A stretch of DNA of 64,000 nucleotides from Hysterangium stoloniferum (Eukaryota > Basidiomycota > Agaricomycetes > Hysterangiales > Hysterangiaceae): positions 3,906,001 through 3,970,000 of the forward strand of contig WHVD01000001.1 in NCBI GenBank assembly GCA_015178975.1. Direction: 5' to 3'. Both the position numbers and the translations under genes were made by a program. Below, piece by piece: positions 1-64,000 of this stretch. Below the pieces are notes generated by a model. That model was not told the DNA's origin. It was given only the letters and a program-made list of their open reading frames with translations, and did no database searches. The stretch's first letter is position 1. Each line of letters opens with the position of its first letter.

Positions 1-499
1 GTTGGAAGGCTTATTGTGGAAACTATTAGAAAATAACTGGGAATCCCAAATAATTTCTGATAGGGGTAAGGATTTGGCTTCAGCTTATGCGCTGCACCCT
101 TATGCAAACACTTGGATGTCTGTATTTCAGATGGCTGATGTATGCTGGAAAGATGGAGAATATCCAGGGTTTTGAAGAGTTCTGAATATCAAGTGTACAA
201 AAAGAGATGAGGAACAAGCCAACTAAGTCAATATTAGATTTGAGCTGTACATACTGTACATGTCTGTAGAACTAATATAGGTTGTTCTGCAATTGTACTA
301 CTAACTTGGATCACAATAAGACAGATTCAGACAGAGATTTCAAACGAGGAACATAATAAGTAAAAATGAATGCTGGTCAACAGACAAGTTACCAGATACA
401 AAACAAGTATTGAGATGCAGAATGTCTGGAAACTAAGTAAAGGTCCTAAGATGGGAATTGCATCAGAAGATTGAAGTATCTGGGGAACAGATTGTAACA
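1..499 (-). repeat. Degenerate LTR, 3' LTR of an old chromovirus (truncated by window edge)
   Basis: Read on the minus strand this is an LTR ending (on +) in GTAACA at 499. It carries the U5 motif shared by other LTRs here (positions 71-100, TTGGCTTCAGCTTATGCGCT). The order that follows on + is the same as after the intact chromovirus LTR at 41655-42475: LTR, then CCTCCCT and a 'AAGTCCCAnAGAGGCT' stretch, then a TATA box. The other LTR end lies outside the window. CpG sites are mostly lost relative to the intact copy. Confidence 0.7.
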
Positions 500-1040
500 G
501 TACCTCCCTGTTAAGGCTGAAGTCCCATAGAGGCTTATTGGTACTGGGTAATCAGTGATTCATTATGTGTCAAAAGATCACATGTCTGGAGGTGGATAGT
601 TCAGGGGCCAGATCCAGGGTATAAAAGCTTTAAAAATACAATTGTCATTTATTTATTTTTTAACTTCAATTTCTACCAATGTCACATACCAATTGGCAGC
701 TGTTCCTGTTATCCATCATCCCTTGTTTTGGGATACTCCAGATTCTGAAGATGCTAAGACTCCTATAATGTCAAAGGTTGAGGAGCTTAGGTTGAAAGAG
801 AAGCAGGAAGGGAAGGTGAATGGAAGCTAAATTTCTGTGATATATTCTGCTAAAAAGCAAAACAGCAGAAAGCAGTTGAAGTGAACTTAGAAGATCAAGC
901 CCAAAGGTAGGTTTTTGATTTCCCTTTAGACAAAAGGCCAATATCTGGAAACAGAATCAGAAGGCCAGGTGTGAGAGGTACAGTGAAATATACTCAGGAA
1001 ATATAGTCTGGATGAGCTCATACTAAAATTTCCATTATTA
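500..1040 (+). pseudogene. Remnant of the antisense Zn2Cys6 gene: promoter and first exon
   Basis: Decayed counterpart of the region 42476-43060. It keeps the block ATGTGTCAAAAG (about 573) and a TATA box (TATAAAA near 620). The open frame ending at 830 contains a short charged stretch (EELRLKEKQEGK) comparable to the charged helix of the intact first exon. A possible intron with GTAGGT..TTTAG borders follows near 907. The zinc cluster is not present; the region is cut off by the Gypsy-1 LTR-like sequence starting near 1081. Assignment rests on position and promoter similarity more than on protein identity. Confidence 0.45.
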
Positions 1041-1080
1041 TTTCTACTTTCTCTCTATTTTATTATACACTTATAATTAG

Positions 1081-1570
1081 TTCGACGACCTATGTATGCG
1101 GTAAATTGACTCTTGTGGGTGCATGCACACCAAGCTTATGTATTCTAGCACCCATAGTTAGAACTCAGACACTTTTTACCCCGCAACCATGACTTACCCA
1201 GACACCGATTAGTGTCCTGTAAGTTGTGATTGGGGTATTGTCTCGACCGTCACAGACGGGCTTTGACTATTGACGCAATCAGAGTTTCGAACTATACTAG
1301 TTGAAACTCCACTTTTATCTCAATCCACGCAGACTACATCCATGCTACTCTGTTATTTGACTCTCTCATAATTCTCTTCTACACTCGAGTAGTCCCTCAG
1401 AATCGTACTTCATAGTCAATTCTCCTTATTCGTTTTAGCTCTCTATTCTACTTTAGATAGCCATTTCACCTGACCATATTGAACTAAACAGTCAATACAT
1501 CTTTGTGTTGTACCTAAACGGTCGATATTCTTTGTATATAGAACGGTTAGAACTTCCACCACTCTTCACA
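1081..1570 (+). repeat. Probable 5' LTR/leader of Gypsy-1
   Basis: Directly precedes the Gypsy-1 gag frame (ATG at 1647). Its right end (…CCACCACTCTTCACA) is matched in reverse orientation at 37933 onward, where a copy starts TGTGAAGAGTGGTGG and runs to about 38290 (end TTCGAACTAATAAAA). The right boundary is therefore supported by two copies; the left boundary is not resolved. TATA-like text (TGTATATAGAACGG) lies near 1535. Confidence 0.5.
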
Positions 1571-1646
1571 GTGGTGATCCAAGCTGGACCACTCTTTCCC
1601 TATGAAGAAAACGTTACTCTATGACTATTAATTTCTAAGCATGTAA

Positions 1647-4335
1647 ATGACCACTGGCAAGAACCAAACACCAAGATCTTCAACAACCCCGAGTAGTTCA
1701 AAAACTCGTCAAAGACCTGCTACTCTGGAACCACCCTGTAACATAACCATGAGGAAGTCCTCATTGACTTTTCAAAGACCAGCCCCTCCTGGGAATTCCC
1801 CTGGAGCAGCAGCTGGAGCATCGATGGATGCTCCCCCTGATCCACATGAGGAACATCCATCAACTGGGCAGTTGAGCACCCCTGGAGCTAATGTCGAGCC
1901 TACCTGTGCACCTGAGCCCATTCTCTTGTTCCCACCAAGGCAGGGCATCCTTAAGCAGTTCCTTGGGGGTCATATGGTTTACGCTGAGCCTATCGATGTG
2001 AAATGGGACATGTACTACGCCAATTGAATCCCCACTGATCAGCATACTCCTTTCGTGGAGGAGTACGATACAGATTACCCTTCTTTACCGGTGACTATAG
2101 CAGTCTGGTTAGGTTGTTATCAGGCCATCTTATTGGTGCAGGACTTATTCATGGGACCAGGAACCCTTGAGGATCTGACACCCTCGATTCCCGAATGGTT
2201 GAATGATGTTACATCCAGTATGGAAGGAGGAAGGACAATTTTTAGGTGGGAAGTGTTCTCTTTATTCCTCGAAGCGCTTCACACACATGATGATGTGCTG
2301 CAAATCCTTCACAGCCTACTCAGTGGGGATCATATCGTGCCCAAGGTTGACTACCAGTATATGTACATCTGAATGTTGGAGGAATCTCTTAATGGAGTTA
2401 TGCCAAATCTATCATTCGTGTACTTTACTCTAAGGGGCCAGTTGAAGCGAAATCAGAGGAGGCTCGATAAAATGGTTTTGGAGGTGCTTTACCCTTATAA
2501 TAATTCAATTCGAGTGCCCAATTCGCCCATCTCCATGACTAATTTGTTTGTTCACAACCTAAATGGGTCTCCTGATACTCATTTCCTCCATTCGCTCAAT
2601 CGTCCTGTCATTTTGCAAGACTTCCTGTTGGATATGAGGATGCAAGTTGCAGATCATCTTCAGGAAAAGGGGATTGAAATCTGCACTCCCTTCCATCAAC
2701 CTCAGCCGTGTCGGCCTTTGAATATGATCAGAATTGAGAGAGAAATCACGACGGAACCCAGCCCTGTGCCCCACCAGGGGATCCATCACTCTCGTGTCAC
2801 ATTAGAAAGAATTTTGGATAATCCTAACTTCAGTGATGAACAACCTGCGATTAGGAATCGATCAGTCGCCAACAGGGGTCGACCGTCCTTCTCTACCGTA
2901 TTCACCGAGGGTATAGCTGGTCAGGTTGCTGGTCGAGGATCACTGAATCCAGACAATCCCCACCATTCCCTGCCGATCTCCTCGAATCCCTTTCTGCCAC
3001 CAGAGGACCCCCTAGCAGTTCATCCGGGAGTTCTAATAGTTCAGACTATGGAGGGAATTTGGGATGTGGGGGGCATCACGGTGGAGTACCTAACTCTCCC
3101 TTTCGAACTCTGACACAGCCTCAAGCCAGTGCACTTATCGATGACTGACCTAAGGGCAAAAGGATCACTCTTAACACCAACAACATCAAGATAAAATGGT
3201 CTGACCTTCCCGAATACGATGGAACTCAATCCAAGGCTTTGGACTACATCATGGATATCATGAGTCTTTTGGAGATATCAGACTCCATGAGCACATTGTT
3301 AGGAGTCGCTCTGCCAAGACAACTCACTGGCAATGCCAAGATCTGGTGGAGCACCCTGGACTGTGAACATCACATCACACTGAATTCAGTCGATCTCACC
3401 GATCGTTCCTTTGGGGCATCATAGAGGGACTACTCGGAACTCATTGGCACGAATCCTTAGCCTTAGAATGGGAAGCCATGAAATTTCGACAAGCCGGCCA
3501 TGACCGTGAGACACCTGTTCACTACATTCAATGGAGAATTAAGCTTTATAGATTCTTGTATGGGTTCCACCAAAATTGAAAGGATGAAACATGCAGACTC
3601 ATACTGATGCTGCCCATGGAATGGCTTTACCTTCTACAAGGACAACCCATCAACGACATCATGAGCTTACAGACTTATGCTAACAATCTACAAGAGGCTC
3701 TGATTAATGCTTGGGTCCAAACACATCGTGTTATGGGTTTCAAGAGCCCAGAGTAATGATCGCTGAACAGGAAGAGTTGGATCCCTGGCATGAGGAAGAA
3801 CACTCTAGAGGAATTGACCACATTAATCGAGGCCTCGTCCTTCTCAGTGAAGCCAAAGATAGAACTGTCCCTAGGAGATCTAATGTGAGACAGGGTAAGA
3901 AACATGGCAAGTTCTTTTTCGAACGAAGTGACAAGAAAAGCATTGCTAAAGGAGTGCTGGATTTGTGGGAGTTTAGAGCATTTTAAGATTGACTGCCCTC
4001 ACACGGGTAGGATGTCGCACTATGTCTCTATTAACAAATGCTCCATGCAGAACCCAACTGAGGAGGCAGAGGATCAGAGGGCTTATGAAATGGGTTATGG
4101 ATTGAGCATCCAGGGACAAGTACATAATGTTGATGAGGAATCGATTTTCATTTCTGTCTACCTTTCTCAATCAGAGGACAACATTGTTTTAGATGCAAGT
4201 TCACCTTCAAATGAGAACGAAGCATCACAGGTCTATGTTTCTATATCAGACTGTGATTTCCTCGAGAAAGGAGACTGGCTGGACACTCATTGTCAGAACC
4301 GGAAAGGTCTGACTGAGATGGGAGCCTTATTGTGA
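1647..4335 (+). pseudogene. gag: Gypsy-1 (Ty3-type) gag, broken
   Basis: Gag of a Ty3/gypsy element in at least six open segments in changing frames (1647-2027, 2055-2372, 2373-3113, 3239-3424, 3711-3986, 3904-4335). The capsid-like region lies around 3240-3420 (LTGNAKIWWSTL resembles the gag core with its WW pair). The nucleocapsid zinc knuckle C-X2-C-X4-H-X4-C is visible at about 3955-4000 (CWICGSLEHFKIDC). Stops and frameshifts are scattered, so no full protein can be made. A second fragment of the same gag lies at 8745-10745, and the alignable text (e.g. PxxPxxIxxWLGxY) shows that both come from one family. Confidence 0.8.
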
Positions 4336-5613
4336 CCTACCATTGAGGAAATCGTCGATGAGGAAGTATTTGCGAACTGATCTAAGGGAATAAGTCAGAC
4401 CTACATTATAGAAGACCCCTCTGAGTTAGAGGGATCAGAGAAGGAGAACTTCCCCTTCGACCCAGGATAGTTACCCAACCTAATTCCTTGTGAGGAGTCA
4501 GACTCTGAAGTGGATGACTATGTTCCGAATGCTATGCCCGAGGTACCTAACAGTAGACACGTCAGGAGGAACATCAAACTAGCCACAAAAAAGGGAAGGA
4601 AAAGACCCAGGGTCCAATACCCTCGATCCAGTCGGCTTATGAAAGAGGATTCAACCATTATTTACCGCAGAAGGGATCCCCCAGGTGGATACTCCAGTAT
4701 TGGGATCTCAGCATTACATGTCTATGAATGCGTAGGGAATTCAGAAGCCTCTAACCCTATTAAAATCAGGCTGGATGCTGGGGCCAACCTCTCCTTAATT
4801 TCGGAGGATTTCTACAAGGAACTAGAGGACTGCCCCAAGCTCAAGCAAGGACTCAAGTTGCGCCTCATACAGCTTACTGGTAGTGCTAAGGTCTTAGGAT
4901 ACATCAATGTCCCCATTTACCTCAAAGACAACACTGGTATTCTCCTTAAATTTACCACCAAAATGTACATTGTCCGAGGCATGACCATCCCAATTCTTCT
5001 CAGAGAGGACTTTCACATGAAATATGAGATCAGGACACTATGAGACCAGCCGTTGGGCTCTAGACTGATTCTATTAGGGAGGGTGGGGTCTATCCCAGCC
5101 AGTTCTTCCAAGGAGCCACAGCCTTTAGCCTTCTCGATCAGCAAGATCCCCCTTGAGGAATTAGCCAATGACTCACCTGAATTGACTTCCAAACCAGACA
5201 AAGGGGTGTGTACTGAAAGAGTCACACGGGCCCTGCAGGATTGTACTACAGAGCCGGAATCAGCTCGATTAGTACCAATCTTTGTCAGAGATCTTATTGG
5301 TGACCAATGGATAGCCGAGGGAGTTGTCTTACAGAATGATGATGGAAGTATACTAGCCACTCCCACCACTAACCCCTCTCTGACACCAAAAATCATTAGA
5401 TGAGGGGAAACCATTGGATTAATTCATGACGTGAACAGATGGGCTCAGATGCCTAGATCTTCAACTGAGAAGGCATCAATGCAGTCAATGGCAACTAAGA
5501 TTTCTGACCTTGTAGAGAGCCTATCAAGAATAGAAGAGGAGTGTGTCCTTAATCCTTGACCTTCCGGACAACCCCCAGAACAGGAACTCACAGACGATTT
5601 CGACCCAGCAGGC
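4336..5613 (+). pseudogene. pol: Gypsy-1 pol, protease region, broken
   Basis: Continues the Gypsy-1 element. An aspartic-protease-like domain spans about 4735-5030: LDAGANLSLI with a downstream YINVPIYL and the ILLREDFH end typical of retropepsins. The usual D-S/T-G active-site triplet reads D-A-G here, which is not expected to be functional. In-frame stops occur near 4333, 4378, 5041 and 5401. The frame runs up to the solo LTR inserted at 5614 (target CAGGC) and resumes beyond it at 6508. Confidence 0.7.
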
Positions 5614-6507
5614 TGTTAAGAGCAGAAACTGACGGATGTCGGCTGGCCGACAGGGACCGAACGGAAGGACTTGGCTTCAGCTTATGTGCTGCGCCCTCGC
5701 AAGTTACCGTCAGGTGTCCTTAAATTTTGGGCGGGTGAAAACTAGTCCTGTCAAGTAAACCTCTCGGTAAACTACTGAGTGGAAACCGAAGGATAAGTCG
5801 AGGGTTGGGTTGAGGGGTCGGAGACCAAGAGTCGGAGGCTGAGAGAGTCGGAGACTGAGAGAGTTGGAGACTGAGACAGTCGGAGACTGAGACAGTCAGA
5901 CTGAGAGTGTCGGGGACTGAGAGTTGGAGATTAGAGGTTGAAGTCGTAAATGTAGGTTGAATCGTAAATCGGATGGAGTCGGAATGTGGTGGTCGTGAAT
6001 AGATAATGGAGTCGGAAATTAGAGGGTATCTAAGTCGATCTAAGTCGATATTCTGATTGTCTAGTAGTTACATTACAGCGGGTCTTATATACGAGTTATC
6101 GGCGTCTAGAAACTACTAACTAAGGGAAGAGCGGAAAACGGCATTGACAAATAAGCTTGACTAGGAACCGGAAGGTTACGATAAGATCGCAAGCCGAGGT
6201 TTAGCCGAGAGCGGAATTACGAGAAAAGGGAATAGTCCACGGGCTACAGGTATATATGGGCATATGTGAAACATAGAGTAAAACGGATCATCATAATGAA
6301 AAGGGGACATATCAAAGCATAACCAGATGGTAGAGTATATTTTGACAGGGGCGTAAATGAGGTTTGATCGCCATGAAGGTATATGTCAGTGTCGGTATTC
6401 CAAAGGTTGCCGAAATGATGACTTGATCAATAACTTGGAACATCGATAGACTGTAGTATTCTCGGAGACCATCGGGTTGCGACATGGGTTATGACACGGT
6501 CGTAACA
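5614..6507 (-). mobile_element. Solo LTR, family 5, with CAGGC target duplication
   Basis: An 894-bp LTR in minus orientation, with ends TGTTAAGAGC…TCGTAACA on +. The 5-bp flanks 5609-5613 and 6508-6512 are both CAGGC, a perfect target-site duplication. On the minus strand it has a TATA box (TATATAAG, near 6088-6095) and, 33 nt downstream, AATCAGAATAT, matching the predicted transcript start of the other LTR families. The U5 motif (5667-5698) and a small hairpin (GTCGG-CTGG-CCGAC, 5638-5651) lie near the 3' end. It interrupts Gypsy-1 pol between protease and reverse transcriptase. Confidence 0.9.
5800..5935. repeat. Degenerate tandem repeat inside LTR
   Basis: About eight imperfect copies of a ~16-bp unit close to GTCGGAGACTGAGAGA. 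It lies within the LTR at 5614-6507, between the U5 motif and the transcript start. The comparable stretch of the Gypsy-2 LTR family holds a GTCGTGAGTCG-type repeat, so a repetitive leader is a shared trait. Confidence 0.8.
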
Positions 6508-7916
6508 CAGGCCCTAAAACATCAGAGGTTGCCACCACGGAAACATTTTGTGCGGAGGACCTACATAAGTTGGTTAACTTAGGACCTGACATTCCTACTG
6601 ACATCTCCTCCCACTTGGAGTCGGTATTGACTAAGAAGATTCAAGCCTTCGGAGTAGATGGGTGTTTAGGACAAGTAGACATCAATGTCAATGTCCCGTT
6701 GAAAGAAGGCACGCAACCTATTTCGATGTCAATATTTCCAACTTCCCCAGCTAATAGGAAGGTCATTGATGAACAAATGGATACTTGGTTTCAACAGGGA
6801 GTAATCGAACTGTCCAAAAGTCCTTGGGGGGTGCCAGCCTTTGTCGTCTATTGCAACGGGAAACCACGAGTGGTGATTGACTATAGGAAGTTGAACAGCC
6901 TAACAGTTCCTGACAAATTCCCATTGCCACACCAGTCTGAAATCATGCAAGCGCTTTCAGGATCCAACATATTATCTTCCTTTGACGCACTAGCTGGCTT
7001 TACCTAGCTTGAAATGTTAGAGGAAGACAAACCGAAGACTGCCTTCAGATCCCATTGAGGACTGTGGCAATTCAGGAGAATGCCCTTTGGACTTTGTAAT
7101 GGACCCTCTATAATCCAGGGAGTTATGCAAACTGTCCTTGCACCTTACTTATGGATATTCTGCCTAGTTTATATTGACGACATTGTGATCTTCTCTAAGA
7201 CATGGGACGATCATTTAGAGCATTTAGACCAGGTTCTACAAGCCATAATTGCAGTGGGAATCACTCTCTCACCCAAAAAGTGCTACATTGGGTATAACTC
7301 AATTCTATTACTAGGACATAAGGTGTCTAGACTCAGTTTTTCTACCCATCAAGAAAAGGTCGCCGCCATAATAGAACTAACTACACCTTCCAAGATAGCA
7401 GATCTTCAATGTTTCCTCAGGATGGTCCTGTACTTCTTCACTTACATACCATTTTATTCCTGGACGGTTTCTCCACTCTTCAACCTCTTAAAGAAAGGAG
7501 TCTGTTGGACTTGGGATTCTGAACATGCCCGAGCTTTTGAAGACATCAAGGTGGCATTGAGCTCTTCTCCAGTACTCAGACACCCCGCTAGTGGCATGCC
7601 TTATTGGTTATACATGGACACTTCGGACTTCACGCTGGGATGTTGTCTTCAACAAATACAGAAAATGACGCTCAAAGACCTAAAAGATACTAAAATCTAC
7701 GCCCAAGCAAGATCAGCCTTCGATCAATCACGAGACATGCCCATTTTCATTACTCATTATAAAACCAAGGAGCTGGAATTCACTTGGACGGATTCCTGGG
7801 CCTCAGATTTTGACAACACCAGTGTCACTGTTGAGCATGTCATCGCCTATTGGAGCCACATGCTCAAGAAAGCAGAATGTAATTACTCAGCCATGGAATG
7901 AGAAGCATTAGCTGCT
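6508..7916 (+). pseudogene. pol: Gypsy-1 pol, reverse transcriptase region, broken
   Basis: Reverse transcriptase of a Ty3-type element. Visible are the start of the RT fold (SPWGVPAFVV, VVIDYRKLNSL near 6880), a stop after LAGFT at 7006, MPFGLCNGPS (7080) and the catalytic Y-I-D-D at about 7170-7180 (LVYIDDIVIFSKTW). The thumb and linker follow, up to the start of RNase H (LYMDTSDFTLGC, 7610), reaching AECNYSAME then a stop at 7899. The next expected RNase H text is missing here but present at 11853, 3.9 kb further right. Confidence 0.8.
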
Positions 7917-8546
7917 AGGATGAAGCCTGTGGTAATGAAGAAATGGAGGACTGGAAAAAGGTGGTGTGGTCTGATGAGACAAAAATAAATAGTCTGGGGT
8001 CAGATGGCAGGAAGTGGGTGTGGAAAAAGGCAGGGGAGGGCTTGAGTGACAGGCTGGTTGAGGGAACCCTGAAGTTTGGTGGTGGATCTTTGATGATGTG
8101 GGGGTGCATGCTGGGGGGGGGGGGGGGGGGGGTTATGCATGCAAGATTGATGGATGTATGGGGATCTCTACATACAGATTCTGGGGGATGACCTGAAAGC
8201 CAGCCTCAGGGATTATGGTAAATCTGCAGATGATGTCATCTTCCAGCAGGATAATGACCCCAAGCATACCTGCAAGACCGCCCAGAATTGGTTCCAAGAA
8301 AATGGTTTCAGGGTTCTCTCATGGCCAGCACAGTCTCCTGACCTGAATCCCATTGAACACTTATGGAATCACCTGAAGAGGAGGTTGGCAGGGTATGAGA
8401 ATGCACCCCAGGGGATGGAAGAGCTTTGGGAGAGGGTGGTGGAGGAATGGTACAAGATTGATGCAAAGGTGTGCCAGGATTTGATTGAAAGTATGCCTAG
8501 GAGAATTGCAGATATATTAAAGGCAAAGGGTGGCTATACCAAGTAC
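7917..8546 (+). pseudogene. Tc1/mariner-like transposase relic
   Basis: C-terminal half of a Tc1-type DDE transposase in two frames. VVWSDETKI (7965) carries the first catalytic Asp, QQDNDPKHT (8240) the second, and DLNPIEHLW (8340) the Glu, with 34 residues between the second Asp and Glu (DD34E). The N-terminal DNA-binding half is missing. The reading frame breaks at a run of 20 G (8113-8132) between the MWGCM motif and the second half. I could not find convincing terminal inverted repeats. It abuts the truncated RNase H of Gypsy-1 directly. Confidence 0.85.
8113..8132. repeat. Poly-G tract of 20
   Basis: Homopolymer inside the Tc1-like transposase at a naturally glycine/G-rich stretch; it coincides with the frame change. 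The length may be inaccurate in the assembly. Confidence 0.9.
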
Positions 8547-8744
8547 TAAATATAAGTAATTTCTTGCCAAAAGCCTGTCAGTGACAAAAGGTATCCAATG
8601 ACCCCTCTCTATTAAAATATTCATATTGTTACTATATATGGATATTACATCAGGAAATTATGGTGTCTTGGATTATACATGATAAAGTATGTTGGCAAAT
8701 ATTGTGGTGATTTGTACAATTTTATCTACTGGGGTATAAGCTAT
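8547..8744. other. Unassigned sequence after the transposase
   Basis: AT-rich sequence with no frame or motif I can identify; it probably includes the 3' untranslated end of the Tc1-like element. Confidence 0.4.
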
Positions 8745-9330
8745 ACAAGTCGAAACTGCAAAACATTGGATACATTTTGTAAGTCACTGTATGGCAATTA
8801 CACAGGATTACCAAACAAGATACCCCACTATACCTCTGTCAATTGTGACTTGGTTAGGTAGGTATCATGGGATTCTATTGGCTCAAACCCTCTTCACACT
8901 ATCAAGGACTCTGGGAGAGGTCACTCAATTGATCCCCAAATGGTCTGAGGAGCTCATAATCCTGATGGAGAGAGGAAGAATGGCAATAAAAAGGGAATTT
9001 TTCATCCAACTTGTGGACATGATGATACATTGCAAATTTTGCATGTACTGATCAGACTCCTCCACCCTGTCCCCAAGGTCAACTATCAATACATATATAT
9101 ATATATGGATTTTAGAACATTTCCTCTACGAAAGGTCACATGAGATATCTTTTGTGTATTTCAGCCTTCGGTCTAGGCTCTTGCACATCCAGTAAAAGTG
9201 TGACAAGATGATGATGGAATTATTGAATGAATTTGATGAGACAATGCAAATACCCCCTTCTCTGGTTTCAACAATGGACTCATTTATATGAGAGCTCAAG
9301 GGTTCCCCTGACACTTGTTTTCTATGTTGG
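8745..9330 (+). pseudogene. gag: Second Gypsy-1 gag fragment, left part
   Basis: Translates to text parallel to 2055-2580 of the first copy: PTIPLSIVTWLGRYHGILLA against PSLPVTIAVWLGCYQAILLV, then SPDTCFL against SPDTHFL. It has several stops (e.g. near 9049). It is interrupted at 9331 by a solo LTR and continues at 10149 with the next gag residues. Confidence 0.75.
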
Positions 9331-10148
9331 TGTTACGACCGGACAATCCTGCTGGACTCTGGGCACTAACCCGTATGCCCCCATGCCCTACACACACCAA
9401 ATGTCTGTTTATAGGATTTCCCGCCCGGACTCCGTATGTCAAGACTCATTACGTTTGACCTCATTACGACACATATCAGTTACTGGACTTCCCCCGGACT
9501 CTGTCTCTGTCTATGTCCATCTTCGTCCCACGCATCAGTCATGGGACCCCACTCAGAATCCCATCACCACTCTAATCGAGCCCCGTTCCCGTTTTAGTCA
9601 AATGACCTGTCACAATTTAGGACTCTGCTCCCACTCCATTTCCCGTTATGGGTTATGCTTTGTCACGATTCGGACTCCACTCCATTCCATCCCATTCCTA
9701 ACACCAAACTTGGTGTTTATTATTCCCATTTTATGTTTTGCTCGTTTCGTTTCATTATTACTGGATTTGGTATGACATTTACTCCACGGTCTATTTAAAC
9801 TGGCAGATGTTGTACATACAATCCAGTCAGACAATTAGCTTAGATTCCCCCCAGTAATCTAATCCATTTCCCACTCTAAACCCTTGCTTGATTCACACCA
9901 CTCACACTAGTCGGAGCCCACGGGCTCCAGCGCATCTATCTCTCTCAACTATCTCAACTCACAACCCACGACCTCCAACCTATGACCTATGACCCACGAA
10001 CCCCACCTGGACTCCCCAGGATTCCTGTCCACCTGTTCAAAATTGGACAACACGATCTAGCGAGGGCGCAGCCTATAAGCTGAAGCCAAGTCCTACCGGA
10101 TATCCCATAGGTTTCTCCGGAGACCCACCCTGTGTGTGTATCCTAACA
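9331..10148 (+). mobile_element. Solo LTR, family 2 (same family as the intact chromovirus)
   Basis: An 818-bp LTR, TGTTACGACCGG…TATCCTAACA, in plus orientation, inserted inside the gag fragment. It contains the TATA box (ATTTAAACTGGCAG, mutated from TATATAAAC), the start sequence (AGTCAGACAAT), the U5 motif (10062-10094) and the U5 hairpin. Flanking 5-mers are GTTGG and GTTCA, only three of five matching, so the target duplication is decayed. Many CpG positions of the intact LTR are TpG or CpA here. Confidence 0.85.
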
Positions 10149-10745
10149 GTTCAGTCAACTGCCCACTGATCTTAGAAGGCTTCCCAATGGATATGAGAAT
10201 TGAAATGATGGAATGTCTATAGGAAAAGAATATTCCCATCAAACTTTCCCTTTATCAACCGCAACCACATCACCTGCTTAGCATGGCTGAACTGGAAAGG
10301 GAAGCTTTAAAGGAATGATGAGCAGCTTCTAATGAGGAAACCCCATGTTCCAGAGTAACCTTTGACACCCCCTCTACAACTCCGAACCCTTTTGATGACT
10401 CCATGGAAGCTAAGCAGATCAGCCACCACTAAAGGTCAACTGTCCTTCTCAACTGCATTTGTTGAAGGGAGAGCAGGTCAGGTATACAGTTGAGGATCAC
10501 AAGACCAGGACGAAACTCGCTGACCCCTGCCTATCAAGTCCAACCCCTTTACTGCACCTGGAGAGGAGCTGAGCAACTCACCTGGGAGCTCAGATAGCTC
10601 CTATAGTAACCAGCACCAGGGATGTGGGGGGCACAACCCTAGGACTCCTCAATTTATAAACCACCCCAGCTTCCGAAGTGATGACTTGCCTAAGGAGATG
10701 CTCACTCTTAACACAAATGACATCAAGATCAAATGGTCTGACATT
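10149..10745 (+). pseudogene. gag: Second Gypsy-1 gag fragment, right part
   Basis: Continues the gag of 8745-9330. Residue text such as YQPQPHHLLSM parallels FHQPQPCRPLNM of the first copy, and the DNA up to 'ATCAAATGGTCTGACATT' (10730-10746) parallels 3184-3206. It contains multiple stops. It ends at the join to a deleted Gypsy-2 copy near 10746. Confidence 0.7.
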
Positions 10746-11852
10746 GCACGGAAGTTGCCTGCGAGACCTCCATGGACAAAGTAAACAAGTCCACGGCCAA
10801 TAAAACCAACAACAACAACTCATCAACCAGCAACCAGAACTCCACACAATCCAACAAGAAGAACGATAGAAAGTCTTCAAACAACAACAACAACAAGGAC
10901 AAGGACAATAACAAGGGTCAACAGTCTGGCAAGCAAGCCGGAAAACCCAACCTCTCAGGCAAACTCGGACCTGATGGCAAATTGACCCCACAGGAAAGAC
11001 AATGTCGCATGGACAATAACCTTTGTCTCTTGTGCAGGAAACCCGGTCATCAAGTCCCGGAATGTCCACTGGCAAAAGCAAACTCTTCAAAAGGTCGAAC
11101 AGCCAAGGCCTCCACAGAAACCCTGTCAAAGGACAAACTGGCTTCCAACTCGAAAAAAGAGAGCATTCTAGTCGTTGTTGACAGATTCTCAAAACAAGGT
11201 ATATTCATCCCTACTTATGATACAATTACGTCCGTGCAGTTAGCGGAACTTTTTATTATCCACGTATTTTCCAAGCATGGAGTTCTGTCCCATGTAACCT
11301 CTGATCGAGGATCAGAGTTCGTGTCTCACTTCTTTAGATCCCTCAGGAAATCCTTGGACATGAAATTACATTTCACATCCGGACATCACCCAGAAGGCAA
11401 TGGACAAACTGAATGTGTCAATCAGACATTGGAACAATATCTCCACATATATTGCAATTATCAACAGGACAATTGGAAATCCTTGTTACCACTTGCAGAA
11501 TTTGCTTACAACAATGCACCCTTGGCCACTACTGGTGTTTCCCCGTTCTTTGCAAATAAAGGATATAATACAAATATTACAGTACATCCAGAATGAAATC
11601 TCACCTCTGCTCACACTCAAGAGTTCACCGTGGACCTCCATGAGCTCCACGAGGAACTCCAGACTGCAATAAAGTCTGCCCAAGAGCAATATCAACATTC
11701 AGTGGACAAACACCAGATTCTGCCACCCAACTTCAAGATTGGTGACTGTGTTTTTGTCAAAGCTCAATTCTTTCCGACAACCCGTCCATCAAAAAAGCTT
11801 GGTGAAAAATATTTAGGTCCTTTTGAAATAATTGCACAAGTAGGTTCCAAGA
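10746..11852 (+). pseudogene. Internally deleted Gypsy-2 copy: gag tail fused in frame to integrase
   Basis: The frame 10772-11596 starts in the Asn/Lys-rich tail of Gypsy-2 gag, passes the CCHC knuckle (CLLCRKPGHQVPEC) and SNSKKE at the gag end, then goes straight into the integrase core (ILVVVDRFSKQ). Protease, RT, RNase H and the H2C2 zinc finger (about 2.7 kb) are missing. The integrase D-D-E residues remain (DRFSKQ, SDRGSEF, PEGNGQTE). One stop (TGA at about 11594) sits where the intact copy has CGA, i.e. a CpG change. The frame then continues at 11630-11850 into the integrase C-terminal region. No LTRs flank the fragment. Confidence 0.8.
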
Positions 11853-12272
11853 AACTAAAGAGGGACTAGTCCATTTCCAGCCCTTTATCGAGGGAGAACA
11901 TATCCTTCTGATCACTGACCATGTGGCATTACAATGGGCAAGATCTTATGAGAATACCAATCATGGACTGGCTGCATGGGGGGTGGTATACACTGCATAC
12001 CCTGGTCTGGAAATCGTACATCAAGCGGGATGGATACACACCAATGTTGACCCACTGTCTAGACTTCCTCGAGTACCTGACTGTGCTAGTCCCACAAGAG
12101 ATGACCTCTTACCAATTGTAGTGGATTCTTACAACTGGAACGACAACGAGACGTTATGGGAGAACAAACCAGCAGAAAAGGCCGTCTTTCTCACTCATCA
12201 CGAGTTAGTTGAACCAATTGGAATGATGGAAGAAGTCCCCCAAATGAAATGGGATTTTCACAACCTCTTTTA
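11853..12272 (+). pseudogene. pol: Gypsy-1 pol, RNase H end
   Basis: Text HFQPFIEGEHILLITDHVAL…QWARSYEN, then AWGVVYTAYPGLEIVH and DPLSRLPRVP, is the second half of a Ty3-type RNase H. It fits directly after the AECNYSAME*EALAA end at 7900-7916, as if both were once one element. The left side joins the deleted Gypsy-2 copy without any LTR or duplication that I can see. Confidence 0.75.
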
Positions 12273-12609
12273 GACACTGATTCTACACATGTTTAGCTAT
12301 ATACTATATTTGCTTGAGATTTCTTGCTATTTTATCTCCCCTGGTAGTAGCCTACCAATATTCAAATGTCAAACATTGAAAAGGTTTTGAGAGTCACTGT
12401 ATGACCTCAACCTCAACTCCAATATTTGTCACTTTGGTTTCTGACTGTTTACATACAGCTCGGTTTCAGATCACTGAGTATTACCTTATACATTTGAAAT
12501 TTAAGGACATTTGATGGTACCCCTGTGAGGGTGCAGCACATAAGCTGAAGCCAAGTCCTTCCATTCGGTCCCCATCAGTTCCCTGAACCTCTTGTTTTAG
12601 TTCTTAACA
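12273..12609 (+). repeat. LTR-like 3' end (TTCTTAACA) with U5 motif
   Basis: Follows the Gypsy-1 RNase H fragment. It contains the U5 motif in plus orientation at 12527-12560 (ATAAGCTGAAGCCAAGTCC) and ends in TTCTTAACA at 12609. I could not find the left LTR end or a target duplication. Confidence 0.45.
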
Positions 12610-12639
12610 ATCATCAGGAAAAGGCTTGAATAGAGGGGA

Positions 12640-13496
12640 ACATAAGAAAGAGGTGGAGTGAAAATGGGCAGAAGAGCAGAGGTTGTGAGAAGATGTGGAA
12701 AAGAAGTGGAAAGAGGAGGAGGAGAGATTGAAGGGAAAGTAGGAAGGAAAGGTGAGTGGAAATTTAATTCCATTGGATATTCCATTAACAATGAAATAGT
12801 GAAAAGCCATCAAGTTGGATGTGGAAGAGGCTGGGCCTTTGGAACTCAAAGTAAGGGGTTTTGTTTAAATTCTGGAATTTGTGGCTAATATCCAAAATAG
12901 AAACAAAGATCAGGGTTCCAGAGTGGATCAACATCAATGATGTTCTGTGCAAATGGTGAGAAGATTGGGGAATCAAATGTGGAAAGCAGAAGACCAAGTG
13001 TGCATCTTGTTATCCTTGTGTGGTTAAAAAAGTTCTGTGCACACTCTCTGGGAAACAGGTTTTGAAAGGTGCAAAGATCGAAAAGACAGGTAAAGTGGAA
13101 GAAAAGGAGAAAACAGGAATTGCCAGAAAAACCAAAACTTCCAAGCCATTGGAACCTCAACTCAGCACAAGAGAGCTGATTAATCTCCATGCAGAGGAGC
13201 ATTTGCAAGCCCAGGTGAATGTGATGATTTGGATTGTGGAAGAGTTAGAAGCATTGTGGAAGGCAGCGGAACTTAATACCTGGATTCAAGTGAAGGGTTT
13301 GAGAGCATTGAATGAGAATTTCCAGAAACAAAATGGCATTTTGGAAAAGGTCATGGCAGCTATTGGTGTCATTGCAGTGACCAAAGAAAATCAGGTGGAG
13401 CTGCCAGGAGGGGAAAGTGGGGTGGTGGTGAAAGTCAAGGACATTATGGAAGTTGAGAGGGAACCAAAAGGTGATGTGGAGGAGCCAAAATTCTGA
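12640..13496 (+). pseudogene. Decayed copy of the retrotransposon antisense Zn2Cys6 gene
   Basis: The frame through 12930-13496 contains Cys residues at 12948, 12978, 13008, 13017 and 13038. With the TGA at 12957 counted as a former Cys codon, the spacing is C-X2-[stop]-X6-C-X9-C-X2-C-X6-C, identical to the intact gene at 42686-43668. Downstream lies a helical, charged region (VEELEALWKAAEL, LNENFQKQNGILEKV) that parallels DEVLGRIAEGIEAQ…LREEF of the intact protein. The first exon is not clear. As in the intact element, a chromovirus pol 3' end on the minus strand follows (13742-14420). Confidence 0.65.
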
Positions 13497-13605
13497 GAAG
13501 CTGAGACTTTAAAGGAATATGTACAATGATTTTAATAAATTTGACTTGCAAAGATTGTCAGTGTCAACTTGTTAAGATTCTGTAAGATGAAAATAAGGAC
13601 AGACA

Positions 13606-13735
13606 GATGTCCAAAATGTCAGAAATGTCAGAAATATCAGAAATGTTGGAATGATGGAAAATGGAATGTTGGAATGATGGAAAATAGAATGATGGAATGA
13701 TGGGAAATGGAATGTTGGAAAGATGGAAGCTAGAG
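13606..13735. repeat. Degenerate minisatellite
   Basis: Imperfect tandem copies first of a TGTCAGAAA unit, then of a ~14-bp GGAATGATGGAAAA unit. No coding potential. Confidence 0.8.
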
Positions 13736-13741
13736 TGATGA

Positions 13742-14420
13742 TAAAGGACCAGGTTTACTAGGGTAATTGTTGTGGAAGTCAAGTACAATTTCCATAGTGT
13801 GTGTTAGGACTGGGAAACCCACAGGGACCTGGAACCTATCCTATATGCACTCAACTTTCTATATCACATGAACCAGTCACCAGACTCCAACTGGACACCC
13901 TGGACCCCCTTGTTCCCAATCCAGACACTCTGGATTCCCTTGTTCCCAATCCATTTGACAACTTGTTTATTACGTTCTTTGTTTTATTGTATGCCTGATA
14001 TGACCTTTTGTCTCTCTGGATTTGTAGTACAATAATCTACAAGTCTATATAGTCCAGCTACTACCTGTACTTACAATCCAATCAGAAAATCAACTAAGTA
14101 ACCTCCTAGTAACTTACCTCAGCATATTCTCAGAACCCACAGGTTTCCCATCTGCTCCTGTCTGAAATTGGACACTGCCATCTTTTGAGGGGGGAGCATA
14201 TAAGTTGAAGCCAAGTCCTTTCCCAAAATTTCCACAGGTTTCTCCAGAGACCTACCCATAAGCCCTGTACTTAACAGTGTGCCCAAGTTCCAAAGCCAAT
14301 ATTCAGGAAGTTTTCTCATCAGTACCTTCATAGCCTGCCCATTTGACTACATAAATAAAGCAATTAACAAGTGCAATGGTGGTTGTCAATCTTGGAGTCT
14401 TGTGATGGTAGAGAAGAATA
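13742..14420 (-). pseudogene. pol: Chromovirus pol 3' end (chromodomain), split by a solo LTR
   Basis: The + sequence 13742-13801 plus 14277-14420 aligns by eye with 43890-44060, the 3' end of the intact pol. Read on the minus strand it encodes chromodomain text (LDSKID…, VKWAGYEGTDE) with stops. The solo LTR 13802-14276 lies within it, flanked by GTGTG on both sides. Together with 12640-13496 this preserves the 'antisense gene next to pol end' layout of the intact element. Confidence 0.75.
13802..14276 (+). mobile_element. Solo LTR, family 4, with GTGTG target duplication
   Basis: A 475-bp LTR, TGTTAGGACTGG…GTACTTAACA, flanked by GTGTG at 13797-13801 and 14277-14281 (perfect). It contains TATATAG, then about 34 nt later AATCAGAAAAT (predicted transcript start), the U5 motif (14187-14220) and a hairpin AGGTTTC-TCCA-GAGACCT (14236-14253). 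Confidence 0.9.
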
Positions 14421-14539
14421 TGGAAACTTATTAAGGTGGAGCTTGAATGACTTCAACAAGAATTAAGCAGCTTCACTTATAAAGCTTACAAAATTGTCAA
14501 GAAGTAACATGAAATGCCTTTCAAAAAGTGTTTGAAAGA

Positions 14540-14770
14540 GTATATATGTATGCACTGAAAAACAGTGCAATAAATTTGGAGTTAATACATAACTGAAAAT
14601 CTGTGAAATAATTTCATAATTACACATAATAACAGTGCAAAATGTACTGAAAAAGAGTGCAATAACTTTGGATATTAATACACTTCATATCAGTATAAAA
14701 AATGCACTGAAGTTCAGTGCAAGTACATTTTACATTGATATTCAGTGTGTATTCTTTCCTACAGTGCGGT
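14540..14770. repeat. Cluster of short palindromes (GCACTG…CAGTGC)
   Basis: At least three hairpin-forming units in ~170 bp: GCACTGAAAAACAGTGC (14552-14568), TGTACTGAAAAAGAGTGC (near 14643) and GCACTGAAGTTCAGTGC (14704-14720). They are embedded in a ~92-bp degenerate tandem unit that also repeats 'AATAAnTTTGGA'. No coding potential. Confidence 0.75.
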
Positions 14771-15613
14771 CTTAAAAGCCGCTCACGATTTGACACCCCC
14801 AGTCCGAGATTCTGTGTGCGAGGCAAGGTACAGAAATCGGAACTGGTTATTATGGCTCAAAGAGAAGTTCCGGCTTAGTATGACCCATTAATTGGTCGGA
14901 TGTATTGGATTTATTGGGATGATGACTAGACAAGTGGTAATAACTTGAGTTATGCGGAAGATAGCAAATCTGAAGTATGACTAGTAAAGTTGAAACTACA
15001 GCTTTGATATATATGTGAATGACTATGAGTGGGAAATCACAACCATGAAAGTGTGATACTAATAAAATGAGTGGAACATTAGACAGTAATGTTTACTACG
15101 AGCTCGATAAGTGAATAATAAAGAATGGTGAGGTTTGAAATATCTAACAGTATGATTACATCATGTGGTTCTAAATTCAACATACTAAATCGACCGATTC
15201 CCCTCCGGATTGAGTGTGAAATTTTTTACCGGTTCTTCAAGGCTTCAAAAGCCAGCATGATATGTGACATTCTTCCAAAATTCTTCAATTTAGTTAAAAT
15301 GATGCATTAGAGCAATTAAAATTAGCCTGGAATGGCCCAAAAAAATATTTCTAACACCTGCTATATTCTTCAAACTCCGCAGTGACGAGTGACAAAACAA
15401 CGATTTCAAGTGCATCGTGACAAGGAGAATCGGTCGATTTAGGGCAGTATATCTTGCTCACGTTCTGGGGATTTTCTTTAAATACAAGATAGGACAGTGG
15501 TTGGTTTAGCTGGTTGTCGATGTGAAGATCGTGGGAAAAAATCCAAAACCGCTCCGCAAATCTACGTTGAATTATCTTGCCGCCAATCGGAAGTACTTTC
15601 GTGGAGCGTCATG
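14771..15613. other. Intergenic, start of the conserved gene island
   Basis: No gene, tRNA or repeat recognised. Base composition and CpG content change here from the AT-rich, CpG-poor repeat zone to gene-island sequence. The right part is the 3' flank of the MFS gene. Confidence 0.5.
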
Positions 15614-17412
15614 CTATGTACAGCTCCGCAGCATGCTTATTGAAGAAAATGAGAGGGGGGTTTGAAATATAATGAAAAATAATGGCTGTGACATACTGAA
15701 AATAAACAATATTATCCATACAAGCTGGCCGCCAGCGATACCGCTTTTGATCGAGAACGCGAAAAGAGATGTTACAAAAGCGGGGGCAATGGCCTGGGAG
15801 AGAACAATACCCATCTGTGACAAACCCTGAAAGAATTCTTCAAGTCCGCTATATGAATAAAACGGAGTATAGTTACATTAATAGTTGATAATGCACTTGC
15901 AGAAGGGGCTGCATCTGTCACCATGATACTGATGCTGACTATGAAGTATGATTTTCGTAAAAATAAATTAACCATCGAATGACTGTTTTATCTGAGACCT
16001 ACCCCATGAATATCCACCTATTCCCCAGATAACGAAAAAGGCCCAAATAGCAATATTGAACGTCCAAGACTCCGAACCAGCTATCCTTGCTAACGCGTTG
16101 AGCAATGGCAAGCATATTGTTGAAATTGGCCATAGCCAGATGATCACGCGATGTAGACGGATGGTGGTGCCGAAATATTTCCTCAAGGTTGAATATAGAG
16201 GCATAAGGGCGATATGAACAATAGCCCGAATGGACATTTGTATCCCAATGGTCGCCTCGCTTAATCCTAAGCCCCCCGAATTGACAGGGGTGAAGGAAAA
16301 AAGAGGGAAGCTACGACTTGGGAATGAGACTGGTCATGAAACTGATGTTTCCGGTCAACGCACATGGAAAATAATGCCTCGGACGCTAGGCACATGGTAA
16401 GATTACTAAATAAAAGAGAGATGATCGGTGGGGTAAGAACTAATTTGAGGGGTGGGTTAACTGGCAGGGTATGATCTAATGATTCGCTGGAAGTCGAGCC
16501 ATATCCTTGGCGATTCTTCCTCTTGGGCTTTAGTGTCTAACGCATAATCAGCGATTTTTTTACTTATAAGATATAATTCGTTTAGGTACCTCTTCCAGCG
16601 TAAGACATCCGACAGCGACAGTGCATATGGCAAATGCGGACGCCACAAAGCAAGGCAGAGCGAAAGGATAATCAAACCAGAACTTAGAGCGGAAAAGTGG
16701 AAAATGCCGTTCGGGATGCGCTAGGATGCCACCAAGAGGAAGACCAACAACTTGACCGATGCGATAAGCAATCTTCTCAAGATGAAAACAGTTTCTAATC
16801 TACAGAAACCATTACAGACTAACCGTTAGCCATTGAAAGGCACCATTTTGATTGGTTTTGTCAGTCTGCTCAGCAACCATGATCTTTGCGCAGGACCAGA
16901 CGCTTCCCAGTGCGCCTCCAATACATCTCGAAAGAATCATTGCCACAAAGGATTTACTCAGTCCGAATAATCCAATCGATAAAGCGAGTCCCAGTGTTCC
17001 ACCGAGTATAACAGGCTTGCGACCTATCTTGTCTGAAAGATAACTGGCAGGTAATACTAGACAATATGGCAGAGTAAAGTGAAACTGTGTTATATAAGTT
17101 GATTGACATACTAGTTAAAAGGCCCGTGGCTGCATAACATGACTCGATAAGACCAGAGTAAAACCCCACACGTTCAGGGTCTGTCACCACTCCAATTTCC
17201 AGAATCATTTGATTAACAAATGGGAAAATAATCTCAAAAGCTAGAGGATGGATCGTTGTTATTAGAAATATAACCATTAGCGGCTTCCACCGCAATGGCG
17301 TTGAGGTTGGGGAGGCAATAATCGGATTCTCGAGGTCGCCTTGGACATCGGCGCTGATATCTTGCTCACCGGATCGCTCGTCATGAAGCAAACTTATTCG
17401 CTCTTCAGTCAT
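15614..17412 (-). CDS. MFS transporter (ZIFL/YCR023C-like, 12 TM)
   Basis: Major facilitator permease of the plasma or vacuolar membrane; substrate unknown. The start at 17412 gives an acidic cytosolic N-terminus followed by TM1 (LMVIFLITTIHPLAFEIIF). After a 55-nt intron the loop 2-3 motif A reads YLSDKIGRKPV, followed by a helix with RCIGGALGSVWSC. A further intron precedes YRIGQVVGLPLGGILAHPE and FALPCFVASAFAI. Later exons encode VNSGGLGLSEATIGIQM, then RAIVHIALMPLY, SWTFNIAIWAFF and a C-terminal half with VTDAAPSASALSTIN and GLSQMGIVLSQAIAPAF. This motif set is typical of the fungal/plant zinc-induced-facilitator-like subgroup. Several introns; the C-terminal end (stop near 15614) and one or two splice sites in the central loop (16260-16560) are not certain. 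Divergent or downstream partners are not evident. Confidence 0.85.
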
Positions 17413-18512
17413 CGAGGAAAAGGTTAGGAGTACAATCTGATTATTCGGGGATCCTCATGATATATGCACGAGAAGGCGGAGCGCGAGACTGAATTAGATG
17501 TCGTGCCAAAGGAATACTACTATATACTAGAAAGCGCTGGAAACTCCATTTCCCCTTGTCGCTTCTGTAGCATTGATTTTTGTGTATTACTGCTAGGAAG
17601 GTGCTATATAATAGAGGCGTCATTTATAAGTACTGTCACATTTCCATCCCCATCATTGTATGACGACTTTCGCCCGATGTCATGGAGTCAGACATATGCA
17701 ATAGTATTAAAAATGTTGATCAATCTGGAAAAGAATAACATCTTTCGCCTTTGATAGGAACTTTAGCCAGCTAAAATGCACGATCTTTCATATTCAGTGA
17801 GTGACAGCCCCTCCCATGGTAAGTATGTACCATTAGCAAACACCCATTAACAAACAGATAAAGCTATGCTGACCAGAGTCTCCACGCCTAGACGAGGTGC
17901 TATGAAACTGAAAAAAAAAATTTTGTTTCCAAAATCGATCCTCATTTTCTGCCACAGCGCTAAGAAATAATAATAGCTAAAATGAAAAATGTCTTCCACA
18001 TACACCCTGAGCGTTCAAGTTGTCAACCAGACACCGACTGACTATCTTCCACCACATCGACGTATATATTGTACTGACTATCGCAGGACTTCGACACCCT
18101 TTGCGGACGTTTCTCCTGACCGGGTATACGTTTGGCTCGTCAGAATGACGCTGTAGCTGATATTACATTATCTTTACTGTTCCTCCAGTAGCACTGGAAT
18201 AAAGCCAAGGTAGGCGCCGATTTAATGACATCGTTGACATGTATAGTACTACCCAGCGAAAATCAAGATCATTGTAGGTGAGATGCATATTTCTCAAAAC
18301 ATTCGAATATTTATACGTTTTTAGAGGTAATATAATGTTGCCGAATCTTTTTATAGGCATCCTGAGATCGGGAATTCTTAGAGGCGCGCTAATGGAGAAA
18401 ATATTCCAAATCTCATTGCTGTAGAAGTACAAAATATTTCAGCGCCTGACCCGAAAGAGTTAATCGTGGTTCGCCTTTAAGTAAATGAGGGACATTGACT
18501 GAACTTCACGCT
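17413..18512. other. Intergenic between MFS and nitrilase genes
   Basis: About 1.1 kb containing the MFS promoter and the nitrilase 3' flank (both genes read leftwards). Short open frames on both strands show no recognisable protein. No repeat recognised. Confidence 0.5.
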
Positions 18513-20061
18513 TTACAAAACATTTTTTATATCTCCGATTCTAGCCTCGTTTTCAGCATGTTCTTCATCGTCCCTGTACGTTGTAGCTCGCCAATTCTTG
18601 CCATACGCCTCGACATGTAAAAGATCGTGACGAGAGCTTCATAGAGAGTAGTGATTTAGATCCAATCAGTTCCCCTTCAGTAGTTTCCATTAACTCACTA
18701 ATTGCCCATGGTATCAGCTACGAGCTTGACCTTATCGATTTCGTCAAGTGCTATTTCTGCCACAATAACCTTTTCCGCACCGGGATCAATGCGGTCGGTG
18801 AGTTCTGATCCATCTGGGCCGAATATCTTGGAATTTGGACACCAGTAAGAGAGCTCGACGCGAAGGACTTAGGTTACAGAAAGGTTACGCACGACAGAGA
18901 AACCCCCGCCGGGAAATTTAAACCAGGGAAAGCCCAACATTTTCATAATGTGCGCTCCCTCTTCGCTCACCACTTGACACGCGGTTAATCCGAAGCATCC
19001 GCCTTCCATAGAGACCATTTGAGTCATTCGCGAGGATGCCTCTCCCGTAACTATGAAAGGACAGTTTCCTGTCCCGACAGGGAAGGCAGGCCACCAGCCC
19101 CCAACAAATATTTGGGGCAACTGAGAATAAAAGTGTGCTTTCAGCGCAGGCTGTCGCACGTATAGTCATCACCGAAGTGTCGAGCCGTAGATTTGATGAA
19201 AATATTACCTGTATATGTTCCCAGCAATTCAGCGCCCCCAGTCTTCCATAGGGTGTTTGCACGACATTGTGAATCGATTGGGCTATTCATGTCAAAATAT
19301 ATAAGGATCAACCTAGACACGAAACAATGTATAGAGGGAAGAGAGGAAGTAGATGGTATGATCCATATTGATCATATAGGTGTAGAGATCTAACATGAGA
19401 GGAACGGTGACTGAAGCTACACATACCACTCCCGTCTCCAAAAATAGTTTTTTCGTAATGTGTTGGTTTAATTTTTCGGCGATGATTAACGATTTCTCCA
19501 GAAGCGGAAATAATTACTTGAGCCTAGTATGTTCATATCTATAACAATTCTCAATTGACAGGGATGGGACCTACAATGTAAAGTGATCCACCATCACGTT
19601 CGGAGAATCCCAACACGACCCATGAACCTGCTGCTTTCGCTGCGGCCTGAATCTCTAGCATTTCTGGTGAATGAAGTGCCAATGAATTAGCTTGATATTT
19701 AGCAAGAACGTTGCTAGACTCGAGAAAATTGTTTGCCCAGGGTGTCCATGGATATCCTGGATTAATGGCAGGGGCGGCGTCAGGATCATTGTGTTCATTG
19801 TGTGAGAAAGATTCCGAAACCTATCGCACCAGGAATAAAGACCTCTGGGAACCCAATGATCTTGGCGTCTTGGGCAGAAGCCTCTTCGATCAGTCGTATC
19901 GTCTTGTCTACTCCACCTCTTAGGTCAAGCCACACGCTGCAGATTTTATGAATGTAGCAACGGTCTAAATTCTTCCAAATCGATACTCACGGCTCTGCCT
20001 GGATAGTAGCCACCTTGAATTTGTGGGTGTCGCTATTGCTAGGGGTGAGGTTAACAGGCAT
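18513..20061 (-). CDS. Nitrilase (carbon-nitrogen hydrolase family)
   Basis: Hydrolyses nitriles to carboxylic acid and ammonia through a Glu-Lys-Cys triad, probably in the cytosol. The start at 20061 gives [20 protein letters not shown]. Successive exons encode [37 protein letters not shown] (catalytic Glu in FPEVF), [12 protein letters not shown], then [18 protein letters not shown] (catalytic Lys in RRKIKP), then [20 protein letters not shown] (catalytic Cys in NCWEH). Next come [30 protein letters not shown] and a C-terminal [10 protein letters not shown] ending at TAA 18513-18515. Each join uses a GT..AG intron and keeps frame, giving about 350 residues, the usual size. Adjacent genes do not suggest a cluster. 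Confidence 0.9.
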
Positions 20062-20540
20062 GAGTAAGATACTATTGAGGATCAGGAAGGGTCTCCGATG
20101 GAAATTGGGAATACTGCGGATATTAGCGAGGCATTCTTATATTCTTTCGAAGACATATTCTAGCTGGTTTTCGCCGATGGGGACAAGAAAGTTCTGTTAT
20201 CGGCGGCGAAGTGGTTGCAGGACGTTTTATGGAATTTTTATCACGGTTCTTATTGACAGATACTGTCCTTCTATGCCCATATCTAGAACTTAAATACATA
20301 TACATGGACACGATAAGTACGTAAGCTTAGTCTTAGAGGGTACACCATTTCCTTTCACCATTTTCGTCGATGGCGACGACTGCCTAAGTCGAACGTTTCA
20401 TTTACGGAGTCGAATAAAACTGAGGATGGCATCAGGAGCTTTAGGCGGGCCGACGGAACGAGTCTTTAATGGAACCGAAGAATTAGGCATTTCAGAATGA
20501 CTCCTTTTAGGGGAAAAAAATCTGGATGATCAAGGCAATG
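20062..20540. other. Intergenic, nitrilase upstream region
   Basis: Promoter side of the nitrilase. No TATA box or other gene recognised. Confidence 0.4.
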
Positions 20541-20610
20541 TAGGCCAGTGGGTAAAACGCTCGCTCGAGTCAAGTCACCCGAGGGGTTAGGGATACAAAA
20601 TATAAAACAG
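20541..20610 (+). repeat. Possible tRNA-derived SINE head (A and B boxes)
   Basis: TAGGCCAGTGGG (about 20545) matches the Pol III A-box consensus at nearly all positions. About 40 nt downstream GGTTAGGGATAC is a weak B-box. The tRNA cloverleaf itself does not fold, so this is not a tRNA gene. Tail and right end are unresolved. Confidence 0.3.
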
Positions 20611-23048
20611 TAGTCGCACTCTAGTCCTCTGTCTTCGGCTTTCCAGGCATAGATGGACCAGGTGAACCGTAAAAATAATCTATCTGAATTAGATAGAGCC
20701 TTTTGGCCTATACAACGTCCGCCAAGGCCATCATCAGGGATTTGGGAATGTCTACACCCATTATGTAGACTCCCTAGATCTATGGTAAGCTTTTATACCG
20801 ACTAGTAAATAGGGATCTCGCGAACGTAGTGTGTCTAGCCGAGTCTAGCTAGCTCTCCTAGATGGCTCTAGACAATATAGACGGCATGCTTACTGATCTT
20901 CCCACTTTCCTGATGATCGGAAAGATATATGTCGTATAACATTGTGCCTGCTCTGCTCTGGTCTTGGGACCAGGATATTGGGGGGCGTATATGGTTCCTT
21001 TGGATGGCACAAGTTGCCCAACATACCGATTCGGATGATCGTCATCCCAGGGTCACTCTTTTCATTATTGGGAATCGGCTGAAGGCGGTCAATCACAGAA
21101 GGAATTCCTGATTTCAGTTTTAGTACATAGCACCTAACGGTTTATTTATTGGCGCAATTGTTATCCCACACTTGGTACGTCATAAGGGCAAAGCACGGAT
21201 ACGTAATGTCTGCAGTATGACAACCTAAACGGCAACTCCTCTTCTCAATGTATATCTGTCCGGAATATCTCCGAAACTCACATCCCCTACTTTACTTCTT
21301 AGAAAATAGCACAGCCTGACCATCGATGCTAGAGCTGCAGGTGTAAGTTGTCAAAGTCGAATTTCATCTACAGCTATTCTTGCCATTCAGCCATTTTTGG
21401 TAATCCAAAGAAAGAAGAGGTTGACAGTGAGAGATACGGCGACAGAGAAGTGCATAAGAGTCTAAGTCAGGAATTAACTCCATATATTGGTCTGATTAGG
21501 AATCTCCAGTCCCAAACTGTACTGAAGTAAACCCTCACAGAAGCTCTTGCGCTGTCGATGTAAGTTAGGCATCCTTTTCTCTCGCCAACTTCTACATATA
21601 CCAGCATCCTTCTTCAACCTTCTCGATCTGGGACTGATGGCACTCTTTGAAGCTTGAAAGAAGTGTTATTGAAAGCTGTTGATACAGTGCAACTTTCCAC
21701 TGGCATGACAGTGACGAAAGGGGAGGTAAGCATTAGTTGTTTATGATATATAGCACTGGAATGTACATGTCAATCACTGTGGGCGATCCTACCAATGGTA
21801 ATAATAGAAGTCAAGTACACAAATCACTCTCAATGTCTATCAGATACACTAGGAAGTATTAGAAAGTACACTCATGAAAGACACCGTTGAATATTATGAC
21901 ATCGACTTGAGCCAAACTCGACTCGGACCAATACCTACCAAAAAATGATACGCGTCTCTCCCACATGGAAAGGAGGGAAATTAAAATTTGATTTGGTGGA
22001 ATTCATTACACCTTGCAGGCTTTAGACTTTACTCTTGACCATTCATTCTAAAGTTGAAAGCCCGTTGTCAAATGGGCTCACAGGTGGGTCACACAAGTTG
22101 ACAGGACCACGGTGTATTGTCTAGAGCGAGACGATACAGGACAGTGTAAACAAAGAGGGAAAACTTCCCAGGCTATATATGCCGTGATCACGTGCAAATA
22201 GGAACTAAAGTGAAACAAAAGGTGAACGCGTAAGACTTGCCAGGTTTACAGAAGTCGTGACTTCAAAGTGTGATGAATTTTTTTTTTTGGTACATGATTG
22301 AACCAAGGTTCAATATTGTCAATAGGCACTCTGAGAAGAAGTAGCATTGAATGACAAAAAGTCTAGAGCCCAAAATTCGCAGTACTTAGCCGGAAGCCCC
22401 GGATCAAAACCTTGTAGTTGATAGATACCGAAAACCAGCATATGACAAGTACATTGAGACAGTTGATCATTGCGAAAGTGATGTGAATGGACGTGTATTT
22501 GTGTTACCAGCGTAAGCGACGGATGTACGTATGGAACTCAAGCGTGACCACATGCCACCAAGGTCACTTGCCACAAAAATCTCTCATAACCATCCCGACA
22601 AATTCAGCCTCCTGTCAGAGAGCAGTCTGGTAGTTCGTTCATTCCAATCTATCAATCAGACAATCAATAATATAATACAAAAGTGTATATGACGCAGTGG
22701 GTTGTTTGGGGCCCAGCCTTGAGCAGCGCTAGCTTAAATGTGTTCCGCATCAGAGTTCATGTGATTCTGAAAGATTTGGGGGTGGTCTTCTTGCTAGCAA
22801 TTTTTCATTGTTGGTTAAGACATGACCATACAAGTAGTAATAAAGTCTTTAATTTAGTCAAGCTGGCAAAAGTCAAATGATACTGTTTGAAAGCGGGGGT
22901 TCAAATTTAAACTTGGGCTTCGGCACTCCACCACCGAGTTGTGGATGGGACGAGATTTAACTATAGCTATAGGCATAAGCATATGGCTTCGAGTTCATAT
23001 ATATATGTCCGATTACGGTGGGATTCATTCCTGTCCAATTTTTTCTCG
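20611..23048. other. Intergenic, glucoamylase upstream region
   Basis: 2.4 kb without a recognisable gene. The stretch 20690-20880 is rich in CTAG-containing short inverted repeats. 22970-23020 holds AT-rich TATATATAT-type sequence just upstream of the glucoamylase start and may be its core promoter. Confidence 0.4.
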
Positions 23049-25326
<2,278 letters not shown>

Positions 25327-26062
25327 TTATAGGAACAATTGCATTCTATCATTGTTCCTGTTTTGTATATTCATGGGTTCTGGATGTATTGATGCGACCT
25401 AGCTTTTCTATAAAGTCAACATTTGGGGTCGAGTACGGAAGAACCAACTTAAATACGCTGCGGCCGGTCATTTTAATTGAGCTACCTGGCTGAGGGAATG
25501 GTATTATTATTAGAGGTTACCCAACCCACCGCTTTCAAGTACCTAAAATAAGAAGAGAAAAATCTTCAACATAATGAAGATCCTGCCGAGTATTGGCATC
25601 ATGGTTGGACGAAAATGCTAAGTAAGATGATAAATAAATTTTTGAGAATTATTAAAAAAATTGCATGGCGCCACAGGGCAATAATATTACAACATGCGTC
25701 TCAAAACACGGGATATATGGGTTTTTACCAAAGCTCTGCATTGATTTCCTTTCGGGAGAACCTCGTAGCTTTACCTGGCTTTCTTGTCCGCAGAGCATTC
25801 GACGTAATTTCGCACGAGGATGATGTACTTTTACACAAAATCGGTTTTATAGTGAGTAAAGAAACTTTTATAACGTCGCTTGTCAGTGATACCCAAGTCA
25901 TATAATTACAACCAATGCATTGGTCAAAAAAAATGGTCTCAGTCCATTGATTCATATAATTAAAAAAAGCTTGGATTTACGGATCATAGGTAGTTGTAAC
26001 AAGACAAAACTACAGATCCTAAGAGGAGAGGGGGGAAAACAAAGTGTGCGAGGGGCAAAATA
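25327..26062. other. Intergenic
   Basis: Glucoamylase 3' flank and tRNA downstream region. No gene recognised. A TTTT run on the minus strand (AAAA at 26037-26040) lies 23 nt beyond the tRNA and can serve as Pol III terminator. Confidence 0.5.
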
Positions 26063-26155
26063 CGACGCCTGTGCGATTCGAACGCACGTGTGCAAAGCAC
26101 ATTCGCTAAGCTGACTAATAGCAGGCGAACCCGGTAACCACTGCGGCAAAGCGTC
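26063..26155 (-). tRNA. tRNA-Ser(GCT) with an 11-nt intron
   Basis: Full class II cloverleaf on the minus strand. Acceptor GACGCTT pairs with AGGCGTC (one G-U), followed by discriminator G. D arm is CCG/CGG with GG in the loop. Anticodon stem is TTCGC/GCGAA with loop C-T-GCT-A-[11-nt intron]-A. Long variable arm TGTGC-TTT-GCACA is the serine-tRNA hallmark. T arm is GTGCG-TTCGAAT-CGCAC. The intron sits after position 37, as in eukaryotic tRNAs. CCA is not encoded. Confidence 0.93.
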
Positions 26156-26875
26156 CCACGTTGTTTATGATGACGTCTATGCCTATATAACCTAACGTGA
26201 CACATTTGACATATTCATCTCAGAATTGCAGCGCTGAGGCGCTATTTTTTGATTTCAGAATATCCTAACATTTAGAAAATATAAAGTTTCCCACGAATCT
26301 TCAAATTTCTGAAAATGCGCGAAAATTTCTTATTTTTTAAAGAATTTTCTGAACACTTTACAAGCACACATATGTTCAATTTTTGGAAAGCCTTCAAATA
26401 TATAATTCAATTCGGAAAATGCCCGAAGAATTCTTGAGAATATATAATATTTTCTGCGCATTTTCAAAAACCCGAAAACTCTGGGGAAACCTTGTATTTT
26501 CCATAAATTTTAGAGGATATTCCGTGATAACTCAACTGTCTCTTCACAATCCTCACAAGCTGTAATTGCTGCACACATGATCTAATATACATGTCGCTGT
26601 CCAACAAACGGGATATCTGGTGGCGAAAAGCAGTATTTGTCCTAAAGAACAAGCTGTCGTCTAATCCGAATGATAATAAGATTGGGCCAAGTTAGTACGG
26701 CTCAAGAAGTTATAACAGAGCAATTTTATAAACGACTACATACGCATCAAACGTGAAAAGAGATAATCGTGGTGGGTAATATCGACAAATTTGAAGCAAG
26801 AAAATAGTCTCCGGCCATTGGCTGCCTGTTGTTCATATTTGGATTGTGACGGCGTGACCCGTTCACAACTTCCAC
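26156..26875. other. Intergenic, AT-rich, between tRNA and cdc23
   Basis: Contains several degenerate copies of a TTTTCTGAAAAT/ATTTTCGGAAAA-like word at 26250-26500, reminiscent of the foldback element at 36945-37320. No gene recognised. Confidence 0.4.
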
Positions 26876-29210
26876 ATGAACGCGGCGAACGTCGAGGCTT
26901 TGCGGATTGCAATTAGGGAGACGTCTGACAGAGGCATTATTTCAGCATCCAAATGGTAACTTGCTGTTTAAATGTAACTTTAAGCTAATTAATTTTGTGA
27001 AAAAAATCATCAAGGGCGGCCGAACTTCTTACTGGCCTCTCAGTATCACTGAAGACTTCTGCAATAAGGAATGCTCCAAGAAGACTCGGACCAATGATGT
27101 CCCCATCCACTTCTACGGCTTCTATACCACGATCCAAGTCCCCTCCTCCCGAGCCTCCCGAGCCTTACTTTAGAAACTTGCCACCCACAGATTTAATTTC
27201 CCCGGCCCAATTGAAAGAAGGGGCCGGAATGCCAGGCTATTCTAGTTCTGACCGAGGCAGTGCAACAGAAGGATCATCTGCTGCCAAATCTTTTGGTTAT
27301 TTAGATGTTCCCATCACACAGGACGAAATGGATGCGTACACCTCTGCACGGCGTTTCTTTGACTCCAGAGAATTTCACAGAGTCGTATATACTCTACGTG
27401 ATTATAAGAGTGCCCAGTCACGATTTCTTTCGTTATATAGTGAATATTTGGTATGCAACATGTAACAGTTTCTGTTGACGTCTAATTAATCCCATAGTTA
27501 ATAGGCGGCTGAAAAACAAGCCCTCAATGCATTTTATAAACGTGACGGTATGTATCCGTGGTTGGCTCTTTTGAGCCTATTTCTCATCATATTCACTTAG
27601 CGGCACGAAAGCATAATCCTGGCCCGTTGAACGAGTCTCTTCTTAAGCTGCTAGAGGCCATTGGTGTGACAGACGATCCTTTCTTGCTATTTCTGTTCGT
27701 ACTCTTTGGCCTTCACCTACTTTAATATTTAATCAATACTAATTTTACTCGCATAATAAAGGAAGGGCATTCTCCTCCACCGCGTCCTGCGTAGGGCCGA
27801 GGCACTCGAATGCCTCATCCGATCAATAAACATTTATCCTTGGAATTGGAGCGCTTGGTTACAGTTGTCGGCTTGCCTAGAGGATCAAGAAGAAGTACGT
27901 AAAACGTGTTTTTGTTTTAGTGAATAGAGTTGTTTAGCCCCCTACAAGTATATCGGCATACAAAAGCATTTACCTGCGCATGTCATGACAAGGATTTTTG
28001 CAATACGATTCATTATTGAATTGAATTCCCCAGGCGAAACTGAGCTAAAGAATGTCGAGGCACTATTGCGATTATTTCCAGGAAGCTTATATCTCATGAC
28101 GCAGAAGGCATTGGTATACTATCATCAGCGAGGTAATCTATGCATACATTTTTGACAGTACATGTTTCTCACCAAAATATGCCAGATTTTGAATCAGCCG
28201 AAAAACTTTACGATGAAATTCGTAGACGAGATCCGTTCCGCATTGACGATATTGACGTGTTGTCCAACATACTTTATCTTATGGAAAAGAAAACCAAATT
28301 ATCGAAACTAGCACATGAATTCTTAGCACTCGACAAGGATCGTCCGGAGATCTGTTGTATTGTAGGTGAGTTAATACTACACTTGCTCCGGCCCTTTTGC
28401 AGTTAAATTACCCATCTTACTGTCCTTTAGGCAATCACTACAGTTTACGACAGGAACATGAAAAGGCAATTAAATATTTCAGACGCGCAGTGCAATTGGA
28501 TCGTACTTTCCTCTCAGCCTGGACACTGATGGGTCACGAATATATCGAGATCAAGAATGCTCAAGCAGCCATCGAAGCATATCGAAGGGCTATAGGTTTG
28601 TTATGTCTAAGCTCGTAGCGTTTTCTTACGATCTTTCAAAATTGTAGATGTCAACAAGAAAGATTATCGGGGCTGGTATGGGCTTGGTCAAGCATATGAA
28701 TTGCTTAATATGCACAATTACGCTCTACACTATTATCAACGCGGTGCGGCGCTTCGACCTTATGATGTACGCATGTGGCAGGCCATGGGGATGTGCTACC
28801 AGGATCTAAACAGGCAAGTTGAGCTGAACGAGCTTCGCAGACGACTTATGCTAACGGATGTCTACATTAGACCACATGAAGCCATTTCGTGTTTCAAAAG
28901 GGCACTTCTTGGTTCCGACGCAAGAGAAACGACTCTCAATATGAAAATTGCAGGACTTCACGAACTGTTAGAAGAGCGGGCAGAAGCTGCTGCATATCAC
29001 CGACGTTGCGTAGAAATTAGTGTATCCGAGGGCCGTCCGATTGCTGAGTACGTGAAAAGCTGTATGTATACCGCGCGTTACCATCTGGTTTGGGGTGGCG
29101 GAAACCTCAAATTGGCCAGGGAGTATTTGGAAAGGGTGGCTGCGAGCAATGTCGAAGAGTCAGCCACTGCATTGGAGTACCTGAGGAAGATGCGATTAGG
29201 TGGACATTGA
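26876..29210 (+). CDS. cdc23: Anaphase-promoting complex subunit 8 (Cdc23/APC8)
   Basis: TPR scaffold subunit of the APC/C ubiquitin ligase in the nucleus, which drives anaphase entry and mitotic exit. Exons 26876-26955, 27015-27450, 27505-27547, 27601-27694, 27762-27894, 27949-28132, 28186-28365, 28431-28595, 28648-28813 and 28871-29210 join in frame to 606 residues. The N-terminal Apc8 domain is recognisable ([19 protein letters not shown]). A 7-8 repeat TPR array follows, with family-diagnostic text: [82 protein letters not shown]. The intron 28814-28870 begins with GC (AG|GCAAGT), has branch point CTAAC and is 57 nt, so retention would add 19 residues without a stop. All other introns I joined begin with GT. 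Confidence 0.95.
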
Positions 29211-29889
29211 GTTGACTAGATTGTATAGGGAGTGCGTATATCATTCATTTCACCTGCTTACGGCCATTTGAAACGTGGAGGTGTGCTTGAATCCACCACG
29301 CCTAAAGCATCTTCCCACTTAATGTGTGCAGGTTGTGCCGAACTGGCAAGGCGGATTAGGACCAGATCCTATACTTCGATTGGAGAAGTATCACCATGAA
29401 AGTCAATTTTGATTGCCGCCTCCCATGATTGAAGGAAGACATTGCTCCGCACGCCTTTCCCTATAATTTCGTCAGATATTAGGTTTTGTGTTGATTAACA
29501 CCAGTGGAACTTCAAGTGAGATAAAAGGGTCGGTTTCGAAAGATTTTCAAATGAATGTCGTGATGTTGTTTGAATTTTTGAACGTCAATAACTCATTATA
29601 TTACTCATTATTAATATTGGAAGATTGTGATTGGCATTACAAGGATAAGTGATTAAATAGTCAATATCAATTTATTCTGGAGCAAATGGTCGGTGATCTA
29701 ATTAGGGGGGCCAAAAGGGAGCTAAAGGGAGGTCTTCTTATTTTAAATAAAGGGAGCTAAGCTGCTATCATAATTATAGGCTGCTAATAATACTATGTGA
29801 AAGAAGGGGCATCTGATGAGGAAATGACAGTGTGAGAAGGTGTTGTATATTGATATAATAGTAGAAGAGGATACCACAAGTGAGATCTA
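29211..29889. other. Intergenic, cdc23 3' flank
   Basis: No gene recognised. A short stretch (29700-29760, 'AGGGAGCTAA' twice) resembles 32560-32600 and marks the start of the duplicated DUF6533 neighbourhood. Confidence 0.4.
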
Positions 29890-30245
29890 TCATCGAGGAC
29901 TTCTATCAGAGAAGCAGTTGTGAGTCAGGCAGCATTTTTTACGGCTATGCACATACTATCAGCTATGCAGTAAGAGACTGCCTGAGATATGTGCCTTTCA
30001 TAAATCACAGCACTAGAAGAGCAGCAGTCGCGTGCGTGGAGCTGTACGTGCCAGGCTGATGCGTAAAGGAACGCACCACCAAGCTGCATTGTCCTTAATT
30101 GTAAGAAACGCTCTACAATAAACAAAAATGCAGAAATGCACCGCTCACAACTGCGGCCCAATCGTGGAAAAGATTGCCTAAGGTGATGGCGCCGAATGCA
30201 CTAGCTACTTTTCATTACTCACATCACAGGGATGAACTAAACACA
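29890..30245. repeat. Duplicated upstream block, copy 1
   Basis: About 340 bp also present at 32680-33010 and 53285-53560. Shared words include AGCAGCAGTCGCGTGCGTGG and GCTGCATTGTCCTTAATT. It lies upstream of the first DUF6533-type gene, so gene and promoter-side DNA were copied together. Confidence 0.75.
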
Positions 30246-30432
30246 TAATATATTTTCCCACCTGTAGATCATTGGGCTATACGTTTCTATAGTAGATGAA
30301 TTGGTGCTGAGATCCCGACACTTACAGACCCACTCTATATCAGGGATGGCTGTCTTCAAGCCATCGCCACTAGACGCTTTGCACCCTTCGCATACGATCC
30401 ACTCCAAATCCTACAAACCAGCATATACCACA

Positions 30433-32225
30433 ATGAATTCGCTGCAGAACGTTGTTAACCAGACGTTGTCGTTGAATTTAGGGACCTATCGTGCTTCAGC
30501 GGTAAGCCCTTAGCCTTCTACGAGTCGATTATATGCAGATTCCGCTCATCTGTGTGTTATAATATGTTCTAGTATCCTGATGGTATGTATGTTTTGTTAT
30601 TATCAACCATTGTAATGATTTGTCCAGACTAATCCTCACATAGTAGCCGGCTACACCTTACTGGTGCGTTTGGAATACTTAAATAGACAATAAATGTAGA
30701 ATGAGGCTAAAGCTTCTGTGATGCAGTTGTATGACCACTTCTTGACTATAGGCACAGAAATTGATGTTATATGGCCCACTCCTTGGAGCGTCGGAAAAGT
30801 TCTATTTTATGCTACGAAATACCCCGCACTTCTGGATGGTGCATTTCTTCTCTATAGTACGCGAAGTAAAAATTGATACTGGCCCAAAGACGATCTCACA
30901 ACTCTCCTTTAATTAGACCATTTCGCGCCATTAGGTACAACGCCAAGCACTTGTGAGCTTTTATACACACTATCTGGAGGTATGAGATACCCGCCCATGA
31001 TTGCAGCGGTAACGTTCTGAGGACCTGCTGATGATTTCTGCCAGCAATGATGGTAGTTGGGATGGCCCTTGCAGAATGTAAGTGCCTTTTTTTGTTCCCG
31101 ATTCTCAGCCAAATAAATTGATATTGGTTGCAGTTGTTCTAGTTTTCCGAACCTGGGCTGTTTGGGGAAAAAATAGTACTGTAGGGATATCGCTCCTTTG
31201 TGCAGCATTTATACTGGCATGTCCGACTGGGTATTTCACCTACTACGGTTTCTCGCAAATTAAATGTAAACCACCCATTTCTCGATCGTGATTCAAATAT
31301 CTTACCATTACGGGCCACGCAGTCGGACCAAGTCCAAGGGACGTAAACGAGGTTTGCTGGGTGGTGACTCCTCCTGGCAACATAATATTTCTCGACTACC
31401 TCTTAGTTGTAGTATTTGAAACAAGTATATGCTATGCTGTTGATGACAGCCTTCGCCTCCTTATTTGCTCTTTTTCAGTCATCTTAATATTGACCACCCT
31501 CAAGTGCTTTCAACCTTGTGAGTACTGCATCATCTTGGCACGCGTCGACTTTATATCTGATAACCTGAAATTGCACCGTGACTTCATCGTCAGTTAGAAG
31601 AAGCAGGTCCCGTCTGATTGTTACATTATATCGAGACGGTATGTTTCTCGACATACTCGTAAGATGCCAGCTGATGCTCCTTAACGGGAAAGGTATACTT
31701 TACTATGTTTATCTCACCGGTACGTAAATATCTCACGGATTTGACGACCACATTGCGATATTCTCCCCGGAAAGGCATCTCAATTATTAATATGATTATT
31801 TTGGTCACAAAGGTGTGCACTGATACGTTTATGATCTACTGTATAAGCTAAATCTCACTTTATCTAGCTCGAGCACAAGCCCAGCCTCGTATTGTTCGTG
31901 CATGACTTCCGTTTTCCAAGCCATTCCAAATTCTCAATCTCATTGCTTCAATAGTACACAGCGCGTCTTCCATGCAATCTTCACTGCACGCATTTTAGTC
32001 AATCTCCGAAAAGCGGCGCGTTCTAATTGCACAAACACTGATACCTTAACCACTACCGACAATACTGACCGTGATCGTACGATCTTTAGCAGTATATTAG
32101 ACGTCGACACGTGGTTTGAGAACCCCAACTCCACCAGACAGATGGTGAGGAACCCTCAACATGACCTTCTGTTGTTCTATACTTGGCTGAAACAGATCTC
32201 GGCATTAGACTCAGGCGTTACCTGA
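30433..32225 (+). CDS. DUF6533-type fungal membrane protein, copy A
   Basis: Member of the basidiomycete family of multi-pass membrane proteins with an N-terminal DUF6533 domain; function unknown. Exons at 30433-30501, 30573-30582 (10 nt), 30644-30663 (20 nt), 30727-30856 and 30917-30979 join in frame to MNSLQNVVNQTLSL…, then VAGYTLLLYDHFLTIGTEI, IWPTPWSVGKVLFY and PSTCELLYTLSG. Later exons encode VLVFRTWAVWGKN (TM), VVTPPGNIIFLDYLL (TM), VTLYRDGILYYVYLTG, INMIILVTK and the conserved C-terminal QRVFHAIFTARILVNLRKAA, stop at 32223. Start at 30433 chosen because the same MxS…QTLSL text begins the other copies; an upstream in-frame ATG at 30301 is possible. The last two splice sites before QRVFHA are not resolved. 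Confidence 0.75.
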
Positions 32226-32679
32226 TGGAGAGTCAGGTTTGCCCCAATCACAACCTGAGCCGTGAGCTCATGTGAAATGGTATTGTTGAATACAGGGTGT
32301 GAGACCACTAAGATGTTCCCAATGGCTCTGGGTTGGAAAAATAACAAGGCAACAAATACATAGTAGACTTCTCTAGAGAAGTCGTCCCATCCGATTCGAT
32401 TATTTCAGAGCCCTTTGGTTTTGTCTAGAGAGAGTCTTTTGCGTTGAAGACGTTATAAAACTATTTTGTCCTCAAGCCTCTTTGTATATGTGTGGCCAAT
32501 GCTAACTTCCTGTGGCTTTGTCTTTGCAGATCGAATGGGGCGGGACTAGTCGATGTTCTAATTAGGGGGCTGTGTGGGAACACGAAAGAACTAAACTTAA
32601 GTGAAAGAAGGTGTGTATGTTGCTATGGTAGAACGGAAGTTGATGTCGCGGGTCGGGGCCATCAGGTACTTCAACCAGA
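32226..32679. other. 3' flank of copy A
   Basis: Similar to the 3' flanks of copies B and C (e.g. CAATGGCT near 32315 and the 'TTTTGNNTTGAAGG' words). No separate gene. Confidence 0.5.
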
Positions 32680-33110
32680 GAAGCAAGCTGCGAGTCCGGC
32701 GGCCTTTTTGACGGTCATGGAAATGCTACGAGCTGTGCAGCAAGTGGCAGAGATATGCCTTTCGTATATCATAACGCTAGAAAAGCAGCCGTCGCGTGCG
32801 TGGAGCTGTACACTACGGGCTAATGAGTAAAAGAACACACTACGAGCCTGCATTGTCTAACTTATAAGAAACGTTCCACAAAAGAGAACCTAAAATGCAC
32901 CACCCCCCAAGCGTAGAAAAGATTGCCCTATGATGATGGCGGCGATTGTGTCAGCTACTTTTCATTGCTCATATCACAAGGATGAGCTGCGCTGCACGAA
33001 GCTTGAAATTAATCGTGCATCTTCGTTCCAGCATTTCGCTGGGGCCTACGTTAGATAGTTGATTGTTACCGTTGAGCCTGTCGGCGGTCAGCTAGCTGTG
33101 GGGGCATCAC
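32680..33110. repeat. Duplicated upstream block, copy 2
   Basis: Same block as 29890-30245 and 53285-53650 (e.g. GAAAAGCAGCCGTCGCGTGC, then 'CGAAGCTTGAAATTAATCGTG' region). It ends abruptly at about 33110, where sequence switches to a stranded last exon of the gene family. Confidence 0.75.
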
Positions 33111-33390
33111 TTCCGTTTTCCAACTCATTCCAAATTCGCAAGCTCATTGCTACAATAGTATACAACCCATCTTCCATTCAATCTTCACTGCACGGATTTT
33201 AGCCAATCTCCGAAAAGCAGCACGTGCTAATTGCACAAACTCTGTGCCTTGACCAGCACCGACTACTGACCGTGATAGCACAATCTTTACGCATCGACAC
33301 GTGGTTTCAGAACCCCGAATTACCGACACAGATGGTAGAAAACCTTAACATGACCTTCTGTTGTCCTATACTTGGCTGAAACAGATCTTC
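33111..33390 (+). pseudogene. Stranded last exon of a DUF6533-type gene
   Basis: Sequence parallel to 31905-32190 (last exon of copy A): TTCACTGCACGGATTTTAGC, then CGACACGTGGTTTCAGAACC and ACACAGATGGTA. Reading frame is broken, and the earlier exons are absent. It probably arose by unequal exchange between tandem copies. Confidence 0.7.
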
Positions 33391-34179
33391 GCTTCAGATC
33401 TTACCTGACGGAGAATTAGGTTTTCCCTAGTCACATCGGAGCCATGGGCGCATATGAAACGACATCATTGAACACAGGATGGGTTTGGCTACCTTGTAAG
33501 GTGTTCCCAATGGCTATGATATAAAATAATAACAAGGCAATGAACACATAGCAAACCTCTCTGGAAAGTTGTACCATCAGTTTCAATTAGTTAAGAGCCC
33601 TTTGGTTACAAGTATAGACGGTCGTTTCGGGTTAAAGGAATTACTTTATTCCTCAGAGTTTTGCATACATGTGCTCAGGTTACCACCTATTTGGATTTCA
33701 GTTTGTGTTTGGAATTGTACTCTATTGCTACAGTGTCAAAAATGTCATTTAATGCACATAAAAATGCTCTTATTAAACATAACCATTTTATTTAAACCTG
33801 AATACTCACCAATCCATGCATGCAATGCCATTAATGAACAATATCTGGTCAAGATAGGATGACAAAACCTAGATGGTAGATGCAGCTGCAAAAATGTATT
33901 CAGGTCAGTAACAAGCAAATATCATAATACTCTTTTTGATGTTTTTTTTCTATTGTTTAGACCTGTAGATAAAGCATGGGCGAGCGGACGATGTGACACT
34001 CGATGTGGAAGCATCCAGCGGTGCTTAGAATGGATCGTAAACTGACCGCGAAAGAATTGATTGAGCAGGGGTTTTTGATCGGTGTATCATTTGGTTCATT
34101 TCATCGTGTAAAGAACTCTATGTGTTTGCTTCTGCTATCTGCTCTTTGAAGTTGTAACATATCCAACATTTCTGTACTG
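33391..34179. other. Intergenic
   Basis: Flank sequence. 33968-34030 (GATAAAGCATGGGCGAGCGG) is matched at 54062-54110 upstream of copy C. No gene recognised. Confidence 0.4.
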
Positions 34180-34440
34180 AAATAATCACATGAATAATTT
34201 TATAAAACTATTGATGACTATCCATGACTCATGACCGGCTGTGCCACCGCGAATAAATCGGTTGTCTCACTTATCTCGACCATTCGTGGCTTTGATTCTC
34301 CAAGCGTAGAGTGTGATCAGCTGTCTTTACACTGCATATACGCCATGTTAACCGGTTCGTGAAAAGGACGTCATGTCGTTTTGAGGAACACGCAACACAG
34401 TTTTGAATTCAGAGGCCGCGAACAGCCAGTACCTCAAATC
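34180..34440. repeat. Dispersed upstream repeat
   Basis: Shared with 40215-40400 and, in part, with 54410-54520 (words such as GTGAAAAGGACGTCATGT and CAGTTTTGAATTCAGAGGCC). It precedes copies B and C and may be promoter-side DNA or an unrelated small repeat. Confidence 0.6.
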
Positions 34441-34680
34441 TACGCGTGGCTATTCAGAATCTCCACTTTCTCAGGCCTACCGTGATTCTGAATAGCAACT
34501 TTCCGATTTAGGTATGTCAAAGCTGACAACCGTACTTCTTCTATTCAGACTTCGGTTACTAGTAGACGCGCCCAAGACGCTATCTCAGAGGTGGCTGCTC
34601 CCGCCATCGCCACTAGTATTTCCTTTACGTTCTCTGCTTTGTATTTTAACATGTCGAATGTTACAAAACCAGAATATAAC

Positions 34681-36375
34681 ATGAGGTCTTCATCCCAGAC
34701 CATCGATATCCAGACGCTGTCATTGGATTTAGGGAACTATCGTGCTGCAACAGTAAGTCTTCGCCGTTTTACAGTTCGATTATGTACCGATTACGTTTAT
34801 TTGGGACGTTATTTTCTAGTATTCTGACGGTATCCATACTTTACCGATTATCAACGACTAAATTGTCCGGACTAACCCTCCCGTAGTAGCCAGCATTACT
34901 TTATTGGTGCGTCAGGAGTAAACAGGCAAAATAAATGTAGATCGAGACTAAGTCTTGCAACATACAGGTGTACGACCACTTTTTGACCATAGGGGCAGAG
35001 ATTGATCTTATATGGCCCACACCTTGGAACGCTGGAAAAGTTCTATTTTATGCTACGAAATACCCCGCACTTCTGGATAGTGCGTTTCTTCTTTATAGTA
35101 AGTGAAAAAGAAATTAATACTGCGCAGAAGAAGTTTTGAACACTTTCCTGATTAGCCTCTGTCGCACCACCAGTTACAACTCCGAGTACCTGTGAGCTTT
35201 TATACAAAATAGCTGGAGGTATGAGATACCCGTTTTGATTGATTAAAGTGGTAGTATCCTGAGGATCTTTTGTTATTTTCCTTCCAGGAATGATTGTAGC
35301 AGGGATTGCTGTTGCAGAATGTATGTACCCTTGCCGTACAGAATGTAAAACAAATAAGTTGACATATATGTGTTGCAGTCATTCTAGTTTTCCGGACCTG
35401 GGCTGTTTGGGGAAAAAATAGTGCTGTAGGGATATCGCTCCTTTGTGCAGCGTTTATACTGGCATGTCCGATCGGGTATTTTGCCTACCACGGTATTTCG
35501 CCTATCACATGTAAACCACTCGTTTTCCGATCGTGACTCAAATCCCTGATCACTATGAGCCACGCAGATGGACCAAGTCCGATTACAAGCACAGACTATG
35601 TTTGCTGGCCCGTCACGCCTCCTGGCAACATAATATTTCTCGACTACATCTTGCTGGTGATGTTCGAAACAAGTATTTGCCATGCTATTACTAGCAATCT
35701 TCGCCTACTTATTTCTTTTTCAGTCATTTTAGTATTGACCACGCGCAGGTGCTTTCATGCTTGTGAGTCCTATACGCATCGACTTCATATCTGAAATTGA
35801 ACCGTGACTTCCTCGGCAGTCAGAAGAAGTAGGTCCCGTCTGATTGTTACATTATATCAAGACGGTATGCTTCTTCGCTTACTTCGTAAGATGCCAGCTA
35901 ATGCTCCTTGCGGGAAAGGTATTCTGTACTATCTTTACCTCACCGGTACGTATATATGTCACAGACGGGACGATCACCTTGTAACTTTACCATCGGGAAG
36001 GCATCTCGGTTATTAACATGATTATTTTGGTCACCAAGGTATGTGCCAATACTTTTACAGTCTACCTAAGCTAAAGCTCACTTTACCTAGCTCAGGCCTA
36101 AGCCCAGCCTCGCACTGTCCGTGCACCACTTTCGTTTTCCGAGTTATTCCAAACTCACAAACTACAACAGTACACAGCGCGTCTTCCATTCAATCCTCAC
36201 TGCACGGATTTTAGTCAATCTCCGAAAGGCGGCGCGTACTAATGGCACAAACTATGATACCTTAACTAGTGCCAACAATACCCACCGTGATCGAACACTC
36301 TTGAGCAGTATAATAGGCATCGACACGTGGTTTCAGAACTCTAACCCCACCACACAGATGGTAAAGAACCTTTAG
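34681..36375 (+). CDS. DUF6533-type fungal membrane protein, copy B
   Basis: Paralogue of copy A. Exon 1 (34681-34752) encodes MRSSSQTIDIQTLSLDLGNY…; the 10-nt exon (TATTCTGACG) and 20-nt exon give YSDVASITLL. Then come the DUF6533 core (IWPTPWNAGKVLFY, ATKYPALLDSAFLLY), SVAPPVTTPSTCELLYKIAG, MIVAGIAVAEFILVFRTWAV, VCWPVTPPGNIIFLDYILLV, ILVLTTRRCF, LYQDGILYYLYLTG, INMIILVTK and QRVFHSILTARILVNLRKAA, stop at 36373. The short segment between LYQDG and ILYYLY is an in-frame intron with GT..AG ends. About 7 membrane helices. No disabling change seen. Confidence 0.75.
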
Positions 36376-36944
36376 TTCTGTTATACACTTGGCTGAAACA
36401 AAGCTCAACTTATAGACTTTATCTGATAGAGAATCACACTTGCCCAATCACAACCCGAGACATGGGCTCATGTAAAACAGTATTGTTGAATACAGGGTGC
36501 GGTCGACCACCTTGTAAGATGTTCCCAATGGCTACGATTTGGAACAATACCAGGCAATAAATACTTAGTAATCCTCTCTGGGCAAGTCATCCCATCAATT
36601 TCTATTGGTTAACACCCTTTTGGTTACGAGTCTGGGCAGGGGGGTTTTGGGTTGAAGGCCTTACAAAACTATATTATCCCTTGGGACTCTTTGCATATAT
36701 GTGTTCATGTTACCACAGCTGACTTCCTGGTGTATTTGTCTTTGTATTTGAACACGGATTATGTCTCTCTGATAATCAATACCATTACTGTACTATAGTG
36801 AAGTGTCTCGAGTGATTCAATAGTCAAGGTGCTTTAGAGTCTTGACGCCATTGATTTTCTGCAAATAAAATGGTCACACAAAATGAAGTTTAAACTGACT
36901 TGAGAAAAAAAAAGAGTTTGAGCAACAGGTTTCCAACCTTTTGA
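36376..36944. other. 3' flank of copy B
   Basis: Parallel to 56509-57000 (3' flank of copy C), including TGAGTGATTCAATAGTCAAG. No gene recognised. Confidence 0.5.
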
Positions 36945-37320
36945 TCACACTGGAGGCACCCCAAGGTTTCTGGAGTTGCAGAGCTTTCTGAAAATCTTAA
37001 TATTTGGCCAAATTTTCTAAAAGTTTTTTTAACTGGCAAAGTGTTTGCAATTTTCAAATTTTAGTAGGTTTTTTTTCAAGGTGAAAATTATATCTGATAC
37101 CCCTAATGATCTGCATCAAGAACTCTGAGGAAACATCATCAGTCAGATTCCTGTTACGAATTTTGAAGGTCTTCAGATATGATTTTCCACTTTGGAAAAT
37201 CCTCCTAAAACTTAAAAATTTCAAACAGTTCATTAGCTCAAAATATTCTTATGGACAAATATTAAGATTTTTGGAAGGTTTTCAAACTCCAAAAACCTTG
37301 GGATGCCTTCAGTGTCAGTG
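36945..37320. mobile_element. Foldback/MITE-like element with ~60-bp terminal inverted repeats
   Basis: Left arm 36955-37010 (GGCACCCCAAGGTTTCTGGA…) is the imperfect reverse complement of right arm 37250-37307 (…TTGGGATGCC); both end in a CTTAATATTTGG-like word. The outer match continues a further ~10 nt. No transposase; the interior is AT-rich. Confidence 0.75.
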
Positions 37321-37446
37321 GATAATTTCATTATGTAAGGAGCTCAACCTTTATATGCCTGCCTTTTCTATCTGCTCTTTGAACTTATAATATATCCAAC
37401 ATTGACTGTAGCCTACCAAGCAAATCACACAAATAATTCAATAAAA
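37321..37446. other. Unassigned spacer
   Basis: Short spacer sharing words with 34130-34200. No gene recognised. Confidence 0.3.
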
Positions 37447-37930
37447 CCACTGATAGCTATCCATGTGTTAGGATCCCAGTCATTTGGCCCCCTGCAACCT
37501 TGTTTTACCCTCTTCACCCTCTGGTGTCCTGCTATCGGTACAGTGTTACCACCCATGGCACCCCAACACTTGGTTCACTATAGCTCTCCCTTTTCATTGT
37601 CCCATTCCATCTCCATCCCAATGCCCTCCCATCACCATTCTACATGTAAATGATATCTTGCCACCTCATGCCTTTAGTATACCCTAATCACATCATATTC
37701 CCTTGTAATTTGATCCTTACCCCTTTCCATGCTTCTTTTTATCTGTCACTACTTCTTGCTTCCTTGATCAGACCTCTGCTCATCCATTACACCCCCATAT
37801 AAAGTCCCTCCCATGTATGCTACTATTTGTCAGTTCTAATATTGACTTAGATTATCCCTGTTTAGTCTTCAGCCACTTTACTCCCTCTAATACCCTTGAA
37901 GATGTCATCAGCTGTTAGGATCCCCATCCC
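37447..37930 (+). repeat. Truncated LTR, family 6
   Basis: Parallel to 38390-38639 plus 39457-39700 (same Cys/Pro-type text on +, TATAAAGT promoter word at about 37798, transcript-start-like AGTTCTAATAT). It lacks the U5 end; it is cut by a reversed Gypsy-1-type LTR starting at 37933. Confidence 0.6.
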
Positions 37931-37932
37931 TG

Positions 37933-38290
37933 TGTGAAGAGTGGTGGAAGTTCTGACCGTTCTATATATGAAGAAATGAGTAGAAGAGGAGGAATTGACC
38001 TATTCGGTGCAATATGAGAGAAAGTGAGAGAGAGAGCACTAGATGACGCAGGAGTCAACGAGTGTGATGGATCGAGTGGAGGCTCGACTGTTATAGTTCG
38101 AGGCCAGAAGTGTTCAGTAGTTCAGATAATGCTACCTATATGGTAGCTGACACATTACCCTGATCACCGCTTGTAGTAGACCTAGTTTATGTCTTACGAG
38201 TGGTGGTGCTTGGGTAAAAGTGTGTCTGAGTTTCATTTGGTGCCGAGTGCACCCACAAGTATACACAAAGCTTCGAACTAATAAAATGGT
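37933..38290 (-). repeat. Gypsy-1-type LTR fragment
   Basis: Reverse complement similarity to 1080-1570 (TGTGAAGAGTGGTGG start; CACCCACAAG and AGCTTCGAACTAAT words). No coding sequence attached. Confidence 0.6.
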
Positions 38291-38389
38291 GCAATATTCG
38301 AAGAATATAAAGGATAGAAAAATATAAATAAAATGTGTAAAATATAAATAAAATAAAAGGAGTGTTTTACCATAATGAAACTGTGGTAA

Positions 38390-40217
38390 AAGCATACTCC
38401 TCACACCCTGCAACCTGTTTTTAGACTCATAACCCCCCATTGTCCCACTATTGGCACCCCCACTCAAAGTATCAGCACCCGCAGCACCCTGACACTTGTT
38501 GTCATCATAGTACAACCCATTAGCTTTCTGTTCCATCCCCATTCTGCTTTGCTCCCCCATCACCATTCCATACAGCCCCATTTCCCACTTCACATGTTTA
38601 GTATACTTCACTATATGAACTTTAGTCTCACTTGCATCCTGTTATGACTGGACAATCCTGCTGGACTCCGGGCACTAACCTGTACACCACCACGCCCTAC
38701 ATGCACCAATCGTCTGTTTATAGGAATTCCCGCCCAGACTCCGTACATCAAGACTTGTTACATTCGACCTCATTACGACATATATCAGTCACCAGACTTC
38801 CCCCGGACTCTGTCTCTGTTTATGTCCGTCTTTGTCCCACGCATCAGTCACTGGACCCTGCTCAGAATCCCGTCACTGCTCTAATCGAGCCCCATTCCCA
38901 TTTTAGTCAAATGACCTGTCACGATTTGGACTCCGCTCCCGCTCCATTTCCCATTATGGGTTATGCTTTGTCATGATTCAGACTCTGCTCCGTTCTGTCC
39001 TGTTCCTAACACCAAACTTGGTGTTTATTATTCCCGTTTTATGTTTAGTTAGTTTCATTTCGTCATTACTGGATTTGATATGTCATTCACTCCACGGTCT
39101 ATATAAACTGGCAGATGTTGTACATACAATCCAGTCAGAAAATTAGCTTAGATTCCCCCCAGTAATCTAATACATTTTCCGCTCTAAAGCCCTACTTGAT
39201 TCACACCGCTCGCACTAGTTGGAGCCCACGGGCTCCAGCATATCTATCTCTCTCACCAGTCTCGACTCACGACCCACGACCTCCGACTTACGACTCACAA
39301 CCCACGGCCCCCACCCGGACTCCCTGGGATTCCCGTCTGCCTGTCTGAGATTGGACAACACGATCTAGCAAGGGTGCAGCCTATAAGCTGAAGCCAAGTC
39401 CTACTGGATATCCCGTGGGTTTCTCCGGAGACCCGCCCTGTGTGTGTATCCTAACACATCCCCATTTCCTTCCCCTACTTCCTTTTGACCCATCATCACT
39501 CTCGCTTCCTTGATTGGCCCTCTGGTCATCTGTCTCCCTGTAGTATAAAGTTCTTTCATGTATGCTACAGTTTCTTCAGTTCAAAAATTGATTTAGATTA
39601 CCCCCTTTAGTTCTCAGTTCTATTACTCCTATTTTCTAATACCCTCAAAGGTGTCTTCAGCAAGCCATAACCCTTTATCTCTCAACTGTTAGTAATCCGG
39701 CCCTCCAGTCAACTGAGCTAAGTATTGACCTCTGTTTCCATTGTACTATCTGCTCTGTTTGAAATACTGGAGCATCCTAACAGTTCATATGAGGGCAAAA
39801 CACATAAGTTGAAGCCAAGCTCCACTACATTTTATAGAGTTGGGCCTCCTGACTAGTATGATCTCTATCACCAGCCCCCCAATTAACTTGTGTCATATCA
39901 TCAGACCCCCAATTAGAGTCTCTCTTCCCCCTTTAGGCTTAGATCTTAACATCAGCAAGCTGTAACTCTTTATCCCACAACTCTTAGCACTTCAGCCCTC
40001 TGGTTGAGCCAGCTATGTATGTAAGTGTTGTATTTAGTTCTTATCATACTATCTGCTCTGTTTGAAATACCAGAGCATCTTAACAGTTTGCAACACATAA
40101 GTTGAAGCCAAGCTCCACCCATTTTATAGAGTCAGACCTCCCAACTAGTATGATCTCTAATGTTGGCCCCCCAACTTAGAGCCCCCTTTTAACCCTTTGC
40201 ATATGTAGATCATAACA
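38390..40217 (+). repeat. LTR, family 6, with internal 3' duplication and a nested solo LTR
   Basis: Family 6 LTR sequence 38390-38639 resumes at 39457 after a nested solo LTR. TATA-like TATAAAGT (39543) and a U5 motif (39791-39820) are present, ending GATCTTAACA at 39951. The segment 39650-39951 is then repeated once, imperfectly, to GATCATAACA at 40217, with a second U5 motif at 40090-40112. The matching family member in minus orientation is at 51724-52440. Confidence 0.7.
38640..39456 (+). mobile_element. Solo LTR, family 2, with CATCC target duplication
   Basis: An 817-bp LTR, TGTTATGACTGG…TATCCTAACA, flanked by CATCC at 38635-38639 and 39457-39461 (perfect). It carries TATATAAAC, then the start sequence AGTCAGAAAAT 33 nt later, the U5 motif and the U5 hairpin. 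CpG decay is intermediate. Confidence 0.92.
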
Positions 40218-40541
40218 TGACTCTTTGTGAACAGCTGTGCCACTGTGAATAAATTGTGGATTTGGTTCTTTGAGAATTGATATTACTCAGTGTAATCACC
40301 TGCCTTTACACTGTATATATTCCCTTTCAACCAGTTCATGAAAAGGACTTCATGTAATTTTTGAGGATAGTACAACTCAGTTTTCAGACATGGCTGGGTA
40401 TACTGCTTTTGTGGATGGCAAAATTCTTCTCAAGGAAATGAACTTTAAAGGAATGAATTCTGTTTTGTACTAAAGCTTACTTAAAATAAACATTTTAAAT
40501 CACACAAAAGTGGAATTAAAAGTAAGGGAAACCTTGGGAAC
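40218..40541. other. Repeat-derived spacer
   Basis: Left part is related to 34180-34440. No gene recognised. Confidence 0.4.
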
Positions 40542-41031
40542 TGTCACGAATCGAATTTTACTCAATGAAGTCGAATAAACAATTGAAGAATATTCAACAA
40601 TATCGAATAAAGATGCCTCATTCGACGAAGTATTAATTCATCCTGTTGATAAAGCATGAGGCAAAGATAGGACACAGAGGCTCATGAATAAATAAGTCAA
40701 AGAAGGACTTGGAAAAGTTCGACGATTATGTAATACAGTAATAATATAATATAATACAGGTTTTCTGACTGACTTCCTTCGTTCCTATCATTGCCCTTAT
40801 ATACTATATATCATTTACCTATGATGATAATATGATATCAAAGTGAAATCATCAATGACATCAATCTGAGACAAGTCAAAGATATTCGAGATTGTCGAAG
40901 ATATTGTCGAAGAATAGTCGAGTCGGAAGTCGAGTTGGAAATTGAGTCAGAAAGTCAAAGGAACGTCGAAGAAATGTCAAAGAAATATTAAATTGAATAT
41001 TATCGAAATTTGAGCTTGTACGTTCGTGACA
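40542..41031. repeat. LTR, family 7 (TGTCACGAA…TTCGTGACA)
   Basis: A 490-bp unit with 9-bp perfect inverted ends typical of an LTR and many GTCGAA words. The 5-bp flanks (GGAAC / GCCTG) do not match, so it is either an old solo LTR or rearranged. Confidence 0.6.
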
Positions 41032-41044
41032 GCCTGGTGGATGT

Positions 41045-41654
41045 TGTTAAGAGTTGTGTGTGGAGCTTATCAGAGGGTTTCTGGAGAAACCCATGGGAAA
41101 GCCGGTAGGACTTGGCTTCAGCTTATAGGCTGCACCCTCATGAGATCGTGTCATCCAATTTCAGATGGGCAGATGGGAATCCTGGGGAGTCCGGGAGTAG
41201 TTGGTGGGTTGTGAGGTCATGGGGGGTGACTGTGGGAATCCCATGGAAGTCGAGGGGTCAGACAGAGATGAGTCAGAGGTCGTGTGATAGATAGGTTGGA
41301 GCCCATGGGCCCTGACGAGGTAAATAGTGGTGTGTTTCAAAGAGGAGATTAGAGTGGAAAATGTACTGAGATTACTGGGAAGAATCTAAGCTGATTTTCT
41401 GACTGGATTGTATGTACAACATCTGCCAGACTATATAGACTGTGGAATGTATGTCATACCAAATCCAGTAATAATGAAATCCAAACTAGTAATCATGAAA
41501 TGAGATAAGTAAACACCAAGTTTGGTGTTAGGAACAGAACAGAGTGGAGCAGAGTCTGAAATGTGACAGGTCATTAGGAATGGGGTGGGAGTGGAGTCTG
41601 AAACATGACAGGTCATTTAACCATAATGGGAATGGGGCTCAGTTAGAGGGCTGA
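41045..41654 (-). mobile_element. Older family-2-related solo LTR, left part (target duplication GATGT)
   Basis: Starts TGTTAAGAG and carries the U5 hairpin and U5 motif (41107-41139). It is broken at 41654 by the intact chromovirus; the right part is 49763-49996, ending GTAACA. The outer flanks 41040-41044 and 49997-50001 are both GATGT, a perfect duplication, so the two parts are one ~844-bp solo LTR. Heavily CpG-depleted. Confidence 0.9.
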
Positions 41655-42475
41655 TGTTAGGATACACACTCAGGCCGGGTTTCCGGAGAAACCCGCGGGA
41701 TATCCGGTAGGACTTGGCTTCAGCTTATAGGCTGCGCCCTCGCTAGATCGTGTTGTCCAATTTCAGACAGGCGGACGGGAATCCCGGGGAGTCCGGGCGG
41801 GGGTTCGTGGGTCGTGAGTCGTAGGTCGTGAGTCGAGAGTCGTGAATCGAGATAGTCGAGAGAGATAGATGCGCCGGAGCCCGTGGGCTCCGACTAGTGC
41901 GAGCGGTCTGATGAGAGTAGGGTTTTTAGAGAGGAAAATGTATTAGATTACTGGGGGGAATCTAAGCTAATTTTCTGACTGGATTGTATGTACAACATCT
42001 GCCAGTTTATATAGACCGTGGAATGCATGACATACCGAATCCAGTAATAATGAGACGAGACGAGCAAAACATAAAACGGGAATAGTAAACACCAAATTGG
42101 TGTTAGGAACGGGACGGAACGGAGCGGAGTCCGAATCGTGACAAAGCATAACCCATAACGGGAAACGGAGTGGGAGCGGAGTCCTAAATCGTGACAGGTC
42201 ATTTGACTAAAACGGGAACGGGGCTCGATTAGAGCGGTGACGGGATTCTAAGCGGGTCCGGTGACTGATGCGTGGGACGAAGACGGACATAGACAGAGAC
42301 GGGGTCCGGGGGAAGTCCGGTGACTGATATGTGTCTTAATGAGGTCGAACGTAACGAGTCTTGACGTAACGGAGTCCGGGCGGGAAATCCTATAAACAGA
42401 CGATTGGTGCTTGTAGCGCGTGGAGGCATACGAGTTAGTGCCCGGAGTCCGGCGGGATTTGTCCGGGTCGTAACA
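41655..42475 (-). mobile_element. 3' LTR of the intact chromovirus Gypsy-2
   Basis: 821 bp, TGTTAGGATACAC…GGTCGTAACA on +. It appears identical to 48937-49757 when compared line by line. Preceded by GCTGA (41650-41654), which is repeated at 49758-49762 after the other LTR. Six GTCCGG words lie in its U3 part (42256, 42304, 42315, 42374, 42447, 42461). Confidence 0.95.
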
Positions 42476-42539
42476 GTATCCTCCCTTTATGCCGAAGTCC
42501 CAAAGAGGCTCTAGACCTAAATAAGGTTCTTGTCGGCTA

Positions 42540-42640
42540 CGCGCATGTGTCAAAAGTCATGTCGGTTACACGTATGTGTCAAAGAGTCATGTGATCTGGA
42601 AGGTAAGGTTCAAACGCGACGAGCCTATATAAAAAATTGA
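42540..42640 (+). promoter_or_regulatory. Promoter of the antisense Zn2Cys6 gene
   Basis: TATA box TATATAAAA at 42626-42634, 52 nt before the ATG at 42686. Upstream are two near-direct repeats of ATGTGTCAAAnAGTCATGT (about 42545-42562 and 42574-42593). The same ATGTGTCAAAAG word and a TATA box are kept in the decayed copy near 573-626. Confidence 0.65.
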
Positions 42641-42685
42641 AAAAATAGAAATTTCTTCTTCTTTATTACCCCCATCTTCGTCACT

Positions 42686-43668
42686 ATGGGACCAAAACCA
42701 ACACCACGCAAACCAATGCCGACAGCAGGGCCCTCCACGGGCACTCCGTATCGGGCGCCGTGGACGGCGGCCCAATTGTTGGCGCGGCGAGAAGAGCAGC
42801 GCCAGCTTCGTGAAGCAGCAGAGAGAGAGGCGAGGGAGGCTGAGGAGGCCCTGGACAAGGAGTACCAGGAAGCATTGGCCGCGGAGGAAGAGGCCGCAAA
42901 GGAGAGGGAACGTGAGGCGGAGGAGGCTGCGCGAGTGGCCGCGGAGAACGCCCGGGTGGCTGCGGAGAAAGCCCGGTTGGCCGCGGAGAGGGCCGCCATT
43001 GTTGCGGGAAAAGTAAGTCCCAAATTCACTTGTCGATTGTTTACTGACTTGTGATCTTCAGCGCAAAGCGACAGAGGTGGAGTCCGAGTCCGAGGGGGAG
43101 CCAGAGAGCCCCCAAAAGGTAGGCCTCACGTCCATGGAATACCCGCGGAGACTGACCAACTCAACAGAAGGCAAGGAAGGCGGCGCCAGTCCGTCTTCCG
43201 ACGCGGAACGAGCCGCGGTGTTCCGGTTGCAACGACCGGAACACGGAATGCAACCGAAAGGCCGGCCGGGGGCCGGGATGTTATCAATGCGCGCACCTCA
43301 AGGCGAGGTGCTCGCTTGTGCACGAGCAGGCCACGGGATCCGGGGCGCGAGATATAAGCGGGACGGACGGGTTGTCCGGGTTGGACGAGGTCCTTGGACG
43401 GATCGCCGAGGGCATCGAGGCCCAAAACGAGTTGCTCCGGAAGAGCAACAAGGTCCAAATTGTGGTGGCAAAGGAGCTGTCCGGACTCCGCGAGGAGTTT
43501 TGGAAGTTCCTGGCGGAGTATGGCGGCTATGTCTTTGAAGAGCCGCAAGTCGGGAGTTCCGAGGATGCCGGATCGGATGAGGACGGGGTTGCCGCGGAGG
43601 TCGCGGAGCTCCCAGAGGAGATAGCTGAGGAAGCAGGGAAAAAGAACAGTCCCATAAATGTAGACTGA
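42686..43668 (+). CDS. Retrotransposon-borne antisense Zn(II)2Cys6 protein
   Basis: Three exons, 42686-43012, 43062-43118 and 43168-43668, joined by two 49-nt GT..AG introns (branch points CTGAC in both), all phase 0, give 294 residues. Residues ~30-109 are a highly charged Ala/Glu/Arg helix, likely coiled coil. Residues 146-176 form C-X2-C-X6-C-X9-C-X2-C-X6-C (CSGC…CYQC…C), the spacing of fungal Zn2Cys6 DNA-binding clusters. A second helical part (GLDEVLGRIAEGIEAQNELL) and an acidic C-terminus follow. Without splicing, the first frame stops at 43054. The gene lies opposite in direction to gag-pol, 211 nt from the convergent pol stop, inside the element's LTRs. By known behaviour of the Zn2Cys6 family it could bind CGG-type DNA; the target and role are inference. 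Confidence 0.7.
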
Positions 43669-43879
43669 AAAAGTAGTGTAGAAATAAAAATAATTTGAAT
43701 TATAAAAGCAAAGCGTGAAAGAAAAAACATAAGAATTAAAAGTCAAAGCCAAAGTCCGCGGGGATTCCGCTTAAAGACTTGACAAGACATGTCAGAACCT
43801 GTAAAAGCAAAGAGAGACATAGGGCGACAGGGAATAGTGAAAATGAGTCCAAACGTAACACGGGGTCCGCGGAGTGCGG
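43669..43879. other. Convergent spacer between antisense gene and pol
   Basis: 211 bp shared 3' region of two convergent genes. The homologous spacer in the decayed element is 13497-13741. AATAAA-like words (AAATAAAAATAA near 43682) may serve polyadenylation of the plus-strand gene. Confidence 0.5.
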
Positions 43880-46800
43880 TCAGAGAGACGATAATGGTCC
43901 AGGTTTGAGTGGGTAAGCTGTATGAAAGTCAGTAACAATTTCCGTGGCATTACCAAGTTCCGTGGCCAAAATCCATGAGGTTTCTTCATCGGTGCCCTCG
44001 TAACCCGCCCACTTGACCAAGTAAAGCAGTTTACAAGTGCGTCGACGCTTGTCAATTTTTGAATCTAAAATCTGAGAGATTTCAAACTCGGGTTCTCCGT
44101 CAATGACGACAGGAGGAGGCGGAGATTGCACGCGATCCGGGATAGTGTTAGCAGTACAAGGTTCTAGCATAGAGACATGAAATACCGGGTGTACCGCGCG
44201 CATGCTATCCGGAAGCCGTAGAGTCCAAGAAACTGAACCTACTTGTGCGATAATTTCAAAAGGACCTAAATATTTTTCAGCAAGCTTCTTTGATGGACGG
44301 GTAGTCCGGAAGAATTGAGCTTTGACATAAACACGGTCGCCAATCTTGAAGTTTGGTGGCGGGATCCGGTGTTTGTCCGCTGAATGTTGGTATTGCTCTT
44401 GGGCGGACAATATTGCAGTCCGGAGTTCCTCGTGGAGCTCGTGGAGGTCCGTGGTGAACTCTTGAGCACGAACAGAGGCGAGATTTCGTTCTGGATGTAC
44501 TGTAATATTTGGATTATATCCTTTATTTGCAAAGAACGGGGAAACGCCAGTAGTGGCCGAGGGTGCATTGTTGTAAGCAAATTCTGCAAGTGGTAACAAG
44601 GTTTTCCAATTGTCCTGTTGATAGTTGCAATATACGCGGAGGTATTGTTCCAATGTCTGGTTGACGCGTTCGGTTTGTCCGTCACCTTCCGGGTGATGTC
44701 CGGACGTGAAATGTAATGTCATGTCCAAGGATTTTCCGAGGGATCTAAAGAAGTGAGACACGAACTCTGATCCTCGATCGGAAGTCACGTGGGACGGAAC
44801 TCCGTGCTTGGAAAATACGTGGATAATAAAAAGTTCCGCTAACTGCACGGACGTAATTGTATCATAAGTAGGGATGAATATACCTTGTTTTGAGAATCTG
44901 TCAACAACGACTAGGATAGCGGAAAAGCCTTCGGAATCCGGCAGGTGTTCAATGAAATCCATAGATATAGAATTCCACGGGTGTTCCGGTACCGGGAGTT
45001 GTTTCAAAAGGCCATATGGCTTGTGTCGCTGAGATTTCGAGCGGGGACAAGTAGTGCAAGATTTACAATAGTGCTTAACGAATCCACGGAGTCCGGGCCA
45101 AGTATATTCTCTTCTTATTAATGATAGAGTCTTGTTGTACCCGAAGTGTCCTGAGAGTGGATGATCATGTTTGTATTGAAGGATCCTGAGGCGGAGGCCG
45201 TCGGAGTCCGGTACATAGATCCTATCGTCAAGTCTAATGAAACCATGTTGATCAAGAGACCACCGAGGTTGATCGGGGTCCACGGGATTGTCCAGATGAG
45301 CTTTAGTAACTGGGTCTAGCGGAATTGCCGATAGAATATCTTGATGTAGCTTTTCGATATCCATAATGATAATTCCACGGACAATGGGATTGACGAGGAA
45401 AGTTGCGCGGACCGATGCGGTAAGTTGTTGATTCGTGAAGATAGGTTTCAGGTTGTGCGGATTTACCGTTGCATAGTCGTTGCTCCCCTCTTTAGGATAG
45501 ACGTCCCATCGTCTAGTTAAAGCGTCGGGTTTGCCGCCGAGACGGCCGGGTCGAAAACGGATAATCATGTTGAAGGCGGAGAGATATTCAGACCAGCGGG
45601 CCTGCCGACGGGTCAAGAGTTTTGTGGTAGAAAAGTATTCCAGGTTTTTGTGATCTGTTACAACGTCAATAGGAGCTCCTGAACCTTCCAAATAGTGTCG
45701 CCACGCTTTGAAAGCTGAAAAGATTGCCAGAAGTTCTTTATCATGAACGTCGTAGTTGAGCTCTGCTCCGGTAAAAGTCCGGGACAGAAAAGCCACGGGG
45801 TGAACTTCTCCGTCGGAGTCCTGGATAGAGAGAATGGCTCCAAGTGCATAGTCGGAGGCGTCCGTTTCAACAATGAGCGGGAAGTCCGGTTTCCAATGCG
45901 ACAGAATAGGAGCTGTGGAAAAAGAATTTTTTAAAAGATTGAAAGCTTTTTGACACTTATCGTTAAAGTTCCACGGAGTACCCTTACGCGTAAGACGGGT
46001 AAGGGGTACCGTGATGTCGGAATATCCACGGATAAAACGTCTATAAAAATTGGCAAAGCCGAGGAAGGATTGGATATCTTTAACTTTTCGGGGTTCGGGC
46101 CAGTCTTTGATGACTTGCACTTTAGTTTCGTCCATGCGGAGTCCATCGGGTCCCATCATGAAACCTAGGTATTCCACGGAGTCCGTGTCAAAAGTACATT
46201 TTTTACCATTTGCGAATAAACCATGTTGTCTGAGCCTCCGGAGAACCTCACGGACTTGTTTGTCGTGTTCCGCGGGATTCTCGGAGTAGATAAGAATGTC
46301 GTCCAAGTAAACAATGACGCATACATCGAGCATGTCGGAGAAAATGTCGTTGATAAAACGCTGAAAAACAGACGGGGCATTAGTGAGTCCAAAAGGGATG
46401 ACCAACCACTCGAAAGCCCCATAGCGGGTTCTAAAAGTGGTTTTCCATTCATCGCCCGCGGCAATCCGGACCAAATGATAGGCATGCTTGAGATCTATTT
46501 TGGTGTAAATCCGGGCATTCCGCGGAGCATCGAGCAGGTCAGATATAAGTGGGAGTGGATATTTGTCCTTTTTGGTGACAGCATTGAGTCCTCTAAAATC
46601 AACACATAGTCGAAGGGATCCATCCTTTTTTCTGACAAACAAAACAGGTGCTCCAAAAGGAGACTTTGAGGGTCGAATAAAACCTATGGACAAATGTTCA
46701 TCCAGGAAATCACGGATTGCGGATAGTTCCGTGGACGAGAGCGGGTAAATATGTCCTAGGGGTGGCTGGGCGCCATCTTCAAGATCGATTTTTAAGTCGT

Positions 46801-47737
46801 ATTCTCTATGAGGCGGAAGCCGGTCAGCTTTTCGCTTGCTAAAAACATCCGCGAAGTCATGGTATTTCTCCGGGACGCCTTCTAGGTCAGCAGCTTGCTC
46901 AGATTCGGATACTGGGGTTGAGAAACGTCCAGTTGCTTCATCAATTTTTAAGTTGATAGTGAACGCCTGGGATCCATCCATTTTTGAAGCCCTAATAAAA
47001 GCTGCAGCATTAATCAGAGAAATGGACGGAGGTGCCGTGGGTTCCGGGGAAGCTGTGGGTGCCGTAGGGATCACAGGAGTCCTCGAGACTGCAGGTGCCG
47101 GGAAGGCCATGGGTGCCGTGGAGGCCGAGACAGGCGCAGTTTCCTCGGTCGCCGCGGGAGTTCGGAATGTTATACTGTTAGCTATCCAGTCAATCAACGG
47201 ATTGTAGCGGGTAAGCCAGTTATGTCCTAGAACCACCGAGCAACTTGAGTCTAACTGGGTCACATAGAAAGTGACCAATTGAGATGTTCCACAAGGGAAA
47301 CTGATGGGTAAATCACAAGCTTGGGTAACAACCGAATTACTTGTGCCATCGAAGAGGCGGAGAGCGACGGGATTTATCGAATAAGTTGACAAAGAATTTT
47401 TTTGCGTGAATTTTGTATCTAAAAAACAATGAGTCGAGCCGGAATCTATGAGAGCTGAAAAAACGAATTTCGGAAGCATATTAGACATAAGTTTAACGAA
47501 AAATGAATCAGAATGTGAAAAAGCGGATGCGTTGAGGCGAGTGAACTCTTGAATGCGCGGAGAGGCAACGCAACCCCTAACCCGCGCGGAGTCCGCGGGG
47601 TTGCTTACTCTTTTTTCGAATCGGCAGCCGGTTTGTCCTTCGACGGGGTTTCCGTGGAGGCCTTGGCTGTTCGACCCTTTGAAGAGTTTGCTTTTGCCAG
47701 CGGACATTCCGGGACTCGATGACCGGGTTTCCCGCAC
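43880..47737 (-). CDS. pol: Gypsy-2 pol: protease-RT-RNase H-integrase-chromodomain
   Basis: One open frame of 1,285 codons with no stop, overlapping the gag end by 133 nt in the -1 frame. Domains by residue: retropepsin with D-S-G at 98-100; reverse transcriptase about 330-510 with YLDD at 477-480; RNase H about 620-745 (TDASDYALGA, DVVTDHKNLEY); integrase H2C2 finger about 860-905 (HPLSGHFGYNKT…CKSCTTC); catalytic D-D-E core about 925-1020 (VVVDRFSKQ, TSDRGSEF, PEGDGQTE); and a C-terminal chromodomain about 1215-1275 (KLLYLVKWAGYEGTDEETSW). This order and the chromodomain place it in the chromovirus branch of Ty3/gypsy, close to Tf1/Tf2-type elements. Codons before ~42 overlap gag and are reached only by frameshift, so the true product is probably a Gag-Pol fusion. 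It looks functional. Confidence 0.95.
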   Translation of the reverse strand: MRETRSSSPGMSAGKSKLFKGSNSQGLHGNPVEGQTGCRFEKRVSNPADSARVRGCVASPRIQEFTRLNASAFSHSDSFFVKLMSNMLPKFVFSALIDSGSTHCFLDTKFTQKNSLSTYSINPVALRLFDGTSNSVVTQACDLPISFPCGTSQLVTFYVTQLDSSCSVVLGHNWLTRYNPLIDWIANSITFRTPAATEETAPVSASTAPMAFPAPAVSRTPVIPTAPTASPEPTAPPSISLINAAAFIRASKMDGSQAFTINLKIDEATGRFSTPVSESEQAADLEGVPEKYHDFADVFSKRKADRLPPHREYDLKIDLEDGAQPPLGHIYPLSSTELSAIRDFLDEHLSIGFIRPSKSPFGAPVLFVRKKDGSLRLCVDFRGLNAVTKKDKYPLPLISDLLDAPRNARIYTKIDLKHAYHLVRIAAGDEWKTTFRTRYGAFEWLVIPFGLTNAPSVFQRFINDIFSDMLDVCVIVYLDDILIYSENPAEHDKQVREVLRRLRQHGLFANGKKCTFDTDSVEYLGFMMGPDGLRMDETKVQVIKDWPEPRKVKDIQSFLGFANFYRRFIRGYSDITVPLTRLTRKGTPWNFNDKCQKAFNLLKNSFSTAPILSHWKPDFPLIVETDASDYALGAILSIQDSDGEVHPVAFLSRTFTGAELNYDVHDKELLAIFSAFKAWRHYLEGSGAPIDVVTDHKNLEYFSTTKLLTRRQARWSEYLSAFNMIIRFRPGRLGGKPDALTRRWDVYPKEGSNDYATVNPHNLKPIFTNQQLTASVRATFLVNPIVRGIIIMDIEKLHQDILSAIPLDPVTKAHLDNPVDPDQPRWSLDQHGFIRLDDRIYVPDSDGLRLRILQYKHDHPLSGHFGYNKTLSLIRREYTWPGLRGFVKHYCKSCTTCPRSKSQRHKPYGLLKQLPVPEHPWNSISMDFIEHLPDSEGFSAILVVVDRFSKQGIFIPTYDTITSVQLAELFIIHVFSKHGVPSHVTSDRGSEFVSHFFRSLGKSLDMTLHFTSGHHPEGDGQTERVNQTLEQYLRVYCNYQQDNWKTLLPLAEFAYNNAPSATTGVSPFFANKGYNPNITVHPERNLASVRAQEFTTDLHELHEELRTAILSAQEQYQHSADKHRIPPPNFKIGDRVYVKAQFFRTTRPSKKLAEKYLGPFEIIAQVGSVSWTLRLPDSMRAVHPVFHVSMLEPCTANTIPDRVQSPPPPVVIDGEPEFEISQILDSKIDKRRRTCKLLYLVKWAGYEGTDEETSWILATELGNATEIVTDFHTAYPLKPGPLSSL
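47581..47616 (-). promoter_or_regulatory. Candidate -1 frameshift site at gag/pol junction
   Basis: On the minus strand six A (47616-47611) lie immediately before GAG-TAA, the gag stop (47607-47605). A G/C stem, CCCGCG pairing with CGCGGG (47599-47594 with 47586-47581), follows after an 11-nt spacer. Slipping back one base on the A-run changes S-K-K-E-stop into the pol frame (…E-K-R-V-S-N-P). The heptamer is not a textbook X-XXY-YYZ, and the spacer is slightly long. Confidence 0.5.
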
Positions 47738-48900
47738 AAGAGACAGAGGTTGTTGTCCATACGACGTTGTCTTTCTTGTGGAGTTAATTTGCCATCAGGT
47801 CCGAGTTTGCCTGAGAGGTCGGGTTTTCCGGCTTGCTTGCCGGACTGTTGACCCTTGTTGTTGTCCTTATTGTCCTTATTGTTGTTGTTGTTGTTGTTTG
47901 AAGACTTTTTATCGTTCTTCTTGTCGGATTGCGTGGAGTTCTGGTTGCTGGTTGACGAATTGGTGTTATTGTTTTTGTCCTTGGACTTATTTATTTTGTC
48001 CGCGGATGTCTCGCGGGCAACTTCCGCGCGACGTTCCCAATAACGTGCGTCCGCGTTTTGAGCTTTGAGGCGCATACGGGACAGGGTTTTTGGCTTGCCA
48101 TCTTCTCCTTTTGAGACTTCGTCTTTAAGGCGGGACGGCAGACCGGCGTAGAATTGGTGGCGGAGAGCGGGATCGCCCCACTGACAACGAGCTGCAAGAT
48201 TATTGAATTGGACGATGTAGTCCGTGATGCGCTGCGTGTCCTTCATACGAAGATTTGTGAGACTATTCTCGGCTTCTCCTGTCGGGTCATACGGGCCGAA
48301 GTTGGTTTCAAGCTCCTCAACAAAAGCTTCCCAATTTTCAAGCCAGAGCGGCTCTTCCTCGGTAATCCCGCTAAAAGCCGGTTCAAACCATTTCAACGCG
48401 GATCCCGACAAATATGAAAGTGCGTAGTTGACTTTTCGGGAGTCCGTGGAGAATGCAGCGGCGCGATCGCGGAAATTGAAGCGACATTGCATGAGGAAAG
48501 TAGAGAGTTTGTTTGGGTTGGAACCCGTGAAGGGTTCCGGAGCATTGACTTTTGACCGTGGAGGTTCTTGTTCCTTTCTTTTTCGTTCTTCTAGCAGGTG
48601 CGTCATGAATTTATCTATAGTACCTGCTAAAAACTCAGAAGTAGGATCCCTCGTGTTTGGTCGTTGAAAAGGCGGAGGATTTTCAAGAGGGATTTCGACA
48701 CCTTTGCCCTTGTCGGGGGCCACGGAATCGTCCTCGCGCTCGGATTCGTCCAGGTCTTCCGGGATTTCTTCGATGCGGGCTTCTTCCATGGGTTCCGACT
48801 GGTTCGCAAGCGTCTGACTGGTATACAGAGTTAACGGGGAATGAAGAGTCGACGGTCCAGGCATTGATGACTGTGCGCGTGTACTTCTTCTTGGTGGCAT
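47605..48900 (-). CDS. gag: Gypsy-2 gag (capsid-nucleocapsid)
   Basis: 431 residues, intact. The start MPPRRSTRAQ at 48900 lies 36 nt inside the 5' LTR end. A retrotransposon-gag capsid domain runs from about residue 115 to 260 (FLMQCRFNFRDR, ALSYLSGSALKWFEP, LTNLRMKDTQRITDYIVQFN). An Asn/Lys/Gln-rich low-complexity tract (about 305-360) follows, then the CCHC knuckle CLLCGKPGHRVPEC near 395-408. It forms the virus-like particle that packages element RNA. Ends TAA at 47605-47607, directly after the A-run used as candidate frameshift site. The same gag tail is fused to integrase in the deleted copy at 10772. Confidence 0.95.
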   Translation of the reverse strand: MPPRRSTRAQSSMPGPSTLHSPLTLYTSQTLANQSEPMEEARIEEIPEDLDESEREDDSVAPDKGKGVEIPLENPPPFQRPNTRDPTSEFLAGTIDKFMTHLLEERKRKEQEPPRSKVNAPEPFTGSNPNKLSTFLMQCRFNFRDRAAAFSTDSRKVNYALSYLSGSALKWFEPAFSGITEEEPLWLENWEAFVEELETNFGPYDPTGEAENSLTNLRMKDTQRITDYIVQFNNLAARCQWGDPALRHQFYAGLPSRLKDEVSKGEDGKPKTLSRMRLKAQNADARYWERRAEVARETSADKINKSKDKNNNTNSSTSNQNSTQSDKKNDKKSSNNNNNNNKDNKDNNKGQQSGKQAGKPDLSGKLGPDGKLTPQERQRRMDNNLCLLCGKPGHRVPECPLAKANSSKGRTAKASTETPSKDKPAADSKKE

Positions 48901-48923
48901 AATGAAAACAATCTGCGAGTATT

Positions 48924-48934
48924 AGTCAGAAAAT
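48924..48934 (-). promoter_or_regulatory. Self-primer binding site of Gypsy-2
   Basis: On the minus strand ATTTTCTGACT lies 2 nt inside the 5' LTR end, where a primer-binding site is expected. It is the exact reverse complement of AGTCAGAAAAT (49262-49252), which lies 33 nt downstream of the LTR TATA box, i.e. the predicted 5' end of the transcript. Match length is 11 nt with mismatches on both sides, as in Tf1 self-priming. No tRNA 3'-end complement (TGG…) is present. Confidence 0.75.
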
Positions 48935-48936
48935 AC

Positions 48937-49757
48937 TGTTAGGATACACACTCAGGCCGGGTTTCCGGAGAAACCCGCGGGATATCCGGTAGGACTTGGC
49001 TTCAGCTTATAGGCTGCGCCCTCGCTAGATCGTGTTGTCCAATTTCAGACAGGCGGACGGGAATCCCGGGGAGTCCGGGCGGGGGTTCGTGGGTCGTGAG
49101 TCGTAGGTCGTGAGTCGAGAGTCGTGAATCGAGATAGTCGAGAGAGATAGATGCGCCGGAGCCCGTGGGCTCCGACTAGTGCGAGCGGTCTGATGAGAGT
49201 AGGGTTTTTAGAGAGGAAAATGTATTAGATTACTGGGGGGAATCTAAGCTAATTTTCTGACTGGATTGTATGTACAACATCTGCCAGTTTATATAGACCG
49301 TGGAATGCATGACATACCGAATCCAGTAATAATGAGACGAGACGAGCAAAACATAAAACGGGAATAGTAAACACCAAATTGGTGTTAGGAACGGGACGGA
49401 ACGGAGCGGAGTCCGAATCGTGACAAAGCATAACCCATAACGGGAAACGGAGTGGGAGCGGAGTCCTAAATCGTGACAGGTCATTTGACTAAAACGGGAA
49501 CGGGGCTCGATTAGAGCGGTGACGGGATTCTAAGCGGGTCCGGTGACTGATGCGTGGGACGAAGACGGACATAGACAGAGACGGGGTCCGGGGGAAGTCC
49601 GGTGACTGATATGTGTCTTAATGAGGTCGAACGTAACGAGTCTTGACGTAACGGAGTCCGGGCGGGAAATCCTATAAACAGACGATTGGTGCTTGTAGCG
49701 CGTGGAGGCATACGAGTTAGTGCCCGGAGTCCGGCGGGATTTGTCCGGGTCGTAACA
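48937..49757 (-). mobile_element. 5' LTR of the intact chromovirus Gypsy-2
   Basis: 821 bp, same length as and apparently identical to 41655-42475, followed by GCTGA (49758-49762). Read on minus: U3 with repeated CCGGAC words, TATA box TATATAA (49295-49289), predicted start AGTCAGAAAAT (49262), GTCGTGAGTCG-type repeats, U5 motif (49023-48991) and hairpin CGGGTTTC/GAAACCCG (48977-48958). Confidence 0.95.
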
Positions 49758-49762
49758 GCTGA

Positions 49763-49996
49763 CAGGTTTTCTGAGCGGGTTCTGGTGACTGGTATGTGGG
49801 ACAGGGGCAGAGATAGACAGGTGCATGTCCCAGTGGGTATTCTGATGACTGATACATGAAGTGTCGGAGGTTGAGCATGGACAGGTCTGATGTCCAGAGT
49901 CTGGTGGGTATTCTAGTAAACCAATAACTGGTGCGTGCAGGGTGTGGGTGCATATCAGTTAGTGCCCAGAGTCTGGTGGGTTTTCCAGTTGTAACA
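49763..49996 (-). mobile_element. Older family-2-related solo LTR, right part
   Basis: Completes the LTR that starts at 41045; it ends TTGTAACA at 49996 and is followed by GATGT, the same 5-mer that precedes 41045. Confidence 0.9.
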
Positions 49997-50241
49997 GATG
50001 TACAGACTACCAGAGGGAAATCCAAAGAGAAAAGGCTAAGGATCACCCCTTCTAGAATTGCAGTATATATACAATCTTATACCCCTACATGCAGAAAAAG
50101 TAAACAAATTAAAATGATTTGATTTGTGCAGTATCTCCCCAACAAAAGAACCTGTATGTGCAGGGGAAAAGACCCCCAAAAAAGGAAAACATACACAAAT
50201 TTGAATGGTCTGATTTACTCATTTTTTTTCCTATGAGACAG
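49997..50241. other. Unassigned spacer
   Basis: AT-rich host or older repeat sequence; no frame or motif recognised. Confidence 0.4.
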
Positions 50242-51081
50242 TGTTACAACCGGACAATCCCACCAGACTCCAGGCACTAACCCATACGCCCCCACATGCT
50301 ACAAGCACCAATTGTCTGTTTATAGGATTTCCCGCCCGGACTCCGTTACGTCAAGACTAGTTATGTTCGACCTCATTACGACACATATCAGTCACCGGAC
50401 TTCCCCCGGACTCTGTCTCTGTCTATGTCCGTCTTCGTCCCACGCATCAGTCACCGGACCCCGCTCAGAATCCCGTCACCGCTCTAATCGAGCCCCGTTC
50501 CCGTTTTAGTCAAATGACCTGTCACAATTTAGGACTCCGCTCCCGCTCCATTTCCCATTATGGGTTATGCTTTGTCATGATTCGGACTCCACTCCATTCC
50601 GTCCCGTTCCTAACACCAATTTGGTATTTACTATTCCCGTTTTATGTTTTGTTAGTTTCGTTTCATCATTACTGGATTTGGTATGTCATTCACTCCACAG
50701 TCTATATAAACTGGCAGATGTTGTACATACAATCCAGTCAGAAAATTAGCTTAGATTCCCCCCAGTAATCTAATAACATTTTCTGCTCTAAAACCTTACT
50801 TGATTCACATCACTTTCACTAGTCGGAGCCCACAGGCTCCGGCACATCTATCTCTCTCAACTATCTCGACTCACGACCCACGACCTCTGACTTACAACCC
50901 ACGACCCCCGACTTACAACCTACGACCCACGAACCCCGCCCGGACTCCCCGGGATCCCCATCCACCTGTTTGAAATTGGACAACATGATCTAGTGAGGGC
51001 GCAGCCTATAAGCTGAAGCCAAGTCCTACCAGATATCCCACGGGTTTCTCTGGAAACCCGCCCTGTGTGTGTATCCTAACA
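50242..51081 (+). mobile_element. Solo LTR, family 2, third copy
   Basis: 840 bp, TGTTACAACCGG…TATCCTAACA, plus orientation. It has TATATAAAC, AGTCAGAAAAT, the U5 motif (50996-51028) and the hairpin. It is longer than its relatives because the CACGACC-type repeat before the U5 motif is expanded. Flanking 5-mers (GACAG / CAGAG) do not match clearly. Confidence 0.85.
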
Positions 51082-51597
51082 CAGAGACCAGTATGTGTTG
51101 AATAAACTATTAAAAATAGCATGACTTGACTTATTGTAATACACAATCTACAAGGGTTTAATAGCCTAGTAATAAGAGTACTTGTGTGTCAATCAATGTG
51201 TGAGTTAGTGAATCACCTTCTGACATGATAGGTTTGGTGATAATTCAGGTGCACATGGGTAAAATCATGCATTAACCTCCCTGGGTATGGTCCAGAATTT
51301 TCATATAAAAAGTTGGAGGAGGAGATGAACTGCCTCTAGGAGAAGGGTGTTTCATCATCATTTCCAACATAAACCCCCATAATGTGCAACCTGCAGGTGC
51401 AACTGCTCATCTCAAACCAGTAGTTGACACCATGGATCACATGGTGAAAATGAGAGAAGGTCTGTTTGTATGGGCTGTGCCCTTTACCATGGTGTCCCAT
51501 TATAGTAACTTTTAAGTTAAATTAGTTTGTTAGTAAATATCACATCTAGTTTGAATAGTGTACACTCTAAAATATATATAAAATATGAATCATATAA
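51082..51597. other. Unassigned, AT-rich
   Basis: No gene or known repeat recognised. 51530-51597 is AT-rich and may be part of the foldback element that follows. Confidence 0.4.
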
Positions 51598-52576
51598 GGC
51601 AGTGTTGAAAGGAAATAAAGTTAACAATTACATGGACTTTTGTCAGGCCCAAAAATATGACATTTTGTAGCTATTATTGGGAGCACTTAAATCCCATTCC
51701 CCTTTTGTGACAATGACTCATCCTGTTAAGATCTAAGGTCAAGGGAGGCAAGGGGGTCTATGCCAGGGGGCTGACAATAGAAATCATACTAGTCAGGAAG
51801 TCTAACTCTATAAAACAAGTGGAGTTTGGCTTCAACTTATGTGTTGCACCCTCACACAAACTATTAAGGTGCTCCAGTATTTAAAACAGAGCAGATAGTA
51901 TAATGGAGACTAAAGACAACACTTAGCTCAATCAACTGGAGGGCTGAAATACTAGAGTCATGTGGGTAAGAGTTGTGGCCTGCCGATGATGTCTTTGAGA
52001 GTATTAAGAGAAGAGTAAAGGGGACTTCAACAAGAGGAGGGTAATCTAAGTCAATATTTGAACTGGAGAACTATAGCATACATGAGAGGGTCTTTATACA
52101 AAGTATGAATGATGATCGGAAGGCTGATCAAGGAAGTGAGGGGTTATGATGGGTCACAGGAAGTGGGAAAAAGGGCAAGGATCAAACTAAGACTAAATGT
52201 TATAAGACACAAGTATTCTAAAGGTTGTGAGGTGGCAAATAAAAGATACATGTAGAACAGGTGATGGGAGAGCATCAGGACAGAGATGGGATGGGATGGT
52301 TAAAAGGGTAATCTATAGAGGGACAGGTGTTGGGGTACCACAGGCAGTGACACCATAGTTGGGGATACCAATAGTGGGGTGCTGGGGGGTTACAAGGGTA
52401 AGACCAAGTTGTGGGGGTCCAAAATGATATGATACTAACACATCATGATGACAGTCCCCAAACATTGTCACAAAAGGACAACTTTAGGAATGAGATTTAA
52501 GTATTTCCCAAAAGAGCTACAAATAGGGCCTCAAAGTCCATGTAATTGTCAACTATTATTTACTTTTAATATTGCC
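51598..52576. mobile_element. Foldback/MITE-like inverted repeat, split by an LTR
   Basis: Left arm 51598-51700 (GGCAGTGTTGAAAGG…AATTACATGGACTTT…) is an imperfect reverse complement of right arm 52480-52576 (…AAAGTCCATGTAATT…AATATTGCC). The LTR 51724-52440 sits at the turn of the hairpin. No coding sequence. Confidence 0.75.
51724..52440 (-). mobile_element. Solo LTR, family 6, in the loop of a foldback
   Basis: 717 bp, TGTTAAGATC…GATACTAACA, minus orientation. It has the U5 motif (51826-51853, TTGGCTTCAACTTATGTG). Flanks are CATCC (51719-51723) and CATCA (52441-52445), four of five matching. Confidence 0.8.
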
Positions 52577-52959
52577 TTACTATAACAAACATAATGACTC
52601 AGTCGATATAGAAGGGTTAAATCGACTTGACTGAAAATAAAACCTATAAATAATTCAATAACTATTGAAGAGAATCAGTACCGACATAATGAAACAGAAT
52701 AAACAATGGTAACGCACCTCAGTCGATCTGGAAGGATTAAATCGACTGAGGTATTGGCTCGTCTCTCTGTACATATTTATCCGTTACCGAAACGATAGGG
52801 GAACAAGTAAAAGGAGACATAAAAATGGTTGTGAGACACGGAAAATATGATCGAGTCGAATAAAATGGTCGAAAGGAACAAAAAGAAAAAAGAACCTCGT
52901 GGTCTGCTAAGACACTCCGAACGAATCCCGATTAGCCTCTATTCACAACACTTAACAAG
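52577..52959. repeat. Unclassified repeat with two related hairpins
   Basis: AGTCGAT…ATCGACT (52601-52627) and CCTCAGTCGAT…ATCGACTGAGG (52717-52751; 11-bp perfect stem, 13-nt loop) have near-identical loops, 120 bp apart. Possibly part of a family-7-like LTR (GTCGAATAAAATGG words). Confidence 0.5.
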
Positions 52960-53140
52960 TTATTCCAAATTCACAGGCTCATTGCTACAATAGTATACAG
53001 TGCGCCTTCCAGAGTCAATCTCCGAAACGCGACAGGTGCTAATTGCCAAATTGCACAAACTCTGATATCATAACCAATACCGACAATACAACCCCAACTT
53101 CCCCAGACAGATGGCAATGACCTTATCATAATTAGGGGCT
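52960..53140 (+). pseudogene. Stranded last-exon relic of a DUF6533-type gene
   Basis: Degenerate match to the last exon (AGTTATTCCAAATTC, AGTCAATCTCCGAAA, CCCAGACAGATGGCAATGA). An internal deletion removed the QRVFH…TARIL part. Confidence 0.6.
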
Positions 53141-53284
53141 CTTAATTATCCTAAATGAAAGGTGTGTGTATTGCTATACTAGTAGAACAGAAGTTGTCAC
53201 ACAATCTTTTAATAAAAAAAATTAAATTTATATAGACTTAATCTTACCTCCACTCTGAGTCAGACTCATTCAGTACATCGTAGC

Positions 53285-53660
53285 TGTGAGTCCCGCGGCC
53301 TTTTGACGGTCATGCACAGCTACAGACTGTGCAGTAAGTGGCAGAGATATGCCTTTCATATATCACAACACTAGTAAAGCAGCCGTCGCGCCCGTGGAGC
53401 TGTACATCACTGGATAATGCGTAAATGAACGCACCATGAGGCTGCATTGTCCTGATTTACAAGCAACGTTTCACGATTAAAAGAAAGGGGGGGGGGGACA
53501 GGAATGCACCAGCTACTTTCAATACTTACATCACTAGGATGAGATGTGCCGCACGTAGCTTGAAATTTATCGTGTATCTTGGGTCCAGTATTTCGCTGCA
53601 GGGCCTACGTTAGGACATAGTTCGTTGTTATCGTTCAGCCTGTCGGTGGTCAGCCTAGCT
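53285..53660. repeat. Duplicated upstream block, copy 3
   Basis: Third copy of the block at 29890-30245 and 32680-33110 (CCGCGGCCTTTTGACGGTCA, AGCAGCCGTCGCGCCCGTGG). It includes a short G run (53488-53498). Confidence 0.75.
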
Positions 53661-53946
53661 GTGAACCCGCCCCGGCTGTTTCAAACTTTGTATACATTAT
53701 CAGAGAAATAAGTTCGAAAAATATCTAATATCTTCTCCCACTTGTATGATCTCATTGGGCGATATGTTTCTATTGTGCGTGCATTGGATTGATCGTCCAG
53801 AGTTCCCAGCACTGACAGATTCATGGAATCTATCTCAGATGTGACAATCTTCAAGTTCGCCATGGCCACTGCTGTCCTTTAGGATTCTCGTGCCTTGTAT
53901 TATTTGAAAACGATCTACACCAAATTTTACCAAACCAGTATATAGA

Positions 53947-54020
53947 ATGATGTATTCGTCATAGACCATCGATATCCAGACGCTGTCATTGAATTTAGGG
54001 ACGTATTGTGCTACAGCGGT
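53947..54020 (+). pseudogene. Stranded first-exon relic of a DUF6533-type gene
   Basis: Parallel to exon 1 of copies A-D (ACCATCGATATCCAGACGCT, donor GCG|GTGAGC). A TAG replaces the CAG codon of its relatives, and no further exons follow. Confidence 0.7.
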
Positions 54021-54801
54021 GAGCCTTGGCCTTCTGCGAGACCAACTATGTATGATGCTCATCTAGATAAAGTATGGGCGAGCGTGATGGGGAGATGATG
54101 TGGCGCTCGATGTGGAAGGATCTTGAGCGGTACTTCCATGAAAGGGAGCTCAAACTGACTTCGAAAGAGAAAATTAAGCACCGGGTTTTGATCACATGAA
54201 ATGACCCAAATGATTCACTGGCAGCTTATCGCTTTGCATCATTTGATTCATTTCATGATGCAAAGAGTTAATGCTCAGAGAATCAAAGCTACAAATGCTC
54301 GAGATAGGTGAGACAACCAATTAATTCACGGTGGCACAATACTCCTCAGTATGGAAATGATGGATATGTTACAACTTGAAAGAGCAGACAGAAGAAGCAA
54401 AAACCATAAAGCTTGGATATTATTGAGTGTGATCTCCTGTCTTAAGACTGCATGTGTCATTTCAGCCAGTTTGTGAAAGGGATTTCATGAGGATCACGCA
54501 AATCAGTTTTGAATTCAGAGGCCGTAAACAACCAGTACCCTCAAATCTACGCATGACTGCTCGGAGTCTCAGGCCTACCAGGATTGGGAATAACCACTTT
54601 CCGATCAAGGCAGATCAAGGCTGACAATCGAACGTCATCTGTTCAGACTTCGACTCTAGTAGACGCCCCCAATTTAAAATTGTCCCAGTCTATCTCGAAG
54701 GCGGCTGTTCTGACCATCGCTACTAGTATTTCCTTTACGTTCCACTGCTTTGTATTTCTCACATACCATCTATTCTAAGAATTCTACCAAGTCAGTATAA
54801 C
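54021..54801. other. Upstream region of copy C
   Basis: Contains GATAAAGTATGGGCGAGCG (54065, matched at 33968) and part of the repeat of 34180-34440, partly in inverted order. No gene recognised. Confidence 0.5.
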
Positions 54802-56508
54802 ATGGGGTCTTCATCCCAGACCATCGATATCCAGACGCTGTCATTAGATTTAAGGAACTATCGTGCTGTAGCGGTAAGTCTTTGCCCTTTTACAAGTACG
54901 ATTATGTACCGATTACGTTTATTCGGGACGTTATTTTCTAGTATTCTGACGGTATCCATGCTTTCCTGTTTATCAACGACTGATTTGTCTGGACTAACCC
55001 TCACGTAGTCGTCAGCGTTACTGTATTGGTGCGTCAAGAATAAGCAGGGAAAATAAATGTAGATCGAGGCTAATCCTTTTGACATGAAGCTGTACGATTA
55101 CTTCTTGACCATAGGGGCAGAGATTGACTTTATATGGCCCATTCCTTGGAGCCTGGGAAAAGTTCTATTTTATGCTACGAAATACCCGGCACTTCTGGAT
55201 AGTACATTTCTTCTTTACAGTACGTGAAAAAGAAATTCATAGTGTGCAAAAGAATTCTGAACAGTTCCTCATTAGCCACTGTCGCGCCACCAGGTACAAC
55301 TCCGAGTACCTGTGAGCTTTTATACAAATTAGCTGGAGGTATGAGATACCCGTCATGACCGATTAAAGTGGTAGCATTTTGAGGACTTGTTGATATTTCT
55401 GTCAGGAATGATTGTAGCAGGGATTACTGTTGCAGAATGTATGTACCCTTTCCGTACTGAATGTCAGACAAATAAGTTGACATATGTATGTTGTAGTCGT
55501 TCTAGTTTTCCGAACCTGGGCCATTTGGGGAAAAAATAGTGTTGTAGGGATATCGCTCCTTTGTGCAGCGTTTATACTGGTATGTCCGATCGGGTATTTT
55601 GCCTACCATGGTATTTCGCCTATCACATGTAAACCATTCATATTCCGATCGTGATACATATCTCTGATGACTATGAGCCACGCAGTTGGACCAAGTCCAA
55701 TTGCAAGCGCAGGCTATGTTTGCTGGGCCGTGACGCCTCTCGGCAGCACAATATTTCTCGACTACATCTTGCTTATGATATTCGAAACAAGTATTTGCCA
55801 TGCTACTACCGGCAGTCTTGGCCTACTTACTCGCTCTTTGCAGTCATCTTAATATTAACCACCCGCAGATGCTTTCAAGCTTGTGAGTCCTGCCACTTGA
55901 CACGGGTCGACTTCATATCTGACATCGCAATTTGCACCCTCACTCCCTCGGTAGTCAGAAGAAGCAGGTCCCCTCTCATTGTTACATTATATCGAGACGG
56001 TAGGCTTCTTCGCTTACTTCGTAAGATCTCAGCTAATGCTCCTTGCGGGGAAAGGTATTCTGTTCTATCTTTGCCTCACCGGTACGTATATATGTCACGG
56101 ACTTGACAATCACCTTGTAATTTTACCGTCGGGAAGGCATCTCGGTTATTAATATGATTATTTTGGTCATCAAGGTATGTGCCAATACTTTTACAGCCTA
56201 CCCCAGCTAAAACTTCACTTAGCCCAAGCCTAAGCCCAGCCTCGCACTGTCCGTGCATCACTTTCGTTTTTTCAAGTTATTCCAAATTCACAGGCTACAA
56301 CAGTGCGCAGCGCGTCTTCCATTCAATCCTCACTGCACGGATTTTGGTCAATATTCGAAAAGCGGCGCGTACTAACTGTACAAACTATGATACCGTAACC
56401 AATACGGACAATACCCACCGTAATCGAACAATCTTGAGCAGTGTAATAGGCGTCGACACGTGGTTTCAGAACCCGGAATTACCCACACAGATGGTAATGA
56501 ACCCTTAA
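54802..56508 (+). CDS. DUF6533-type fungal membrane protein, copy C
   Basis: Closest to copy B. Exon 1 (54802-54873) encodes MGSSSQTIDIQTLSLDLRNY…; the 10-nt exon TATTCTGACG and a 20-nt exon give YSDVVSVTVL. The DUF6533 core (IWPIPWSLGKVLFY), VAPPGTTPSTCELLYKLAG, MIVAGITVAE, VLVFRTWAIWGKN, AGYVCWAVTPLGSTIFLDYI, TLYRDGILFYLCLTG and QRVFHSILTARILVNIRKAA follow, stop at 56506. One intron starts GTAGGC instead of GTATGC. Frame is preserved at every junction checked; last two splice sites unresolved as in the paralogues. Confidence 0.75.
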
Positions 56509-57000
56509 CATGACCTTCTGTTGTTCTATACTTGGCTGAAACAGATCTCGACTTTAGGCTTTACCTGATGAAGAATCAGCCTTGCCCCAATCACAACCGA
56601 ATCATGAGCGCATATGAAACGGTGCCGATTATTGAACACGGGATGCCGTCGACCACCATGTAAGATATTCCCAATGGCTATGATTTGGAATAATAACAAG
56701 GCAATGAATACATAGCAGACCTCTCTGGAAAGTTGTCCCATCAGTTTCTATTAGTTGACAGCCCTTTGGTTATGAGTCTAGACAGAGTCGTTTTGGATTG
56801 AAGGTTTTACGAAACTATATTACCCTCGGGTCTCTTTGCATATACGTGCTCAGGCTAGCACAGCTGACTTCCTAGTGTACTCATGCTTGTTTTTGGGCAC
56901 GAATTATGTGTCTTGCATAGCTAATACTATCATTGTACTATATTTAAGTGTTTTGAGTGATTCAATAGTCAAGGTGCTTTAAAGACTTCAGAGTCTTATA
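56509..57000. other. 3' flank of copy C
   Basis: Parallel to the 3' flank of copy B. No gene. Confidence 0.5.
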
Positions 57001-58799
57001 CTCGGTCGTCAACCCTCCGAGCTCCCTCGCCCCAGCGCCTATATAAAGCTCAAATATCAAAGTACATTGGACAGTGATTCAGTTCGATCAGATAAAAAAA
57101 CACTGTATATGATTGTCGTGCCGGCATACACGAAGGTAACCACCCACAAGTGCTCTAGAGCATACACTCCAATTGGCAATTAGTCAGATATGATCATTGA
57201 AGCCAAAAGCGTTTCCGAGCATCATATATCCTAAACCGACTTCTCAAACACGGTGATCGATATGTGATAACACCCTAGGCTGTGCCATGGGTCCGACGAT
57301 GGTCCCCGAGGTTTTGCTGGGCTTGCTCACTCTGGCCTGGAAATTCAACTCTCGCATCACGTAAATTCTTTGTTTGTCCGTCGCTTCCGCCACCTGTCTT
57401 GTTCAGACCTTGGCTTGTAGAGATGCTACAGAAGATGCGCGCGAACCGCTCTGACGGCTTCAATTTTCTACAAATAAAATGGGAATGAATTGACAAAATA
57501 TCCCCGCGTTCATGTAGTGAAGTGATGGGGATTGTGGCGAAACCCTCTTCCCATCCCTTGTCGTCTATCATATCCATGTTCTCCTGTAACTGTTGCCACA
57601 ATTTTTACAATATGGAGCTGGGCCCCGTTGGAAGTCCACCCTCTATAGTGCTGGCCTAGTTGCAAAAATACTGAGTTCCCCTTTTTTCCCCTTTCGTAAC
57701 TGTGGTGAGTTGCTCTCACATCTCCATATTCATACATGCATCGATAAAAATATTTTTTGAATGACTCATTGCAAGCTCAACCCTTTCCTTGTTCAAACCT
57801 TCGCATTCCCCCATCCTCCATTTTGTCTATTCCTCTATTTTCGCGCCTTCTAAAGTCTGGTTTTTGAATGATAACGTTGGAACTATAGATACTATAAAAT
57901 TATTTTATTATGTTTGCCTAATACTAACTACAAGACACGTGTGGTTCATTCAACTTTTCGCATTCCCCTCACTCTATTTTGCTGTTCACCAATTTTTTGG
58001 GCCGATAACGTTGGCTTCTCTTGACGTTGTCAGGGACTTTAGATAGCAATAAGATTACATCATTATTGGATTACTATGTTTCTCCCACAAAATACAAGAC
58101 ACAACCATTAGACAGCGTTGGCCACATGGGATCCCGCGAGATCGCGCCTAGATAGTGCGACCGAATCCGGGGCTTCATTGCACAAAACATGCTGATGAGG
58201 ACATGAGTGAGCACAACACAGGAATCGAGCGGAGGCACGAAGGGCTTGGGGGCAGATCATATCACGAATGCCGTCAAAAGAAGAATGCCGATGAAGGATC
58301 CTGCTCTGCAAGGAGACACGGGACTATCATAGCAACGTGATATCAACGGGTCCACAATGTCAGACAAAATGCAACCCCAAAGGTGAGACAGAATATTTAG
58401 CTGCAACCGGTATATCAATGTGAATAGAGTGAGGCAACGTGGCTGACTGGTATTTGACAGGAAGCAGGATTGACCTCAGCGGTGAAGAGGATACGCCACC
58501 CATTTTCGAAATCCCTTGCTGGAGAGGGCGAATGGGCCTCTCTAGTGGTAGTGCCAAAGTAGAGCGGATTCAGGTTGGAGATTAATATTCCAAAGCAAAA
58601 AGAAGAGTTTAAGATTCGGCTATTGCGGAGCTTGAAAGGAAACCCCGGTTCTTCGATAGCATTGTAATTGGTACATATAATTATAAATTGGCAAACGTTT
58701 CAGGAGAACTGGGCTCACTCTTGCGAAACTTCAAATTTCCTATATTTGCCATCGCGGGTGCATCATCATTATCCGGGTAAGCCAAAATTCATGAATGCA
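57001..58799. other. Intergenic, no recognised gene
   Basis: 1.8 kb with scattered short frames on both strands, none with recognisable domains. 57045-57060 (CTATATAAAGCTC) resembles a core promoter, but I see no frame downstream that could belong to it. Confidence 0.35.
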
Positions 58800-59748
58800 T
58801 CCATTACACACACATAAGGGTAAGCAGTGCCGCACGAAGCTAGAGCTTGAGGAACGATCATGATTATGGTCGCGCATCTTTGCCATCTTCCAATATGTCA
58901 AAGCCCCAGCCAGGAATTAGCTGATTGCTATCATTCGGCACGTCGGAGGTTGAACTTGCCCCAGCTGTTTTAAACTCCAGACACAGAGATGCACATCAGA
59001 GAAGTAATTTCGGCAAATCTTCATTATCTTTGCACATTTGTTTCATCTCATTGGACGACAGGTTTCTATGGTACATTAAGCAATGCTCCTGAGATCAAAA
59101 ATTCAGTCAGCCATTGGAGGTCATTACAGTAATGAGCTCGAGCGCACAGGATTATATAGAAAGTGCTCGCTGTTTCACCTAATTTACACTTCAAGTAACT
59201 CCCATTATGTCACTGATCTGCGTGCAAATCGATCGAGCTGAACCACTTAGTAGCAAGGCAGATGACATCGCACTGAGTCAACTCCCCCACTAACGTCGTT
59301 TCCGTGGAAGAAGCATCGCCATGAATGTTTATAATGTTAGTAAAGGTTTCAAGCTATTGTTACTAAAGCGATTCTTCCAGACTCCATTTTCAATGTCAAT
59401 AGTGAGGATATACATCGGTTCTATTCACAGCTAGATACTAAATTTCAAACTCCGGCACGCTGCCTGGTCACTATCAGTGTGCCCATAAATTCAAGTGCAT
59501 TTATTACGCACATCACAAGAATATCAACAGTACGGATTGATCGGAGATCATGTTCGTGATGTCTTCTGGTGCTTGATTTTGGCATATATACAATACCTTT
59601 GATTCTATGATACTTTGAGCCGGCCCCGGAGGCTGTGCTCCCGAAACTTACAGGCCCAGTCTACTAAAGAGGGCCTTCTTCACCATTGCTAATGTATTCC
59701 TTCACGTACCATTTCATCTAAATTTTACCCAAACCAGTATATGACGTG
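58800..59748. other. Upstream region of copy D
   Basis: 58830-59070 is a diverged match to 53540-53770 (CGCACGAAGCT, TCTCATTGGACGA words), so it belongs to the duplicated upstream neighbourhood. Confidence 0.5.
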
Positions 59749-61495
59749 ATGTCTTCATCCCACACCATCAACATTCAGGCCCTGTCATTGAATATAGAGA
59801 ACCACCACGCTGCAGTGGTAAGCCCTCAACGTTCTACAGGTTCAATTATGTACGGATTATCTGGATTATCTTCTAGTATTCTAATAGTATGCATGCTCTA
59901 CCATTTGTCGATCATTGATCTGTCCATACTAACCGTTTCATAGTAGCCGGCTATACCTTATTGGTGCGTTAAGAATACTTGAACATAAATTTAGATCGAG
60001 ACTGAAGCTTGTGGGACGCAGTTGTACGACCACTTTTTGAACTTAGGGGAAGAGATTGATCTCATTTGGTCCACTCCTTGGAACGCTGGAAAAATTCTAT
60101 ATTATGCAACGAAATACCCCGCATTTCTGGATGGTGCATTTCTTCTCTATTGTACGTAAAGTAGAAATTGATCTGGCACTTGAAGGCGATCTGAAAAATT
60201 CCCCCTGACTAGACCAGCTCGCGCCATTAGGTACAACGCCAAACACCTGTGGGCTTCTATACAAACTATCTGGAGGTATGAAGTACCCGTCATGATTAAA
60301 AGGGATACGTTCTGAGGACCTGCGCTTATCACGTCTTCCAGTAATGATGGTAGTTGGGATAGTCATTGCAGAATGTATGTGCCCTTTCAGAACCCGAGTT
60401 TCAGCCAAATAAATCAACATCTGTGGCAGTTGTTCTAGTCTTCAGAACCTGGGCTGTTTGGGGGCAAAATAACAAAGTAATGATATCGCTCCTTTGTGCA
60501 GAACTTTTAATGGGGTGTCTGACTGGGTATTTCGTCTACCACGGTTTCTCGCCCATTACATGTAAACCGCTCATTTTTCCATCGGCGTGATTCAAATATC
60601 TTACCATTGCGAGCCATGCAGTCGGACCAAGTCCAAGCGGTGTAGACTTTGTTTGCTGGATAGCAACGCCTCTTGGCAAGACAATATTTCTCAACTACAT
60701 CGTGGTTGTAATATTTGAAACAAGTATTTGCCATTCTGTTAATGACAGTATTCGCCTCCTTATTTACTCTTTTTAGTCATCTTAGTACTGACCATCCTCA
60801 AGTGCCTTCAACACCGTGAGTACTGCCTGGTCTTGGCACACCTCAACAACACATTTACAATCTCTCCGGCGCAGTCAGAATAAGGAGATCTCGTCTAATT
60901 GTTACACTATATCAAGACGGTATGTTTTCAGCTAACCTGTAAGACGCCAGCTGATTTTTCTTGCGGGGAAAGGTGTAATGTACTATGTATACCTCATCGG
61001 TGCGTAGATATGCCATAGACTTGACGATCATGTTGTAACCTTGCCACTTGGGAAGGCATATCAATTATGAACATCGTTATTTTGGTCATTAACGTATGCC
61101 ACCAATACTCCTACAGCCTACATACTCTAATTTTCATTTTACCTAGTCCAAGCCCTCGCCCAGCCTCATACTGTCCGTGCATCTCTTTGTCATTCGAACT
61201 TCAGTCTCATTGCTACTACAGTACACAGCGCGACTTCCATGCAATATTGACTGCACGGATTTTAGTCAATCTCCGAAAAGCGGCGCGTGATAATTGTAAA
61301 GATTCTAATGCCTTGACCACTACCGACCGTGGCCGTACAAACTTTAGCAGTGTCATATTAGGCGTCGACACGTGGTTTCACAACCCGAACGCCATCACAC
61401 AGATGGTAATGAAACCTTCATATTATCCTCAACTGTTCTATATTTGGCTGAAACACCTCAACTTTAGACTGTATCTGATGTATCTGATAGTGTAG
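59749..61495 (+). CDS. DUF6533-type fungal membrane protein, copy D
   Basis: More diverged paralogue. Exon 1 (59749-59817) MSSSHTINIQALSLNIENHH…; short exons give YSNIAGYTLL. Then come the DUF6533 core (IWSTPWNAGKILYY), LAPLGTTPNTCGLLYKLSG, VLVFRTWAVWGQN, VDFVCWIATPLGKTIFLNYI, TLYQDGVMYYVYLI and QRDFHAILTARILVNLRKAA, with a longer C-terminus, stop at 61493-61495. The 60930-60970 segment contains stops but is an intron in all copies. Appears intact. Confidence 0.7.
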
Positions 61496-62252
61496 ACTCG
61501 TCCCCCTTTCCTCAATCACGCATATGAATCAACAACATCCTTGAACACAAGGTGCCGTTCACCACTTTTAACAAGATTTTCCGATGACTATGACCTGGAA
61601 CAACAACAAAGCTGCAGACGTATAAAGGAAGTCTCGGGGAAGTCATCTCATCAGTTTCGATTAATTAACAACCTTTTAGTTGCAACCTAGACCGATCCAT
61701 TTTGTAATTGTAATATAAGCTTATTCCCACCATAGGCAGAATGGAAGATCAGTGGAATACCTGGGGACAGAATTTCGACACGTAAGGAAATTACTTTAGA
61801 TAAGCTTGATGCTCGGAGTGATACGGATTATAGAAAAGTGAATATTTGACGAATCATTTTTGCTCCGAAGTATGTTAGTGTAATCCATTTTTGTTTCGAT
61901 TGTTTCGATTGTTTATGAGAAGAATTACTGTTTTTGTGACAGGATCCACACACATAAATACAAATTTTGTCGGGTGTGAAGTTGCTTAGCGCTTGCTTGG
62001 GATCAGCAATCTACGAGCGCCAAACGAGCGCGCCACGGCAGTGTCAACTCGCCAGCTACTTGGTGGATGGTGTTTCGTCATTGGCCGAAAAGACACGTGT
62101 TTCTATGGTACATTGAATTGATCCTGAGATCCTGGGTCCGTATTAGTATATTAGAGATAACTGTCATGCTACTATTTCTTTTACCATCCTCATGCCTGTA
62201 TTTCTTCGTGTACCGGTTCTTCGAAATTTTAGCTAAACTGGCATATAGCCTA
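61496..62252. other. Intergenic between copies D and E
   Basis: No gene recognised; the right part is the upstream region of copy E. Confidence 0.4.
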
Positions 62253-63262
62253 ATGTCTTCATTGCAGACCGTCGATATTCAGACTCTGTCAGCGGATTCA
62301 TTCACTTATCGTACTACAACGGTAAGCCCTTGGCGTTGTACGAGTTCGATTATATGTGAACGATGGGGTGTTATCCTCTAGTATTCCGATGGTATGCGTG
62401 CTTTACAGTTTATCAACCACTGATTTGTCCAGATTAACTAACCACCAATAAAGTAAATCTGGCAACTACGTGAGGTGTTAGGAATGCCTAAACAGGCAAA
62501 CAAGTGTAGATCGAGGCTAAGGCCTTCGATATACAGTTGTATGATCACTTCTTGAGCATAGGGTCAGAAATTGATCTCATATGGCCCACTCCCTGGAGCG
62601 CGGGAAAAGTTCTATTTTATGCTACGAAATACCCCGCACTTCTGGATAGTGGATTTCTTCTTTATAGTACATGAAATAGAAACTGGTACTGTCCAAAATA
62701 AATTTGTACACTCTATTAATTAGCCCGTTTTGCGTCACACGGTACAACTCCGAGTATTTGTCGGGTTTTATATAAACTAGCTGGAGGTATATATTGAGAA
62801 ACTCGTCATGTTTGAAACGATAGCATTCTGAGGACATGCTCATTTCTGTCAGGAATGATTGTAACTGGGATTATTGTTGCAACATGTATGTAACGGATGT
62901 CCAGATAAATAATTGGACATGTACTGCAGTCGTTCTAGTTTTCCGAACCTGGGCCGTTTGGGGAAAAATAGTACTGTATACTAAGGATATCTCTCGTTTG
63001 TGAAGCAGTGCTGCTGTCACGTCCGATCGGACATTTCGCCTACCACGGTATCTCGCTCATCACATGTAAACTACTAATTTCCAGGCCGTGATTTAAATCC
63101 CTCATGACCATGAGCCATTCAGATGGACCAAGTCCAATTGGAAACGCAAACTATGTTTGCTGTGTCGTGACGCCTCCTGGTAACATAATATTTCTCGACT
63201 ACATCTTTCTTGTGATATTCGAAACAAGTATCCGCCATCCTATCACCTACAGTCTTCGTGGA
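62253..63262 (+). pseudogene. DUF6533-type membrane protein, copy E, broken and truncated
   Basis: Exon 1 (62253-62321, MSSLQTVDIQTLSA) and the DUF6533 core exon (IWPTPWSAGKVLFY) are well preserved. The small third exon is replaced by unrelated sequence near 62450. In the RTWAVWGK exon one A of a run is lost and an insertion follows, causing a stop at about 63001. At about 63263 the gene is cut off by a copia fragment, so the QRVFH… end is absent. Confidence 0.8.
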
Positions 63263-64000
63263 CTTATTCAACCTTTTAGCGTCGATATTGCTGGCAATGT
63301 ATCGTTAAATTCACTCTCGAGTTCTTTGCTGATATGTAGTAGTGCTGCAACAGCTGCTGTGTCTTTTGGCATTGGGATCTGTATGCCCTTGGGGAATGTG
63401 GGTCCTTTTTGATGTGCCTCTGCTAATCCTTTTTGATGTGCCTCTGCTGATCCTTTTTGATGTGCCTCTGCTGATCCTTGCCCACTGGTAATATCACAGA
63501 TGTACAATGATGGTTTTTGCATGCGATGGCCTTGACTTGATGTTTTGACTTCCAATAGTGTTGTGGTTTCTTCGAAGTCTTCTAGGGGGTCTATGTGTGT
63601 GTTCATTCTCAGTAGGATTCTGACTTGTGAATGGCTTTTGTATGATATTTAGGGTGTCCTTGGGTCTATTCCCTCCCTCATCTAGTATGTCATTCAAAAT
63701 TACCATGTTTGACTTGTCAAATTTGATATTTCTTTTGACAGTTACTTGGCATTTCCCTGGCCAGTATATCCAGTGGCCATTGCTTTCGTCACTGAATCCA
63801 ACCCAACATCCCTTGTCAGCTTTCACTTCAAGCTTTCCTCAATTTTCCTTCAGTACCCAAGTGCATATGCTTCACTCAGGGACATCTGCCAGGTTTGGCT
63901 TCATACCTTTTAGAATTTCAAAGGGTGTCTCACCCTTCAGGACAGTGATTGACATTTGGCTTTTGAGCCATACACCATGTTTTAAGCTCTCTGTCCAGAG
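63263..64000 (-). pseudogene. pol: Ty1/copia pol fragment (integrase and linker), runs off the window
   Basis: Minus-strand text from the right edge reads as the end of a copia integrase: ESLKHGVWL, LKGETPFEILKGMKPNLADV, then CWVGFSDESNGHWIYWPGK and VTVKRNIKFD, followed by the variable linker before RT. Stops interrupt it (e.g. near 63835 and 63885). The linker contains three 24-bp tandem units (A/S-E-A-H-Q-K-G, 63406-63478). No LTR or target duplication at 63263, so the junction lies inside pol. Confidence 0.8.

Follow-up and report, generated by a model that had tools for sequence, protein, structure and literature searches.

A chromovirus of the false truffle Hysterangium stoloniferum (Agaricomycetes, Phallomycetidae, Hysterangiales) carries a third gene that lies antisense to gag and pol, is interrupted by two introns and encodes a predicted zinc-cluster-like protein. 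Judged by comparison of its genomic copies, the three-exon structure is held by selection, the spliced protein is under purifying selection with six fixed cysteines, and the gene is inherited with the element, lying in the same place and orientation in the flanked copies. Its splice sites, cysteines, phase bias, omega, promoter and occurrence in a second family together argue for a selected accessory gene and not a chance frame. Antisense genes between pol and the 3' LTR are already known; what appears new here is the combination of two introns with a zinc-cluster-like domain.

An intact chromovirus with an antisense gene

The window (the whole stretch of 64,000 nt that was analysed) comes from a 111-Mb assembly of 554 contigs. 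Positions 41655-49757 of its minus strand hold an intact Ty3/gypsy chromovirus, recognized by paired LTRs, a target-site duplication, the domain order protease, reverse transcriptase, RNase H and integrase, and a chromodomain after the integrase. The element is a very recent insertion. Its 821-bp LTRs (3' LTR, 41655-42475; 5' LTR, 48937-49757), whose ends were placed by eye from TG..CA, are identical without a mismatch, and the 5-bp duplication GCTGA, also read by eye, lies at 41650-41654 and 49758-49762. The pol frame (43880-47737, 1285 aa) matches Pfam models for all five domains, and the gag frame (47608-48900, 431 aa) apparently contains, by eye, a CCHC-type knuckle. The stretch AAAGGGAGGATA (42476-42490, minus-strand reading by eye) adjoins the 3' LTR. 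The gag and pol frames overlap at 47608-47737 in different frames, which suggests a programmed frameshift.

The antisense gene occupies plus-strand positions 42686-43668, between pol and the 3' LTR, and its spliced product has 294 aa. Exon 1 (42686-43012), supported by codon-phase bias, encodes a Pro-rich N-terminus and an Ala/Glu/Arg-rich stretch. The short exon 2 (43062-43118, RKATEVESESEGEPESPQK) resembles, by eye, the exon 2 of a second family (family B, below). Exon 3 (43168-43668, stop codon at 43666-43668) encodes a six-Cys zinc-cluster-like domain (residues 146-176), a predicted long helix and an acidic C-terminus. Both introns (43013-43061 and 43119-43167) are 49 nt long and in phase 0, with GT..AG ends and a CTGAC branch-like site. 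An earlier reading made from the sequence only had described the same coordinates, strand, exons, introns and cysteine spacing within an intact minus-strand chromovirus, and had given the gene its own TATA box; each of these descriptions agrees with our results.

The TATA box lies at 42626-42634 (plus strand). It is preceded by a conserved block (42530-42610, plus strand) with two imperfect direct repeats, GTCGGyTACrCGyATGTGTCAAA, which start at 42532 and 42561, 29 nt apart. A TATAWAW motif is found at most 110 nt from the ATG in 85 of the 88 loci with enough upstream sequence (window included), against 10 of 88 for the opposite-strand control. Divergence at 42566-42610 is 0.1-0.2% in 61 close copies, compared with 4.8% in the intron core. 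Among the 26 diverged copies, divergence in successive 15-nt blocks of 42521-42610 is 4-11%, compared with 28% for the intron core. Two further 15-nt blocks, one directly upstream of the TATA box (42611-42625) and one directly upstream of the ATG, diverge by 20% and 28% in the diverged copies, near the intron rate; these values include one copy (L075) whose sequence there is unrelated. These copy comparisons indicate that the TATA box and the upstream block are conserved. In the part adjoining the LTR, the polypurine tract may be what is being conserved.

The gene is inherited with the element

Counted exon by exon and with the window's own included, the protein has at least 201 matches in the same genome, a lower bound obtained from 133 scored candidates of 2,100. 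We fetched 93 loci: the window itself (L009), 89 other copies of its family (family A, L001-L090 minus L009), two copies of family B (L091 and L092) and a further family-A copy (L093). In 69 of the 70 flanked loci (L001-L070, window included), all found through the gene itself, the pol C-terminus follows downstream of the gene on the opposite strand, mostly at a spacing of about 200 nt; in the 70th (L037), which has undergone a deletion, an integrase piece is found. LTR sequence is present upstream of the gene in 66 of the 70, although the piece in L003 measures only 39 nt, and two of the four loci without it have less than 50 nt of sequence there. The pol C-terminus has 147 matches in its own right, many of them without the gene among the matches listed; one of these (C519, which is L093) was read and carries the gene.

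The sequence-only reading had looked to a second intact copy elsewhere in the genome, and many exist. Of the 90 aligned rows (the window and 89 copies), 49 retain the start codon, the splice sites and a spliced reading frame that stays open as far as expected: 48 of the 64 close rows, the window among them, and one of the 26 diverged rows. The 41 broken rows include the other 25 diverged rows, as expected for old insertions, so that the deep comparisons below rest on decayed copies.

Selection on splice sites and on the spliced frame

GT..AG ends are kept at both introns in all 90 rows except L064 (intron 1 missing), L084 (intron 2 GT..GG) and L088 (intron 1 GT..AA), while intron length ranges over 48-72 nt for intron 1 and 47-51 nt for intron 2. 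The 63 close copies show no change in 504 splice-dinucleotide cells, where 24.0 are expected at the intron-core rate, and the 26 diverged copies show 2 in 204, where 57.7 are expected. CTRAY branch-like sites are found in 63/63 close copies for both introns, and in 19/25 (intron 1) and 25/26 (intron 2) diverged copies.

The exons carry the pattern of a coding frame. In close copies, divergence at codon phases 1, 2 and 3 is 0.9, 1.2 and 3.0%, against 4.8% in the intron core. Without CpG/TpG/CpA sites, the values are 0.28, 0.46 and 2.3% (intron 3.6%) in the 63 close copies, and 7.7, 5.1 and 27% (intron 25%) in the 26 diverged copies. As the pattern persists without these sites, CpG decay is not its source.

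Codon models, which take no account of CpG decay, give an omega of 0.44 for 30 distinct intact sequences, a set smaller than the full group of 49 intact rows and chosen for openness, which may lower omega. They give 0.27 for 20 rows (the window, L043, L047, L063 and 16 diverged rows that are frame-intact, with at most four stops each, masked), where the inclusion of decayed copies raises omega. With kappa fixed at 4.4, a model with omega = 1 is 22 log units worse than the free model for the first set (lnL -2906.35 vs -2884.24) and 300 log units worse for the second (-8483.10 vs -8183.56). A dN/dS near 1, which the sequence-only reading had associated with a chance frame, is thus rejected. Across the 90 aligned rows, the codons for the six cysteines are preserved in 537 of 540 cells; in the 20-row set the figure is 119 of 120. 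That the plus-strand frame arose by chance, or that the real gene is the minus-strand ORF at 43126-43752 (208 aa), is extremely improbable: this ORF is long and stays open across exon 3 in 37 of 62 in-frame rows (plus frame, 48), but its wobble position corresponds to plus phase 1, a slow position, whereas the fast position is plus phase 3, and the splice sites of the plus-strand gene are fixed.

A second family with a homologous gene

The window contains a decayed distant relative of the antisense gene at 12909-13497 (plus strand), with the same cysteine spacing and a TGA at the expected second cysteine; beyond it lie minus-strand remnants of the pol C-terminus. The surrounding 12600-14400 is a family-B-like relic, with a piece of the zinc-cluster gene and with fragments of the pol C-terminus between which an LTR-like insert lies, and the gene model BU17DRAFT_79369 (P0004) overlaps part of it. 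The open part of this relative finds 150 matches in the genome, one of them itself, all but three at 36-46% identity, and 114 of the 150, counted as rows, are without an internal stop.

Two family-B copies were read. L092, with exon limits set by eye, has the layout of family A: a TATA box, an exon 1 whose last residues, EGK, precede GTAAGTC, an exon 2 that is short and acidic, and an exon 3 with C-X2-C-X6-C-X10-C-X2-C-X6-C. Its exon 1 has a stop. On the opposite strand lies a pol C-terminus with 77% identity to that of family A. L091 has pol pieces on the opposite strand, farther off, and the pol C-terminus is absent within the stretch read.

The exon-3 proteins of families A and B share 25% identity. 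Between the families, exon 3 has a dN of 0.81 and the pol C-terminus one of 0.13, with dS saturated, and the antisense gene seems on this comparison to evolve several times faster than pol. Since both introns are present in the two families, they and the gene itself seem older than the split. The sequence-only reading had explained the survival of the introns by a genomic RNA that is antisense to them, and their presence in so distant a family fits this reason.

Among the candidates scored, protein searches that rely on shared 5-residue words, one of which scored 7,998 candidates, returned only six H. stoloniferum models and one family-B-like metagenome protein (P0006, 227 aa, from a 7.7-kb contig). 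A scan of viral contigs with P0006 gave no relative.

The domain has the cysteine spacing of a fungal zinc cluster

Zn(II)2Cys6 proteins bind two zincs and CGG-type DNA, and their cysteines follow C-X2-C-X6-C-X5-12-C-X2-C-X6-8-C. The antisense gene, with C-X2-C-X6-C-X9-C-X2-C-X6-C, falls within this range, and to that extent the statement of the sequence-only reading that its spacing defines a fungal Zn(II)2Cys6 domain (PF00172) stands. The Pfam level is not reached: in the HMM search that reading had proposed as a check, the whole protein scores 8.0 bits and exon 3 scores 10.2 bits, against a Zn_clus cut-off of 21 bits. A Zn_clus match of some kind (E up to 10) is found in 16 of 20 exon-3 rows, window included, and the best natural relative (L083) scores 20.9 bits; neither L091 of family B nor P0006 gives a Zn_clus match. 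These scores mainly reflect the cysteine pattern, because a shuffle that preserves the cysteines can score as high. Membership of the predicted product in the Zn2Cys6 family is thus unproven.

In classical Zn(II)2Cys6 domains the basic residues lie in the first CX2CX6C half, whereas here they lie in the second; a predicted helical stretch C-terminal of the cluster is, with the spacing, a feature shared with PF00172 regulators. AlphaFold predicts that exon-3 residues 65-118 form a long helix, with pLDDT 70-82 over most of it, and gives the zinc-cluster region a pLDDT of about 42 from an alignment of three sequences. A search of the PDB returned three weak matches, two to talin coiled-coil chains (E 0.07 and 0.09) and one to a designed binder (E 6.8). 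A basic bipartite stretch, KRK plus KKARK, brackets the exon-2 region and is NLS-like by eye.

We also considered a circular permutation of the cluster, as Pfam aligns the swapped halves. A doubled domain scores 22.5 bits in Zn_clus, compared with 14.6 bits for the single one. Of ten doubled shuffles that preserve the cysteines, six score 22.9, 18.0, 12.3, 12.0, 9.0 and 7.2 bits and four give no Zn_clus row; a hand-shuffled control scores 16.3 bits. The family-B domain scores 13.3 bits single and 14.2 bits doubled, and P0006 gives none. As one of the ten shuffles scores as high as the doubled domain, the idea was dropped.

A probable regulator of its own element

The explanation that accounts best for these observations, and that we hold to be probably correct, is that the antisense gene is an accessory gene of the chromovirus family and encodes a regulator that works in the nucleus on its own element. 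The sequence-only reading had likewise proposed a self-encoded regulator, with the LTR, the antisense promoter or host genes as its putative targets. The gene would be transcribed from its own promoter, toward pol, and the transcript spliced to give a small zinc-cluster protein, dimeric through a coiled coil. The NLS-like stretch would bring the protein into the nucleus, where it would control expression of its element at the LTR or at internal DNA sites, with dosage control or relief from silencing as the outcome. The introns would last because the RNA that is reverse transcribed comes from the opposite strand, in which they are not spliced. Fast divergence around invariant cysteines would fit a factor with a target that differs between families.

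A role in replication is less probable, and we regard it as unlikely: the protein would be a zinc-binding nucleic-acid chaperone, or would act in trans in packaging or before integration, comparable to Gag-NC or a Vpr-like helper. Purifying selection and fixed cysteines do not imply DNA binding, and the cluster is poor in basic residues next to the classical first half. Against such a helper, gag seems by eye to own a CCHC-type knuckle, a particle would be supplied in an odd way by a separate antisense gene under its own promoter, and the basic stretch KRK...KKARK fits nuclear work. A dN of 0.81 in exon 3, against 0.13 in the pol C-terminus, is also unlike a core replication factor.

It is improbable that the antisense RNA, and not a protein, is what matters, by silencing or buffering the element. 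Such roles are proposed in PMC7264820, and the upstream region is conserved; but phase bias, omega well below 1, and fixed cysteines and splice sites mark the protein as the object of selection. RNA and protein roles may coexist.

Equally doubtful is the recent capture, by transduction, of a host transcription-factor gene. Introns and a TATA box look host-like, and some copies or fragments of the gene are annotated as ordinary genes (P0001, P0002, P0004, P0005, P0007 and P0008). Both introns nevertheless recur in a second family whose protein is 25% identical, so the acquisition is old; no element-free copy occurs among the 70 flanked loci; and the protein searches found, among the candidates scored, only H. 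stoloniferum models and the one metagenome protein. An old capture of a host gene may have taken place.

A motif scattered through gag and pol

If the regulator reading is correct, the element may contain sites for the protein. The motif TCCrCGGA/TCCGyGGA, chosen after inspection of the sequence, occurs 11 times in the element (43866, 45083, 45374, 45970, 46025, 46173, 46519, 46728, 47651, 47999 and 48443) and twice in the other 53 kb of the window. In dinucleotide-preserving synonymous shuffles, its 8 occurrences in pol compare with 1.60 +/- 1.21 and its 3 in gag with 0.53 +/- 0.61, and neither count is reached in 200 shuffles. CCACGG is the top 6-mer among those that occur at least five times in pol. 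The motif is absent from the LTR and the antisense promoter, and the CpG-poor family-B pol (2,787 nt) has no CCACGG. TCCGCGGA is the yeast Pdr1/Pdr3 site. CpG survival by context was checked as a possible artefact behind the motif; decay is 3-8% in the contexts that have data other than ACGT (40%).

We treat the scattered motif as a lead only, toward putative sites for an anti-silencing or self-recognition role. The full form of this idea, which we consider speculative and rather unlikely, is that a fast-evolving zinc-cluster protein reads short everted CGG-type sites scattered in its own gag-pol, thereby shields the element from host silencing, and co-evolves with the sites when families diverge. 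If true, it would be an LTR-element counterpart of VANC (below), made from a spliced antisense gene.

Relation to known systems

Maize Grande gene23, Silene Retand ORF4/TRP28 and PvRetro13 ORF2 are described in PMC7264820 and PMC11963269 as aORF-3R genes of plant LTR elements. Grande gene23 is credited with its own promoter and a nuclear product (PMC7264820, PMC11963269), and for TRP28 of Retand DNA binding is predicted (PMC11963269). The H. stoloniferum gene has the position and opposite orientation of an aORF-3R gene. The plant genes carry other domains, whereas here the element is a fungal chromovirus and the gene has two conserved introns and a six-Cys domain; the word 'intron' is absent from the main text of PMC11963269. 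Among the open-licence papers listed by searches for such a gene in a fungal LTR element, we found no report of a spliced antisense zinc-cluster-like gene.

The brtn gene of Botrytis reportedly goes back to Zhao et al. 2011. It is an antisense extra gene of the gypsy element Boty/BcGypsy1 of Botrytis cinerea, as cited in PMC7264820 and PMC8365987. An antisense extra gene in a fungal gypsy element is shared; the host there is an ascomycete, and the likeness is one of description. HBZ of HTLV-1 is a spliced bZIP product that acts on LTR transcription. It is antisense-coded and nuclear (PMC11963269). Antisense coding, together with the nuclear location, splicing and LTR action proposed for the H. 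stoloniferum product, is where the two are alike; HBZ is retroviral, and no homology is claimed. VANC, presumably a protein unrelated to the H. stoloniferum product, offers a different parallel. It is the anti-silencing protein of Arabidopsis VANDAL transposable elements (TEs), encoded by the TE, binding motifs of its own TE and differing between related TEs (PMC5735166). Being TE-encoded and varying between related TEs are traits of the antisense gene as well; VANDALs are other elements.

LTR elements are usually thought content with gag and pol, and here selection maintains a third gene. It has introns on the strand that is not reverse transcribed, in at least two families with more than 100 matches each in one genome, and would show how a retroelement carries introns through RNA-mediated copying. 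Copies of different age offer a natural series for asking why selection retains antisense accessory genes, and one small protein makes the question of their function testable.

Other copies and patterns of change

LTR copies of the same family lie at 9331-10148, 38636-39456 and 50242-51081, with 88-89% identity and in opposite orientation; they are perhaps solo or truncated. A plus-strand relic at 11030-11850 joins the end of gag and start of the pol frame to pol residues 940-1168, at 89% identity, and is an internally deleted relative.

Mosaic divergence is noted for L063, L043, L047, L002 and L003; in L063 the LTR is 99% but the gene 94% identical. In five of six pairs, the zinc gene exceeds the pol C-terminus in synonymous divergence by a factor of 2.0-3.9, and in L001 the ratio is 1.1. 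Either subfamily recombination or synonymous constraint in pol could produce this. In the gene region of close copies, CpG has changed to TpG or CpA in 3-8% of cells in most contexts and in 40% in ACGT, while overall site change is about 1-5%. This excess of CpG decay points to cytosine methylation of the elements.
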